From Apostichopus japonicus (taxonomy: Eukaryota; Echinodermata; Holothuroidea; Aspidochirotida; Stichopodidae), in assembly GCF_037975245.1 (NCBI RefSeq), contig NC_092576.1, positions 27,541,611 through 27,605,610 on the forward strand: DNA of 64,000 nt, given 5' to 3'. Positions 1 through 64,000 of this stretch are shown here, one piece after another; within the stretch, counting starts at the first letter, position 1, and every line of letters begins with the position of its first letter. The notes beneath the pieces were generated by a model. It searched no databases and was not told the DNA's origin. It saw only the letters and a list, made by a program, of their open reading frames with translations. The translations under genes were made by a program, and so were the position numbers.

Positions 1-661
1 TATAAGTTGTATCTTGTTAAATCCAGATCCAATGTATTTTCAAAGGTCTGTATTGGGGAGAAAAGTATGCACATATGCAAATTAAGTGTGTAGATATTTG
101 CTATTGTACAATCTAAATAAAGTTATAATCAAAGAAAGCCTGTGTGATTGTTTACTGGTCGTGTTGCTATTTTCGCCGTTGTGTTTTGGTCAGGCTAAGC
201 ACGTGGCGTTGTACGCACTACTATAGCTTTTTCATTGCTAATGGAAAGAGTTTTTCGCTGTTTTTTAGTTAACTTAATGTGCTTCATACATATCCCGCCT
301 AAGCCGAACGGATGATATCGCAACGAGGGTTATGCTTAAAAAGTATCGACGGAAAGTCCATCGTCATAGACGGTTTGGCCCTGTATCCCGATTGATGGGA
401 ATCACGTCACTTTAAAATAAAGTAGACATTTGTCGAAAGAATTAAAGGCACGTGGTTTAATCGATATTTAACTGTAATTTGCACAGTAATTATACTTAGT
501 GAAAATCTACAGAACACGAAGAATAGAGGAATGCAGGTGTTAGTGCTATGTACAATGTTAATATATCAATACATATATACCAAAGGACTCAAGCAGTGAT
601 TATCTCCTTAATGCAAAACTTTACTTTACAGTTATTGCATAATAATATGTAGTAAATTGTC
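1..661. other. 3' flank of plexin; no gene recognised
   Basis: It must contain the plexin 3' UTR on the minus strand, but I see no strong minus-strand AATAAA; an ATTAAA lies near 455. A plus-strand AATAAA near 115 followed by an A-rich stretch could be the end of a convergent gene lying off the left edge. No open frame is convincing. Confidence 0.3.
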
Positions 662-868
662 CTATTTCCCTCTCCCCGTCCACCCCATAAAACTATTACG
701 TCTAAGTTTATTGTACGTTATGAATACCTCTTTCACCTCACTGTTGACAGACAGTATGTCCTCGTTATTGAGACTTTCCATATCCTGAACTAGGCTGTAA
801 TATTTATCAAGTTTCGTGGAGTATTCAGGTAACAGATGTGCGTATAAATTTCTGCTGTAGGATGCATC
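662..868 (-). CDS. Plexin exon 37: C-terminal exon and stop
   Basis: 68 codons and a stop: DASYSRNLYAHLLPEYSTKL, DKYYSLVQDM, ending GWTGRGK. SRNLYAHLLPEY matches the plexin SNKLLYAKDIP.Y segment. The tail is long enough for the last GAP helices. Confidence 0.93.
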   Translation of the reverse strand, partial: DASYSRNLYAHLLPEYSTKLDKYYSLVQDMESLNNEDILSVNSEVKEVFITYNKLRRNSFMGWTGRGK

Positions 869-3800
869 CTTGAAATAAAAGAAAAACAAAGTAAATTATG
901 CTTTCATTCATGTAATCTTTTACGGCATATCTCTCTCTCTCTGTCTGTCTGTCTATCTATATATATATATATATCATTAGTTTCATGCGACCGCAATTGA
1001 AAATCCATTGTGCGATGTTTCTATAATTTCCAACTTCTCTATGTTAGTAACTCTGTTTATGTATGATTTCACAATTCATAGCATTGATATTGATGCTACA
1101 TTTTACTTTCATTTAATGTATACAAGATATGAATGTATAGTAGACACGAAAATACAATAGGAAGCAGAATTACAGAATAAGACACAAAGTAAATGTTTAT
1201 ATCTAGACAGAGGTGAGATTCCTTCAATGTCTTCATTATGTTATATTTATGCTATTTTATTCTAGATTTAATTTATTCATTCATTTGATTTTGTTTTTAT
1301 TACATTTAGAGTACAAAGAGTTGGTATGAAGAGTACACAGTATAGGCAATATGAAAGGTAGTTTACTAATAACACTTGAGAGCTTAAAAAGTAAAATACT
1401 CCCCGAATGAAAAACACAAAAGAAAATGAAGCAAAGAAACTATACTTAAATAATCAACGCTTAAACAACATCCCACCGTACCACCTCCACCAATTTGTGA
1501 ACATCATGCTGATTTTGTTTTGGCCCTTAGATAGTATAACCGACAAGTGCTGATGAATAGTATTCGACCAAACTAGCCATAAAACTCACATCTGGTATTT
1601 CGTCTCTTCTGAGGCAAACATCGTGAAGAATTTGGACAAGAGTCTGAAGACAGGCCTTGACATAGTAACAATCCTGGATATCATACATTAAGGCAGGGTT
1701 ATTCAGGATAAATGTCCACAAACCCCTTGGCAACCTTCTCGGGAAGGAGATGGTAATAATTAAAAAAAAAGCAAATATAACCTAAAACAATATCATTAAT
1801 GTTACATGTTAGAACTATTATCTACAATACAGGATGTTATCATTAATACATCAAACAATGAAAGACTTTTAATTATTTTGAATAAGCTGACATTATACCC
1901 ATGCATTACTTTAAGTTTGAATACAATGGAGAAGACGTTGTTTAACATTGACGGATCTGTATTTTATTTATACACTAGCTCAATGTATATCTTAAAAGAT
2001 AATTGTCGCTGAGTCAAGTTCAGCATTTGACACGCTGATGATTCAGATTCAGATTCTCTTTATTGCATCCCAAGCTGGGCAATTGATTGCTCACAATATA
2101 AAACATACGTACAGTACATAAAATACACAAATATACAAAATATAACAGACTGATCAAAATATGAAGGAATGTAGCTTAACAAAAATACAACTCGGTAAAT
2201 GCGTAACTTACAGATAGTCTTTCCATTTTTGTGCCAAATTGTGTGTTTCCAAATTATTGGCTTCGCAGTCGAATAAATCAAAGATTTGCTTGATTGCATA
2301 TGGTACGTCTTCGGGGTTGGTTGTCATAAATATATTCAACATTTTATCCACGTATTCTTGAATGGCGATCTGTAATAACAAATTCGTTATCTCTTGCGAT
2401 AGTTTACTCGCAAAATATACTAGTTAATTAATGTCTTCATGTCCCTCCTTATTAATTTTATCATGAAAAATCTGAGATGTTGCGGTGGGTTACATAGTTG
2501 CAAAGGTCCCGAGGTAAGTGCTTTCGCGTGCACCGCCCAGCGGAACTAAACGTCACTGCCACAAACGGGTACCGCGTAAAGGTTACATCCTCCGCAGTAA
2601 ACAAACAAAATTAACAAAATCTCCAGTGGTTGGCTGTGTAAAGTTGACCGTTTGATAGGCGCGGATGTGTTCCTTTACGTTCAAAAAGATAACCTTAGAT
2701 CGATAAACTTTAATAATTTTTGATTGCATTTGGTTTATCCGTGTATGTGCATTATAATTTAGAGAAAAGTAAAACCGATCGATTTTATGTTTACTTTAAC
2801 ATATGTGAATAAGATATATTCTTCCTTCCATGCAATGTTCAATACAGAACAGTTCTCTGCGATACGATTATGCAATTAATTTTGCAGGATTTTATTTACG
2901 ATACCTATGTATTCATTATTGAAGGGTTTCAGACAGATCGGTCGAAAGAACCGCGATGGCGGGTTTTGTCTGCAACTGTATTATTTAAAGACGTTGCAAA
3001 TCTATGTCGAGTTTTCCTTGGAAAAGAAACACTGATGTTCAGGAAAATGTAATTGTTGAATGAATATAAATGGTTCATGAACGGATCTCTTTTAATACGG
3101 GTTAATCTGTAATTTATGTCAGCTTATGTTTCTGTTGACGAAAAAGATCAACAAGGCCTTTTATTTGTCAATCCATCGGGATCACGATAATCATTTTCTT
3201 GGCAGCGATGGTTAATTTACAGGGTTACGACAGATGACATATGATGACAGCTTCACTGATTGGTTGCTAAGCTAAGCAATATTCTCCAATCTTTCGCCGA
3301 CCACGGCATCCTTTAACAAAACACTTTGCAATGTTGACTTTTATTTACTTTGTTTACTGTGTACAATACTTGCCTCTGAAATAGTTTTCAGCCGCACCGG
3401 TTAACCTTAACAGTTGAAAACATGGATTGGGGATATCCTTGGTTTACCAGGGCAAAAAGTCATATAGTTATATTATGTGTTCGGGATGTAAAGAAAAATT
3501 ATCGTTGTTATCACCTTTGTTGCTGGAAGATACGAGAGAACACTTTCATCTACCGGTGTTTGATGAGAGTCCTTTTCCAGTTTAGCAGATGCGGTAAGAA
3601 TATCATCATCTTTTTCCTATAGATAAGGCAGATAAAAATAGAGTCTCGCAAGTTTTGGGCAATATGAATTTTGTTTGACATTTTAGTAGGACCTACCACG
3701 ACAAGAGAGATTTGATCAAATAAGAATCAAATAAGGATATTTGTTATACTTCGATATAATAATTAACCAACCTCGGTTACGTTCCAGTGTATCGGTACAG

Positions 3801-6800
3801 AAAATGGGCTCCACCAGATGGAGTCAATAATGATGATCGTTTTGATCAACTTTGTATTTAAGTGATTGCGGTTACGCATCTGAGAACAAGCGTGTGTCAT
3901 GTGAAAGTATTTATCAGATCATGCCGTTACGATATCATAAAAATAATATACTTTGTTTATTGATCATTATTCTTACAATATAATATATCACATGAACCGC
4001 CTTTTCAACTGAACATGCTAACATCAGCATATCCCTTATATACAGTAATAGTAAATCAATTAGTAGAAAATATGAACAAGGACAAATTATAATTTAGAAA
4101 AGGTTTTTTTTTCCAGATGTAAAAAAAAAATCTTACAAGATGCCAAAGCCAAAGTTTTGAATTCGTTTGAGCCCATTCGTAGATATCTTCAGTGTCATCT
4201 AGTGGGGGTAAGCAAAATAATAAACTACTAATAACTTTATCAGTTACTAAGAAAAGAGAGAGAGTTACTGCTGCAATGGGTCGAACTTTTTAAAAGTATT
4301 AATAACAGACGAATTGATATAATAAAACCAATTGCCCGTTATCCTGTGTGCATGTGTCGATAAACGAATTAATAATCAAGATTAAAAGACACCTTTTTCT
4401 GAAGGGTGGCGATAGTCAACGACATCATCAACGACATGTCGTGGAATTTTCGCGGTGTTTGGCATGGCTGCAAATGCAAGAAAAGAAAGTGCGGTATATT
4501 GACAACTAACATACTTCAAGAGATGGGAAAGTTAACTAAGGTCATTGTGAATCTGTTCTCTTATTTATGGATGTTACGGTTGTGTGAATATTGTGGTAAG
4601 TTACCTTTGTCAGGTAGGATGTATCCCTCATCATCCATTAGCTGCTCTGCTCCTGTCACGCTGCTCACAGTTGCTGCACCTGTGTTAGAATGATAAGACG
4701 ATTGATCAATGTTAAAATAATAAGTTGAAAACCCAGTAATTTGATATAAGAAATGTTTACTTTAACTTACCGAAAAGTAAATCTAATCCTTCATATAACA
4801 ACTTAAAACTAATTGAATGCACAGTTTTAATACTCCCATAAAGAAAACACGTACAGGTTTTACGCAGAATAAACAAATTCTGTAGTTTCCTCAAAATCTT
4901 TGAAATATCACTTTGTCTATGGAATTTACAATTGAGATAATGAAACTATTTGACACTTAATCCGGCCCTGCTTGAATGTATGTTTGCGAAAAAAGTCGGA
5001 GATTACAATTTCGTTTGTTAAAGGCCTAGACGGTGGCAAAACAATTCATGTTAATAATTAAATACCGTTTGGAGGTAAATACTGATCAGCCCGACAAAAT
5101 GAAAATAAAAAATAAATTATAAAGAAAACGTAACCATCATTTTAAGTGTTAATGAGAGACCTGTGATGAACAACTCCTTCAAACATGTAGTAAGTAGAAT
5201 CGTTCTCTTTTTGGATTAAAAGTAGTGTCAGGAGCTGCTATATTGTAAAATTGTAATGTCATAGTGATGTCATTGTGATGTCAATCTTTCATGGATGTTT
5301 ATGGATGTTATTTATGGATGTTATTATTTATGGATGTTACGGTTGTGTGAATATTGTGGTAAGTTACCTTTGTCAGGTAGGATGTATCCCTCATCATCCA
5401 TTAGCTGCTCTGCTCCTGTCACGCTGCTCACAGTTGCTGCACCTGTGTTAGAATGATAAGACGATTGATCAATGTTAAAATAATAAGTTGAAAACCCACT
5501 AGTTTGATATAAGAAATGTTTACTTTAACTTACCGAAAAGTAAATCTAATTTTTCATATAACAACTTAAAACTAATTGAATGCACAGTTTTAATACTCCC
5601 ATAAAGAAAACTCGTACGGGTTGTACGCAGAATAAACAAATTCTGTAGTTTCCTCAAAATCTTTGAAATATCACTTTGTCTATGGAATTTACAATTGAGA
5701 TAATGAAACTATTTGACACTCAATCCGGCCCTGCTTGAATGTATGTTTGCGAAAAAGTCGGAGATTACAATTTCGTTTGTTAAAGGCCTAGACGGTGGCA
5801 ATACAATTCATGTTAATAATTAAATACCGTTTGGAGGTAAATACTGATCAGCCCGACAAAATGAAACTAAAAAATAAATTATAAAGAAAACGTAACCATC
5901 ATTTTAAGTGTTAATGAGAGACCTGTGATGAACAACTCCTTCAAACATGTAGTAAGTAGAATCGTTCTCTTTTTGGATTAAAAGTAGTGTCAGGAGCTGC
6001 TATATTGTAAAATTGTGATGTCATAGTGATGTCATTGTGATGTCAATCTTTCATGGATGTTTATGGATGTTATTATTTATGGATGTTACGGTTGTGTGAA
6101 TATTGTGGTCAGTTACCTCTGTCAGGTAGGATGTATCCCTCATCATCCATTAGCTGCTCTGCTCCTGTCACGCTGCTCACAGTTGCTGCACCTGTGTTAG
6201 AATGATAAGACGATTGATCAATGTTAAAATAATAAGTTGAAAACCCAGTAGTTTGATATAAGAAATGTTTACTTTAACTTACCGAAAAGTAAATCTAATT
6301 TTTCATATAACAACTTAAAACTAATTGAATGCACAGTTTTAATACTCCCATAAAGAAAACTCGTACGGGTTGTACCCAGAATAAACAAATTCTGTAGTTT
6401 CCTCAAAATCTTTGAAATATCACTTTGTCTATGGAATTTACAATTGAGATAATGAAACTATTTGACACTCAATCCGGCCCTGCTTGAATGTATGTTTGCG
6501 AAAAAAGTCGGAGATTACAATTTCGTTTGTTAAAGGCCTAGACAGTGGCAATACAATTCATGTTAATAATTAAATACCGTTTGGAGGTAAATACTGATCA
6601 GCCCGACAAAATGAAACTAAAAAATAAATTATAAAGAAAACGTAACCATCATTTTAAGTGTTAATGAGAGACCTGTGATGAACAACTCCTTCAAACATGT
6701 AGTAAGTAGAATCGTTCTCTTTTTGGATTGAAAGTAGTGTCAGGAGCTGCTATATTGTAAAATTGTGATGTCATAGTGCCACAAAGAGAGGAAACCTTCC

Positions 6801-8672
6801 ACGTTCCTTTTCTGTTTTTTCGTTTTGTTTGATATTGATCAATTGGACTCTTTTTTTCCAAATTTGTTTGTAAAGGAACATACAAACTGTAAATGAACTG
6901 CGTCGAGATGAAATATAAAATGTTATTATAGCATGTGTTTGTGAAACTTGTTCTCTATCGCAAATGACAATATTGATCTTTGTGTGTCTCCCAATTAAAG
7001 TGGAATGCAAATAAAAAAGGGAATAAACTCCTTTATAACAAAACATAATTACCAGTTGGTTTAAGTTGGCGGACGGTTTGGAGGAGACGGGCATATGTAT
7101 AGTCATAAACCGGTTCACTCGTGTAATTTCCTGAGGCTGTGGGTAAATTGTTATTAAACGAAACTCAGCAGGTCGCCGAATTGTTGGTTAAAGCATGTTA
7201 TAAACAAGTCGTACTAACAAACTACTGACGGGAGTTTTGTGTTTTCAACTATTTGTAACAACCGTCACCCCTTTGCAGACTCATAACATAAAATTTGTAA
7301 TTACAACATGAGCTCAATGTTTAAATACGTAATTAGTTGAAGAGAGCCTCGATGTAATGCTATTATGATTTCTCATCATCTGTAATTTTTGGATCCCATT
7401 GGAGATTAACTCAAATATCGAAATGGCGTTATCATATTACTAGAACATTTCAAACTGAATCAATCTACCTTTATTTCCTCCGTCAGTTGCTGGTATTATG
7501 TTGTTATCTTCTCTCAGTATTAATTCTACGCAATCGCCATCTTTTATCTGAGAGGACCAAAATGCATAATGACACATATCATACCTCAACATATGTTTTT
7601 TTTTTGGGGGGGGGGGTTGGGAGGGGGGTAGTAATTACTGGGAGGGAGAGTCACATATCTCAACGGAGTAACCGGTGCTGTGGCCGAGTAGATAAAGGCG
7701 GTGGCATTTGATTTGAAGAAATGAAGCTTAGCAATCGGGAGGTGGGGTTTTGTCATCAAAAAGCAATCTACGGTTTCTGAATTGAAAAGAGTCCAAATGA
7801 GTTAAAATGTTGAATTTGAAGCCCCCGACGTGTAAATTGTAATCCATAAGCCTTTGCTGGTTTCTCTCACATTTGAGGTCGTTTGAGCGTCGTACAAATA
7901 ACCGCTGAATATTACTGTTATTATTATTATTTATGAATATAGGTTCCGTATAATCGAATTGTCTAATACAGATGATGACGTTACATATTTCATATTTCCA
8001 TTGATACATACTTATTTTACAAATGTATTACTCGACTCAAATGTTACCTCATACAATTATAGTCAAAGTGATCATAAATGCAATTTGCTTATACATTGTC
8101 TAAAGATAGAGAATTTCGTCTGTAATTAAGTAATGTGCAACTCATTACGATTTTCATTTATATATATATTCATTTTTCTTTGTCGTTTACCTCCATTGCA
8201 TTAACACACACACACATATATATATATACACATTTATATACATACATGTATATATATACATATATATATATACATATACATATATATATATATATATACT
8301 CTCGAAATTCCAAATCATTTGTGATTCCTAAAGCCGGATCTCGAAAGAGATCGTTATATATATATCTCTTTCGAGATCCGGCTTTAGGAATCACAAATGA
8401 TTTCGAGTTGGTTAGCATCATGTTTGATCTCTAGAGTAAGGCAAAATATGTCACCAAAAACAGAACTAGTATTGTTCGATTCAGGTGACAAACGCCTACA
8501 GTGGAATTGCGACCTCCCTTACCGGTTTCGAAACTCTGGACATACAATCAGCGTCCATAGCCTAGTGGTTAGGGTGTTCGCGTACAGAGCGGAAGGCCCG
8601 TGGTTCGAATCCCGGTGGAGGCTGAAAGTTTTTTCACTGTTCTTGATTTTCCAACTCATAACGATTTTCATT

Positions 8673-8734
<62 letters not shown>

Positions 8735-11700
8735 GTTATAGATATCATTAATGAGCGGAGAACATTTTTTGTACAGCATTCGATGTGTACGAAATGATGC
8801 ATTTGTATTTTATTTCATGTAACAACGATAATGCTTGTTAGGTTTTAAATTATCAAATTTAACCTTACCTTGTAATCTGACAAGGTACTCAATTTCCTCC
8901 ATCCATTTTGGAGATTTGTAATGCCTTTATCAGTCAATGATTGCTTCGCAGTTTCTTTTCGATGCCATACTTTGTATAAGAAGAGATTACAAAAAGGTAT
9001 TTTGTCCATCGTCAAAGCATGGATGTCTCAAGTTGGTGCGTAACTGATTTCACTTACAAGGTTCAAGAATCTAACAATGAAAACAATCTTTTACAGCAAA
9101 TGAATGCTTCATTCTATCTTATCGTTTTTGTAGCTTGGTAGCGAAATACAATGCTTTCATCATATATGTGGTTAACCATTCAGGATAATATTATAAATAA
9201 GTGAAATTGATAGTTTTCAATATTCAAGCAACCGTATAACCATTGACTACAGACAAACTACAGACATGCTTTTGTTTTAATGCAAGCTTTTCAAATGACA
9301 GAGTACTACCGGTCTTTTTCACAGGAAAATAATTTCTATTTTGTCTTTCTTTTAATGAAAAAAATAATAAAAGAACCGGAATCCGAATGAACATTAACTT
9401 GTAACCTCGCGGAGTTGTACATTTAATTTTAACCAAGTAGTGCTTGGTAAGTATAATCTGACAGCAGTTCGAACGTCGGATCTGCTTTTACTTGTATATA
9501 AAAAGGCCAAACTTTGCTTGCAAAAAGCTTCTCTATTACTGTTTTGGCTTAAATAATAGTGAAAGCCCTAGCTACACAGTGTACGCAATGTATTCCGTAT
9601 TTTATAACAAACTAATGGTTCGATGGTTAAACGCACGCAATCCTTCCTGAGGTTGCTGGTCTAGAATACAGCTTAACAGTTAATAATGTATTTGCTTGTT
9701 AGTAATATTTTTACACTTTGTTACCAGTTTTCTGTTGTTTAGTCTTGTACAATACAGTTAAAGGAAATTTCTTAATTTCCATCTGCAATCTCTAATCGAA
9801 CACATGATGCATAGATGTGTTACGTTCTCGGCAAAACACAAAACAAAAAGTTTATACAAAATGATCTACGTTTTACATATTAAAGGATCATTCTGTAAGT
9901 ATTCTCTTACCAAGATCAAAATACTCAGGAAGCGGATGTGTGGAGTAGATTTGATTCAGAAAGAAATGATCCAAAATTTTTCCCTTCACTTGAGAGATAG
10001 TATCAGTATCAAGAAACGTTAACGTCACCAATCGTTCGTCTTTAACTTTAAAGAGAACTTGGAGAACCTAAAAAATGTCAATATTAACTCTGTTAAAACC
10101 TTTTTGTTTCAGTGAAAAAATCGATATAGTTACGATATAATAACTTTTAGGGGATATTTTGACACTAAAAACTGAAAGAGCCGTGCGTGTGTTTTGTGGG
10201 AAGTGTAGGTTTGCGGAACGGGCGGGGCGAGTGGGTTGATATGGGATTCTTCGTTCGAGACATTTTAGTTCGCGAACAATGTAATAATGATGCAACTTAA
10301 TAAAGCATAATATGAAACAAAATGTCATGGAGTACCTATGTATCATACAATAACTTTCTTCCCGTCAGGTGTAGGCTCTTATGGACTTTAAATTAAAACG
10401 ATTTACTTTTGCTGCAAATTGCTACAACTTTCTGAGCCACACAAGAAAAGTTTCAACCCCGTGCTTTTAAGGATTGCGTTGCTAGTAAGGATGGCTAATG
10501 AACAAAAAATGATTTCATCAACTCATTCCACTAGACACAATCGTTCAAAACGTGCTTCAAATTTTATTGAGCTTACCATTTCATTGTATTGAATGTGTGA
10601 GAGCAACAGGTTTTGGTCATTTATTGAAAATTGTGATTTGCCGGTAAGAGCGTCGATTGGTCCCATCTCAGTAATACTCTTGATAGCGTAACTTAGCTCG
10701 AGGACCGAGCTTCCAACCTTTCCCTGTCAAACGACGTGATCAAAATAGGTAAGGCAGATATGGAAAAAGTTTCTTTTTTAACGTTAGATTTTGGACGATA
10801 TTTGCGGAATGGCAGCGTGGATGCATGGTTGTATATATGAAGATAACACAAGGAGAAACAAACCCATACCATGTAACCATAGAGGCTGACAAAAATCCAA
10901 TTTGACAAAAGCATGTCGTGTAAGTTGCCTTCGCTGAAAGATAGACAGAAATAATATTGTAAACATGTGGCATTAGAATATTAACAAAACTATATATTTA
11001 TGTTACAATCATTTTGTTGTTAATTTTCCTGAATTGACTAAATGTTGTGCTCCTTTTTCTTTACTGAGAGACCTCTTACAATATACCTAATTGTAGTCGT
11101 ATTACATATTCTGTCTGTTGATACAAATATCGTTACAATTGAATTTCTATTTGCCTCAATGGATCAATGCACCAATAAGTCTTTTGTTTTTAAACGATAT
11201 GACGGTAATTCAAATATGAGATGAAAAGTTTGACTCCCGTTGAAATACCTTTGAAATAAGCCATTGTATTTTGGTACTCGGGTCCTGCCTGTTTCGTGAA
11301 TGTGCTGTTTAAAAAATCTTAATGATGTAGTCAATATGAGAAAGAAAGAAAAAAACATTAAATTTATAGCCAACATGGTCACGTTTAACGAGGTATAGAA
11401 ACGCTCAATTTGTTACATGAAGAAAACATTGTACACATTACACATATATACTAATTGAATAATTCATGTCAATAACATATGCAACCCGTGTGGTAGATCT
11501 TTCAAACTCACAAAGAAAGTCCCCTTAACCTATCGAGAACAAAAGCAAAATCAGCGATCCATCGAAATAAATCAAGAGGGCAATTACGATAACATAAATT
11601 AATAGCCATTAAATATTATAACTACCAATCACATAGTTTCCTGAATCTTAGGTCGTAGTTCTTGGATATTTATCATATCATACACTCACTGTTAGACTTT

Positions 11701-14700
11701 GACCTATATTCGGCAATCATCGTTGTCGCTGAGTCGACATGGTCATATTTCATTGGCAGTTCTTTCGATGTCCAAATATAACCGTTCATAGAGTTTGAAT
11801 ACTAATTGAAAATTTTGTCGAGAAGGCTCTAAACTACAATATCTCATCATGATAACTGATGCTTAAATAAAGAACTATTCTCTGTTTCTGACAAAAAAGA
11901 AAGGAAGAGGAAAAGAAAGAGAAACATCACTTACTCTGTTAAAGTAGCAAGTTTGTCGTCTAAAACTAGACTCATGGTTATGTGAGATGCAATATTAGCT
12001 CTGTAATAAAGGTGGGAAGGTCAAGAAATGGACACAATTATACACATGGAAGGGAAGTGTTTTTCAACTTGATTGATCACTATGCGGAGGTTGTTGCTTG
12101 TATAAGCGGTAAAATATCTGAAGGCGTCTGTTTCTGCTTTCAAGAATCATGTATCTATAGGCTAATGCTACCTAAATCCGAAAAATGCTAACAATACAAT
12201 TGCCGCTTACTACGAGATCATTAATAGTAAAATAAATATATTAACAACTTACAACTTAGATAATATGTACATGATATATATATCTTTTACATACCCACAC
12301 TACACAAGAAGATAGCAAATTCGTGACTGCCAAGACTTATTTTACATCTATATATAGCTTTCGGTCTGTACTTTAATCCAATCTTCACGTATGAGTTTCC
12401 ATATTCCTGCATGTTAATAAACTTATAGAAGGTAGTATGTTTTGTGCTGTTTTATGAAACAACACCCAAAAATAAAGAATGAATCCTTTCAGTAACCTTT
12501 CATTTACCTTTCATTTGAGTCAACACAATGTTCTTCCAAAATTGCCACCAGAAATCTCAAAAACGTTGTACTGCTCAGAAGCTTCCCAAAAGCATACATA
12601 GCTTGTCTTTCTTTTGTGTCAGGAGTCTTGAGCTATGCGGAAAGTATATAAAAGAGAAACAGTAACTGAAACTGCACACAAACCTTTGTAGAATCTAAGT
12701 ACGTATACGCAACATGAACTATTAATAGCACAGTTGTCGGCCATTTAGTTGACTGCATATATATTTTCGAATGACTCAGAATTGTGCAGTGCAGTGCAGC
12801 TAATCCTGTTTTGTTTTATGTTTAGTACTACCAATACGAACGTTTAACCCACCTGCGTAACAAATCTACTTAATATATACCTACGGAAATAGAGCTTATT
12901 CCGGTTAGTGTTAGTATCTGGAAGCGTAAAATTCATGACTTAGAAATATAAAATACATTTTACAGAGGAAATCTGATTTACCTTCATCCCTACCTTGTAT
13001 GACAATTAAAATTATAATATAATAATATTTGAATCTGGGTGCTATTAACTAATTCTCCCTGCGTGCACTCGACGATTTCTCTTTCAATTTATTCAGATTC
13101 AGAGATTTTCGGAAAGAAAGATGCAGTAAGCAAAGTCGAAGTAAGAAGTCAACTACATTATGGTGATAGATAAAACAGCTCTACCTGAACATCGATCGTA
13201 GACGTCCGGCATTGTGGATCACTAAAACGCAGTACCTGTAAATATTCAAGAGGCGCACGGAGAGTAGTACTGGGCAGTGATGCTAAAATACCTTCTATAT
13301 TCTTTGTCGCTGTTCGGAGATTTGAGAACACTGCATGGATAAGAAAGAAAAAACATCGAAAGCTAACCAAATAAAGTCGATCGTTCAATTCTAACCAACT
13401 CATCAATTAAAGTATATTTTATGTTCTTTTTAGATGGAGTTGCATTATCAATAGAAGATTGATTACGACATTATTTAAATGCTAATTAAAGAATGCCAAT
13501 ACGTTTGCTTTTTATAAGAGAAAAACAATGAACATTTAACGTTTTGCCTTTTGAAGATCTTTGCCATATTTTGAGGAAATAACGAATGTCGAGGGTGCTA
13601 TGGAGGGTATTACTGACTTTGTAGATAAGTAGCAAACGAGTCATTCTGTTCTTAATATTGTTTCTGAAACTCAAACGTTAACTTCCAAGTTTCAGCTAAA
13701 AAGATACGTAGTAGTTTGTTCTTTTCATATTACCAGTACACAGTAACGATCACTCATCATCCCTTATCCTGTCTATGTGTAGTATCTCTTCCATTTCCAA
13801 GGAAGCGCAATACTCACTTGACGTAATATCGTAATCATCATATGGTTGCAGTATCCAAGATAGGGGACCGTGGTTGAGAGTGGATTAAGTTGTTAGGCGT
13901 TCGAGCCCGATTTCTAGTCTTGCGAGACCTTTCGTAAAAAGTACCATTGCTACTTAAAGGTTCACTGAACTATACACATGAAATAGTGAAATATAACCAC
14001 AAAAAAGCAAAAATGGTAACCATTGAATATTATATATCAACTTTAACCTTTATTGGCACGTAAAAACCCACAGAATATTTGTGAGAATTTATCTTTACTT
14101 TTGTTTTTACAAATATTATTCTTTTTAATATGATCAATTGTCTTTGCCTGTATGGTTGTCAATTCCACTTTTCCCAGTTCCTCATGCCTCTGTCACTGCA
14201 GCATCTATGAGATTGAGTAGCCAAAGTGTGACACTTGCGGTCAAGTGCTGCAGCCAGACAGAATAGAGATTATAAGAAAATCATAATTGACATACTACGA
14301 ATACCAAGAAAAAAAACCTTACGTGTTTTCATTTCCGTCTGGTACTTGGTTTTTGTTTGAAGGATCCGTTTCTCAAGTTGTGTTACTATCGCATCGTCCC
14401 GACGTTTCAGTTTCATGAAATATCTCGTTGAAATAACTGCTACGATGCTAAAAAGCAGTGACAAAGCGATGCATGCACCGACAAGGACAGCTACATGGTT
14501 GCGATAACGCAAATATCCAATATGTATTTCCAAGTTGGCATGAAGAACCTGCGGAGTAATATTGATAAATGTATTTTGATACATGAAGTACATATGGATA
14601 GGTCAATCATAACATGAAGGAAATTTGCACTTAAAGTTAATTCGAACAAAAAAAGGGAAAATTCTTGATTCATTTCCTTTTCTCGTGATGATGAGCATTG

Positions 14701-17700
14701 TAAAAATATGTATATTTAACAGTAATTCTTTAGAATATTGATATAAAACGTGTTATGATATGATCCTAAATCTTAAAGAATTTGCTGAAGACAATTGTGC
14801 CATTACTGAGTAGATATATATAAAACTCGGATATATCTATTTATCGCTACATAGAAAATCAACTTAAATTGAGTAAGGTGATTGATATGCAGGTGCTGAT
14901 ATCGTAATCGTAATGATAAAGAGAGTGGTGGTAACGGTTATCATTAACTTCAAATTTAATTCAAATTGAATTACTTACAATGACATAAGGTAAGCCTTTG
15001 TGTTTATTATTCCCAAGGAAATCTCCGGCTGCGGGTGATCTTGCCGGAGGCTTGCAAATAATGTGACTCGACAAAAGAGTAACATTTTCGCACAATTCTG
15101 CTCCTATGTATACCGTAATATCCCCAGCTTGACTTCCAAGTGCCAGGTATTTACCCTGGTAGGGAAACAATGTTAACAATATTAACCTCAGTATAATCTC
15201 AATATTACATTTGAAACCCATTCGCATTTTTGTTAAAGAATGCCAAATCATCTTTACCAATTTAATTTAAAGTTAGAAAGTACTACAAGTAATTTATTCA
15301 TTCTCGATGATAAAGAGTCATCTCCAAAGATGACCTGTTTTAATGTTATTTAAGGTCTTCTACGTTTTTGTATACGCAAAAGGTACTAAACAAAATAATC
15401 GGATATTTCAACAATGCGTCGTAAATGGCGTCTTTGAACAGGAAACTTAAACAACAGCTTGATATGATTTGAAGGGAGGTGCTGATAATACGTCACTTGA
15501 TGTGACAACGTCTTCTTTGTTATACGGTTATAGTTTCAATTTTTAATAGACCAGAATTAAGAGTAGATCAATTTGTTAGTTCTTGGTGTCCAGGCTCTAT
15601 CTTGCAATGAGTAATTTTCATTTAAACAAAATACTGACAACCCCGTTTTCTCTCTTAACGTCTACGCATCAACGATTAAAGAAAAAATTCTTACCGATAG
15701 TTGTAGCGTTGCTTCACCGTTGTAATCGGCAACACCATCTTTAAACTTGCTGTACTCTGGATCTCTGACATACTTAAACGTATTCTCAGATTTGTCTGAC
15801 CATTGCCGGAGTTCCTTGACTCCATCCATTAAAAATCCAATGTAAACATCTTGCACAACCTCATCATTGGATGAAGCTTCTACTTCTCTACAAAACTGTG
15901 CACTTGGAGCACGACAGACCATGCGATCGAAAGTAGCATTTCTACATGGCTTCGGATAAAGACAAATGATCTTTTTGTTTAAATTTAGTTTCCAAGCTGT
16001 ATCAAAGAATGCTTTATTTTCTTATAATAATTGCAATTTCGGGTGGTGTAAAAATTAATGTACATATATTATGTTGGTGTTACTCAATTTGTGTCAATCG
16101 CTTCTAGCCAAAGTATAGATCGTTTCGCTGAATTAGTTTCGAATGATATATTTTCGAAAGATATATATAATTCATCCCAACCTATTTTTAATACATTAAT
16201 CGCTCACCTGACTTCTGTTTTGACTGTCCAGGTAGGTGATCATATTTGGTCGCTGGATGATGTGCAGGTTTTCTCCCATAACTGTGATCCAGTTACCCCC
16301 TCTGCACAAAAGTTACAATACAAAATATTATCATACCTTGCACGAACTTCAATTGACTACGGTTCACCAAGCTGATGCACGTTGCATAATTATATTTTTG
16401 TCAATATTTTAAATAGTCTTGTTAGAATTGATTAAACGGAGTTCGTACATTACTTCATCGTTGCGATATACCGTAGAACAATTTGATTGCTCTCGAGATT
16501 ATGTTCATAATGTTCATAACAACAGGGGCGGCTAAGTCAGCGATCACAGGGGCACGTGTCCCTCCTTCATTTTTGCTAAAGCAACAAAAAAAGATTCACT
16601 GTCGTAAATACAAAGTGCCCTTTTCATGACAAAGTACCCTCTTCATTTTTCAGTTATTAGTGTCCCTTTGGTATTGAGTCCTGCCATTATCAAGAAACCA
16701 AATAATGGTGAACTTGTAATTAACATGTGCCCTGTAGTTGAAAAACTAAGAAAAAATCATTTACAGGTGATCTCTTGTTAAAAATGTTGTCAAATACGGA
16801 AGTGTGTGGCCATGGAAAGCCCAAAGTATCCATTTTGGCGGAAATTTTTGTGGTAACTTTGCAGTCTTCCTTAAATCAAACTCACATGCCCAAGCGCTCC
16901 TCAGCGCCCCCATTCTCTTCCAACGCCCTACATAGCAGATAAGTATAACTATATTATTTATTTAATTGTTTTCATTTGATGTTTAGAGAAAATAAAACTG
17001 TTAGTATTTGTATTTCATAATGGTATAATTTTGTGTAACCAAATGAAAACAATTTATTAGAAAATGAGAAATCTATGTCAAGTTCAGTGATTTCACTTAT
17101 TGAGAAATTAGAAAGGAATGGTAAGTGTAACTTTCAGTGAGAGCAGTACACCCCCCCCCCCCACACACACACGCACACAAAGAAGAGAAGAAAAATGCCG
17201 TTAAAAATCCGGTGATTGTTGTCGGTCTTTTCCCGATAATGTATGCAAAAAATTATCCAATGGCATAACCTTTTGAAGGTCACGTAAGGGGAAGGTGATT
17301 AGCCAATTAATAAGGTAATAGGGATAGAAAGATTGCATAATGAAACTTACGACACAATAGCCATGTTCGGATACACACTGAAGACACGTGGGTTATGTCT
17401 ATAAGTAAACTTCTGCTGAGCATATCTTGGATGACCGTCAAACAATATTTTCAAGATATGACCACTATTGATGGTATTTGCAACGTTTTTGCATTCTATC
17501 AATTCTGACGTCATACTGCAAAGGAAGCAAACAGATGACAATATATCAAGATCATTTCTTGCCAGAGGCTTTCAATAAAGAAGCTACCCGTTGTTGATGA
17601 CAGGGCTTTCCGAAAGAAGCCGCACTTTGTGGTAACCGAGGCTTTCTGAAATGAGCAACACTTTGTGGGGATAAACAAACACTGGGCAGGATAAATACCG

Positions 17701-20700
17701 GTACAGTATCTACAATCATAAACTATCGGTTAAGATTCAATTTTATTTTACAGATTTACTTGAAAGAATTGCATGGAGCTAACGTGAGAGACCATGGAAA
17801 GTGGAACATCCAACAGATAACACACGTCTGATATCAATCTTAACTCAATCCGAGGAAATGCTCTTCGTTTTTTTCTCCATTGAAATGATAGACCATTGCC
17901 CATATGTTGTGCAATTCAATCTGGTGGGACTTAATCTGACGCATTGGCAAAAAATAAACATTGATAGAGACTTCATTTTCTAGCTACCTTACTTTAATCT
18001 CTCTGCCGTGACCTTGTATTGGTATGAACTTACTGTGTGATATGACACGGTTTGCCTCCGAGAATCACGTCTATGTAACGGCCAGTTTTCAAATCGGAAC
18101 CTCTTATGTTGATTAAAGTACCGCCAGATGCTGGTCCTTCAATAGGTGTGAAAGATGTTATCTTCGGATCCTGTTCAATTATTACAATAATATACAGCAA
18201 ATGTATATGTTTTCCGTCACAAAACACCTCTACTAACAATTATGCAATAACTGTTACAAATGGTCATGAGGTTTGCGAAGTTCTTTACATAGTAAATACA
18301 CACAGTAAATAGTGGAGACTCTAACAACATAGAGACTACGTTGTGGTTTTTTCTCCTATTTTAACTAACATTGGCATTCCAACGATATGATCAAATTGGC
18401 GAATCTTACTAAGTCAAACGATAACTATCAGACAGTAATAACATATCATAGGTATTATTTTGGTCTCCCGTACCGATACAAATTCCAGAGAAAATTAAAA
18501 TTCACCATGATTTTGTATTTCATATACTCATGACATAGCATAGCAAAAGTGAGAGATGTAGGATATTTAGTAGGTTTTCGATAAAATCGAGAATTATACA
18601 GAAGTAATCACTAAAGATGATATAAATTTCTTAATACTGTGGGCTGAAGTACCAACCATAGCAAATCAAGAACTGTTGATAAGACGGGTGACAACGTAAA
18701 AATACCATTACCAGTGGTGAGAGGGCGTGCTGAACATGTCACGCAGTCATATGCTATGACGTTATCATTTGTATTAGCCAGCGGTTTCTATATTTTTCAA
18801 GATTTATGTAGGTAAACATTAATCATTTATTGCTTGAGACTTGTTTTGCTAATTCAAAGGATCCAGCTGATGATAATGTGACACAGTAGGCAGAAGTAGA
18901 GCAGAAGGCCTGCTTCACCCTACTCAACATTCGAAAGGTGGATACTTCCGTCATCCATATGCTTTACTTACATTATAAGAGAACAATTCTCCTGTACTGG
19001 TCAATGTTTTAATAATTAAGGACACTGGGCCGCTAATAACATTTGATGGTTTGGTTTTGCAAGTCACGCTGCAATAGAAAAACATATGAAAAGTATTTTA
19101 ATTATTTGAAATCCTCCAAAATTCTGTTGTCCTTTCTTCACAAAACGTAACTGAAAACTGACGCTATACCATGTCGAAGAGCTTTCCTGTATTGTGATAC
19201 AATGCACAATGTCGTATCGGGGAGGTGATAGTGAGAAGGATACCTTACAAAGGGGATTCCTCATGAAGCAAGGTTGTCACCGAGAATCCAAATCGTTTTT
19301 ATTGTCGACTAATTTCTTACAATGGTAGTGTCAGTAGACGTTAACTAAATTAAATTCAAATTTACTGCTTACGACACGTTGTGGCGCCATAATAATCCCC
19401 ATGAGATGATTTCAAACGTCTTGATAGGATGTAGTTCCATTTTTGGTGCATTAGGAACGAAAGTCTAGACAGAAATAATTCCGGTAGATAGCCGTGTTTA
19501 CTTACTTTTGGTCTTGATTAATAATTATAAGTCCACAAGACTAGTGTGTTGGTACCTCATCTTGTTATTGTTAAACCCTTTGTAAATAGCGATATAACAA
19601 TTAAAAAAAAATCGATGCCGATTACACTGTTTGAATCTGATGAACAATTTGATATTTTCAGCCGTCCCAAAATGAAGTTAAAAGGGTGACAACACGCAGA
19701 AGAGCAATATCGTGATAAAAGGAATTATAGAAAACTGAATGCATTACACAACTGTGTTACAACCAATCCCACCAAAACACACTACACATATTGGATCACA
19801 AGTGCTGTTGCACCACGAGGACATGTTTAAGACAGTTGCCATTTCACGAGCTGGATTGTGTTTTAATCGCTCACGTCGTAAACCTCTGATTGGAATTCCA
19901 AATATAAAGTTACGAAGGTAACCAGTAAAGTTTGGTGTGGGGGAAATGAGATTAATTATGTTGAAGTTGTAATGCTCTCCCTACCTGGATCCCACCTCAT
20001 ATTCGTTATTGAATTCTTGATGTTCACACACCACACCGGCAACTATCACTATTTGGAGCTCTTCAAAAGTTTGGCCAAAGTCACTCCCAGTTATTGAAAC
20101 AATCGTTCCTCCTTCGATGGCACTACTTGAAGGTGATACCTGAAGTTTTAATGAACGGCAAAAAGAATGTTTTCCATATTAGAGAGCATTTTTACTTAGC
20201 TTCATTTCAAATTTGTGACAAATAAGTTATTAACAAACCTTTTCCACAACAATCAACCCATGCATTACCAAATTTGACTTTGTGAATTTGTAATTAAATT
20301 TGAAAACAATTTACGTTACACCACAAAGCATCTGAAGTAACACAGGGCAAATCTAGTGAAAATAACTGTCGATGAAATAACAACAGAACAGCGAGATCTA
20401 CGATATTTTGTCACACCTTAAATTACCCATACATTTTTTAACACTGACATACCGATAAAAACTTGCCGAGAGAAAAAAACCTTTCTCTGTGCTTGACCTT
20501 TGATAGCCTCAAATGTGAAAATTATGTTCAATTCACCAAAGCGTTAATGATGCGGTACTAATTATTCATTTTTTCATGCTTCGTTACCTGGGAAATCCGA
20601 CTATTCGATCGATACCACTTATGTTACCTGAGTGGCTACGAAAGAAAGTAAAAAAATATGTTACAAGAGGTGCTTTTTACGTAACCCGTCCTACACGGAA

Positions 20701-23700
20701 ACACAAACTTAACGACCTAACGGCACTTAGAAAACCAACACCAATAAACCCAAACAAACAACCTTTCCGCCCCTAACCTATGAAAAGCAGCTATACAAGT
20801 ACAGAATACGTGTGCAAATTGTCCAAGAAGAAATTGTAGTCCACTATCGTCGAATTCAATATTTTATGAAGTAGTAACTTATTTCTGGTGTATTTCAAAA
20901 TATGAATCCAGCTTATTTACGATACAAATGATGTTTAATGACCACAATGTTAAACTGACTGAACAAAGGTTGGTTCTAGGCCGAATACTTTTGAATGTCT
21001 CAATTCATCAGGAAATCATCATGTGACAACAGTACGAATATGGAACCAATGGCATCATCGATGTAAAAGAAATACCGATTTGATCCTTGGAAGATCTGAG
21101 CACTTCCGTTGTAGAGTACCGGTACACTTTTCTCTAACAGTGCAAGACGACTGTTTTGGACACCAACCACACTGAAACTCTGGATGCGTTGTTATATTTG
21201 ATAAGCATCGGCTGCAGTCCGATCTTCCTTCGTGACAGTCGTAAAGAATAACTACACCCAGGAGGACACAAATAATGACACGAATATAAATGATTTATAT
21301 CAGCCGCAGCTCTAGGCTGCCAACAGATTTAAAGACGTTATGAGCACAACCTTCGGGCAGATACAACAACAAAATGAGAATAAGAATGCAACAGTTCAAA
21401 ATGAGAATGCAACAGTTCAAGTATAATGTTTTTCTCTGGAGACCTCAACACTCCCTATATTTGTGTCGGTTTCAACGATACAAAGATGACCGCAACTTCC
21501 GTATTGAAATCCTCGATCCAACCCCTGTACATTGGAAGTTGGACCAAGAACACTGAAGATAAATACAGTCATAGAAATTACATGCAACAAGAAAGAAAAA
21601 TATTCCAATTGTCATTACAAAAAGATATTCTATGGAATTATGAATCACACAATTGTTTGTCAAAATGTAACGAAGACATACTCCTAACCACGTTTTCGAA
21701 AACTATATAGTTACAAGCTAACTATTCCTGAAACATGTCTAGTTAGACTTTCTCGTTTTCATGCATATCTTCTTCCGACGGTAAGTGAGGTTTTGCTACA
21801 TCGTGAGATACTAGTTTAGATCCCTTTCTTATAAGTCGACGAAGAGTATTCTTGGTAAGAGGTGCCTTCAAATAATTATAAACAAAAAACAAAGATATTC
21901 AGCTGAGACTTTACCGATTCTCGTTGCTCGTTGCGTTTAAACTGCTAAAGGTGAGAAATACACGTTATTCAGTTAAAATATGTTGCTACTTGTTGTTGCT
22001 ACTGAGGACTTACAAACAAAAAGTACTAAACACACAATCCTAGACACAGCTCAACAATACCGGAAAGCAGCAATTTTTGATACATTAATATAATCCAGTT
22101 CGTATTGGAATATGAACACGTTACCTAGTATTTGTGGTTTGCACACACTAATCGCTGAAATGTGCCTTCACAAGATGTATTTCACCCAAAACTTACCTTT
22201 GTAGCTTCCATCTAATGTTTTATTTTCTTTGGACCATTGTAGGCTCAGCGATGCATTTCTATGGTACCGAGCCAATGGATTCTGGAACAAGAGAATGAAT
22301 ACGAGCGTACACCATATAAGGAACAAAATACCATACTGTAGATAAAAGGCACCACAAATAGATCCGGGACACGAAGACGAAACAACATGTTTCGACTCTC
22401 AAACCCTTACGTCGGGAGTGTTACTATGGGATTCTGCGTTGCGTTGTCAAATAATGTATGACGGGTTCCTTCAAAAGGAAATATATATTACACGAGGTCT
22501 TGGTTATCGTCTATGTATTGTGTATCAGAAGATATCAGATACTACCCACGGTCTTACAAAACGCTTGGATGAACGTTGTCACTCCTTTGAGGAATTATAC
22601 ACTTTTGTATGTGACAAGTACTCTGTACAATTACTAATTATCTTCTCTCAGATAAATGTTTAAAACGAAAGGTCCCAACTTCGTTTGGGTTCGAACGTGC
22701 TTGAACAATTTACAAATAAATAATAATAAATATAAGTAATATTTATATAGCGCATAATCAGCAAAGCTGCTCAAAGCGCTTTCCAAATGTAAAACATCAA
22801 AACAAATAGTAACAAAAACCTATATATTAAATATATAGAACCAATAAGTCATAAAATGTAAGGCCATAAGCAAAAAAATAAAAACACCCGTACTAAACGA
22901 TAATATAAAATGACTAAAAAACCTCAACGCATATAGTCCAAAACAACTCAGAAGTAAAAAAGAATACACAAAAGATTAAATCAAAGTCAATGTTTAAGGA
23001 CAAATAAAGTTATTAAACGAATGATTTTACTTTTACAGAAAAACGGAAGAGGCGTTCGTAGAAATGGTTATATGGAACATCACCTTTGTGAAATTGCAAG
23101 TAACAGTAAACTCTGTATACGTTCCCATAGGTTTAACGATTGCTTCGCTTATAAAAGACATGTCCACTCCTTTCGCTTTCAATATGCATTGATATTTCTA
23201 CAAAACAAAACAGAGGAAGACGCTTTAGAATTTGTCTTTTCTCATTTACATAGAAAGTAAGGAATTTTAGCGTCTCTCCGTCCCTCGTCGATTGGTCTTC
23301 TAACTTCTAGCAAGTTTATATTGGGTATAGAGACACACACATAATCACAAAATTCGTAAATTGAAGAATTATATGTTAGTACAATATGAATAGTCTCGTT
23401 GTTTAAATTTGTGACAAGAACATGTTTAATGAAGTTAACATAGTTTGATGGAGACAATAGAATATATGGAGGCAGGACTCAAATTATGACATTGATATCA
23501 ATAACAATATCATCACTCTTCCTGCAAGCAAATTTAACTTACTCTTTCAATTAGGGTTTGAGTCATATTCAGATTAACAGCTTTAAGTTCAATCCTTCGC
23601 TCCACATCAACGGGGATAAAGATTCTTCCCGGTACGACTCTTGGGCACGATCTACCAGCCTCCTCTAACGAACTCTAAAAATAATGAAATGTCATTGTTG

Positions 23701-26700
23701 GTACGTTTGACCATCTTTAACAAATAACCAAGACTAATCCAGTATCAGCTTCATATTTCGTCGGTGTTCAAGCGCAGACAATGGTAGCGGAAGCCGGTTC
23801 AATCAGGGGAGCGTGACACAAACTTCAAAGGACTGTAGCATATGTGAATTTGATATGAGCGAGCTATTTTTGGTTACTTTTTCAACGGAAAAAAATCTCA
23901 ACTAAAATTCCCGTTTAACACATTTCATTGCCTCGGTTGAGAAGTGGGGCTTTTGACTAACTACAAAACGGGCAATTTTGATATATAATAAAGGATGCTT
24001 TTGCGGTTTGTGAAAATTCTGGGAGCACTTGAGTAGTCCCCTCCCCGTCCCAGCACCCACGACCTCTAAATGTTAATTGCTCTAGAAGATTTGATCTGTT
24101 TCATGATCAAGGGCGCCCGTGATAGCAGGTAATAGAAAAGATACTGTAACATAATAAGTTGGCGTGATTTGTTCAGTGAACAAACAATTATCACATGACC
24201 TCTGTGCTGCTAGTTTCAATTAATGTGACACTGTAGTGGTCATAATACAGTCTGCGTTTGGGAGAACTACCTACGCTATTATATTTAATAATGGACATGT
24301 TTAAATCATTCTCCAACACACGCAAGTGAAGAGGTGTAAGGCTTAGAATATTACATACCGGGATCAAAGCTTTAAATTCACATCTGTAAAAGTTAGCCTA
24401 ACTTTGTTTGAGACATTAATATAATGTTAATGAGGCAGTCTATAGGAAACCAAGCTTGCCTGCATTAAGATTATTGTTTCTTTTTAGTGTCAACATCGTG
24501 AGGATTTAAGATTGGTTTTCTTTACATGGAGTCTATCTACGTCTATCCCTTCCATTATGATACTTACACTAACATTCAAGCATATTTTATGTTCACCTCT
24601 CGCCTTACAAGATAGGCTGTCGATGCACCAGTCACATTCCCATTTGGTCACGCAATCTACACATCTGACGCAAACCAAATACAGTTGTAAGTTATTTTAG
24701 ATGACATTGTCAATAAACATTTTTCGATTAAAACAGAAAGAATACTTTTAAATATAATACAACCAGCTGTATCGCATCAGTCTAAAATTTTCATTCTTGA
24801 TAAAAAGGAATGCTTAGAACCCTGCAATCGTCAACAAGGAAGTCTGTAGATATTCATTAGAAAACCAGGGCATTTTGTCCTACGAGTCACGTTACATGCA
24901 AGAATGTTCATGTACTGCCAAACATGAAGGCGCTGTTAATATCTTTGGTTTGATACATAATGCTATACAACGATTGTAAGACTGAATTCCCCATAACCAC
25001 TTAAATGTTAGTTCCTTTACGTTCCTCTGGACTTGCTAATTGCCACTCTATTAATTGTGTGTAGAATGGAATTTCGTATGGGTATTCCCTTTGGACAATA
25101 CAATATGTGCTCTGCAATTGTTTTATCTTGTAATGTTCTTCTTTAAACCATCATAGCTTTCCTGAGTATGTATTGATTACCAGTCTCCTGATGTGCGTCA
25201 CAGAAGTTGTTTCCATGTTTAATTCTGAGGTCTCTGGCCGGAATCTCGTAATTCTAGCCAAACAATCGTCCGTTTTCAAAGCGTGATTTTAGTTACCCTG
25301 TCAGGATCCGAAGTTGATTTAACAATTTGTTAGCTTTTTACGTAGAATTATATTTCTGTAAGCAAATTGTGCACCAAAATTACATGGGATGCATATTTAA
25401 AAGACTGTCGTAGCTATATACTCACCCCATCACTTCGTTACAATCAAAAATGGAAAACGTTGTGCCAACAAATTCAATTTCGAAATGTGATGTGGAGAGT
25501 GAAAGCACGACCGTTACGGCATCATCTGGTATTAGAAAGGGTAACAAATAACTTGAACGATAAACGATCAATATATTGAACTTTACTTATTAAACTTTCT
25601 GATAAGTATCAAATGATAAACTAACCCAAATAGGGTTTAAGATACTTCAAAACACAGTACTGTTTGCAAACATACCATGTGGTGGAATAGAAATGTTTCT
25701 AAAACCGGGACTGCGACATGACACCTTGTTGTCGTCAATCATAAACGCCAGAGATGTAGCTAAGTGACCGTAGTGACATGTGTAAGAGAATCCGATAGCA
25801 CGAGGCAGCGAAGTAACTCTCATAATGACCTGAGGATAGAGAAGAACAGTAACAATAAAAAAAATCTCCTCCACAAATTGAACGGCAGAATATTCAGGTA
25901 TTTTATAACAAGCTAGATCTACTTACATTTTTGTCGCTTGCGCTATAATGTAGAAATTTTGGATGAACCTCTGAAATCGCAACACAAACATCATCTGAAG
26001 TATGAAGCCACCTGCGCAATTTATGGCTGTTCTGACACTCAATATACCTTGTACATCTGATATGGGGGAAAAACATAGATAATTTGGCTATTTGTAGTTG
26101 CTTACAAAAGCAAAGGTGGTTACAGATGGTTTGAAACAATTTACCATTTTCAATCAATTTCAACGGCCACATACGCGGAGCAAGGGAGGACATTTAAAAA
26201 GGTAGGTGTGGTAGTCGTTTCAAACAAGTATCATTTCACCGGTTTAATTTTGGTATGACGTCCTCCTGTTCTGTTTGTGTGGCCAGGCTATGTACGTGTT
26301 ATCGGATGTTTTCGGTTAACCAGAAAAAAAAGCACATAGATTGTCTTTTACGTGGGCTATGTACCTGACTTTGCAAATAGTACGTTCTGTTACAATCACA
26401 AAAGACAAACTCAAATTATGAAACAGTCGTTGCAAAAGCAGAAAGTGAGTTTTTCGATAGAAATATTGCTCATATTTACAGGAAAGATGGTTAAAATTGA
26501 AATTATATACCGAGCAGTATTATGGAAGTCCATCATAAATTATATCTTTCGTATAAAGTTACAATCGAAAATCAAAATAGTAAACTATTATAATGAAACA
26601 TTGTGATCGTTATTTGGCTTTGCACATCACAAGGTTATCCGGAGCATTCATCGTGGCTGGTTTAGTACATTTATTGTGGCTGGTTTAGTACATTTATTGC

Positions 26701-29700
26701 TTATAAATTCCTTCGTGTTGTCAAAATACCCAAATATAAAAATCCTAAAGTATTCCCCGTTCCCAAAACTGACATATTGAGATTTTGACTCATCCTTTTA
26801 TGAGACTAACCTTGGGATCCGATTTGCTTCTACCACTCAAAGAGTGTGGTACCCCCCCCCCCCCCAATGTAATTACACAGGCTTATAGTTATGGCAGGTG
26901 GCGATTAACGCCATTCATTTTCATTGAAACAAGTTTGCTTTATTTCGGATAAACTGTAAGGGTGGGTTCGTCTGGACTCCGTCTCAAGTCCGTGATAAGG
27001 TCACTATACATTTCGAGTGAACAGAAGAAGGAACTTCATAGGTTGTTAGATTAGTTTTAATGCATTTAGATCATATTTGACATTTATGTCTGACCTACCT
27101 GTTTTCTAACGTACACCAACCGCAATACGGGTCAGTTGCACCAAGTCCTTCACGGAGGCAGTCGTTGCAGGTAAAGTATTTACTACAGTTAGCCACCGCG
27201 AGTTTTATCAGCTAAGACGACAGGAAAAAAAAGGTATTATGACAATATTTTGTATTCTATTCTCAAAGGGGACAAAACAATGAAAGTATACGGAAGCATC
27301 GTTATGATTACTCCAACTAATATAAATGCACGCAGTGCATCAAGCAAAGAACGCTTATTTAAAAGTTTCACTTGAAAACATTATTCTATATTCACCTTAA
27401 ATATACTATAAAAAGATCACGCTGCAATGACAGCTGACTTAAACACTTGCCAAGTATGCCAGTTAACAGTACTCCAACGAAAAAAGTACAATATCAGTAA
27501 TATAAAACCGTTGACTTACAGGAGGAACGAGTTTGTGTAATATCTGCTGATAGAATTCCTGTAATGGCGTTGTCAGCTTGTAATAATTAGTGATTTTCAC
27601 TCTTGCATACATTTCTTAAACTACTAAACTTAGCAAATCGTGCATATGGCAGGCTATACCTGTTTTTCAGTTAAGACAATGATGGTGTTATTGTCGTTGC
27701 TAATCCACATGTCACTTAACACCGGGTATGGCATCTGTATAACCTCGTACAGGACCCCACTGAAGTTAGCGTGCATTCTGACCTGTAGATATATCATTGA
27801 ACATCTTTCGTAAGCTAAATAATGAAAAAAAATAACTATGAACTTACATTTTTCCCGCTTTCAATGGTTTTTTTGTCTTAACAAATAATCATTAACTAGG
27901 ACCAGATATTCTAGGATGAAATTGTCTAGCATGGTACAGAGAGGTTACAATAAACGAGGCTGATGAAAAGCGAAACCTATCAACAGTAACCTAGATTAAA
28001 GTACTTTGATTATTTTGTAAATGAATTCATTCGCGACTGAATGGCAAGTTCAGGTATTTGTATTATCAATAATTAACAAGTCTCTGGGATCGAAACTACT
28101 GGGATCGAAACTCTGGGATCGAAACTCAGTCATCGAAACTACAAGTGTGAAAAACTAGAGCATAATAATGGCTTATCGGACAAAGTTGTGAACAGTTGCC
28201 GAACCCTCATCAGTCTTAAAATAGCAACACAAATTTGGTGACCTTATATCTTCTTCACCCCATGATCAATTGCATGTAACCACTTACAAATGTGTAATAC
28301 TTAATCGCTCACCCAAAAACCGTGTTAGACTAGTGCTGTTTTAATATAAAGACATTAACGCAGATGATTTCCCAACCAATGTAGCCTTACAGACGTTAAA
28401 GAGAAGTGAATTTGTCAGTAACTCATTTATTATCAACTAGTTAATGATATAATCTGTGAGATAATACGAAGGACAAACCTTCATCAAGCGACATTCCTTT
28501 GTTCCAATGAAAGCCACGTTCGATGATATAGAGTTGGTCGGTACTTGGGCAATCAATATAGAGGTAAAAGTCTTTCCCACCTGTTCAAATATCACCTTTC
28601 CAATGAGTGCTCCGAGTTCTGGTTTGCGTTCGGGGTATTTTACCGCAGATGGTTCACCGTTACATGCAAGCCAATGCACCAAACTCGGGTCCCCGCATAG
28701 ATTGGGATTCTGGACATATACAAGCAATTTCATTTTAATATACCATAGGTTAATGGTCATGTTTTCAAAATTTTAGTAAAATCGAATAGTGGTTAAACTG
28801 AAAATGGTAAACCGAGCAAGAAGAGGAAGTGTTTTTTACAAAACGATTGTGGTATCAGTTAATAATTCATCATAAGTGCAGTGGTATTTCTATAATACTA
28901 AGCTGGCAACTGTTTCCCTTCCGCGAAATCAAAGTTTTCGCAGCTCACTCTGTAACAATATATCCACAAGGGTCAAAAAAGAACTATAGCTGCAAAAAAG
29001 GAGATCAGATTACTACTGATACGATGTGTCTCTTTCTATTATTGAACTTTCACCCCAACAATGTCTTATATAGTTATAATTTGTTATAAGCTGCAAAGTA
29101 AGAGACCAACAGTCAGACTGATTTCATTGGGACTTTTCCAAATCAACAGGTAGACCAAGAAGGTTAAGAAGTTGGTACAAATTGCTGGTTATGGTAAGAC
29201 AGGATTTTACAGAATGAGTCCAAATATATACAATAATAATCAATTTGATTAATTGTGCTTACGCTTTGTGAAATGGTTACTACCAATTTTCATGTAGAAA
29301 CTCTTCTACAAACTGTTTAATTTTGAGTTGTTTCCATATTGAATTGATATTTTTGCTTTTTAATTTTTGTTTAAATTGTTGTTGTTTCATTTCTTGGTAT
29401 GTTTCATTCTCATTTTTTTGTATTATCTTGTACAAGGCCTTCAGTTTTTTCTCCATTTTAAGATGCTTTTATAGATTTAATTTATTCATACACTTATTAA
29501 TGTAGGCAGTATTAAAAGGGATGACTAGATCTACCATTTCACATTGTGATTTTTCTCTGAATTAAGTTATATCGAAATAACAAGTAGAGGACTGTGCTTT
29601 GCGTTCATTTTTAAGGTCTATAAAATACTGAATTATTGTTTGTAGTTATATTTTACTGGAGATGGTATGGAAACTAAAAGCAAGATTGGAATATAGTCAG

Positions 29701-30970
29701 GCATGCGTTTTTACACGTATCCCTTACTGTATTAATATATGCAGCTGTTTGTTTTTGAAGATTCTAGGCCTTAAGTAAACTACAAGAACAAAGTAACGCA
29801 TTTTGAAAACAAGAGTAGGGACGCCCAGCTGAACCACACACTTCCTCAATTTAATTAAAATGACAATAACATTGCAAACATTCGCAACTGTACCCACTCG
29901 AATTGGTTTCAGTAACACATTGTTTATTAAAGAATCAAATTAGTAATTACACTTACAGCGTGGCAGCGGCCTCCTCTCAGATAATTAATATGGCTTCCAT
30001 GATCATCTCCGCATGCGCATTCAGTTGTCGCTTCTACGAACGCTTGAACAAGGTCCTCCATTTTATACATGCACAGAGCTGATGTGCTGGTTGGGTTAAA
30101 ATCTGAAAGAGGTTTACCATTCTTAACAAATACACCGAAAAGTCGATCGTTGAAAACATGCGCAGCTTTAGCAATGTTGTACAGAGTGTTGTTTGCGCCC
30201 CTGCATTTCAGTGTGATTTCAGTAAATCCAACCAATTCCGAAGATGTGTGATTGTGACATAGTCTGCTTAACTTTGGAACGATTGGGCTTTCAGACGTCG
30301 CATCCTGCATTTGTGATGACAAAAAGTACGTGTAGCCACGATATGAAAATACTGCTGCGTATTTGATGTAAAAATTTTCCTGCAGGTCAGTGCCAATCGC
30401 CATTGTTCTCCTGTTGGTCATACGAGGACTCTCGTCGTTTGAGAGAAAATTGACTGAAACTGGATTTCTGATGATAAGGTCGGTATGTTTTATAGTCTGT
30501 GCAACATAAAGGGCTAAGTCAGCATACGTGTCATCTCTATATGTGCCTACTATCCCGACAACAGTCTGATCGCCGAGAGCTCTTGCTAATGAGCACAATT
30601 CCTTAATTTCTGTTAATTGATACAATCTCCTCAACTGGCATCTTGAATGTTCACCACTGACACAAGTAATAAGCTTGTTCATCGGGTAAGGCGCAATTGT
30701 TATGATCTCAGTGACAACGTCATCGCGAACGGCCACTTGAGTTAAAATTTCAAAGTGTGTAGATAAATGATATAGAATACCCAGTCCTGCAACGTAAATG
30801 CTATTGCTGTCCTCTGACACCGTGAAATGGGTCAATGTTGAGTTGAATTTTGCAGATTGAAATAATTCTCGGATGTATGTCTCCAACGCCGTGAAACTTA
30901 CTTGACTATCGCCTTGCCTGAAAGATAACATTACCAACAGCAAGCACAGCGTTCCCTGGCGTCTTGCCAT
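662..30970 (-). CDS. PLXN: Plexin receptor gene (whole coding span, 37 exon positions)
   Basis: Plexins are single-pass cell-surface receptors for semaphorins that signal to the cytoskeleton through a cytoplasmic Ras/Rap GAP domain and a Rho-GTPase-binding domain. I followed the gene on the minus strand exon by exon. Nearly every junction has AG/GT borders and matching phase. The domain order is signal peptide, Sema, PSI1, IPT-like linker, PSI2, IPT, PSI3, four IPT units, membrane helix, first GAP half, Rho-binding domain, variable linker, second GAP half. The product is about 1,870 residues with one copy of the triplicated exon 32, which is normal plexin size. The C-terminus ends in GWTGRGK, so it lacks the PDZ-binding tail of plexin-B. 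The subclass cannot be assigned by eye. The one unresolved junction is exon 23 to 24. Confidence 0.93.
869..1589. other. Plexin intron 36
   Basis: AT-rich, with a CT/TA microsatellite at about 930-975. No gene or recognisable mobile element seen. Confidence 0.4.
1590..1734 (-). CDS. Plexin exon 36: second GAP half
   Basis: 48 whole codons after completing Leu: LPRGLWTFILNNPALMYDIQ to RRDEIPD, matching LPLRFWVN(I/V)(I/L)KNPQFVFDI. The usual Arg two residues before the Trp is not in register here. Donor GTGAGT. Confidence 0.94.
2035..2110 (-). mobile_element. Possible LINE 3' terminus fragment
   Basis: On the minus strand the segment ends in AATAAAGAGAATCTGAATCT with a short ATTCAG repeat tail, the style of CR1/L2-type LINE 3' ends. 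It lies in plexin intron 35. No coding remnant is visible. Confidence 0.35.
2212..2369 (-). CDS. Plexin exon 35: second GAP half
   Basis: 52 codons plus two bases: IAIQEYVDKMLNIFMTTN, VPYAIKQIFDLFD, LAQKWKDY. It matches LQKFVDDLF....PLAIKY.FD.LDE....HTWK. Acceptor TTATTACAG. Confidence 0.94.
2370..3514. other. Plexin intron 34
   Basis: Apart from the LINE fragment near 2.5 kb, I see no gene. A 60-codon plus-strand frame at 2,870-3,052 has no family signature. Confidence 0.35.
2517..2625 (-). mobile_element. Degenerate 3'-end fragment of the Tx1/L1-like LINE
   Basis: The stretch from TGCTTTCGCGTGCACCGCCC to AACGTCACTGCCACAAACGG is similar to the 3' terminus of the LINE at 37.2 kb and the fragment at 32.6 kb, read in minus orientation. 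It lies in plexin intron 34. Confidence 0.4.
3515..3616 (-). CDS. Plexin exon 34: second GAP half begins
   Basis: 34 codons, phase 0-0: EKDDDILTASAKLEKD, then PVDESVLSYLPATK. ESVLSYLPATK aligns with SEIYLTRLLATK. Acceptor CCTATAG; donor GTGATA. Confidence 0.88.
4137..4198 (-). CDS. Plexin exon 33: linker to second GAP half
   Basis: 20 whole codons: DTEDIYEWAQTNSKLWLWHL. The end matches the nearly invariant plexin KLWHLV. Phase 1 in, 0 out; donor GTAAGA. Confidence 0.9.
4605..4679 (-). CDS. Plexin exon 32c: third copy of triplicated exon
   Basis: Identical in sequence to copy 32b, donor GTAACTTACC. It joins exon 33 to complete an Asp codon. The acidic patch DDE before Tyr, followed by ILP, forms a YxxP motif of the kind bound by Crk-type SH2 domains; that function is inference. 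Confidence 0.85.
5368..5442 (-). CDS. Plexin exon 32b: second copy of triplicated exon
   Basis: Same 75-nt exon with the same splice signals, ending LPDK. Because the phase is 1-1, splicing 31-32a-32b-32c-33, or any subset, stays in frame (the junction codon between copies reads Gly). Confidence 0.85.
6117..6191 (-). CDS. Plexin exon 32a: first copy of triplicated exon
   Basis: A 75-nt exon, phase 1-1, reading AATVSSVTGAEQLMDDEGYI then LPDR. Acceptor CTAACACAG; donor GTAACT. It is the first of three in transcription order. It differs from the other two only by Lys to Arg in the penultimate codon and one base in the donor flank. Confidence 0.85.
7053..7136 (-). CDS. Plexin exon 31: variable linker
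   Basis: 84 nt, phase 1-1: SGNYTSEPVYDYTYARLLQT to LKPT. Only this frame fits both neighbours. It contains several tyrosines in the region that is variable among plexins. Confidence 0.8.
7469..7547 (-). CDS. Plexin exon 30: end of Rho-binding domain
   Basis: 26 codons plus one base: IKDGDCVELILREDN to TDGGNK, equivalent to the V.DG..VALV strand. Acceptor TCTCAG, donor GTAGAT. Confidence 0.9.
7590..7640. repeat. T/G homopolymer tract
   Basis: A run of T followed by G10, TT and G-rich sequence in plexin intron 29. Low-complexity; G-quadruplex potential on the plus strand. Confidence 0.8.
8160..8300. repeat. TA/CA microsatellite with SINE tail sequence
   Basis: Long TATA and CACA runs preceded by ACGATTTTCATTTATATATAT, which also follows the SINE heads at 8.65 and 62.4 kb. 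It is probably the body of a SINE copy whose head is missing. Confidence 0.65.
8301..8407. repeat. Near-perfect 44-bp inverted repeat
   Basis: Arms run from CTCGAAA through ATCATTTGTGATTCCTAAAG to GAAAGAGAT at 8,301-8,352, and in reverse at 8,366-8,407, with a TA-rich loop. The left arm carries a small insertion (TTCCA). The sequence GGCTTTAGGAATCACAAATG is also the tail of the SINE at 62.48 kb, so this is two SINE tails head to head. Confidence 0.9.
8515..8735 (+). mobile_element. tRNA-derived SINE copy 1
   Basis: Box A-like TAGCCTAGTGGTTAGG (8,558-8,573) and box B GGTTCGAATCC (8,602-8,612) form an RNA polymerase III promoter in a tRNA-like head, followed by a T-rich body and a TA repeat. 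The head and the upstream string CTCTGGACATACAATCAGCG recur at 62.27 kb. Lies in plexin intron 29. Confidence 0.8.
8869..8969 (-). CDS. Plexin exon 29: Rho-binding domain end
   Basis: 33 whole codons: a Val completed across the junction, then WHRKETAKQSLTDKG, ITNLQNGWRKLSTLSDYK. It matches DLEWR...L.D.D.T....GW.R.NTLAHY of the family. Donor GTAAGG. Confidence 0.93.
8970..9910. other. Plexin intron 28
   Basis: AT-rich, nothing recognisable beyond short open frames without family signatures. Confidence 0.35.
9911..10067 (-). CDS. Plexin exon 28: Rho-GTPase-binding domain
   Basis: 52 codons plus one base: VLQVLFKVKDERLVTLTFLD, TISQVKGKILDHFF, HPLPEYFDL. This is the ubiquitin-like Rho-binding fold (TxxQAKxKxLD in the family). 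Acceptor TTTTTTAG, donor GTAAGA. Confidence 0.94.
10577..10723 (-). CDS. Plexin exon 27: end of first GAP half, start of Rho-binding domain
   Basis: 49 codons, phase 0-0: GKVGSSVLELSYAIKS, MGPIDALTGKSQFSIND, LLLSHIQYNEM. GPIDALTG and the IQYNEM strand match GP(V/I)DA(V/I)TGEA and QQIDYKTL. Confidence 0.95.
10870..10933 (-). CDS. Plexin exon 26: GAP LLSNW segment
   Basis: 21 whole codons, EGNLHDMLLSNWIFVSLYGY plus M. LLSNW...LY is the conserved plexin (M/L)L(S/T)NW....LY motif. Acceptor CTTTCAG, donor GTATGG. Confidence 0.92.
11249..11288 (-). CDS. Plexin exon 25: small GAP exon
   Basis: A 40-nt exon with 12 whole codons, RTRVPKYNGLFQ; phase 1 in, 2 out (AG plus C of exon 26 gives Ser). It aligns with the segment that carries the arginine pair LLLRRTE in most plexins, but here reads NGLFQSE. 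An alternative acceptor 21 bases upstream would lengthen it in frame. Confidence 0.6.
11690..11761 (-). CDS. Plexin exon 24 (uncertain 5' edge)
   Basis: The donor TCTAACA/GTGAGT is clear, and the frame ending TTMIAEYRSKSN leaves one base, matching exon 25 in phase 1. Its 5' edge is unclear: the AG options (11,762 and near 11,809) do not fit the two-base overhang of exon 23. A neighbouring frame, VFKLYERLYLDIERTANEI, looks even more like the plexin LKQLLADLIEKNL segment, so a frameshift, sequence error or missed microexon is possible. Confidence 0.4.
11935..12000 (-). CDS. Plexin exon 23: GAP segment
   Basis: 21 whole codons: ANIASHITMSLVLDDKLATL and T, matching NVASLIMTALQ.....AT. It leaves two bases (GA) at GTAAGT. 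The downstream partner with matching phase was not found. Confidence 0.82.
12508..12632 (-). CDS. Plexin exon 22: GAP helix bundle
   Basis: 41 codons plus two bases: KERQAMYAFGKLLSSTTFLR, FLVAILEEHCVDSNE. It corresponds to the LRLFGQLL...FIHTLEAQ segment of the first GAP half. Donor GTAAAT. Confidence 0.9.
12633..14322. other. Plexin introns 20 and 21 around exon 21
   Basis: Apart from exon 21 these stretches are AT-rich with no gene or clear mobile element. Small open frames at 13,486-13,674 and 14,491-14,673 show no homology I recognise. Confidence 0.35.
13185..13330 (-). CDS. Plexin exon 21: start of GAP domain
   Basis: Two bases complete Leu, then FSNLRTATKNIEGILASLPS to STIDVQ; 48 whole codons. 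It matches the FAELQTDINEL...YTMRVLF segment. Phase 1 in, 0 out. Confidence 0.88.
14323..14548 (-). CDS. Plexin exon 20: transmembrane helix and juxtamembrane segment
   Basis: 75 codons plus one base. VLHANLEIHIGYL leads into one hydrophobic helix (VAVLVGACIALSLLFSIVAV), then a basic stop-transfer stretch (MKLKRRDD) and a coiled-coil-like segment (TQLEKRILQTKTKYQTEMKT) typical of the plexin juxtamembrane helix. Confidence 0.94.
14979..15155 (-). CDS. Plexin exon 19: last IPT unit
   Basis: 59 codons, phase 0-0: GKYLALGSQAGDITVYIGAE, LCENVTLLSSHIICKPP, ending GLPYVI. HIICKPP corresponds to the conserved Q(I/L)VC.PP of the membrane-proximal IPT. Confidence 0.92.
15695..15949 (-). CDS. Plexin exon 18: IPT end to IPT4
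   Basis: 85 codons, phase 0-0, starting PCRNATFDRMVCRAPS. VCRAPS is strongly conserved in plexins. It then runs through DVYIGFLMDGVKELRQW to ATLQLS. I chose the acceptor TTTATCCGAAG at 15,950 because it keeps the frame; an upstream AG about 18 bases earlier is a weaker alternative. Confidence 0.88.
16208..16301 (-). CDS. Plexin exon 17: short IPT exon
   Basis: Two bases from exon 16 give Ser, then GGNWITVMGENLHIIQRPNM and ends NRSQ. This is the SGGxxxTVxGxNL core of an IPT domain. A longer plus-strand frame covers the same DNA and is a shadow. Donor GTGAGC. Confidence 0.91.
16525..16930. repeat. Possible dispersed repeat in plexin intron 16
   Basis: A stretch of different texture with near-repeats of GTCCCTCCTTCATTTTTG, GTACCCTCTTCATTTTTC and TTAGTGTCCCTTTGGTATTG, followed by GCGCTCC/GCGCCCCC motifs. 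It looks like an old interspersed element; class unknown. Confidence 0.3.
17351..17515 (-). CDS. Plexin exon 16: IPT end and next IPT start
   Basis: 54 whole codons: MTSELIECKNVANT, the strand ILKILFDG, KFTYRHNPRVFSVYPNMAIV. It ends where the following IPT unit begins. Phase 2 in and 2 out. Confidence 0.92.
18034..18170 (-). CDS. Plexin exon 15: IPT domain start
   Basis: 45 codons plus two bases: DPKITSFTPIEGPASGGTLI, NIRGSDL, VILGGKPCHIT. A textbook IPT beginning with DPxIxxxxPxxGPxSGGT. Donor GTAAGT. Confidence 0.94.
18972..19068 (-). CDS. Plexin exon 14: IPT domain end
   Basis: 32 codons: VTCKTKPSNVISGPVSLIIK to LFSYN, the second half of an IPT fold (V.C.TP.....V.L...F.Y). Phase 2 in, 0 out, donor GTAAGT. 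Confidence 0.91.
19370..19984. other. Plexin intron 13 with a decoy open stretch
   Basis: A minus-strand open segment at 19,380-19,470 has splice-like ends but fits neither neighbour's phase, and exons 13 and 14 join without it. The rest shows no recognisable gene. Confidence 0.4.
19985..20139 (-). CDS. Plexin exon 13: IPT domain
   Basis: 51 codons plus two bases. VSPSSSAIEGGTIVSITGSD is the classical IPT opening (P..G...GGT.V.I.G), ending YEVGS. It joins exon 14 directly (AG plus C gives Ser), skipping a decoy open stretch near 19.4 kb. Confidence 0.93.
20660..20785 (-). mobile_element. 3'-end fragment of the Tx1/L1-like LINE
   Basis: GTGCTTTTTACGTAACCCGT and the following AACTTAACGACCTAACGGCAC match the 3' terminus of the LINE at 37.2 kb in reverse orientation. 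A 5'-truncated insertion in plexin intron 12. Confidence 0.6.
21076..21251 (-). CDS. Plexin exon 12: PSI3 domain
   Basis: 58 whole codons: ILYDCHEGRSDCSRCL, EFQCGWCPKQSSC, REKCTG and KCSDLPRIKS. The cysteine pattern is PSI3. It runs into the first residues of the next IPT unit and exits in phase 0 at GTATTT, matching exon 13. Confidence 0.92.
22197..22281 (-). CDS. Plexin exon 11: IPT segment before PSI3
   Basis: 28 codons plus one base, NPLARYHRNASLSLQW to LDGSYK. SLSLQW matches the FTVVWNG strand of plexins and precedes the VILYDC of PSI3. Phase 0 in, 1 out. Confidence 0.9.
22715..22990. repeat. Dispersed repeat containing TATATAGCGC and CAAAGCTGCTCAAAGCGC
   Basis: The motif string TTTATATAGCGCATAATCAG / CAAAGCTGCTCAAAGCGCTT is, from memory, widespread in marine invertebrate genomes as part of an interspersed element. 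The rest of the segment is A-rich. Lies in plexin intron 10. Confidence 0.5.
23084..23197 (-). CDS. Plexin exon 10: IPT segment
   Basis: 38 codons, phase 0-0, KYQCILKAKGVDMSF to FTVTCNFTK, corresponding to the NYEC...VQC segment of plexins. Acceptor TTTTGTTTTGTAG, donor GTGATG. A 79-codon plus-strand reading frame here is a shadow. Confidence 0.91.
23543..23674 (-). CDS. Plexin exon 9: post-PSI2 IPT start
   Basis: 44 codons, phase 0-0: SSLEEAGRSCPRVVPG, then PVDVERRIELKAVNL, ending TLIER. It matches the plexin pattern of CPR..., PVPVxxR and LKAxNL. Acceptor ATTTTTAG, donor GTAAGT. Confidence 0.92.
24568..24664 (-). CDS. Plexin exon 8: PSI2 domain
   Basis: 32 codons: CVDCVTKWECDWCIDSLSC and CLNVS. 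The CxxC...CDWC...C pattern is the PSI2 signature. Phase 2 in, 0 out; donor GTAAGT. Confidence 0.92.
25426..25525 (-). CDS. Plexin exon 7: linker before PSI2
   Basis: Two bases complete an Asp codon, then DAVTVVLSLSTSHFEIEF and SIFDCNEVM, ending with two spare bases (GG) before GTGAGT. Both phases match exons 6 and 8. The plus strand is also open here, but only the minus strand fits plexin. Confidence 0.9.
25676..25829 (-). CDS. Plexin exon 6: extracellular beta-rich linker
   Basis: 51 codons plus one base, starting VIMRVTSLPRAIGFSYTC and ending NISIPPH. The pattern of TC, VSCRSP and IPP matches the conserved Cys/Pro positions between PSI1 and PSI2. Phase 0 in, 1 out. Confidence 0.9.
25927..26056 (-). 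CDS. Plexin exon 5: end of PSI1 and start of IPT-like linker
   Basis: 43 whole codons starting CTRYIECQNSHKLRRWL and ending SASDKN; phase 2 in, phase 0 out. The Cys spacing and the following VHPKFLHYSA strand fit the segment after PSI1 in plexins. Confidence 0.9.
27099..27211 (-). CDS. Plexin exon 4: PSI1 domain
   Basis: Codes for LIKLAVANC, then the PSI signature CNDCL and DPYCGWC. It starts in phase 0 after a pyrimidine tract ending TTAG and leaves two bases (AG) that pair with the first base of exon 5 to give Arg. Confidence 0.93.
27520..27558 (-). other. Possible 39-nt cassette microexon in plexin intron 3
   Basis: The segment EFYQQILHKLVPP is 13 codons, phase 0-0, preceded by CATTACAG and followed by GTAAGT. 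Exons 3 and 4 already join perfectly without it (TEKQ to LIKLAVANC), so it would be an optional in-frame insertion or a chance splice-site pair. Confidence 0.25.
27660..27782 (-). CDS. Plexin exon 3: Sema to PSI1 hinge
   Basis: 41 residues, phase 0-0, starting VRMHANFSG and ending IIVLTEKQ. The final TEKQ lines up with the conserved plexin TEKQ motif just before PSI1, which fixes the join to exon 4. Confidence 0.92.
28080..28145. repeat. Short tandem repeat of CTGGGATCGAAACT
   Basis: Three close copies of CTGGGATCGAAACT and a fourth partial copy (CATCGAAACT) in plexin intron 2. Microsatellite scale; no function visible. Confidence 0.75.
28479..28709 (-). CDS. Plexin exon 2: end of Sema domain
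   Basis: This exon codes for 77 residues from NPNLCGDPSLVHWLAC to FIGTKECRLMK, phase 0 at both ends. It carries the last Sema blades, including the TSILIAQV and NVAFIGT strands seen in plexin Sema domains. The acceptor is a T-rich tract ending CCAG; the donor is GTTTGT. Confidence 0.92.
28710..29956. other. Plexin intron 1 (after first coding exon)
   Basis: About 1.25 kb, AT-rich. Several 60-86-codon frames on both strands lack signatures. No mobile element recognised. Confidence 0.35.
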
Positions 30971-31017
30971 CACCGAGTTAATACCGGGGTGAATTCCCAA
31001 TAAGTGTCTAAGTACGT
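29957..31017 (-). CDS. Plexin exon 1: signal peptide and most of the Sema domain
   Basis: A pyrimidine tract and AG end at 31,018, so this is probably the first coding exon behind a 5' UTR intron. The preferred start is the ATG at 30,970: it is followed by a signal peptide (MARRQGTLCLLLVMLSF) with predicted cleavage near GDSQ. An upstream in-frame ATG at 31,051 lies in the presumed intron. About 338 residues follow, with Sema blade features and paired cysteines (CVSGEHSRCQL, ECACGDDHGSH). The exon ends RCHA at a GTAAGT donor, phase 0. One exon carrying nearly the whole Sema domain is typical of plexin genes. Confidence 0.92.
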
Positions 31018-32625
31018 CTGTAAAGTAGAAGAAAGAAAGTGTCCGCATCACTTCAATGACGCAATTTGAAAACTTTCATATCTTTTACTTTGACAATATT
31101 TGTTTTGAAGGATAACGACTTCTGTTGAAAAATCTGTAGAAAATCACAAATCTAAAATTTCAAACAAAGGAATATATTGTAAAAGCGGCCGCCTCCACGA
31201 CGTCTCTTTCACCTGTAGCTCAACTTCCCCAGAAATTACCCCGACAGATACTATCCGGGGACCCTGAGCCACCGTGCGTTCTTTTACGCTTCCTCAATAA
31301 GGTCAACACGAAGTTGGCCCTTACGTTAAACAAAATTGAAAGTAACGGAAATGTTGTGGGACAGAGATTTTGATTGGTTGAACATCACGCATCACGCGAG
31401 CCTTTGGGCGGGACTTATTCTTCTTATTATGGGACGATGGAGTTTGAGGGTGGGGGCGTTTATGGACTGGCCGTATGAGGTTTATAAGGTCAGTTGATAG
31501 GATGGCGTCGGTGGCAAGTGAGGAGGTGGGCGACGTGGTGGGGGTGGGGGTTTGGTGGGTGGAGGCGGTTGATTGGATGTTACGGATGAGGCGGAAAATT
31601 TCGACATCTTCGTTGCTGTGCTTTTGTTGTGCCGTTTTAGTGCATTTGGTGTCATTAAATTTATGTGGTTTCGCATTGATACGTACAATGTACCATGATA
31701 CCTTATTTTTATACATTGTATAGGCCTACCTCAAATATTCATGCCAACTCAATAATTGATCTTGAAACTTAGTGAGATGCATATCTTTCGCTTTTGCCTC
31801 TCTTTCCTCACTGAAATAATTGTGACACGATATATGTTGCGTATGCATTAGCAACTACAACACGCTACCAGTTCGTGGTTCCAACACTTAAAGCATTGAT
31901 AACTTATTAAAAGTAAAAAGGCCGTTTCACGAGAAGAAAGTGGACAAGATAAAAACCACCAATCTGTAAACGACAAACTCAAGACAGACTAAACTTTTCA
32001 TTATCAATGTTTTCTTGAGTGTGATATTAGTATCATCGAAATTGAGACAAAAACTACCGAATTTGTAAAGTGATGAGAATGCATTCGCTTAGAGTAAGTA
32101 AATGAAAACGATCCATTAAAGTATTGATTAATGCTTACCTTAAAACTCTGTGCCACGCATCTTACTTCTTAATTTGAAAGTTTATACTTTGACGAGTCTA
32201 ACCAACCATGCATCAGTTAAAGCTCTGCATAAATGATCCTACTAACATCAGTTTGCCAAAGTCATTTTGACAATGCTGCAATGGCATTATTTAATCACGC
32301 CATAAGAAAGAGTTAATAAGTTAAAGGCTGACGAAAGCTTTACTTTCGTTAGCAAAAAGGGTCAAGCTGAAAGTATAAGTGCACTTACTTTTCATGGTTG
32401 AAAGTGAAATTATGTCATTAACAAACAGCAAACAGTGTATATAGTGAGATAAGTTGATTAACTGATTAGGTTTTTTTGTTCTGTATAGTCAGGCAAGTCC
32501 AGGGGCATATTCTTATACAGAGATTCTACGTTTTATATGTCCAATGACTCTATCCATAATAATTTTACCAGACAGGCTTGTCATCTACGTACCCCTTTAT
32601 GCTCAACTCAACGTCGTAACCGTGC
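31018..32625. other. 5' flank of plexin
   Basis: Just upstream of coding exon 1 lies a minus-strand pyrimidine tract and acceptor, so a 5' UTR exon is expected further right. 31.18-31.65 kb is GC-richer and contains a pyrimidine-rich minus strand encoding Pro runs; it may hold a leader exon or promoter, but I cannot place either. Confidence 0.3.
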
Positions 32626-32629
32626 TTTT

Positions 32630-33135
32630 CACGTGACCCGCCCTACAGGAACCTAAACGTCACGGCCAAACGGCACTACCAAACCAGCCCACTCTGACAA
32701 ACAAAACTCAAGTCAAGCGAGCCAGAAAAAAAAAGTAAAAACGCCCAACGACCTGCAGAGACAAACCCCCATCCACCCACTGGAACATTAAAGAACCACA
32801 AAAGGACGACCAGCACGCAGCGAAACGAAACACCCCTCCCCAGCACACCAACCTCCAAAAAAGGCAGCCTCAGATAAACGGCGAAAATCGCATTGAACCT
32901 GAAGGCGAATGTCAGACTTCACCGCCTCCAGGATTGCCTGCCAACTGGCAAATTTTCCCCTAAAACTATATCACATCTTTTACTTCAAATATTTAATTTC
33001 CTACAGCACAGACACAAATTATACGGTGCAACACAGCAACAGAACAAACCGGAGGATCTATCCCATTTAATAACAAAGCCCTGTCCTACCGACCAGGAAC
33101 GGTTACCCGTTAAACGGTCGGTCCAAGTCTGAAAC
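32630..33135 (-). mobile_element. 3' fragment of the Tx1/L1-like LINE, minus orientation
   Basis: Read on the minus strand it reproduces the C-terminal coding and 3' UTR stretch seen at about 36.76-37.27 kb: the pieces CCAGTTGGCAGGCAATCCTG, GGCGGTGAAGTCTGACATTC and GGCGATTTTCGCCGTTTATC recur with a few indels. The 3' terminus is near 32,630 (GGGTCACGTGAAAAGCAC). It faces the fuller plus-strand copy, so the two form an inverted pair. Confidence 0.85.
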
Positions 33136-33384
33136 CACTCTCACATGCTTGAAACAAAGGTAGAAATGCCACAAAACATGAGCAGTACTTTCAAAGCTGT
33201 CGTAATAATCGTAGTCTTACTTCCCGCTCATTGTAGAATGAGCTTCCCGTATTTTTTTTTTAAGTTAAAAGATGTGACGACTCGCGCACAAAGAAACGAC
33301 TGACTCCGGGAATTTTACCTAGTTTCGAATGAGGTGTAACAGAAGTGTTACAGAAAGTCTCCACCAGCTTCCCCCATCAACTCC

Positions 33385-33717
33385 GTGCCCACACCGTCTC
33401 CACCACACAGCGAAGCGGACACGGGGTCTCCACCAGCTTCCTCCATCAACCCGTCCAGTTCCGTCCCCAGTCCGCCGCCGGTATCGCCAGATCCGGAGAC
33501 TCTGTCTGACGACGACTCGGTCGTCGGGTCTCCGGAGGCTATGTCTGACAGCGACTCCGGAGGCTCGGTGATCGTCGAGCCGAAACGTGCCACTGGGACG
33601 AGCTGGTACGACGAGATGGGGGAACCCTCACTGAAAAGGTCGGCCTCAAGTGACGACTCTGACGACGATATGTCGTCTAGAGCGCGCTTGAAGCTTACAG
33701 AATCGACGTCGGCGTAG
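33385..33717 (+). pseudogene. LINE ORF1 C-terminal fragment
   Basis: 110 codons rich in Ser, Pro and Asp (SDDDSVVGSPEAMSDSDSGG, SSDDSDDDMSSRARLKL), stop two bases before the ORF2 ATG. Composition and position fit the tail of a retrotransposon ORF1; no zinc knuckle is visible in what remains. Confidence 0.5.
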
Positions 33718-33719
33718 TT

Positions 33720-34600
33720 TTGCCCCATTGCCCTCTCATGGCCCATACATTTTCAGTTGCCACCTTGAACGTCAATGGCATGAGGGATCATCGCAAGCGC
33801 AGTCGCATTTTCCAATATTGTATTTCAATGGAAGTCGACTGCGTTTGCCTACAAGAAACACATATTTTGGAAGAAGATGTCCCTCTATGGGCTTATGAGT
33901 GGGGTGGTGGGCTGCATGCTTCGTTTGGTTCGTCTTCATCCTGTGGCACTGTCATCCTCCTGTCACCTCGTCAGGCGGGTTGTGCCACTAGGGTGGAGAC
34001 GGATCACGAGGGCCGATTGGTTTGGATTCTTTTCAAGTATCCACAGGGTAACATCTCCCTTTGCAATGTGTATGCTCCCAATCGGCCTTCTGCTAGACGA
34101 GATTTTTTTAACACACTGCCTTCCTTTGTTCCTGGTAGTGCTCCATGTGTCATGGTCGGAGACTTTAACTGTGTCCCAGACTCGGGTCTTGACAGACTCG
34201 GGGCTTCTGTGTCTGCTAGTCCCGACCCTGGGATCACAGAATTGGACAGATTCACTCCCGCACACCTTTTAGCCGATGTCTGGAGGCGTATACACCCGTG
34301 TAGTACGGTGTATACGTGGGTGAGGCCTAACGGAGAAAGTGCCTCCAGGATAGATCGAGTGTATGCGCCCGTAAGTTTTAAATTTTCGGGTTGCGAGACG
34401 CTCAGCTGTCCGCTCTCTGACCATGACACTGTGGTAGCACGTTTTGTTTTGCCTTCCATTTTCCCGATCGGGCGGGGCCTATGGAAGCTTAACTGTCGGA
34501 TTCTTGGCGAGGCAGAATTCCGCCAGGGTTTCGAGACCAGGTACAAAGGATGGCAAACATTGAAGCCGGCCTTTGCTTCTACATCCCAGTGGTGGGATAA
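33720..34600 (+). pseudogene. LINE ORF2, endonuclease domain
   Basis: The AP-endonuclease fold is clear: TLNVNGMRD, VCLQETHI, YAPNRPS, VMVGDFNCVPD, SRIDRVYAP and PLSDHDTVV give the Asn, Glu, Asp/Asn and SDH catalytic motifs. The open frame runs to 34,745, but homology moves to another frame near 34,600, so a frameshift lies there. Confidence 0.9.
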
Positions 34601-36080
34601 ATATCAAGTTGCGCATCAAACGCTACGCAATTCAGTATTGCGTGACCCGCGCACGGCGTCGAAGAGAAAAATTCTCGAAGCTGTGCGCGGAGGTGAAGTT
34701 TGGCGACCCTTCGGCAGTCATCGCTTTGCAGACGTATCTCGATGAAAAGTACCACGGTGCCCGCGTCAGGGCCCGTGTCGAAGCGGTGGAAGCCGAGGAG
34801 CGCCCTTCACTGAGGTTTTACCAGTCCGTTAGCTCATCGGCGGGTGACAGACGCGTCCCGTCTGTGCGCGCTACCGATGGGACCGTGGTCAGTGACCCTC
34901 ACGGCATTGTCCGCGTATATAAAGAGTATTATTCGAGTTTGTTTACACGTGGCAATGTCGACTTGTCGGCACAGTCTGATTTATTGAGGGGAATCTCAAA
35001 AACCGTTCCCCACGATGTCAATGATATTTTGGGGGGCGGAATAACCACTGTTGAGCTTTGGAAGGCGCTTTCGAAGATGAAGAATGGCAAGTCCCCGGGT
35101 TCGGACGGGCTTCCGAGGGAGTTCTACCGAACCTTCTGGGCAATAATAGGACCCGACATCAGAGCCGTCTTCGAGGACGCCTTCCAAAACGGACTGTTAA
35201 ACGAAAGTCAACGTCTGGGCATGATTACTTTGCTGCCAAAGTCTGGGGACCCCTTGGATCCCCATAACAAGCGTCCGATCACCTTGTTAAATGTGGACTA
35301 CAAGTTGCTGGCTAAGGCTTTGTGCAACCGCCTTGCACTGGCTATGCCGCATCTTGTTGGTGATCTCCAGACTTGTGCAGTGAAGGGTCATTGCATCCAG
35401 CAGAACTTGTGGTTGATGCGCGACTTGACCGACTTTGTTATTGAGCGTGATCTGCCATGTGCATTGGTGTCTCTGGACCAGCAGAAGGCCTTTGACATGG
35501 TGGATCGCGGTTTTTTAATGAATGTATTGGAGACGTTTCAGTTGCACCCAAATTTTCGTAAATGGATTTCTGTTTTGTATGAACAAAGTTTCAGTTCTGT
35601 TATCGTAAATGGGTTTTGTTCGGAGGTTTTTAACGTAGAGAGGGGGGTGCGCCAGGGGTGCCCTCTGTCTCCATTACTTTATGTTTTGTTTAGCGAGTCC
35701 CTCTCTCGTCTTTTGGAAAGGGACTCCAAACTTGTTCCATTCGTTGTGCCAGGGGGTGCCAAAGTGAAATGCGCTCAATATGCAGATGACGTGACATGTG
35801 TTGTTTCGAGTCTCGGCTCCTTTCGCGCACTCTCGCAGGATCTATCTATTTTTGAGAGAGCTACCGGGGCGAAGTTGAATCCAGAAAAGACAAAGGGCCT
35901 TCGTCTTGGTAGCTGGAGATACAGAGACTTACCATTCGGTGCGTCGTGGTCGGATCAGAATATCAAAATTAATGGTATATGGTTCGGCTACGATGCACCT
36001 TGTGATGTCACCTGGAACGAGAGGGCTGAGGTATTTCAGAGCAGACTCGAAACCTTTGGCACCCGCTGGCTTTCGATCTT
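34600..36080 (+). pseudogene. LINE ORF2, reverse transcriptase domain
   Basis: Reverse transcriptase blocks in order: KMKNGKSPGSDGLPREFYR, LLPKSGDP, RPITLLNVDYKLLAKAL, LVSLDQQKAFDMVDR, RGVRQGCPLSPLLYVL, CAQYADDVTCVV, GAKLNPEKTKGL. The catalytic YADD is intact. Open frame 34,573-36,252, with homology leaving it around 36,080. Confidence 0.95.
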
Positions 36081-37229
36081 GTTATTAATCGTTTCGTTTC
36101 GCCCATCTTGTGGTACCCGGGCGCGGTGTACCCTATTCCGCGTCGCGTCCTGGTACGGTTGGAGAGGGCGATTTTTTCATTCATATGGTCTGGTGGTACA
36201 GAGCTTGTCAAGAGGGCGGTATTGTACCAAAAACTGGAGAAAGGGGGACTAGGGGTGGTTCATCTGGGAAGTAAATTGACCTTTTTGTTATTTAAGCAGT
36301 TGTTTGTAGCGGTAACTGACCCAGGGTTGCCTTGTTCATATTTTGTACGTTTTTGGGGCGGTTTGCACCTGCGTCGATGAGTCCCGGCGCTGTTTAGCAA
36401 CAGAGAACCGCATAGTAGTACTCCAAACAGGGTGGTGCGTGTCATCTGCTCCGCTCTGATTGAGTTGCCCCCTGTTGACCTGTCACAGCCGGCCCTCGTT
36501 CACAGTTCGTTGAGGGATAAGGTCTTGAATGCAACTTTTGTCCAGGGACGTCATTCTGCCGAAGTATGGCGTTCGGTGCATTCAAGGCTGAATGGTTGCA
36601 GGCTCCGTGATCTTGCATGGAGAGTTGCACACGGTGCCTTGGTGACCAACCTAAAAAGATATCATTTGCGATTGGGTGATGGACTGTGCCCTAGGACCGG
36701 CTGTGACAGCTTAGAGAGTACTGCTCATGTTTTTTGGCATTGTTACTTTGTAGTAAACTTATGGGAGTGGTTCCAGACCTGGACCGACCGTGTTACGGGA
36801 GACCGTTCATGGTCGGTAGGGCAGGGCTTTATTTTATATGGGGTAGACCATCCAGTTTGTTCGGTAACTGTGTTGCACCGCATCATTTTTGTTTGCTCTA
36901 TTGTAAAAAAACATGTTTGGCGGAATAGATGTAATTTGGTTTTTAGGGGGAAATTTTCCAGTTGGCAGGCAGTCCTGGAGGCGGTGAAGTCTGACATTCG
37001 CCTTCAGATTGAAGGCGATTTTCGCCGTTTATCTGGGGCTGCCTTTTTTGGACGCTGGTGTGCTGGGGGGGTTTCGTTTCGCTGCGTGCGGGTCGTCCTT
37101 CTGTACGTTTTTGAATGTTTGAGTGGGGGGGGGGGGGGTTGGGCGTTTTGTCTCTGCAGGTCGGCGGGCGTATGTTTTTTTGGCTCGCTAGACCTTAGTT
37201 TCGTTTGTCAGAATGGGATGGTTCGGTAG
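36080..37229 (+). pseudogene. LINE ORF2, C-terminal zf-RVT domain
   Basis: The frame continues as WYPGAVYPIPRRVLVRLERA, has a TGA at 36,378, then resumes in the same frame with WRVAHGALVTNLKRYHLRLG, CPRTGCDSLESTAHVFWHC, the zinc-binding domain found after many reverse transcriptases. The end is GC-rich with G10 near 37,125. Confidence 0.85.
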
Positions 37230-37611
37230 TGCCGTTTGGCCGTGACGTTTTGTATCCCTCATGGCGGGTCACGTAAAAAGCACAGAAGTGTTAGAAACCA
37301 CCATCGATTCCAGAAAATACACACACAGCTTGCTACCGTCGGTAATTGACACTAGTGAACAGTCTATACATACCGCTACGGTCAATACCCACAACACAGT
37401 GTACATAGCAGCGATGGACATCGCAGGTCCAGCTAAAGATAACAAGGTATCACGTTTCTGCATTTTGTATCGACAAGAAGAAAACTTCACTTGCAAGCAA
37501 CGGAAAGTTAACTATTTCATAGCGCGACACGCGGTGTGGGGCAATGCTTTTAACTACCCAAACCCTAACAAAATAAAATTTAAAAAAGAAATCGTTTTTA
37601 GACGGTAAAAA

Positions 37612-37770
37612 ATATGCAATTTATGAAAGCTTTCTGCGTTAATTTATACAGTCGTGAAAGGGTTGTGACACTCATTAACATTAACAAACGAATAAATTAT
37701 GTTTTTGGTTTTTATGTTGTGCTGCTGACATTCTGTATTAATTCATACCGTCGTAAAAGTTATATAATAG
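37612..37770. repeat. Left direct repeat flanking the LRR gene
   Basis: TTCTGCGTTAATTTATACAG, GTTGTGACACTCATTAACA, AACAAACGAATAAATTAT and TATTAATTCATACCGTCGTA all recur in the same order at 41,335-41,485. Weaker similarity continues to the CATTCAAGTTATTGGCA stretch at 37.87 kb. Confidence 0.8.
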
Positions 37771-38401
37771 AGTTTTAAAAAGTTTATAAATAGATATAGA
37801 TATATATGTATACATAACAAATAGGGCATTAGAAATCACAATATACAAACACGTCTCACTATACATTGCGTCATTCAAGTTATTGGCACGCTCGTACCTT
37901 CTTTTTCAAGTTAGCCGTTTCTAGCTAAAGAACTTTCAGGTAAGTTATTGATGCTCATTTTCTCTTTTTTTTGTGTGGTTGTAATCATGTTTACTGGCAA
38001 GTCGATTACTATTTCACAATTATTAAAAGCAAATCTAGCTTCAGTGATCATAGCCAATGTTCGCCTTTCAATAGCAATAACATCGAGAGAGAGAGAGGAC
38101 TGTCTAGGGGCAAGTCAGGAGAATGTAAACGAATTAATTTCATGAAACTCGCAGCATGCAGATCATTTCAGAGACAGTATTTACAGTTCAGTGGCTCTCT
38201 CTCTTACTTTTTCGTAGACGTTCTGAAGTTGCTTGGCATCAATAAGTGACATTTGTGCCAGATATTGTTGTAGAAAAAGACGGTTGTGTGCGTTTGATTT
38301 GATTGTGTTTCATCTATGGTATAAGCAAAAATACCCAAATGATAGTCTCGTATCATTTGGAAATTTATCAATTTTTCAACCTAGCACGGCGAAACGACAA
38401 C

Positions 38402-39831
38402 ATGGAGACGGTAAACATTCAGTTGGCTTTACTGATCCTCGCGTCCAGTGTCCAGGGGGAACCTTGTCCGCAAACCTGTCGGTGCTCTTACGGTAGTATC
38501 TTCTGTGACGGAGACAGAGACAACATCACTACAATCTTTCCGATAAACCAATCCTATTCTTGGCCAAGCTCGCTTTTTGTGTCTGATACGGACATTCCAA
38601 GTCTTCAGTCAGGACAGATTGTCCTTCCATTTATGCCCAATCTTTTCTCGTTGAACCTTCCCCACAATCAAATTTGGGCTGTGAATGAATCGCTGATTGG
38701 TAACAATTCACACATCTCCTATCTGAGTCTAACGTACAACAACTTGACAAGGATTCCGACGGAATTGCTGCTAGTTCTAGAAGATCTCGAGAGTGTTTAC
38801 TTAGATTGGAATCAAATCGTTTCTGTGCCACCGTTCGCTTTCCACATGAACATGAAACCTCTCTCTCTGTCCTTGACGTACAACAAGATACATACAACCA
38901 CACCTGACTCATTCAGAGGGTTAGAACAGTTAAGAGAGTTACAACTGTTTGGTAATATCTTAAGCGATTTTCCTCTTGATGAACGTATACATGGTTCACT
39001 TACAAACTTAACGAGTCTACATCTCCACGAGAATGTTATGTCCAACATAATATTAACGGTTAATGAATCATGCTTTTCTTCAAGTTTGCTGAGAGTCATT
39101 TCCTTCAGGTTCAACAGGCTTAATCGTTTAGAGAAAAATGCATTCTGTGCTTTTAGAAACCTTAACTCTCTGCTCGTGATAACACCATACTTGAAGTAGA
39201 TGATTTGCTGTTTGGAAGTGAACCACATCATTTAGAGGTTTTGACTTTGCGCAATAATTCCTTAAGTGAAATTCCTACGCAACTACTACTGCATTTGCCT
39301 GACATGCGTTTATTATCGTTACGCGCGAACAAAATCACGTATGTGCCGAAAAATGCTTTCGTAAGTAACGATCGCTTAGCTACCGTTTCTCTGTCACATC
39401 ACTGGATAGTTTCGCTAGACATTTCATCCCTCCAAGGACTAAATAGTCTTGACCTGCTTGATCTGCAAGGAAACAACTTGACCAGATTACCCGAGGGGTT
39501 ATTTGACCCTGTCGGGGACTTCGGCATCGACTTGCGTGATAATCCTTGGTTTTGCGATTGCAAAATTATATTCCTTAAGACCTGGATCTTGAGAAGTCAA
39601 TATTTTCGACATGAAATGTTATGCGATAATCCGATCGAATATCGTGGTATAGATGTGAACGCGTTACCGTTTATTCCATGCGTAGCGACGACCAGTAGGC
39701 CTACTGTAGTCATGGATACGTCGGTTGCTTTAGTAACATGGAGCTTAGCAAACGACGCACACTATAATAACGGTTCACCAGGCCCTTGCTGTATGTATTG
39801 TTATGTTCCTATTCTTTTCGGTCAGAATTGA
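38402..39831 (+). CDS. Leucine-rich-repeat secreted or surface protein, frameshifted
   Basis: Start ATG at 38,402: METVNIQLALLILASSVQG is a signal peptide, followed by an LRRNT cap (CPQTCRCSYGSIFC), about ten LRRs (for example LFSLNLPHNQIWAV, ISYLSLTYNNLTRIP, LEVLTLRNNSLSEIP, LDLLDLQGNNLTRLPEGLF) and an LRRCT cap (NPWFCDCKIIFLKTW). After that comes VVMDTSVALVTWSLAND, resembling the start of a HYR/Ig-like domain, then a stop at 39,831. A one-base shift near 39,165-39,190 splits it (frame 1 stops at 39,199). Without introns it may be a recent gene copy or retro-type member. Ligand unknown. Confidence 0.8.
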
Positions 39832-39910
39832 ATAGTAAGTATTCAAACACATATCTTCTACAATACGTAGATACTAAAGGAAAACATAAATTGTGTTTGC
39901 TCATGTTTCG

Positions 39911-39986
39911 GTGTCGAAGACTTTAGCATCAATTTGCATGATAACCCTTGGTTTTGCGATTGCAAAATTATATTCCTTAAGACCAG
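39911..39986 (+). repeat. Duplicated LRRCT fragment
   Basis: GATAACCCTTGGTTTTGCGA through TTCCTTAAGACC repeats 39,520-39,590 of the LRR gene, with changes. A broken tandem remnant 390 bases downstream. Confidence 0.85.
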
Positions 39987-40081
39987 GCAACCGATACTCA
40001 TAGCTAGTACAGTAACTACTGTTCATGTTCCACAACCGTGCATCAGTAACTACTGCGCTGTGTTCGTAACACGGTAACAGG

Positions 40082-40510
40082 TGTTACAGGTGGCACAGTA
40101 ATTACTGCAAAGCTGTTATACGTTCCCATTTAAGACAAAGAACAGCGCGACTGGACAAGGAGTCTGAGTATTTGACGTGGTAAACTATTACTATATTAAG
40201 GCCTATTTTAGACGTGGAGCTACCCATAAGGCTAATCTAGGTTCCTCCTCCCCCACACTCGGTCCCATTTTGTGTATCTGTTTTGTATCTATTTGAGACT
40301 TGCACACAATCACCTGTCCGTGAATAATGTTTCAATCAAATGGATTTACTAATACGATTTTAGAAAAAAAGGTTAGGCTATTATCTGAATCTCGCATGCA
40401 GTATAAAACTAGGGAGTAGTCTTCGTTTCCCGCCGCCGCGCCTTTTCACCTTTCGGACTCGTAGTTCAACGTGTAACAGGTTTGCAGTAATTACCGTGTC
40501 ACTTGTAACA
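40082..40510. mobile_element. Terminal-inverted-repeat element (MITE-like)
   Basis: The left end TGTTACAGGTGGCACAGTAA / TTACTGCAAAGCTGTTATAC is matched in reverse at 40,468-40,510 (about 44 bp, a few mismatches). The 429-bp interior has no coding. No clear target duplication, so the superfamily is undetermined. Confidence 0.7.
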
Positions 40511-41334
40511 CAATATTTTTTTGGGTAAAATTACTCATGTTTATGATCCAATAAACTTTTTCTTAATTCATTGTAAATAGTATATTTTCAGCTGTAAATT
40601 AACTAATAGCTACCCCGGTTGCAACGATTTTTTAGTTAGAATGAAATACATTATGAGGGTTGAAAATTACATTGCTTCAAAAAGGAACAGCTCACGAAAT
40701 AAACGACTAAGATATAGAAGATATAGGAAACTCAGAGCATGTTTATCATACTTTATGCCAATGGCTGATAATTAAAATTATACACTGTCTTTTGTTGGCT
40801 TCGGTCATTAAATTAACCCCTAGTATGCCTAATCTATGTTGTTATACCATTAATCGAATAAAATTGATTATTGTTTACAATGTTATGCTTTCATTACTTT
40901 ACAATAAAATTATATAACGATATGATAGATGTTATTACCACCGCACTGTACTACAAATCACGTGAATAAATGATGGGGGAAAAAAATGAAAAAACATTTC
41001 ATTGGAATGATGATATCAATTGAATATCCAAGTAAAATTGTAATATTTCTAAAGGTCTTAGTCACCCTTATCTTTTGTATTTTTTTTATTGTACACTTGT
41101 TTAGTACAGCAGTTATACTGTTCTAAGATTCAACCGTTATTCGTCTTACAGAACACGAGTCTATCTCGATGGCATGTTTATGGTATTGTCACTGGTAGCC
41201 CATTTCAACCTCGGTTTTGTTTTCTACGTTTGTCCTCTTGAGACGGAATCTGGCCTTTTTTAAATATAACCAAAGCCTAACAAACTGACATGTGAAAAAA
41301 CAGAAAATCGTTATGAGACGGTTGAATTATGCCG

Positions 41335-41485
41335 TTTTTAAAAGCTATCTGCGTTAATTTATAGTCGTGAATGGTTGTGACACTCATTAACAGTAACAAA
41401 CGAATAAATTATCACTGACAATTTGCTTATAGGCTTACTTTGCTCTGATAACTTCATGTATTAATTCATACCGTCGTAAAGTTTT
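41335..41485. repeat. Right direct repeat flanking the LRR gene
   Basis: Second copy of the 37.6-kb repeat, same orientation, about 3.7 kb away. It suggests the LRR gene is one unit of a tandemly duplicated array whose next unit has decayed. Confidence 0.8.
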
Positions 41486-42350
41486 GATGACAATACGTCA
41501 CGAAATAAAGCCCATCGTAAAACATAAAAATGCTTCATTTAAGTTATTGTCAGGCCTGCACCTTCATTTTATATTTAAGCAAAGAAATATACCTTCGGGG
41601 GTTTTCCCAATTAAATTGCAATTAAATAGAAATAAAAGTATAGCCACCTTATAACTATAGAAATGCCATCACAAAAATAAAACGATGTTCACTGAATTAA
41701 TAAACACACAGCCCGAATCGCGCTGTCATCGGCTCTAGGATGATTTGCTATGTTTTACCACTGTTACGAGGGCCCATTGTAGCCTAACGCTAATCACTGC
41801 TAGTGAGAACCTAATGTTATAATATAGAAAGTATTTGAAATTGCCTACGTGATAAATCAATATTTGAGAAATTAGGTCGGGTTACCGTGTCAGATATCGA
41901 TACCAAGATTGATTCTACACTTCCATTCAGAAGTTTGAAGAGGACTTTGCTGTGAATACAGTTTTTCAGTCTTTATTTCGGAGAAGGTGAAGAATTTCTG
42001 TCTCTGTTGAGGAAGTTCGTTACGCCAGGAGTTGGTGGCTATAAAGCTGATTTTGGACTGACTCTGGTAATATTTAGTCGGCGAGAAGTTCAACTTGTGC
42101 TTCACTCGATTGTGGCTGGAAGTCCGTCTTCTATTTTGGAGCATCGCCCGAAAGAAGGTGACTGCTGTTTCTGGGATCGCGAGAAACTTCGCCGAGGACC
42201 AGTAAATTTCGCGGTACAACGGACCGAGAATCGTCGTCATCAAGGTCGTGGCCGCTGAGGGATATCGCCGTTGGAAGAGACCAGCGTGTTTTAAAGTGTG
42301 TCCTATTTTGTTAAGTTTGTGAGTAATTTTCTATATATTTGTAATTACCA
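41486..42350. other. Intergenic stretch
   Basis: AT-rich. Overlapping frames at 41,890-42,258 on both strands have no signature I recognise. No gene called. Confidence 0.3.
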
Positions 42351-42351
42351 C

Positions 42352-43265
42352 TTATTGTTGTTGATTCAAACTCCATTGTTCAATATAGTTTACGTTCTCA
42401 CTCAAATTCTCTAGACTCGTCAATTTGTCTGTGTTCCTTACAGAAACGAACCCAGGCTTGTGTCTCGTTAAAATTAATTTTCGAGACCTCTCGCATTCAA
42501 ACGTAACACTACCAATAGTACGGCTGGCAGCCCTTACAACCTTTTCTAATTTAATCGAAGAATCCTTTGTAAGCAGCCCGTAAAAACAAATAATACTAAA
42601 AGTCAGCACGCTTTGTATCACTGACTGGTAAAAAGTACAAGAATAGTGTTGTCGATATTAAAATATTTCAGTTTACGTAAAAAGTACAATCGTTGGCAAG
42701 CTTTTGATCTAATTGCATCAACCTGGTCTTTGAAGTTAAGTTTACAGTCAATGATAGTACCTAGATATTTATAGCGGTGCACCTTTTCGACAATCTCATC
42801 ATTAACCCTGATTTGAGCATGATCATGTGGCTGTTTTCTGAAGTCAAATACTATCTCCTTAGTTTTTTTGCCATTCAATTTGAGGTAGTTTTGGTTGCAC
42901 CAAGTAACAAAATCTTTGATTTCCTTCTCATACGGAGCAATAACATCGGTTTGCAGTTAACCGGTTATCACGGTATCATCAGCATATTTAATAATAGAAC
43001 AGATATCGTGTTTACTTCTGCAATCGTTAGTGTATAAGCAGAAAAGGACAGGAGATAGACAGCATCCCTGAGGGGCACCAGTACTAACGGATCGAACATC
43101 AGAGCAAATGCCATTAAATTCAACAAACTGTGGTCTGTCTCTTAAATAGTTTTAGATCCACAACAGTAACCTGCAATTTACACCCATAGCTAACAGTTTA
43201 TTAATTAATAAGTGCCGCTGAATGGAGCTGAAGGCACTCGAAAAGTCAACAAAGAAAGAAAGAAA
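42352..43265 (-). pseudogene. CR1/L2-type LINE reverse transcriptase remnant
   Basis: Minus-strand fragments in order: FVDFSSAFSSIQRHLLINKL (near 43.23 kb), STGAPQGCCLSPVLF and KYADDTVIT (42.97 kb), KTKEIVFDFRKQPHDHAQIR, VHRYKYLGTIIDCKLNF, LYFLRKLKYFNID, then SVLTFSIICFYG. Frames shift and contain stops. The 5' end and endonuclease are missing. Confidence 0.9.
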
Positions 43266-43269
43266 GAAA

Positions 43270-44436
43270 ATAAACTAGAGCACCAATGGTGCAGAAGCTC
43301 ATACCTTTTCGAGCTTAAAAATGTAGGGCCCACAAAACTTTATGGCCCACCAAATTTCAGATTCCACCAATTTTGGGCCTAGAGGGATAACCCCCCCCCC
43401 TCTGTTAGCAGAATCCTGGCCACACCACTGGCTATAATTCCTATTTTCCCCCCTTTCAATCCTATTTTACCCACTCTCTCAAACAATACCACTGACCTAC
43501 CCTATTAAACTTTCTCCCCTCTACCTGAGCAGACCTGAAGCACTCCTTGCCAAATTTTGGCTGGCTGCATACTTACCTCAGGCTCAAAGACTTCTAAGAA
43601 TCGGCAAGTGCTGATTGGCTATAGGGCTCTCATGCTTACAGTTCAACAGTTAATAACAACTCCCAATACTGCTTTGATTCCACTAACAGCCTCTGCAGAG
43701 CTTAACCACGAATGTAAACAAACACTGCAGAGACTGGGAGACAAATTAAAGGAAAAAGGTGAAGGCTCAGATTTTTCTAAACGATGGGGATTAATTGTAA
43801 TTAATTAACTTTTGACCTAAAGTTATTAGGCATCACCTTATTCATACACAATCCAACAATCATCAGTTAAACTTTGAATATGATCCATCAAAATCTTGAG
43901 GAGATTGAGATATTTGAAAATATTACAAAGAATGACCCCCGATGACCCCCTAAATGACATTTGACATCAATTTTCCGAACACCCCTCGTAATCCTCATCC
44001 CGAGGAACGTAGTGACTAAGTTTCATTATAACTGGCCATACACTGTACAAACAGGAGCAATTTGAAAATATAGGGCCTCGGCCCGGGCCACAAAAGACCC
44101 CTAGTTGATCTTTGATCTCAAATTCATGAACACCCTGAAGGTAAAACTTCCATAGTACTATCGTGACAAACCCTCAACATTGTACCATGGAATCTGTAGG
44201 AGAAGAAGCATTTTGCGTATTTCCACAAAATGGCCCATTACGGCCCACAGGTGACCTTTGACCCCAAATTTCGGACCATCTCTGATGGCCCTTTACCCAA
44301 TGGTCCTCGTGTCCAAATTTCATGAAATTCCATCAAACACTGAGCGAGTGGGAGCGGTTTTACCAATTGTTGACGGATAGAGTGATAGACGCCGCACTGT
44401 AACAATAGCTCACACCAGCATGCTGGTATGAGCTAA
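43270..44436. mobile_element. Non-coding dispersed element bounded by AGCTCATACC
   Basis: Near the left edge is AGCTCATACC (about 43,306) and near the right GGTATGAGCT (about 44,424). The body has GGCCCAC and TGACCTTTGACC-like strings, and the right part has ACGCCGCACTGTAACAATAG, a style I recall in many marine invertebrate repeats. Class unknown. Confidence 0.45.
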
Positions 44437-44675
44437 TAAACAGAATTTGTGGTAAAGAGAAACAAAGAATGCAATGAAAGAGAATCCACAGTCTTGAGTC
44501 GACCCTGTGTGTTTCAACGCAACCTTTTTTGGCTATCGTGCTTTTCCCTCTGATTCTTAAAAGAGTTTCCTCTCACTCAAAAGCGAGCATCTAGTCAGCA
44601 AAAACCTCCAGATAGGTCCCGCAAGCAGGACAGCCCTACTCGACTGCTTTAATCTCATCCCTTTAATCTAATCCC

Positions 44676-44861
44676 TCACACCGATAGAGAGCCTTCCCTG
44701 AAGTTTGTTTTTCCGATCAAACAATTGACCAGAGCCGGTTTGTTGTTTTTGCTGTCCTCTTTGGCCTTCATTAGGGTTTCCTTGATTCCTTCTGTTGTCT
44801 CCTCGCTGAGACGGTAACCGGTACCGCCGTAGCCTATTGCGACTTTGTCGTAGTCGCAGAA
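44676..44861 (-). CDS. ILVBL: ILVBL last exon
   Basis: 61 codons and stop: [41 protein letters not shown]. The ending [11 protein letters not shown] matches the R/KTDFRDGSI(S/A)V C-terminus of ILVBL. Phase 0 start after CTCTACAG. Confidence 0.94.
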   Translation of the reverse strand, partial: FCDYDKVAIGYGGTGYRLSEETTEGIKETLMKAKEDSKNNKPALVNCLIGKTNFREGSLSV

Positions 44862-47800
44862 CTGTAGAGGACGACGAGAGAAGAACAAACACATATTCAA
44901 GAGTTTTCTGATCAGAAAGGTATGTTAAAAACAAAACTTTGCAAAGGATGTGTTTCATTGTATAATACAGTGCTGGTGAAATTTACTTTACCACCTCACA
45001 AAGACTGCTATGTATGTAACCGTTGAGTGGCCTGACTGGTCTGTTAACAAATTGTTATCGGTAAATATTTTCAAAACTTGTGTCTTCTCTTTGACCAGCT
45101 GATCGGCATATCGACCACTGGCTATTTATCAAAATCCAAACTGAGGCTAAAGAAATGGGTTGTTTAGGGCAGATTAATGAATCGTCACAAGTAACAAGAA
45201 GTGGCTTTGTTGTGCCAAAAAAAATGTTCAATATTGGTTTGCTGTTATCGGCAACGAGGCTAAATTTTACAAAAAGATACCGATACACCATCAATGATGC
45301 AAATATCGGTGCATACAGACACAACACAATCAGTGTTCTCATAGGCGTAGGAGGCAGGGGGACTGGGAGGGGGGCTGCAGCCAATCGGGCAATATGCCTG
45401 GAATTTTTTGGGTACCTACTGAAAGAAAAGTAATTTGCACTGTTTTTTCAATGGTTAAACTTATATTATTATTATTATTATCATTATTATTGTAACGACT
45501 TCCCCAATAATTATAACCAATATGGAAGGGAAATAACAGGGCAAATGATTGTATGTTATTGGTGTGCGATGTTATAACCGATACATGCCCTAATGATATG
45601 CACATTAACATGATGAACACCAACCACTACCTCCCCCCACTCCCTGCAAGTTTATGAATGATGAAATATCAATGTCTTTTTTTCTCCCCTTGCCAAACTG
45701 TTTCAAAGACAAAACCAGAATGATAATACTGAGAGTAAACTCACCGTCAAGTCACAAGCCACCCTGGTGCTGAAGATCTTTTCTTGGTCTCGTACGATCT
45801 GAGTCCAGCAGGCGTCGTTACCGACCACCGCTATCACCGGTATCTTATGTCTACTGAAGGTGTCAAACTCGGCCACGCTGTAACCCAGGGTCCCGTCCCC
45901 GTAGATGATCCAGACCTCGCAGTCTGGTCGACACAACTTGGCACCGAGAGCGAAACCGCCACCCACTCCCAGAGTGCCAAAGGTTCCGGGTCCAGCCACT
46001 TCAAGGGTCCACGGGGCCTAGAGGGAAAGAAGGTTAAACGATTTAGGGATACTAAGATTTAGGAATGAAGTAAAACAGAGAATATTATACAGATACTAAA
46101 CCATTACAAACAGGATATCTATGATTGGCTGTTGCAATTGGTTACCGCTTGCGAGAAGATATGAACCCATGTATTATTTGCCGTATTGTCACTCTGACGA
46201 GCTATTGATCGAAGTAACAGCGTAGCATTTTGTGGTTAATAATTCATGCATCACTTGTGTTGGGACAAATATAGATGTCACTTTCATCAGCTCTGTTTGG
46301 ACTAATGTTAAATAATGTAAGAAGGACAACCTTTATAGATCACTGGCATACAATACTCAAGACTGTATTGTTGAAGTAACAAGTATATTTTTCACCATTC
46401 AAACCAAGGGTGCGTGCATGCAGCTGTTTAATTCAGTGAGAGACGTTTTTATTAGACTGTTCACACCTCTCAACCCACCTCACCTCAAGAAACTACCCCA
46501 TGTGAAGATGTTAACTGTACTACCAAATGTGTACACTTAAGTAGACTTGAATAAGCTGAAGTAAGTCCACCTCATCCCCACCTTCAAAGTACAGTAACTC
46601 CTCTAAGTGTTAACTGTTCAACCTATAACATCAAAGCAAATACTGCTATGACAATGATTTAGAGACACCACACCACACCCACCACAACCCCTCCAACCTC
46701 AAGTAATTCAATTTAACTATCTAAACTTCACTAACTGTGAATCAGACCATACAGTAGAACTCTCTTTTCCTCTTAATAATTTCCTTAATTTCCTTTTCTA
46801 AATGAATGTCACTTTATTTTCTCCTACCTGAGGATGTCACTTTATTTCCTCCTACCTAAGGATGTCACTTTATTTTCTCCTACCTGAGGATGTCACTTTA
46901 TTTCCTCCTACCTGAGGATGTCACTTTATATCCTCCTACCTGAGGATGTCACTTTATATCCTCCTACCTAAGGATGTCACTTTATTTCCTCCTACCTAAG
47001 GATGTCACTTTATTTCCATCTACCTGAGGATGTCACTTTATTTCCTCCTACCTGAGGATGTCACTTTATATCCTCCTACCTCAGGATGTCACTTTATTTT
47101 CTCCTACCTGAGGATGTCACTTTATTTCCTCCTACCTGAGGATGTCACTTTATATCCTCCTACCTGAGGATGTCACTTTATATCCTCCTACCTGAGGATG
47201 TCACTTTATATCCTCCTACCTGAGAATGTCACTTTATTTCCTCCGACCTGAGGATGTCACTTTATTTCCTCCTACCTGAGGATGTCACTTTATTTCCTCC
47301 TACCTGAGGATGTAAGCTGCGCTGCCTACAAAGTCCCCTCCGTCAGCTACTATGATGCTCTCCTCGTCCATCGCCTCCTCCACCTGGTAGAGGACCTTAA
47401 GAGGATTCAGGAAATGATTCACTTTATCTTCAGCTTTCTTCCTGGAATATTAAAACCAAAATACAGCGATTAACGCTTAAATACCCTAAAACGTCATCAG
47501 GCGCGTAGCCAGGGGGGGGGGGTGGGATGGGACGACTCACCCTTGAGCATTTTTTTTTGTAAGTTTTTATGACATCACTAGTAATTTCAAACTAGAAAAT
47601 GCTTAGATGCAACTTGCAAGGCCTGGGAAGTGCCATTTTCAGCGATCTGGGAGGCATTTTCGGCCCAAATTTTCTTGTTTGAATCGCGCCAACTCATGGT
47701 GGTGATACGCTTAGATAGCTTCCAATGCTGAATCTACGGCTCCGATAATTCGCCTCCAGGTTTGCCCCTCCCTTGGCAAATTCTTCGCTACGCGCCTGAA

Positions 47801-50800
47801 AGTCATCTCCTACTGGATGGTAGGACGGTGCGCTGTAAGTTCACAATGCTAAAAGGAACAAATGTCCTTCTGAAAAGACGATAATACCAACAAACTCTCT
47901 GATTTTTTGCTGTGTGGTTTAGTTCTACACTTCATCTCGGTGCTTTCGTTTATGGCTTTATCAGCTTCCACTAGATCGACGTGGATTTCGACGTGGATTT
48001 ATAACTTGTCAAGTTGAGAATGTGACAAAATATTAAAAGGAAGAAACCAGTAATTGTGGTTGATAATGAATTGTGAAAAGTGATTCAGATTACAAATATT
48101 TCCGTTTCAACTTTTGTTTATCTTTGGGATGTTTATATTCGATTTGTATCGCTGTATTAATTGGTACTGTAGTTGCAATGTGCAAAAAAGTAATATGAAC
48201 ACAATATAAATGGCAAAACTACACTGGAGACTGCATGTTAAGGTCTAGCTTCATTCATACCGACCACATGGTCTTGTCAACACATTCCCATATCTCTCAA
48301 AACAGGCAAAACTTTCAAGACAGGCAAAATCAAATTTGTATCAACCTTTGAGATCTTGTGAACACATTCAGCCCATTATTATATCATTATATATGTCACA
48401 GTTAAGTATCTCTTTTAGTATCATTTAGTTCATTTTTGGTAATTTTAAAACTCATATTTTTTTTTTCAACGATAAAAGTTTGAAAAGAGACCTAGGCTCT
48501 GACTCGACACTGAACTGAGGAAAAAGTAAAACAGAAGGAAAATGCCCAAGAAAGCGGCTGGACATGCAGACTAACAACTTGAATCACACTTAACAACTCC
48601 ATTCCCCCCTCTGACCCCCACCCTTTCATTGAGGCTGTGACCATTTGATCATGGTGGTAGCAGGCCAAGGAAAAGTCCTGCAACAGAAGCGAGAGAGATC
48701 CCATTTCTTGCAGCAATTTCAGATATTTTACGGAGTTGACTTACAAGTTCGCCGCTTCCTTCTCTTCGTCTCTGGCCTTCAACGATTGTATCCACTCGCT
48801 GCTACAGTTGAATCCTGTCAGACCCTTGGATACCTCCAGCAAGAAGGAACCTACATCAGCCTGAACTGCCAGGGCTGGTCTCCACATGACACCGGCATTC
48901 TGAACAACAATAACAACAGCAGAAATAAGATCGATTAAAATTGATTAGAAATTAGAAATTAAAATATTATGAATGACAGGAAACTGGTAGATTGGCCACA
49001 AGAGAGCCAGTTGGGACAGTTTCTTCATGCTAATAGATAGAAACATGAATATTCATACAATATATCTATGTCTCTGAATATGCATAGAGAGTCCTCTAAA
49101 TGTAATGAATATGTATATACTTACAAGAAGAAGTTGACTCTTGTTTCTGTTGACAGCTATGATCTTGGATCGTTTACTGAGCACTCGACCGTAGTTAAGT
49201 CTGAAGTCAGGAACAGCACCTGGGAAGTGGGAGACATTACAAAAAAGGGGGTTGAATGCCTTGGAAGCACAGCACATAAGTGAACCACTGGAGGAAGGGT
49301 TCTCAAATTCATCACAGATAGGGTCTCATTGGGGGTGCGTGCAGTGCGAGAATGTTACCAGTTAATAGGCTGGGGTAGATAGGTGTGCATAGGTACAGGT
49401 CGGTGAGGAGTGAAGTAAGTCCAGAGTAGATACCAGTCACTTCACCCAACTCCATTCATTTTTCTGGTGATTTTTCTGACCGGAGTCTGGTCGTCGAATA
49501 GTCGGTTTCCGAATTACCTCACCGGGAAGAATTTTACAAGGTTCTCCCTATCGTATTACTCTTGATATTCAGAGGTTGACAAATGCCTTGTCGAAACAAT
49601 GCAAACACGTCTCATGAGAAATCAGATTTAAAAAAAACAAGAGAGAAACGCCAAAAGGGTTTTCCAAGAAAAATGTTGAAAAGGAAAGATGACAACCTGA
49701 CGATAATTTGCATATTGTATCTACAAGCGATCTGAATTATTACTGATATACTGATATATACCATTAAACAGTAAACCTTCAAGAATGTTGTAAGTGTACA
49801 GGTTTTATATTACTACTCCTGCTACATTCTTAAAATAAGGAAACTTTCAATATCATCTCCAAACCAGTACCGTCGTATGTAGTATATTTTAAGGCACATT
49901 TTATATGTAGCATATTGTAATGCACATTTTGTATATAGCATATTTCAATGCACATATTAAATGCAGAATATTTTAATGCACATTTCGTATGTATCATATT
50001 GTATTGCACATTTGGTATGTATCATATTGTAATGCACAATTTGTATGTAGTATATTGTAATGCACATTTTGTATGTAGCATTTTGTAATGCACATTTTGT
50101 ATGTAGTATATTTTAATGCACATTTTGTATGTAGTACATTTTAATGTACATTTTGTATGTAGCATATTGTTATGCACATGCAATATATTTTATATATTTT
50201 GTATGTATCATATTGTAATGCACACTTTGTATGTAGTATATTTTATTGCACATTTTATATATAGCATATTGTAATGCACATTTTGTATGTAGTACATTTT
50301 AATGCACATTTTGTATGTAGTATATTTTAAGGCACATATTAAATGCAGCATATTTTAATGCACATTTTGTATGAAGCATATTTTAATGCACATATTAAAT
50401 GCAGCATATTTTAATGCACATTTTATATGCAGCATATTGTAACACACATTTTGTATGTAGTACATTTTAATGCACATTTTGTATGTATCATATTATATTG
50501 CACATTTTGTATGTATCATATTGTATTGCACATTTGGTATGTATCATATTGTAATGCACAATTTGTATGTAGTATATTTTAATGCACATTTTGTATGTAG
50601 CATATTGTTATGCACATTTGGTACGTATCATATTGTAATGCACATTTTGTATGTAGCATTTTGTAATGCACATTTTGTATGTAGAATATTGTAATGCACA
50701 TTTTATATGTAGTACATTTTAATGCACATTTTGTATGTAGTATATTTTAATGCACATGTAAATGCAGCATATTGTAATGCACATTTTGTATATGTAGTAT

Positions 50801-51155
50801 ATTGTAATGCACATTTTATATGCAGCATATTGTAATGCACATTTTGTATGTAGCATATTGTTATGCACATGCAATATATTTTATATATTTTGTATGTATC
50901 ATATTGTATTGCACATTTGGTATGTGTCATATTGTAATGCACAATTTGTATGCTAAACTAGAGTACTGTACTGTACACGGTAATAAGGCGGTCCTACAAA
51001 TCACTCCACTCACATGTTGACAATTTTACTCATTAAATCTCCTTTTGGTGAGTTCAATTCGACCCCCTTCAGTACGTTCTGGTAGTCGTAGAGGACGTCA
51101 ATGGGGAACTCAACGAATACTGGACCTGGAAGTATAAATGTTATGAGTTATATAG

Positions 51156-51220
<65 letters not shown>

Positions 51221-54200
51221 TCATATTAGAATAGTATAATTTAGTTAATTTGAATGTTTATGACAGAAGAAGTCAATCTGTCAGCTGTTTATTTTAGAAA
51301 GTTTTTCAAGTAACTTTAACTTTAGTCAATCCTGGTTGTTGTTGTTGGAAAGTAGTATCCAGGGATGTAGGACAATTTACATAAACCCTAATCCCTCTAT
51401 TCACTACAAAAGTACAAGGTAGCATAATTGAGTATGTATACAAAAGAAACATCACCAGGTCAGGGCATAGTTAATATAATACAAAGGTACAGGGTAGCAT
51501 AGCATAGCTAGTGCACACAAAAGAAACCTACCAGGGCAGTACATAGTCAAGATGACAATGTATTGTATTGCCAAGTTATGCTAATTGATGCACTATTAAT
51601 TATGCGTGACATCACATCCAGCCAGTGAAGTGAGTGTTGGATAAGATTTTTATTCACTCTCCAAAATACCATCATCGGATTGAGTCCTGCTATATCTCTT
51701 AGCTGAAAAAGACGGAGCTACAGTAATGTGATTTTCATATCATGGGGCACTATATAAGATACCTGTATTGAAGCCTGGGCTAGTATACTGTAATTTATAA
51801 CTGGCATTTTACTGTAAAATCTGAAAACACAATTATTTCCTGGAGACTCCAGATTCATTCAATATGTAGTGTTCTGGATAGGGAAGCTTGTCGGCAGAGT
51901 TGGAATGAGAGTACATTACCTGACCGGATAAAATAAGCTGTATTGCAGAGCTCGTCTGACAGTTTAAGAACTGGCACCATTGTAAGTAGAAACTTGTTAT
52001 ATAAATATGTTCTGTATATGTAATATTTGGGATGCAACCACTTTAAAGTTTGTATACTTTTGGAGGTGCACAAATGTCAGTTTAATTTTGTGTAGTAATT
52101 TTTCATTATGTTGGATAGTAAAAGTCACGCCTTAATTGACTTTCCTTAAGAAAGTGGATGTTTGCTATGATTGTAATAGTGATGGTGACTTTTATAGCAC
52201 TAAAAATTAATTCAAACTAATCTTGGCAGAGAGTGGTTATATGTTTAGTGTAGTGAACATGAGGTTAGTGTGCATAAAGGAAAGTTATGATGTGCTCACC
52301 ATAGCTTTGGAGTAGGAATGTATATATGTTTGAGTTTAACCAATTTTTTGTTTGTATGTGGAACAAACTAAACTTTGTTCAAGATTCATATATGGGTTAT
52401 TGTTACAATTTTTTTATTATAAATTTTTGCAACATATTTAGTATATTGTATTTGGACAAAGTACTATCAGAGAATTTGATTGTGTATTTTGTTCCGATAC
52501 AGTGCCACTCTCCTCACATTGAGTCGAAGACCGGAAGCTTTTGAGGATAGTTTTTTCACCGACTATAACACCTACCACAACCTGATATCAGCAACCGCAT
52601 GTCAACAAGTATTGTCAACATCTTTAGGCAATATTCGTCATAGTGACAACTCAGAATTCATTTTTCTTAAGATAATTGTTAAATCAGAATTTCATGATGT
52701 AAAGGGGGGAAAGCTCTTCAGACTAGAAGAGGTAGTCTCATTCTTTTGTAGAGAAAAGAATATCCTATAAATATATATATTAAGACTAAATTTATACGTA
52801 CCAGTTTGCTCTCTCGCAATTGAAAAAGATCCAGGGGTATCAAAACTTTGGAAAGTCTTAAACTTTTCAGTAGTTAAGCTAAATCTAGCATATACCATCC
52901 TCTGGTAAAGATTGCGCCAAAGCAATCCGTTATCTCTAAGTATTCAGGAGTCATATGTGTTCTTAAGGAGTATTACAGAGCGTTGTAACCTTTATTTTCC
53001 ATGTTCCTTTTTTTATTCTTTTAAGGAGAAAGTTCCTCCTCAATAAATACATAAGAAGTTGAATTTATAAAACTTGTTCTGTATCATTAGTTGGTTGGAG
53101 TATTTCTTTTTTACATTGCATATTGATTTTGGATAGCCGCTAGGCGAATGTGTCGCATTGCCACTTGCATTCTTTTTGTGGGTGACATTTCATTTTTTAT
53201 ATTTATATATATATATATATATAAATATAAATATAAAAAATGAATATGTAGCAAGTGGTATGACAGACATATATAAATCAATAAAGAATAACACACCAGA
53301 AAAATTCCACTTCACGACCGGTTTCGTCCTTTTGGGACTCATCAGGCGAAGGTAGGAATCAAACCACGGATCTTCGTGTCACGAACCGAAGTCCGTACCA
53401 CTCGACCACAGTGATTCTACTGGTGTGTTAAAGCGTATAAATTGGCTTTGAATAACTGTCATTAAGGGCGTATTACCCAAGTGTTATGATTGTACAGAGT
53501 GCACCCCTGGCGCTGGCAATTTTACACAGAATAACCACTCTTTAGGCAAGCCAAGCCGTAAATAAGAAATGAATATGTAGCAAGTGGTATAACAGATATA
53601 TATAAATTAATAAAGAATAACACACCAGAAAAATTCCACTTCACGACCGGTTTCGTCCTTTCTGTCATACACACTATAGTCACTCAGTGCAGGAGGATAC
53701 TGTACATTCAATATGATGACATCTGAAGGATACAGTCACTGTGTGACACCTCAGACAGGAAAGCAGTCACATTGTGACTGCACCAAAGTCAGAGCTACCA
53801 GAAGTTAATATCACAAATGTTTAGATCCTATTTAACACAAAATCTTAAAATTTGGTGTTGGGGGTTTGTTAATGAACTTAAATACAAAATGTGACTGACT
53901 TGACATCAATGACTGAATATTCATAAGTTTAACCTAATTTTACTTACCTGGCGTATCAGACGGGGCCACCCGTATGGCCTCCCTCAAGACTGGGGCGATA
54001 TCTCGGACAGTTTGGACCGCTGCGCAAAACTTGCAGAGCGGTTTAAATAACGACATCTGATCTATATCTTGGAGGGCACCTCGACCCTGAAAATGAAGGA
54101 TAAATCAGCTAGTATAAGGGCATACTGTACAATGATCTCTCTCCCTGATTAAGGAACATTTTGCAATGAAGCTTTGAGCAACACGGTGTGTCCCCCCCCC

Positions 54201-57200
54201 CGTTTCATCTGAACTCCAAAAAGGGGAGGCAGATTTAAAGCATCAGGTACAGTAGGGTGGGAGGGAGAGAACATCCACTTGTTTTATCCCAACATTTTGA
54301 CTTTTGAGATGAATAAAAAACCAAATTTTTGCACCTCCTATTTCAGCGAAGCGTCTACACAGTAGGCTATGATTAATCAGGACGGTGATAATGATTTTGC
54401 TAAAATCTGCTTAATTTTAATATCTTAAACTGCAAACTTTGCACAGATTGTCTTTATGTCAAACACTTCGGTCTCGTACTCTAAAATATTACACAGCACA
54501 CACATTATTAACAACATTTTGCTTGTAAAAGCACCATTGCTCACTCAATCCCCCCCCCCCTCATAAAGACCCTAGGTCTGGTATACATACATTTTGTACT
54601 GTTTGTGTCTTGGTTGTGGGAGGTGGGGAATCATGGAAACCAGTTTGTATCCACAGCAGAACCATAAACCACATTCGCCCTACTGTATGCAAACCCCCTT
54701 CAACTACTTTAGGCCTACACATGTCCCTATTCCCAGTTAGCTTACAAGGGTTAATCAAGACAGGCAGACATCACCCTAGAGTCCTATTGTCCTACTGTAC
54801 TGTACAGTAGTTCAACACTCATCCCATTCTTGTTTTTTTCTCTCTCTTGCAGATATCTCCAACTGCACCTGTGTAGCTGTAGATAGTCCACCCATTCTGT
54901 ACGTGGCTTGGGGTCAAATTCACTCCAGCCGGAAGCATAGATCTACACTAAGAGATCATTGAGCTTGTCCATACAACATTACAGTACTCTAAGTTCAATT
55001 GGCTAAACTGGTGCCTAAGAAAGTTCTTTCATTTACCGTACAGTATGTTGTTGACCACATTGTAGTATTGGCCACCTACTGTGAAGAGCCTACAATACAG
55101 TATAATGCCATACTGTATGTACAATGTCGACCACTTTGTAGCATTGCCCCCCCCCCCCTTATTGTGAAATGACTACAATACAGTACAGAACAGTATAATG
55201 CCATACAGTACAATGTTGACCACATTGTACATATTGTTGGCCCCCTACTGTGAAAATCCTACACTACAGTATAATGTAGACCATGTTGTATTGGCCCCCT
55301 ACTGTGAAAAGCCTACAAATACAGTATAATGTCGAACACGTTGTATTGGCCACCTACTGTGAAAAGCCTACAAATACAGTATAATGTAGACTAGGTTGTA
55401 TTGGCCACCTACTGTGAAAGCCTACAATACAGTGTTATGTAGACCACGTTGTATTGGCCACCTACAGTACTGTGAAAAGCCTACCATACAGCATTATCCT
55501 GATATGAAAATTTGGTTCCCATCAAGACCCAAATGGAATGTCCCATCTACGGCAATGTCGAGAAGTCTTTTGAGAAACAGCTGTGCTGACTACGAGATGG
55601 CAGATGAAGGAAGTGGATCATAAGGCCCGAATGTGGGTGTAACTGAGAGGGGGGGGGGGGGGTGTGTGCTTCTTGTGGAGTAGAGACATGCATCCTGGGA
55701 GAAGTGATGTAAATATTTTTGTACCTTTAATAGCGAAACAGCTGCTCCTCCCATTAACAGGACCGGAGTCTCGGCCATCTGTGCGTTCTTCACCGCTGTG
55801 ATGGTGTTTGTGAGACAGGGGCCCGCGGTCACCACAGCTCTACCGATGGCACCGGTCATCCTGGCCACTGCATCGGCGGCAAAGACAGCCGTTACCTGGG
55901 AAACGAAGATTGAAACAATTTGACTGAAGTACTATAGCAGAACTACTGTACAAACACTGTTATAGCTGGCACTGGAGCAGATATAGGAATTTATGATATC
56001 AAATTGGATTTCTCATAAACAAATAAAGTCATAGATATATGTGATGAGACAAGTGAACATCAAACCAGCTGTCTGTTTTCATACAGCTCTGTCATGATTG
56101 TTTTTCCATATTTTTCCCAATACGAAAAACATGTGTAGACACTTTGGGTGGTAGAATGAGAAGGAGGTCACTGACCGGATCTGACCGGTCACTGAGGGTG
56201 CACAGTGTTAAAAGATTACCAGGGCATACTAGACACGGTAGAATGCGGTGCTAAGGTTGTGTGGAGACAGGTAAGCAGGGGACGAAGTTAATGTTTAAAT
56301 TACAAATCTCAACTTTTGGGAACCACATAAATACAGTATTGTTCATACACATCCTCATACCATACTGTAGGATAATAGTTTTGGTCCCCAACATGAAAAG
56401 TAAGTCACACATTGGAGAGCTGTGAGTGTGCTGAGTCACTGTTAACAGACTGTACATCCCTTGTTATACAACTTACGGTAGAGCCTATAGACCCATCTAC
56501 TGTACATTTTTCACTGTCAGAACCTTCTTGAATAGTAGGTGATTGCTTCTGTTATTACGTTCTACCCAGATGGCACCTATGTTCTACAGTAGTAGCCAGC
56601 CTGCTGTTACCTCTTGTTGTTATTATTGGAATTATGGTATTTTGACAAATCACATTTTTGGGGCCTGAACATTGTTTTATCTCTGACTGAGTATGCTTGG
56701 ATCTCAGAGAGGGGTTCACCCGGTTGACCAAACAGCCTTTAGTGTTCATGTTTTGTAGGCAGGTTCTGTATGCATTAATCTTGTATTAGTAGGAGGCGAA
56801 CCATATATTTGTTGGTATTTAATGACCTTTACATGCATAACTGTACAGTCAAAAACTTTATGAATGTTTAGACTAGTTGATAGACAAGTTTAAAGGTGAT
56901 AGGTCTGTTTTCTACTGTATACAGCAAACAGTGTACAGTTCATGACAGATATATTTCCATGACGAACGAAGTAGATAAATATGTTCAGTGTGATTGATGT
57001 TACGATGGCGTGTGCAACTTAAAGAAAATGTATGGAGGGAGAAAAAAACAAAATTCTAGACAACCGCATGTGCTTACTAAAATCTACAAGCAAACCATTC
57101 TATGGAACTATAAAGTCTGTAAAGAGTTTTAGAGGAAAATTGTCAAAGTTAGACTGATTTCACTACATGATACAGAAGGAGATAAACTGTACAAAACTGT

Positions 57201-60200
57201 TAGAGCAAGTAGATGAGAAAGTGTAACAGTTAGTGAGAGGACAGGTGAACAAGGAAAGCACAGTATATACTTGAGTGTGATTCAGTCAACAGCACTACTC
57301 CAGATAGAGGGTGCTCAGGTTGTGGGGAGACAGGTAAGCGAGGAACAGAGTAAATCATTTATCGGTACATTGCACAGCAATTTGCTGTGCAAAAGCAGGA
57401 AATTGTTATCCAAGTGCAAAGATGTATGTATGGTATATGTAAGCAGCTTTTGTAAGCATGTAACCATAGTATTTTACACAGGAACCATAGTATTTTACAC
57501 AGAATCCAGGGTAGTTTACACAGAATCCAGGGTAGTTTACACAGGAACCAGGGTATTTTACACAGGAACCAGGGTAGTTTACACAGGAACCAGGGTATTT
57601 TATAAGACAGGAAGTTGAAAAAGCCTGTTACTGTACACTGTACTGTTGATGTACCAAATTTTAACACTTAACTGTTTTTTTTTTGAATTATTGCCCTGGT
57701 GATTGAAACAGTGAGGTTATGTGTAAAATTATATATATATAGTAGAGTGTTGTGGTCAAGTGGTAAAAGGCAGTGGGCTTGTAAAATAAGGTTTGCAGGT
57801 TTGAGTCCTGGCCAGATCATTGCGTTGTGTCCTTGGGCAAGGCATTCCACTGCATCGTTACCCAGGTCACCAGGTGTATCAATTGGGACTTGTGAGGTAA
57901 CTTGTAAATATACAGTAGTCCCACGCACCGGTTTGCAGCTGCACCCTATGGGAAATCCCCCAAAGGACACATAGGACGGGGGTTGTGCACTGTAGTGCCC
58001 CAGAAGGGATTGTTTGAATTGTGCACACTTTGGTGGGTGGGTGTGACGACAAGTTAACAATGACCAGGGGTTAAGTGTTGTAAAGTACTGTACTCCTGTG
58101 ATGACCCTTGGCCTTGGCCCTGACTGTAAAACCTTCAATTTTCAACTAAAGCACTGATAATACAGTGAACTGCTGTAAACTGTATCTCTCTATTTGGATT
58201 CCATCATTGTACAGTTGCAGGTACAGTACAGTATGACACCATTAACTAGCTAAATAGCTCATTAAAGTCTCTGAAATGAAAATATTGTATAAAGCTATGC
58301 ACCCAAGCATCACAACCTATGTACCAGTTGATTGTTCATACAATTATACATGTTTTGTTTTTAAACAACCATCTGTTAGTATTGTCCAAAGAAATTTGGG
58401 CTCTTTTGAGAAGAACTTAGTATCTTTTTCTTTAAAAGAAAGAAAGATAAAAGTTCATAATTAAATGTGTTTTATTATGTTTTGCATAGACAGGCCTACA
58501 GTAGTTTGTGATTGTACAGTATATATACAGTATACTACTTAAGGTTCATTTATCAAAAACAAAACAAAATGTCCCATGGTCTGGACGGACAAGCAGTTTT
58601 GAAGACTTTGCGGCCCGGGCTAGGATATAGCGTCCCGGCCACGGAATTCTGTGTATTTGTAACAATGCTGGCATTACTTAAGAGTGCTAATTATTGTCAA
58701 AATAGATCTACAGTACTGTACAACTCTGATGCATACTGTACAGGTGCAGTATACATTATGTGCTCAGGCTATTAATAACTGCAAGCAAACACTGTAACTG
58801 TAACGTAATGTAACATACTGTTACATATTGTACTGTATCAATGATAATACTGTAACTCTACTTTTCTAAGATTGGTGGTCCGTTCCCCCCCACCCCCCTC
58901 CCTCTACACTCTCCTAATGAAGAATAAAGAAAAACAGGGATTACATTTGGAGAATTTGAAAACACTTTTTTCTTCTCGCATAATAATACATGTATGGCGG
59001 CAAACGTTACTTGGCTTTGCAAGGAGTCTGCCTTACCATGACGACCTATTAAGGCCCGGTCACACTATACCGATTTTTTATCAAAATGCTATCCGATTTT
59101 TCCCTAGGAACCAGTTTTCGTTCGGGTCTTCTAGCCACTGTGATAAAGGACCTGATTTGCTATCTGTTGAGCCATTCCGATGTGGAATTAGCCCTCTCCT
59201 AACTTTTGATATTGACTCTGTTTCCTTTTATCGGATAGCTATCCGATTTCTCTTCCGATTTTTATCATTTTTCGATGTGACGTCACTTCAGAATGTAGTC
59301 CGTTCCAGATCTGGAGTAGGTTTTCGAATATTCCACTGCAGTCATTACATTCACTACCACAAACCTCACTCTTCGACCTATAATCGGAAAAATCGGTCCG
59401 TTTTCCGATAAAATATCGCTGTAGTGTGACCAGGGCTTTACCGTGGCTTACCTCATGCCTCGTGTTTATCACTCGGATGCCTTCTCTCTCCGCTGCGACG
59501 TTAATCGGTGAAATGTGACCTCCGCATAGTGTGAAGAGGAACTTGACCCCATGAGCTTTCAGAACCTCAGCCACGATGTCACCTCCATTACTCTTGCTGT
59601 TTACAGCAGGCTATGAAAATATGAAAAAAGCAAATTATTATGAAATGTGATTGCAAACTGAGGGGAGGGAGGGGATGGGGGGAGGAAGGAGGGGATGGGA
59701 GGGGAAGGAGGGGATGGGAGGGAGGTGGGGGAGGGGCAGGGATGTGGGGTTTTGAATGTAATGCGGTACTTGACCCCATGAACATTCAGAACCTCAGCCA
59801 CGATGTCACCTCCATTACTTTTGCTGTTTACAGCAGGCTATGAAAATATGAAAAAAAGCAAATTATTATGAAATGTGATTGCAAACTGAGGGGAAGGAGG
59901 GGATGGGAGGGGAAGGAGGGGATGGGAGGGAGAAGGTGGGGGAGGGGCAGGGATGTGGGGTTTTGAATGTAATGTGGTACTTGACCCCATGAACTTTCAG
60001 AACCTCAGCCCAAGGGTTGAAATAAGCGGGCGCCCAGGCGCTATTCGCGCCCGCAAGCACTAAAATAGCGCCCCTGGACATGAAAATACAATACGCACAG
60101 GCGCTACTTTGTTGGCAAATATGCGCCCGCATACTCCTGTAAATATCAGCCTTATCATGCACTGCACCGAAGCCTGAAACTACATTGCATGCTAGTGCTA

Positions 60201-62117
60201 TATAGTAACTGCTAGCGATTTGATAAATCACTGATCGATCGAGTGCGTGCACAATAGCACTGGTGCACATGGTTTACTGTATATATCGCACAACACCTGT
60301 ACTGATACGTACATACATGCCGTACTTGAATTTTGTTTCTCCTTTTTAGCTCCTGGTAGTGAGAAAATAGCTCCTGGTCCTACTGCAATTTCCACGAACC
60401 AGGAGCCACTTTTTTTAGAAAGTGGCTCATGGTCCAGAAATCCTTATTTTAACCCTTGCCTCAGCCACGATGTCACCTCCATTACTGTTGCTGTTTACAG
60501 CAGGCTATGAAAATATGAAAAAAGCAAATTATTATGAAATGTGATTGCAAACTGAGGGGGAAGGAGGGGATGGGAGGGGAAGGGAGGGGAGGGAGGAGGA
60601 AAGGTGGTGGAGAGGCAGGGATGGGGGGTTTTGAATGTAATGTGGTCCATGTCATCTTTCACTTGCAGAAAAGACCAATAAGTTGATAACAATTTGAAGT
60701 GAGCTCTAATTATTCACTCCCCAGCTTGTCTTTGCTCCCATAGTCAGTGACTCGTTGATTTGATATAATATTTTTCGATATATAGCTTAAGTTCAAGGAT
60801 TGCTCGGTGCTTGTATACATAGGTACAGATAACACATGCCTGACATATTGTAGTACCCTTAAATAAGGCTAGTGTACTGCTGTAAAGTTGTAGCATTGCA
60901 TGGGCATGAGCCCTGGCAAATGAATCCCAGTTTGTGTAGTGCAAATCTTCAATGTAAACTAAACACAGTGTTTAAAAGCTAGTAACTTATAAGGGAGTTA
61001 CTGCAGAATACCACTCTTGGAACCGTATAATTTGTACGGCTTAGCCAGCTACGCAGTCACTCATTTGGGACAAATATTTTTCAGAATGATGCATCACTAC
61101 AATGTGTTGTCTGTACTGTACATGCATAATTACAATACAAGAATGTAGTAATATTGTAGGCCTCTAGGCTAGCACTAGGTCTTTGCACTAAATAAAAGCC
61201 TTGAAAAGTATCTTGTTTGACTGCACATGGGGCATAGGCTCTTTGTTCGTGGTCAATGAGCCACAACGCAGAATAGGCTGGCATTTACTGGAACAAAATA
61301 TATCTAAAGGCCTTCAAGAGAGTTTCCAGTGTAGCTACCTTGATAACAAGAATTAAGTACAGTAGTATACATTTAAAAATTTAACAGTTCCTTGGGCAGT
61401 GAAAGTAAGTGTGTACTGTAACAACATAGCTGAATGAAAGGTGAAGTTAAATTAGTTGCAGGGTACTCTACAATTGCGATTCATGGAATTCTTTTCTCAA
61501 ACTTCTGACCTACGCTTGGGTAAAAGTTTATAACGTCTATTCAGGGCATAAAGCAGGCATCTAGGTGTCAACTACTGTACACTACCAGAGCTTAATAGCG
61601 AGCGTAACGAATCATCTCTAACAGTTAGGCTACACTGTAATAGTTAGGCTAGATGTTCACAGCCGACACATTGCTGTGTGCTACTACGTTTATCACAGCC
61701 CCCTGACTACGTTGATGCTTCCGTATTCACTATAACTGACAAGTAGAAAAAAATAACATAACGTTAAAACGAATTTTTTTACTATACACTTTAGGCCTAA
61801 AGTTTCTTAGAGTCGAACCACATTGATCGAATCGAAACAAAGCGAACGCAACGTTACAAATTTCAGGAAGTATTGTGATGGTATGACCTTCGAAGCGTGC
61901 GACATTGAGCAACAATCCCTGATAAGCAATATCACTATGCTCAACGAAAACTTGAAGAATAAATTAACAAAGGATATTGCAAAAAGAGTATTAAATAACT
62001 TACGGGATGGAAGAATTGATAGATTATACTATATTTATGTACAGCAAAGGCAATTGCTGCTAAAAGAAGCAAAACGACCGTTCCAATCGTGTACAGAAGC
62101 ACTTCCACAATCGCCAT
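44676..62117 (-). CDS. ILVBL: ILVBL/HACL2-type 2-hydroxyacyl-CoA lyase gene (incomplete as read)
   Basis: ILVBL is an ER-membrane thiamine-diphosphate enzyme that cleaves 2-hydroxyacyl-CoA in fatty-acid alpha-oxidation; it belongs to the acetolactate-synthase-like family. Ten exons were placed on the minus strand from ATG 62,117 to stop 44,676. They encode the N-terminal membrane anchor, the pyrimidine-binding domain with the catalytic Glu (TRHE), and the TPP-binding domain (GDG-X24-N). Three problems: a small exon between 59.6 and 62.0 kb not located; about 100 residues of central domain missing between 51.0 and 49.2 kb; and a one-base frameshift at 45,986-45,990. It may be a pseudogene, or the sequence may contain errors or a collapsed repeat. 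Confidence 0.88.
45745..46017 (-). CDS. ILVBL: ILVBL exon with TPP/Mg site, frameshifted
   Basis: Begins in phase as [10 protein letters not shown], then homology continues in the next frame as [59 protein letters not shown] to Asn spacing is the canonical TPP motif. The exon is 273 nt where the phases of its neighbours require one more; the lost base lies in CCCGG at 45,986-45,990. Confidence 0.93.
46800..47310 (-). repeat. 28-bp minisatellite made of repeated splice donors
   Basis: On the minus strand each unit reads GACATCCTCAGGTAGGAGGA AATAAAGT; about 18 copies in tandem with small variants (CTTAG, ATATA for AAATA). Each repeats the last bases and donor (CCTCAG/GTAGGA) of the adjacent ILVBL exon. 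28 is not a multiple of 3, so using a further donor would add a frame-changing extension. Confidence 0.96.
47304..47441 (-). CDS. ILVBL: ILVBL exon with ADGGDFVG
   Basis: 45 whole codons: [39 protein letters not shown], ending at CCTCAG/GTAGGAGG. This donor and its flanks are the seed of the adjacent 28-bp minisatellite. Confidence 0.94.
47498..47798. mobile_element. Small element with CAGGCGCGTAGC inverted ends
   Basis: Left end CAGGCGCGTAGCC then G10; right end GCTACGCGCCTG. About 300 bp, non-coding, in an ILVBL intron. Perfect 12-bp inverted ends suggest a MITE; no target duplication is clear. Confidence 0.65.
48745..48899 (-). CDS. ILVBL: ILVBL exon, start of TPP domain
   Basis: 51 codons plus two bases: [48 protein letters not shown]. 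It matches the W.P..AVQ.DVGSF segment. Confidence 0.93.
49125..49219 (-). CDS. ILVBL: ILVBL exon after the central domain
   Basis: 31 codons after two bases: [42 protein letters not shown] is strongly conserved. It expects a one-base overhang upstream, whereas exon 6 leaves two, so exons are missing between them. Confidence 0.93.
49880..50955. repeat. AT-rich minisatellite, about 28-bp unit
   Basis: Roughly 37 imperfect copies of ATGCACATTTTGTATGTAGC ATATTGTA. Repeated ATG/CAT gives chance open frames on both strands, which are not genes. It occupies the intron where the central-domain exons of ILVBL should be. Confidence 0.95.
51014..51125 (-). CDS. ILVBL: ILVBL exon 6
   Basis: 36 whole codons: Gly completed across the junction, then [20 protein letters not shown] to KIVN, with two spare bases at GTGAGT. 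Its natural partner encoding the central domain is not found downstream. Confidence 0.93.
51155..51222. repeat. TA microsatellite
   Basis: A run of about 30 TA dinucleotides immediately upstream (in transcription) of ILVBL exon 6. Confidence 0.95.
51223..53190. other. Right part of ILVBL intron 5 upstream of exon 6
   Basis: About 2 kb, AT-rich, with AGGTAGCATA...AAGAAAC near-repeats at 51.41-51.53 kb. Frames at 52.3-52.9 kb on both strands show no signature. No gene seen. Confidence 0.35.
53305..53352 (-). ncRNA. Hammerhead ribozyme (type I topology)
   Basis: Minus strand: CCTTCGC, core CTGATGA (53,345-53,339), stem II GTCC/CAAAA/GGAC, core GAAA, very short stem III ACC/GGT, cleavage triplet GTC (scissile bond between 53,316 and 53,315), then GTGAAG. 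Stem I pairs TTCGC (plus C) with GTGAAG over six pairs including one G-U. All core nucleotides are present. The minimal stem III without a loop is like the hammerheads of satellite and retrozyme RNAs that work as dimers. Confidence 0.88.
53637..53662 (-). ncRNA. Truncated second hammerhead copy
   Basis: AAAGGACGAAACCGGTCGTG is retained but the CTGATGA half is replaced by unrelated sequence (GACAGA...), so it cannot fold alone. It marks the end of the tandem unit. Confidence 0.8.
53948..54086 (-). CDS. ILVBL: ILVBL exon 5
   Basis: 46 codons plus one base: [57 protein letters not shown] is diagnostic for ILVBL. Donor GTAAGT. Confidence 0.96.
55030..55500. repeat. Minisatellite of about 55-65 bp
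   Basis: About eight diverged copies of GTTGTATTGGCCACCTACTG TGAAAAGCCTACAATACAGT ATAATGTAGACCAC. In ILVBL intron 4. Confidence 0.9.
55725..55895 (-). CDS. ILVBL: ILVBL exon 4
   Basis: 57 codons, phase 0-0: [51 protein letters not shown]. Typical of the N-terminal TPP-enzyme domain (GPG/GPC and N-x-A). Confidence 0.95.
57470..57605. repeat. 21-bp minisatellite
   Basis: About six copies of CAGGGTAGTTTACACAGGAA C with alternations (ATAGTATTT, AATCC). Being a multiple of three it stays open in several frames; no gene. In ILVBL intron 3. Confidence 0.93.
57735..58135 (+). mobile_element. tRNA-derived SINE with TGTCCTTGGGCAAGGC core
   Basis: Box A-like TGGTCAAGTGGTAAAAGGC (57,753 on) and box B GGTTTGAGTCC (57,798 on), then CATTGCGTTGTGTCCTTGGG CAAGGC, a core I recall from tRNA SINEs of many marine animals. 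The tail is diverged. ILVBL intron 3, opposite to transcription. Confidence 0.75.
59049..59440. mobile_element. Harbinger-like MITE
   Basis: Ends AGGCCCGGTCACACTATACC (left) and, reversed, AGCCCTGGTCACACTACAGC (right), flanked by TTA on both sides. A TTA duplication fits PIF/Harbinger. The interior repeats ATCCGATTTT-type strings on both strands. It sits about 12 bases from the donor of ILVBL exon 3. Confidence 0.65.
59452..59596 (-). CDS. ILVBL: ILVBL exon 3: pyrimidine-binding domain with catalytic Glu
   Basis: 48 whole codons: [44 protein letters not shown]. The closing RHE provides the conserved Glu that activates the cofactor. It needs two bases from an upstream exon not located (between exon 1 and here). 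Its 5' half is copied twice upstream. Confidence 0.93.
59560..60690 (-). repeat. Local triplication of the 5' half of ILVBL exon 3 with its acceptor and intron
   Basis: The block CCATTACT..GCTGTTTACAGC / AGGCTATGAAAATATG / ATTATGAAATGTGATTGCAA and a G-rich tract occurs at about 59.58-59.74, 59.81-59.97 and 60.47-60.63 kb. Copies two and three keep the acceptor and GGAGGTGACATCGTGGCTGA but end at ATGGGGTCAAGT, about 64 bases into the exon, so they are pseudo-exons. The third is split by the hAT element. Confidence 0.92.
60011..60458. mobile_element. hAT-type MITE with 8-bp target duplication
   Basis: 448 bp, ends CAAGGGTTGAAATAAG and, reversed, CAAGGGTTAAAATAAG, flanked on both sides by CCTCAGCC (60,003-60,010 and 60,459-60,466). 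An 8-bp duplication is the hAT hallmark. It lies inside the third exon-3 copy; removing it rejoins GAACCTCAGCC with ACGATGTCACC. Interior rich in GCGCC; no transposase. Confidence 0.9.
60691..62003. other. ILVBL intron region between exon 1 and the duplicated block
   Basis: Should contain the small second exon, which I could not identify. No mobile element clear. Confidence 0.35.
62004..62117 (-). CDS. ILVBL: ILVBL exon 1: membrane anchor
   Basis: 38 codons from [18 protein letters not shown], hydrophobic [11 protein letters not shown], then [12 protein letters not shown] and GTAAGT. It matches the N-terminal helix and LFYQLLH motif of ILVBL. A 128-codon plus-strand frame over it is a shadow. 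Confidence 0.85.
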
Positions 62118-62244
62118 TTTTGAGAACGGGTGATCAAAATGTCTTGTACGTACTACTAGTAGTGCGGTTGTGGTTTCATGAAGTAAACTTAATTAACTGT
62201 CCGCGCTGAGATTGACCGTTACAAATACATACAGTAAAATTCTG

Positions 62245-62600
62245 ACCTTACTTACCAGTCCAGTTTCGAACCTCTGGACATACAATCAGCGTCCATAGCC
62301 TAGCTGGTTAGGGTGTCCACGTACAAAGCGGGAAGCCCGGGTTCGAATACCGGTGAAGGCTGGAATTTTTTCACTGTTCTGGTTTTTCCTTCTCATTACG
62401 TTTTCATTTATATATATATATTCATTTGCCTTCGTAGTTGACCTCCATTTAATGAACATATAGTCTGTTCCGGCTTTAGGAATCACAAATGATTTTCGAG
62501 TTAATTGTACAGAATGCACCCCTGGTATTTTGAATCTGACGATACACACAGACTAACCACTCATTAATAAAGGCAAGCAAGGCCGGTGTAGCAGTACAAA
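62245..62600 (+). mobile_element. tRNA-derived SINE copy 2
   Basis: Head ATAGCCTAGCTGGTTAGGGTG and GGTTCGAATACC repeat the 8.55-kb SINE, followed by TCATTTATATATATATATTC, CCGGCTTTAGGAATCACAAA, then GTACAGAATGCACCCCTGG and a run ending GGCAAGCAAGGCCGG that is also the tail of the hammerhead element at 53.5 kb. It shows the full order of the family. Confidence 0.8.
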
Positions 62601-62609
62601 CTGTCGCAA

Positions 62610-62745
62610 ATATTCCATATTCAGTATAAACTCTCCCAGTCCCACTGGGACAGTTTATACTGAATTTACCAGTACATTTAGTCTCCCGGACCTTTTGTAC
62701 AAGGCCAGTTGGTACAGACTGTCTCCCAGGACAGTTTATGCTATG
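62610..62745. repeat. Inverted repeats around CAGTATAAACT
   Basis: CAGTATAAACT, CTCCCAGTCC, ACTGGGACAGTTTATACTG forms a hairpin at about 62,619-62,664; GGTACAGACTGTCTCCCAGG ACAGTTTATGCT follows as a diverged half. Possibly a foldback remnant. Confidence 0.6.
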
Positions 62746-62859
62746 ATGAAACGAGGGGGGACATTATTTGTTGGTCGCATATTTGGTTGTAAATTGTGTC
62801 CCCCTGAACACTACGTCCGCATTAGCATGTACGTTCGAGTAGCAAAAATTTAATTAGTA

Positions 62860-63105
62860 ATGGACTCTGGCAGTATCCGTATTATTAGCAAACTGTCACA
62901 TTTCGGCTTCCGTATATTTAGCAGTAAAGTCGTGCGACAACTAAAAATGGAAAAGCTAACGGAAAACGTGAGACAAATTGCAAATATTCTAAGAGATGAG
63001 AGCTATCCAAGTGGGTTTACAAGAATAAAACAGAGAAGGATCTTAAGGAGACAAAGTCAGTCTTTCAGACTGGCTGAAAATGGAACTCTTGCGTACCGAA
63101 ATTGA
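62860..63105 (+). pseudogene. Integrase-like N-terminal fragment (tentative)
   Basis: 81 codons ending ILRDESYPSGFTRIKQRRIL, RRQSQSFRLAENGTLAYRN. The YPxG.T...RR.LRR....F.L..G.L.Y pattern resembles the segment before the zinc-binding domain of integrases in gypsy-, Ginger- or Maverick-type elements. The frame stops there and no HHCC or DDE part follows in the window. Confidence 0.35.
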
Positions 63106-63109
63106 AGGA

Positions 63110-64000
63110 AAGTTTTGCTATCTAGGGCTTCTCAACTCGCCAAAATCGAGGCAGCTCATACTGACTAGTGACATCTACAGTATAAGGTAATGTCTGTACA
63201 GTAACTTACAGTATAGGATACACAATATGGTATTGGTTGTTAAATGGCGAACGGCCATTCCACAGTTAAACTATAACCAGGCCTCTAGGACTGATTGGTG
63301 CACAAATCATGATATTCTTTTACCACGTTTGGTTAGTTGTAAAAACTCATTCGCAAAAGTCAAGCAATTGCTTATGCAACAGTATAATCAGTTGTATGCT
63401 TGAGCAAAGTTGTAAGTGCATGAACAAAGTTATTAGGGCCTATTTCTTTTCGTTTTGTTTACCCAATTGTCTTAACAAATTTTTGTGAAAATTATTATAA
63501 ATTTCTACCTTTTATCGCCCTGCCTATCATGAAAGATAACAACAGATCACTAAAGCTTACAGAGCTAGTCTGGTTTTGCATGCATGGGACACTATAAAAT
63601 GCTATTATTGGACTATAGCATATAGCCTAGCCTACTTCTGGAGGAAAGTGGCACTAATACTGTACATAACAAATTCACGTTCATTAATTTTGGTTGGTAA
63701 GAACAGATATTGAAGGCATGATAATACTTTTTTAGGTGTGGCATATTCTCTACATGCCAAACCTCACTGCAGAAGAAAACTCCTTAAATATCTATAGACC
63801 CAAATAGTGGCCATGCAATATGTACAATAATGGGAATATTCCATTTCAAACACCGATATAGAGTTGTAATTCAATTTTAAGGCACTTCAGCTAGAATTAC
63901 CAATCCTGCAGCCCATATATTTGTGTGTGTTGTTTGTTTTTTTGTTTTTTTGGGGGGGGGGCAAAAAAACATGATATCTCCTTGATCATGAACTTACTTA
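63110..64000. other. Right edge, no gene recognised
   Basis: AT-rich with a T/G homopolymer at 63.93-63.96 kb. Nothing supportable. Confidence 0.35.

What the first reader, a model, noticed from the sequence alone, without database searches (positions are those of the whole stretch)
53241..53675. Complete hammerhead ribozyme fused to a tRNA-like Pol III head in a 329-bp tandem unit
All core bases (CTGATGA, GAAA, GTC) and stems I and II are present on the minus strand, directly following a box A/box B head. A second, truncated ribozyme lies exactly one unit away, the layout expected of retrozymes (circular self-cleaved RNAs inserted as multimers). Head and shared tail also tie it to a local SINE family, so it may be a SINE-retrozyme hybrid.
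Basis: partly seen in the sequence, partly recalled or inferred. Interest (0 to 1): 0.88.

Follow-up and report, generated by a model that had tools for sequence, protein, structure and literature searches.

The report
Ribozyme-bearing jumping repeat in an animal
This is one copy of a small mobile DNA repeat that encodes a self-cutting RNA; the way its copies end in the genome points to the likely, still uncertain, enzyme system that moves such repeats in animals.

Summary
In detail: a complete type I hammerhead ribozyme at 53351-53310 (minus strand; RF00163 38.8 bits, cut-off 34), with the 3' half of a second one exactly 329 bp away and box A and box B motifs just before it.

It belongs to a genome-wide family: 254 exact-core ribozymes, 0 for the reversed pattern. 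Consensus unit 340 bp. Copies are 5'-truncated; of 60 sampled with an intact core, 15 exceed one unit and 17 carry inverted pieces (14 and 16 of 57 after removing duplicated loci). The ribozyme is the best conserved 42 nt. This is a metazoan retrozyme family, in layout like schistosome Sm-alpha.

New here: most 3' ends lie about 43 or 81 nt past the ribozyme cut and run into (TA)n. A Penelope-like element (PLE) in this genome ends mostly 50 or 81 nt past its ribozyme relic, also in (TA)n. The literature calls a two-ended "tail" unique to PLEs. A LINE control shows 0 of 20 such ends. PLE machinery therefore probably moves this retrozyme, which published reviews leave open.

Sequence kinship with the local SINE is not supported. 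A Pol III role rests on motifs alone; one test for it failed. Cleavage and circular RNA are untested.

The parts
53233..53661 (-). The retrozyme copy, 1.30 units, from consensus position u324 round to u84
53316..53644 (-). One full 329-bp unit from predicted cleavage site to predicted cleavage site (family consensus 340 bp)
53310..53351 (-). Complete type I hammerhead ribozyme; predicted cut between 53316 and 53315
   Evidence: RF00163, 38.8 bits; identical to the commonest form among 78 ribozyme instances
53639..53661 (-). 3' part of the second, 5'-truncated ribozyme, one unit upstream
53398..53408 (-). Box A motif TGGTCGAGTGG
53355..53365 (-). Box B motif GGTTTGATTCC (consensus GGTTCGATTCC)
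53300..53304 (-). TTTTT run 12-16 nt after the cut, a possible Pol III stop; TTTT or longer in 71 of 79 units covering it
53204..53223 (.). (TA)n array into which the 3' end of the copy runs

Best explanation
A non-autonomous animal retrozyme family whose copies were made by the machinery of Penelope-like elements. Shown: RNA-strand unit of about 340 nt with a conserved type I hammerhead; copies with scattered 5' ends, two preferred 3' ends about 43 and 81 nt past the predicted cut, (TA)n at the 3' side, inverted pieces and more than one unit in a quarter of sampled copies; PLEs in the same genome with the same end pattern. Inferred: transcripts (perhaps from the A/B boxes) are cut by paired ribozymes through the palindromic stem III and ligated to circles, or used uncut as multimers; the PLE protein nicks a TA array and starts reverse transcription inside the RNA, about 43 or 81 nt past the cut; running past one unit gives tandem copies. 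A self-cleaved linear monomer cannot be the template, since reverse transcription from u50 or u81 would stop at u1 and the sampled copies cross that junction (they were chosen for holding the ribozyme).
For: Ribozyme. It is the least diverged 42-nt stretch of the unit: 74/2915 substitutions (2.5%) against 848/16469 (5.1%) elsewhere; only 3 of 340 window starts, the ribozyme itself and its two neighbours, are as low (35 loci ranked by whole-unit similarity). 3' ends: first set 47 measured, 26 at 34-51 and 17 at 70-93 nt past the cut; second set 32 of 40 measured, 13 at 42-54 (mode 43) and 15 at 73-89 (mode 81, seven copies, two of them one duplicated locus). PLE-A: of 18 relics, 9 at 45-52 (mode 50), 6 at 81-83, one at 59, two without. 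PLE-A also shows inverted and partial head-to-tail copies. PLE proteins: RVT_1 plus GIY-YIG. LINE control: 0 of 20 copies with TA at the 3' end, against 32 of 40 retrozyme copies. PMC11167929 (abstract and main text read): PLE reverse transcription starts internally at two sites, seen as an optional 30-40 bp tail called unique to PLEs; starts 111-118 bp into the ORF with the ribozyme cut at 26, that is about 85-92 nt past the cut; the enzyme cuts AT-rich DNA. Units within one copy share family-level variants 507 of 611 times, 419 expected, and are closer to each other than to other copies in 33 of 40 pairs. Co-folding two ribozymes gives a double hammerhead through ACCGGU, -28.7 against -12.3 kcal/mol each.
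Against: No sequence similarity between retrozyme and PLE tails: local score reached by 186 of 1000 shuffles, no blastn match at E 0.1 to 13 PLE-region stretches, global score reached by 174 of 2000. The short ends differ by 7 nt (43 against 50). PLE-B ends at 124 in four of seven, and at 45, 139 and none in the others; PLE-C at 124, so the distances are not universal. No target-site duplication other than TA repeats. 5' ends are often not TA (15 of 40 are), unlike a simple insertion into the middle of an array. 8 of 40 copies have no TA within 130 nt of the cut. In vitro a PLE RNA starting at +20 of the ORF still worked, so most of its ribozyme was dispensable, and ribozyme mutants did not affect insertion. 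Pairs are not independent, and one L019 value joins two copies.
Confidence: 0.72

Rival explanations
1. Retrozyme moved by a LINE, as SINEs usually are; the TA arrays are tails made by slippage at the start of reverse transcription.
For: Metazoan retrozymes in Nematostella have 15-bp target duplications of LINE type (PMC4918200, passages). The element's short end is itself TATATAT.
Against: No target duplication outside TA repeats in 49 loci. The one LINE family checked has 0 of 20 TA ends. The long end lies where the RNA has no UA repeat, yet (TA)n follows. Two alternative ends are a PLE trait.
Confidence: 0.13
2. A Pol III SINE that has picked up a ribozyme; tandem copies come from repeated insertion or unequal exchange, and the ribozyme is passive.
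For: Exact box A and box B in the consensus. Sm-alpha is a tRNA-derived SINE with a hammerhead (PMC2770079, passages).
Against: The ribozyme is the best conserved part of the unit. No tRNA covariance match. A TTTTT run right after the ribozyme would end Pol III transcripts before either 3' end. A cluster of 5' ends near box A (12 of 53) did not recur (0 of 34).
Confidence: 0.12
3. A degenerate satellite-like repeat, no longer mobile, with a chance ribozyme match.
For: The window copy has lost about 11 bp relative to the consensus and is about 5% diverged.
Against: 254 exact cores, dispersed over chromosomes with different flanks, mostly two preferred 3' ends, near-identical units in some copies (L013, 1 of 336).
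Confidence: 0.03

Closest known systems
Metazoan non-LTR retrozymes (PMC7229834)
   Same: Type I hammerhead, unit 329-345 bp within their 150-450 bp range, tandem copies, GC below 50%, no ORF, PLEs with minimal hammerheads in the same genome.
   Different: Here with A and B box motifs; a review states that retrozymes seem to lack promoters (PMC7761336, passages). No target duplication; two-ended tail in (TA)n, not described in the passages I read.
Sm-alpha / Sj-alpha of schistosomes (PMC2770079, PMC4918200, PMC8490949, passages)
   Same: Pol III-type head plus type I hammerhead; W36.2_W001, related to SMalpha, is 335 bp.
   Different: Sm-alpha has a full tRNA-Gln; here only the two boxes. No sequence comparison was made, as no Sm-alpha sequence was held.
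Penelope-like elements, with PAc of Anolis as the studied case (PMC11167929)
   Same: Two-ended tail, AT-rich target, tandem and partial tandem copies, hammerhead upstream of the reverse-transcription start at a like distance.
   Different: The retrozyme encodes no protein and shares no detectable sequence with the PLE tails tested.

Membership tests
Metazoan non-LTR retrozyme | Type I hammerhead with intact core | tested here: met
Metazoan non-LTR retrozyme | Repeat unit of about 150-450 bp in tandem copies | tested here: met
   Full units 323-345 bp, 29 measured; 15 of 60 sampled copies longer than one unit, 14 of 57 after removing duplicated loci; longest 2.99 units
Metazoan non-LTR retrozyme | No protein coding; GC below 50% | tested here: met
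   Longest stop-free stretch in a tripled consensus 62 codons; GC 0.41-0.42
Metazoan non-LTR retrozyme | Target duplication longer than 4 bp, when present | tested here: not met
   None outside TA repeats in 49 loci; longest other match 7 nt. The source says 'when present', so this does not exclude membership
Metazoan non-LTR retrozyme | Self-cleavage and circular RNA | not testable with these tools
   Only folding: ribozyme stems I and II form in the circular minimum-energy fold; z -2.85 for the consensus, -1.52 for the window unit
tRNA-derived SINE / Sm-alpha type | Internal A and B boxes | tested here: met
   both exact in 33 of 64 units that cover them
tRNA-derived SINE / Sm-alpha type | Recognisable tRNA fold | tested here: not met
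   No RF00005 match; ARAGORN found none within the element in 25 loci
Penelope-like element, as autonomous element | RT and GIY-YIG ORF | tested here: not met
   No long ORF in the unit
Works like a PLE at integration | Two alternative 3' ends 30-40 nt apart, in AT-rich target | tested here: met
   Modes 43 and 81, replicated in a second sample; (TA)n at 32 of 40 3' ends

The most novel reading that the evidence does not exclude
PLE proteins recognise a folded RNA landmark and start reverse transcription at set distances beyond it (about 45-50 and about 80-90 nt). The landmark is a hammerhead in PLEs and retrozymes and a tRNA-like fold in the local SINE, whose tRNA end lies 47-49 nt before (TA)n in 21 of 23 cases and 93 in one. 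Hammerheads would then persist in these elements partly as docking folds, which would explain PLE-A, whose 18 seen relics all lack the CUGAUGA box but keep stem II, GAAAC and GUC. Retrozymes and this SINE would both be parasites of PLEs.
Probability: 0.2. Interest if true: 0.85.

Novelty: new member of a known kind. Interest (0 to 1): 0.6.

Why it matters
Published accounts propose PLEs as a strong candidate to move animal retrozymes (PMC7229834) but state that the repeats show no conserved motif from which the partner could be deduced (PMC7761336). Copy ends are such a clue. The same measurement can be made in any animal genome with retrozymes and PLEs, and in vitro with a purified PLE protein, so an open question becomes directly testable.

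Tried and rejected
Sequence homology of retrozyme and SINE, and of retrozyme and PLE tails: tested and not found. A 9-nt near-match, TGCTACRCA at +64 and +63, was noticed after the fact and is not counted as evidence.

Pol III start seen as a cluster of 5' ends near box A: 12 of 53 in the first sample, 0 of 34 in the second; dropped.

Palindrome-keeping changes in stem III: of 18 cores with a changed first middle base, 2 are double changes and both keep the palindrome; too few.

Target duplications: none outside TA. A hidden hammerhead in the SINE: no Rfam match. Family PF26215 is not in the library. PMC4209133 and PMC108972 are not held.

Sampling limits: the 60 copies come from the first 100 listed of 254 places (contigs C1-C10), not a random draw; three pairs are duplicated loci. 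The 35 loci were ranked by a query that holds ribozyme sequence at both ends. Genome repeat counts are lower bounds (only the best candidates are scored).

Full report
What is there. On the minus strand of the window, 53233-53661, lies a 429-bp copy of a non-coding repeat, 1.30 units long. It holds one complete type I hammerhead ribozyme (53351-53310; RF00163, 38.8 bits, cut-off 34) and, one 329-bp unit upstream, the 3' part of another. Box A and box B precede the ribozyme.

The family. An exact-core pattern finds 254 places in the 671.6-Mb genome and none for the reversed pattern. A consensus of 29 full units (323-345 bp) is 340 bp. In 35 loci ranked by whole-unit similarity, the ribozyme region has 74 substitutions in 2915 positions and the rest 848 in 16469; of 340 possible 42-nt windows only the ribozyme and its two immediate neighbours are that low. 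The ribozyme has thus been held more constant than the rest during spread. The ranking query contained ribozyme sequence at both ends, a small bias in its favour.

Ribozyme form. Stem III is the palindrome ACCGGU with no room for a proper loop. Co-folding two copies gives the double hammerhead joined through it (-28.7 against -12.3 kcal/mol for one). Dimeric action is known for such minimal forms (PMC7761336, PMC7229834, abstract and passages or sections). Cleavage itself was not tested.

Copy anatomy. In the first 49 loci, lengths run from 0.26 to 2.99 units and 14 of 49 have an inverted piece. All 35 loci taken from the similarity search exceed one unit and none of the 14 from the Rfam search does, so both were biased by how they were found. 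I therefore took 60 copies from the pattern list: 15 exceed one unit and 17 carry inverted pieces; three pairs are duplicated loci, which leaves 14 and 16 of 57. 5' ends are scattered.

3' ends. I measured from the predicted cut to the first (TA)5 or longer. First set: 47 ribozyme 3' halves with such an array within 130 nt, of which 26 lie at 34-51 and 17 at 70-93 (halves without an array were not counted there). Second set: 32 of 40 measured, 13 at 42-54 with mode 43, 15 at 73-89 with mode 81, three at 30-37 and one at 65. (TA)n is near the 3' end in 32 of 40 and near the 5' end in 15 of 40, while 0.3% of window positions have such an array starting within the next 10 nt. No target duplication other than TA was seen.

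PLEs in the same genome. GIY-YIG hits led to elements with RVT_1 plus GIY-YIG in one ORF. PLE-A keeps a hammerhead relic (stem II, GAAAC, GUC) without the CUGAUGA box in all 18 instances matched. From its cut position to (TA)n: nine at 45-52, six at 81-83, one at 59, two without. It too has inverted and partial head-to-tail copies. PLE-B carries a complete minimal hammerhead by eye (no Rfam match) and ends at 124 in four of seven; a third PLE also at 124. The retrozyme matches PLE-A, not PLE-B.

Control. The LINE at 33681-37283 has many copies; in 20 whose 3' ends I read, none is followed by (TA)n. The TA ends are not a property of every retroelement here.

The SINE. The local SINE (window 8551-8623 and 62289-62361, real tRNA match) also ends in (TA)n, 47-49 nt past its tRNA end in 21 of 23 cases and once at 93. 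It can be tandem (L061) and have inverted pieces (L069, L074). It does not share significant sequence with the retrozyme.

Link to known mechanism. For the Anolis PLE, reverse transcription starts inside the RNA at two sites, seen as an optional 30-40 bp tail said to be unique to PLEs, at AT-rich targets; with the ribozyme cut 26 bp into the ORF and a start at 111-118, that is 85-92 nt past the cut (PMC11167929, main text read). The retrozyme shows the same pattern. This makes PLE machinery the likely mover. It remains an inference from anatomy: tail sequences are not alike. The same paper found the ribozyme's activity, and most of its sequence, dispensable for insertion in vitro, which counts against any direct role of cleavage or of the whole fold.

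Template. Because copies run across the cleavage junction, the template was uncut or re-joined. Units within a copy share family variants more than expected (507 of 611, 419 expected), as one circle copied repeatedly would give; a multimer transcribed from a homogeneous tandem would give this too. The pairs are not independent.

Pol III. Box A and B are exact in the consensus (0 of 3000 shuffles), but a TTTTT run sits 12-16 nt after the cut and would stop Pol III before either 3' end. A first hint that 5' ends cluster at the expected start (12 of 53) failed in the second sample (0 of 34).

Organism. Size (671,581,487 bases) and the contig sizes I saw (18.2 to 46.04 Mb) fit the published Apostichopus japonicus assembly (671.64 Mb, 34 scaffolds, 18.21-46.02 Mb; PMC10344927, passages). 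This is an inference, not a sequence match. One literature search for hammerheads or retrozymes with sea cucumbers or echinoderms showed none in its ten listed papers of 4067, so it proves nothing about absence; PMC7229834 has no mention of echinoderms.

Verdict. A real, conserved and formerly mobile retrozyme family; a new member of a known kind, with new evidence on how such elements move.

Noticed in passing
window 8551-8623 and 62289-62361: Copies of a tRNA-derived SINE (RF00005 46.8 and 31.1 bits here, 54 in L061) that ends 47-49 nt past its tRNA part in (TA)n and can be tandem with a unit of 399 bp including the TA array.
   Followed up: partly
window 62504-62578: A 70% match, in reverse orientation, to retrozyme unit positions about 89-156, directly after the SINE; perhaps an old copy or a shared module.
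   Followed up: no
window 53150-53230: Beyond the (TA)n array the sequence is partly an inverted echo of the element's tail (CCACTTGC...ATTC...TTTTTTATA), as if another element ended there from the other side.
   Followed up: no
L054, L056, L058: PLE-A with an intact 903-aa ORF reading whose hammerhead relic lacks the CUGAUGA box; two 3' ends; inverted copies.
   Followed up: partly
L055, L057, L094, L096, L098: PLE-B with a minimal hammerhead having a loopless AGCU stem III, not matched by Rfam models at E up to 1 in the loci scanned.
   Followed up: partly
window 33681-37283: A LINE (RVT_1, 110.9 bits) whose copies end in GTAAAAAGCAC; several of its best matches lie on C17, C16 and C11.
   Followed up: partly
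window 49875-50952: A long array of 28-bp repeats (GTATGTAGCATATTGTAATGCACATTTT) with higher-order 56 and 84 bp periods; another 28-bp array at 46806-47313.
   Followed up: no
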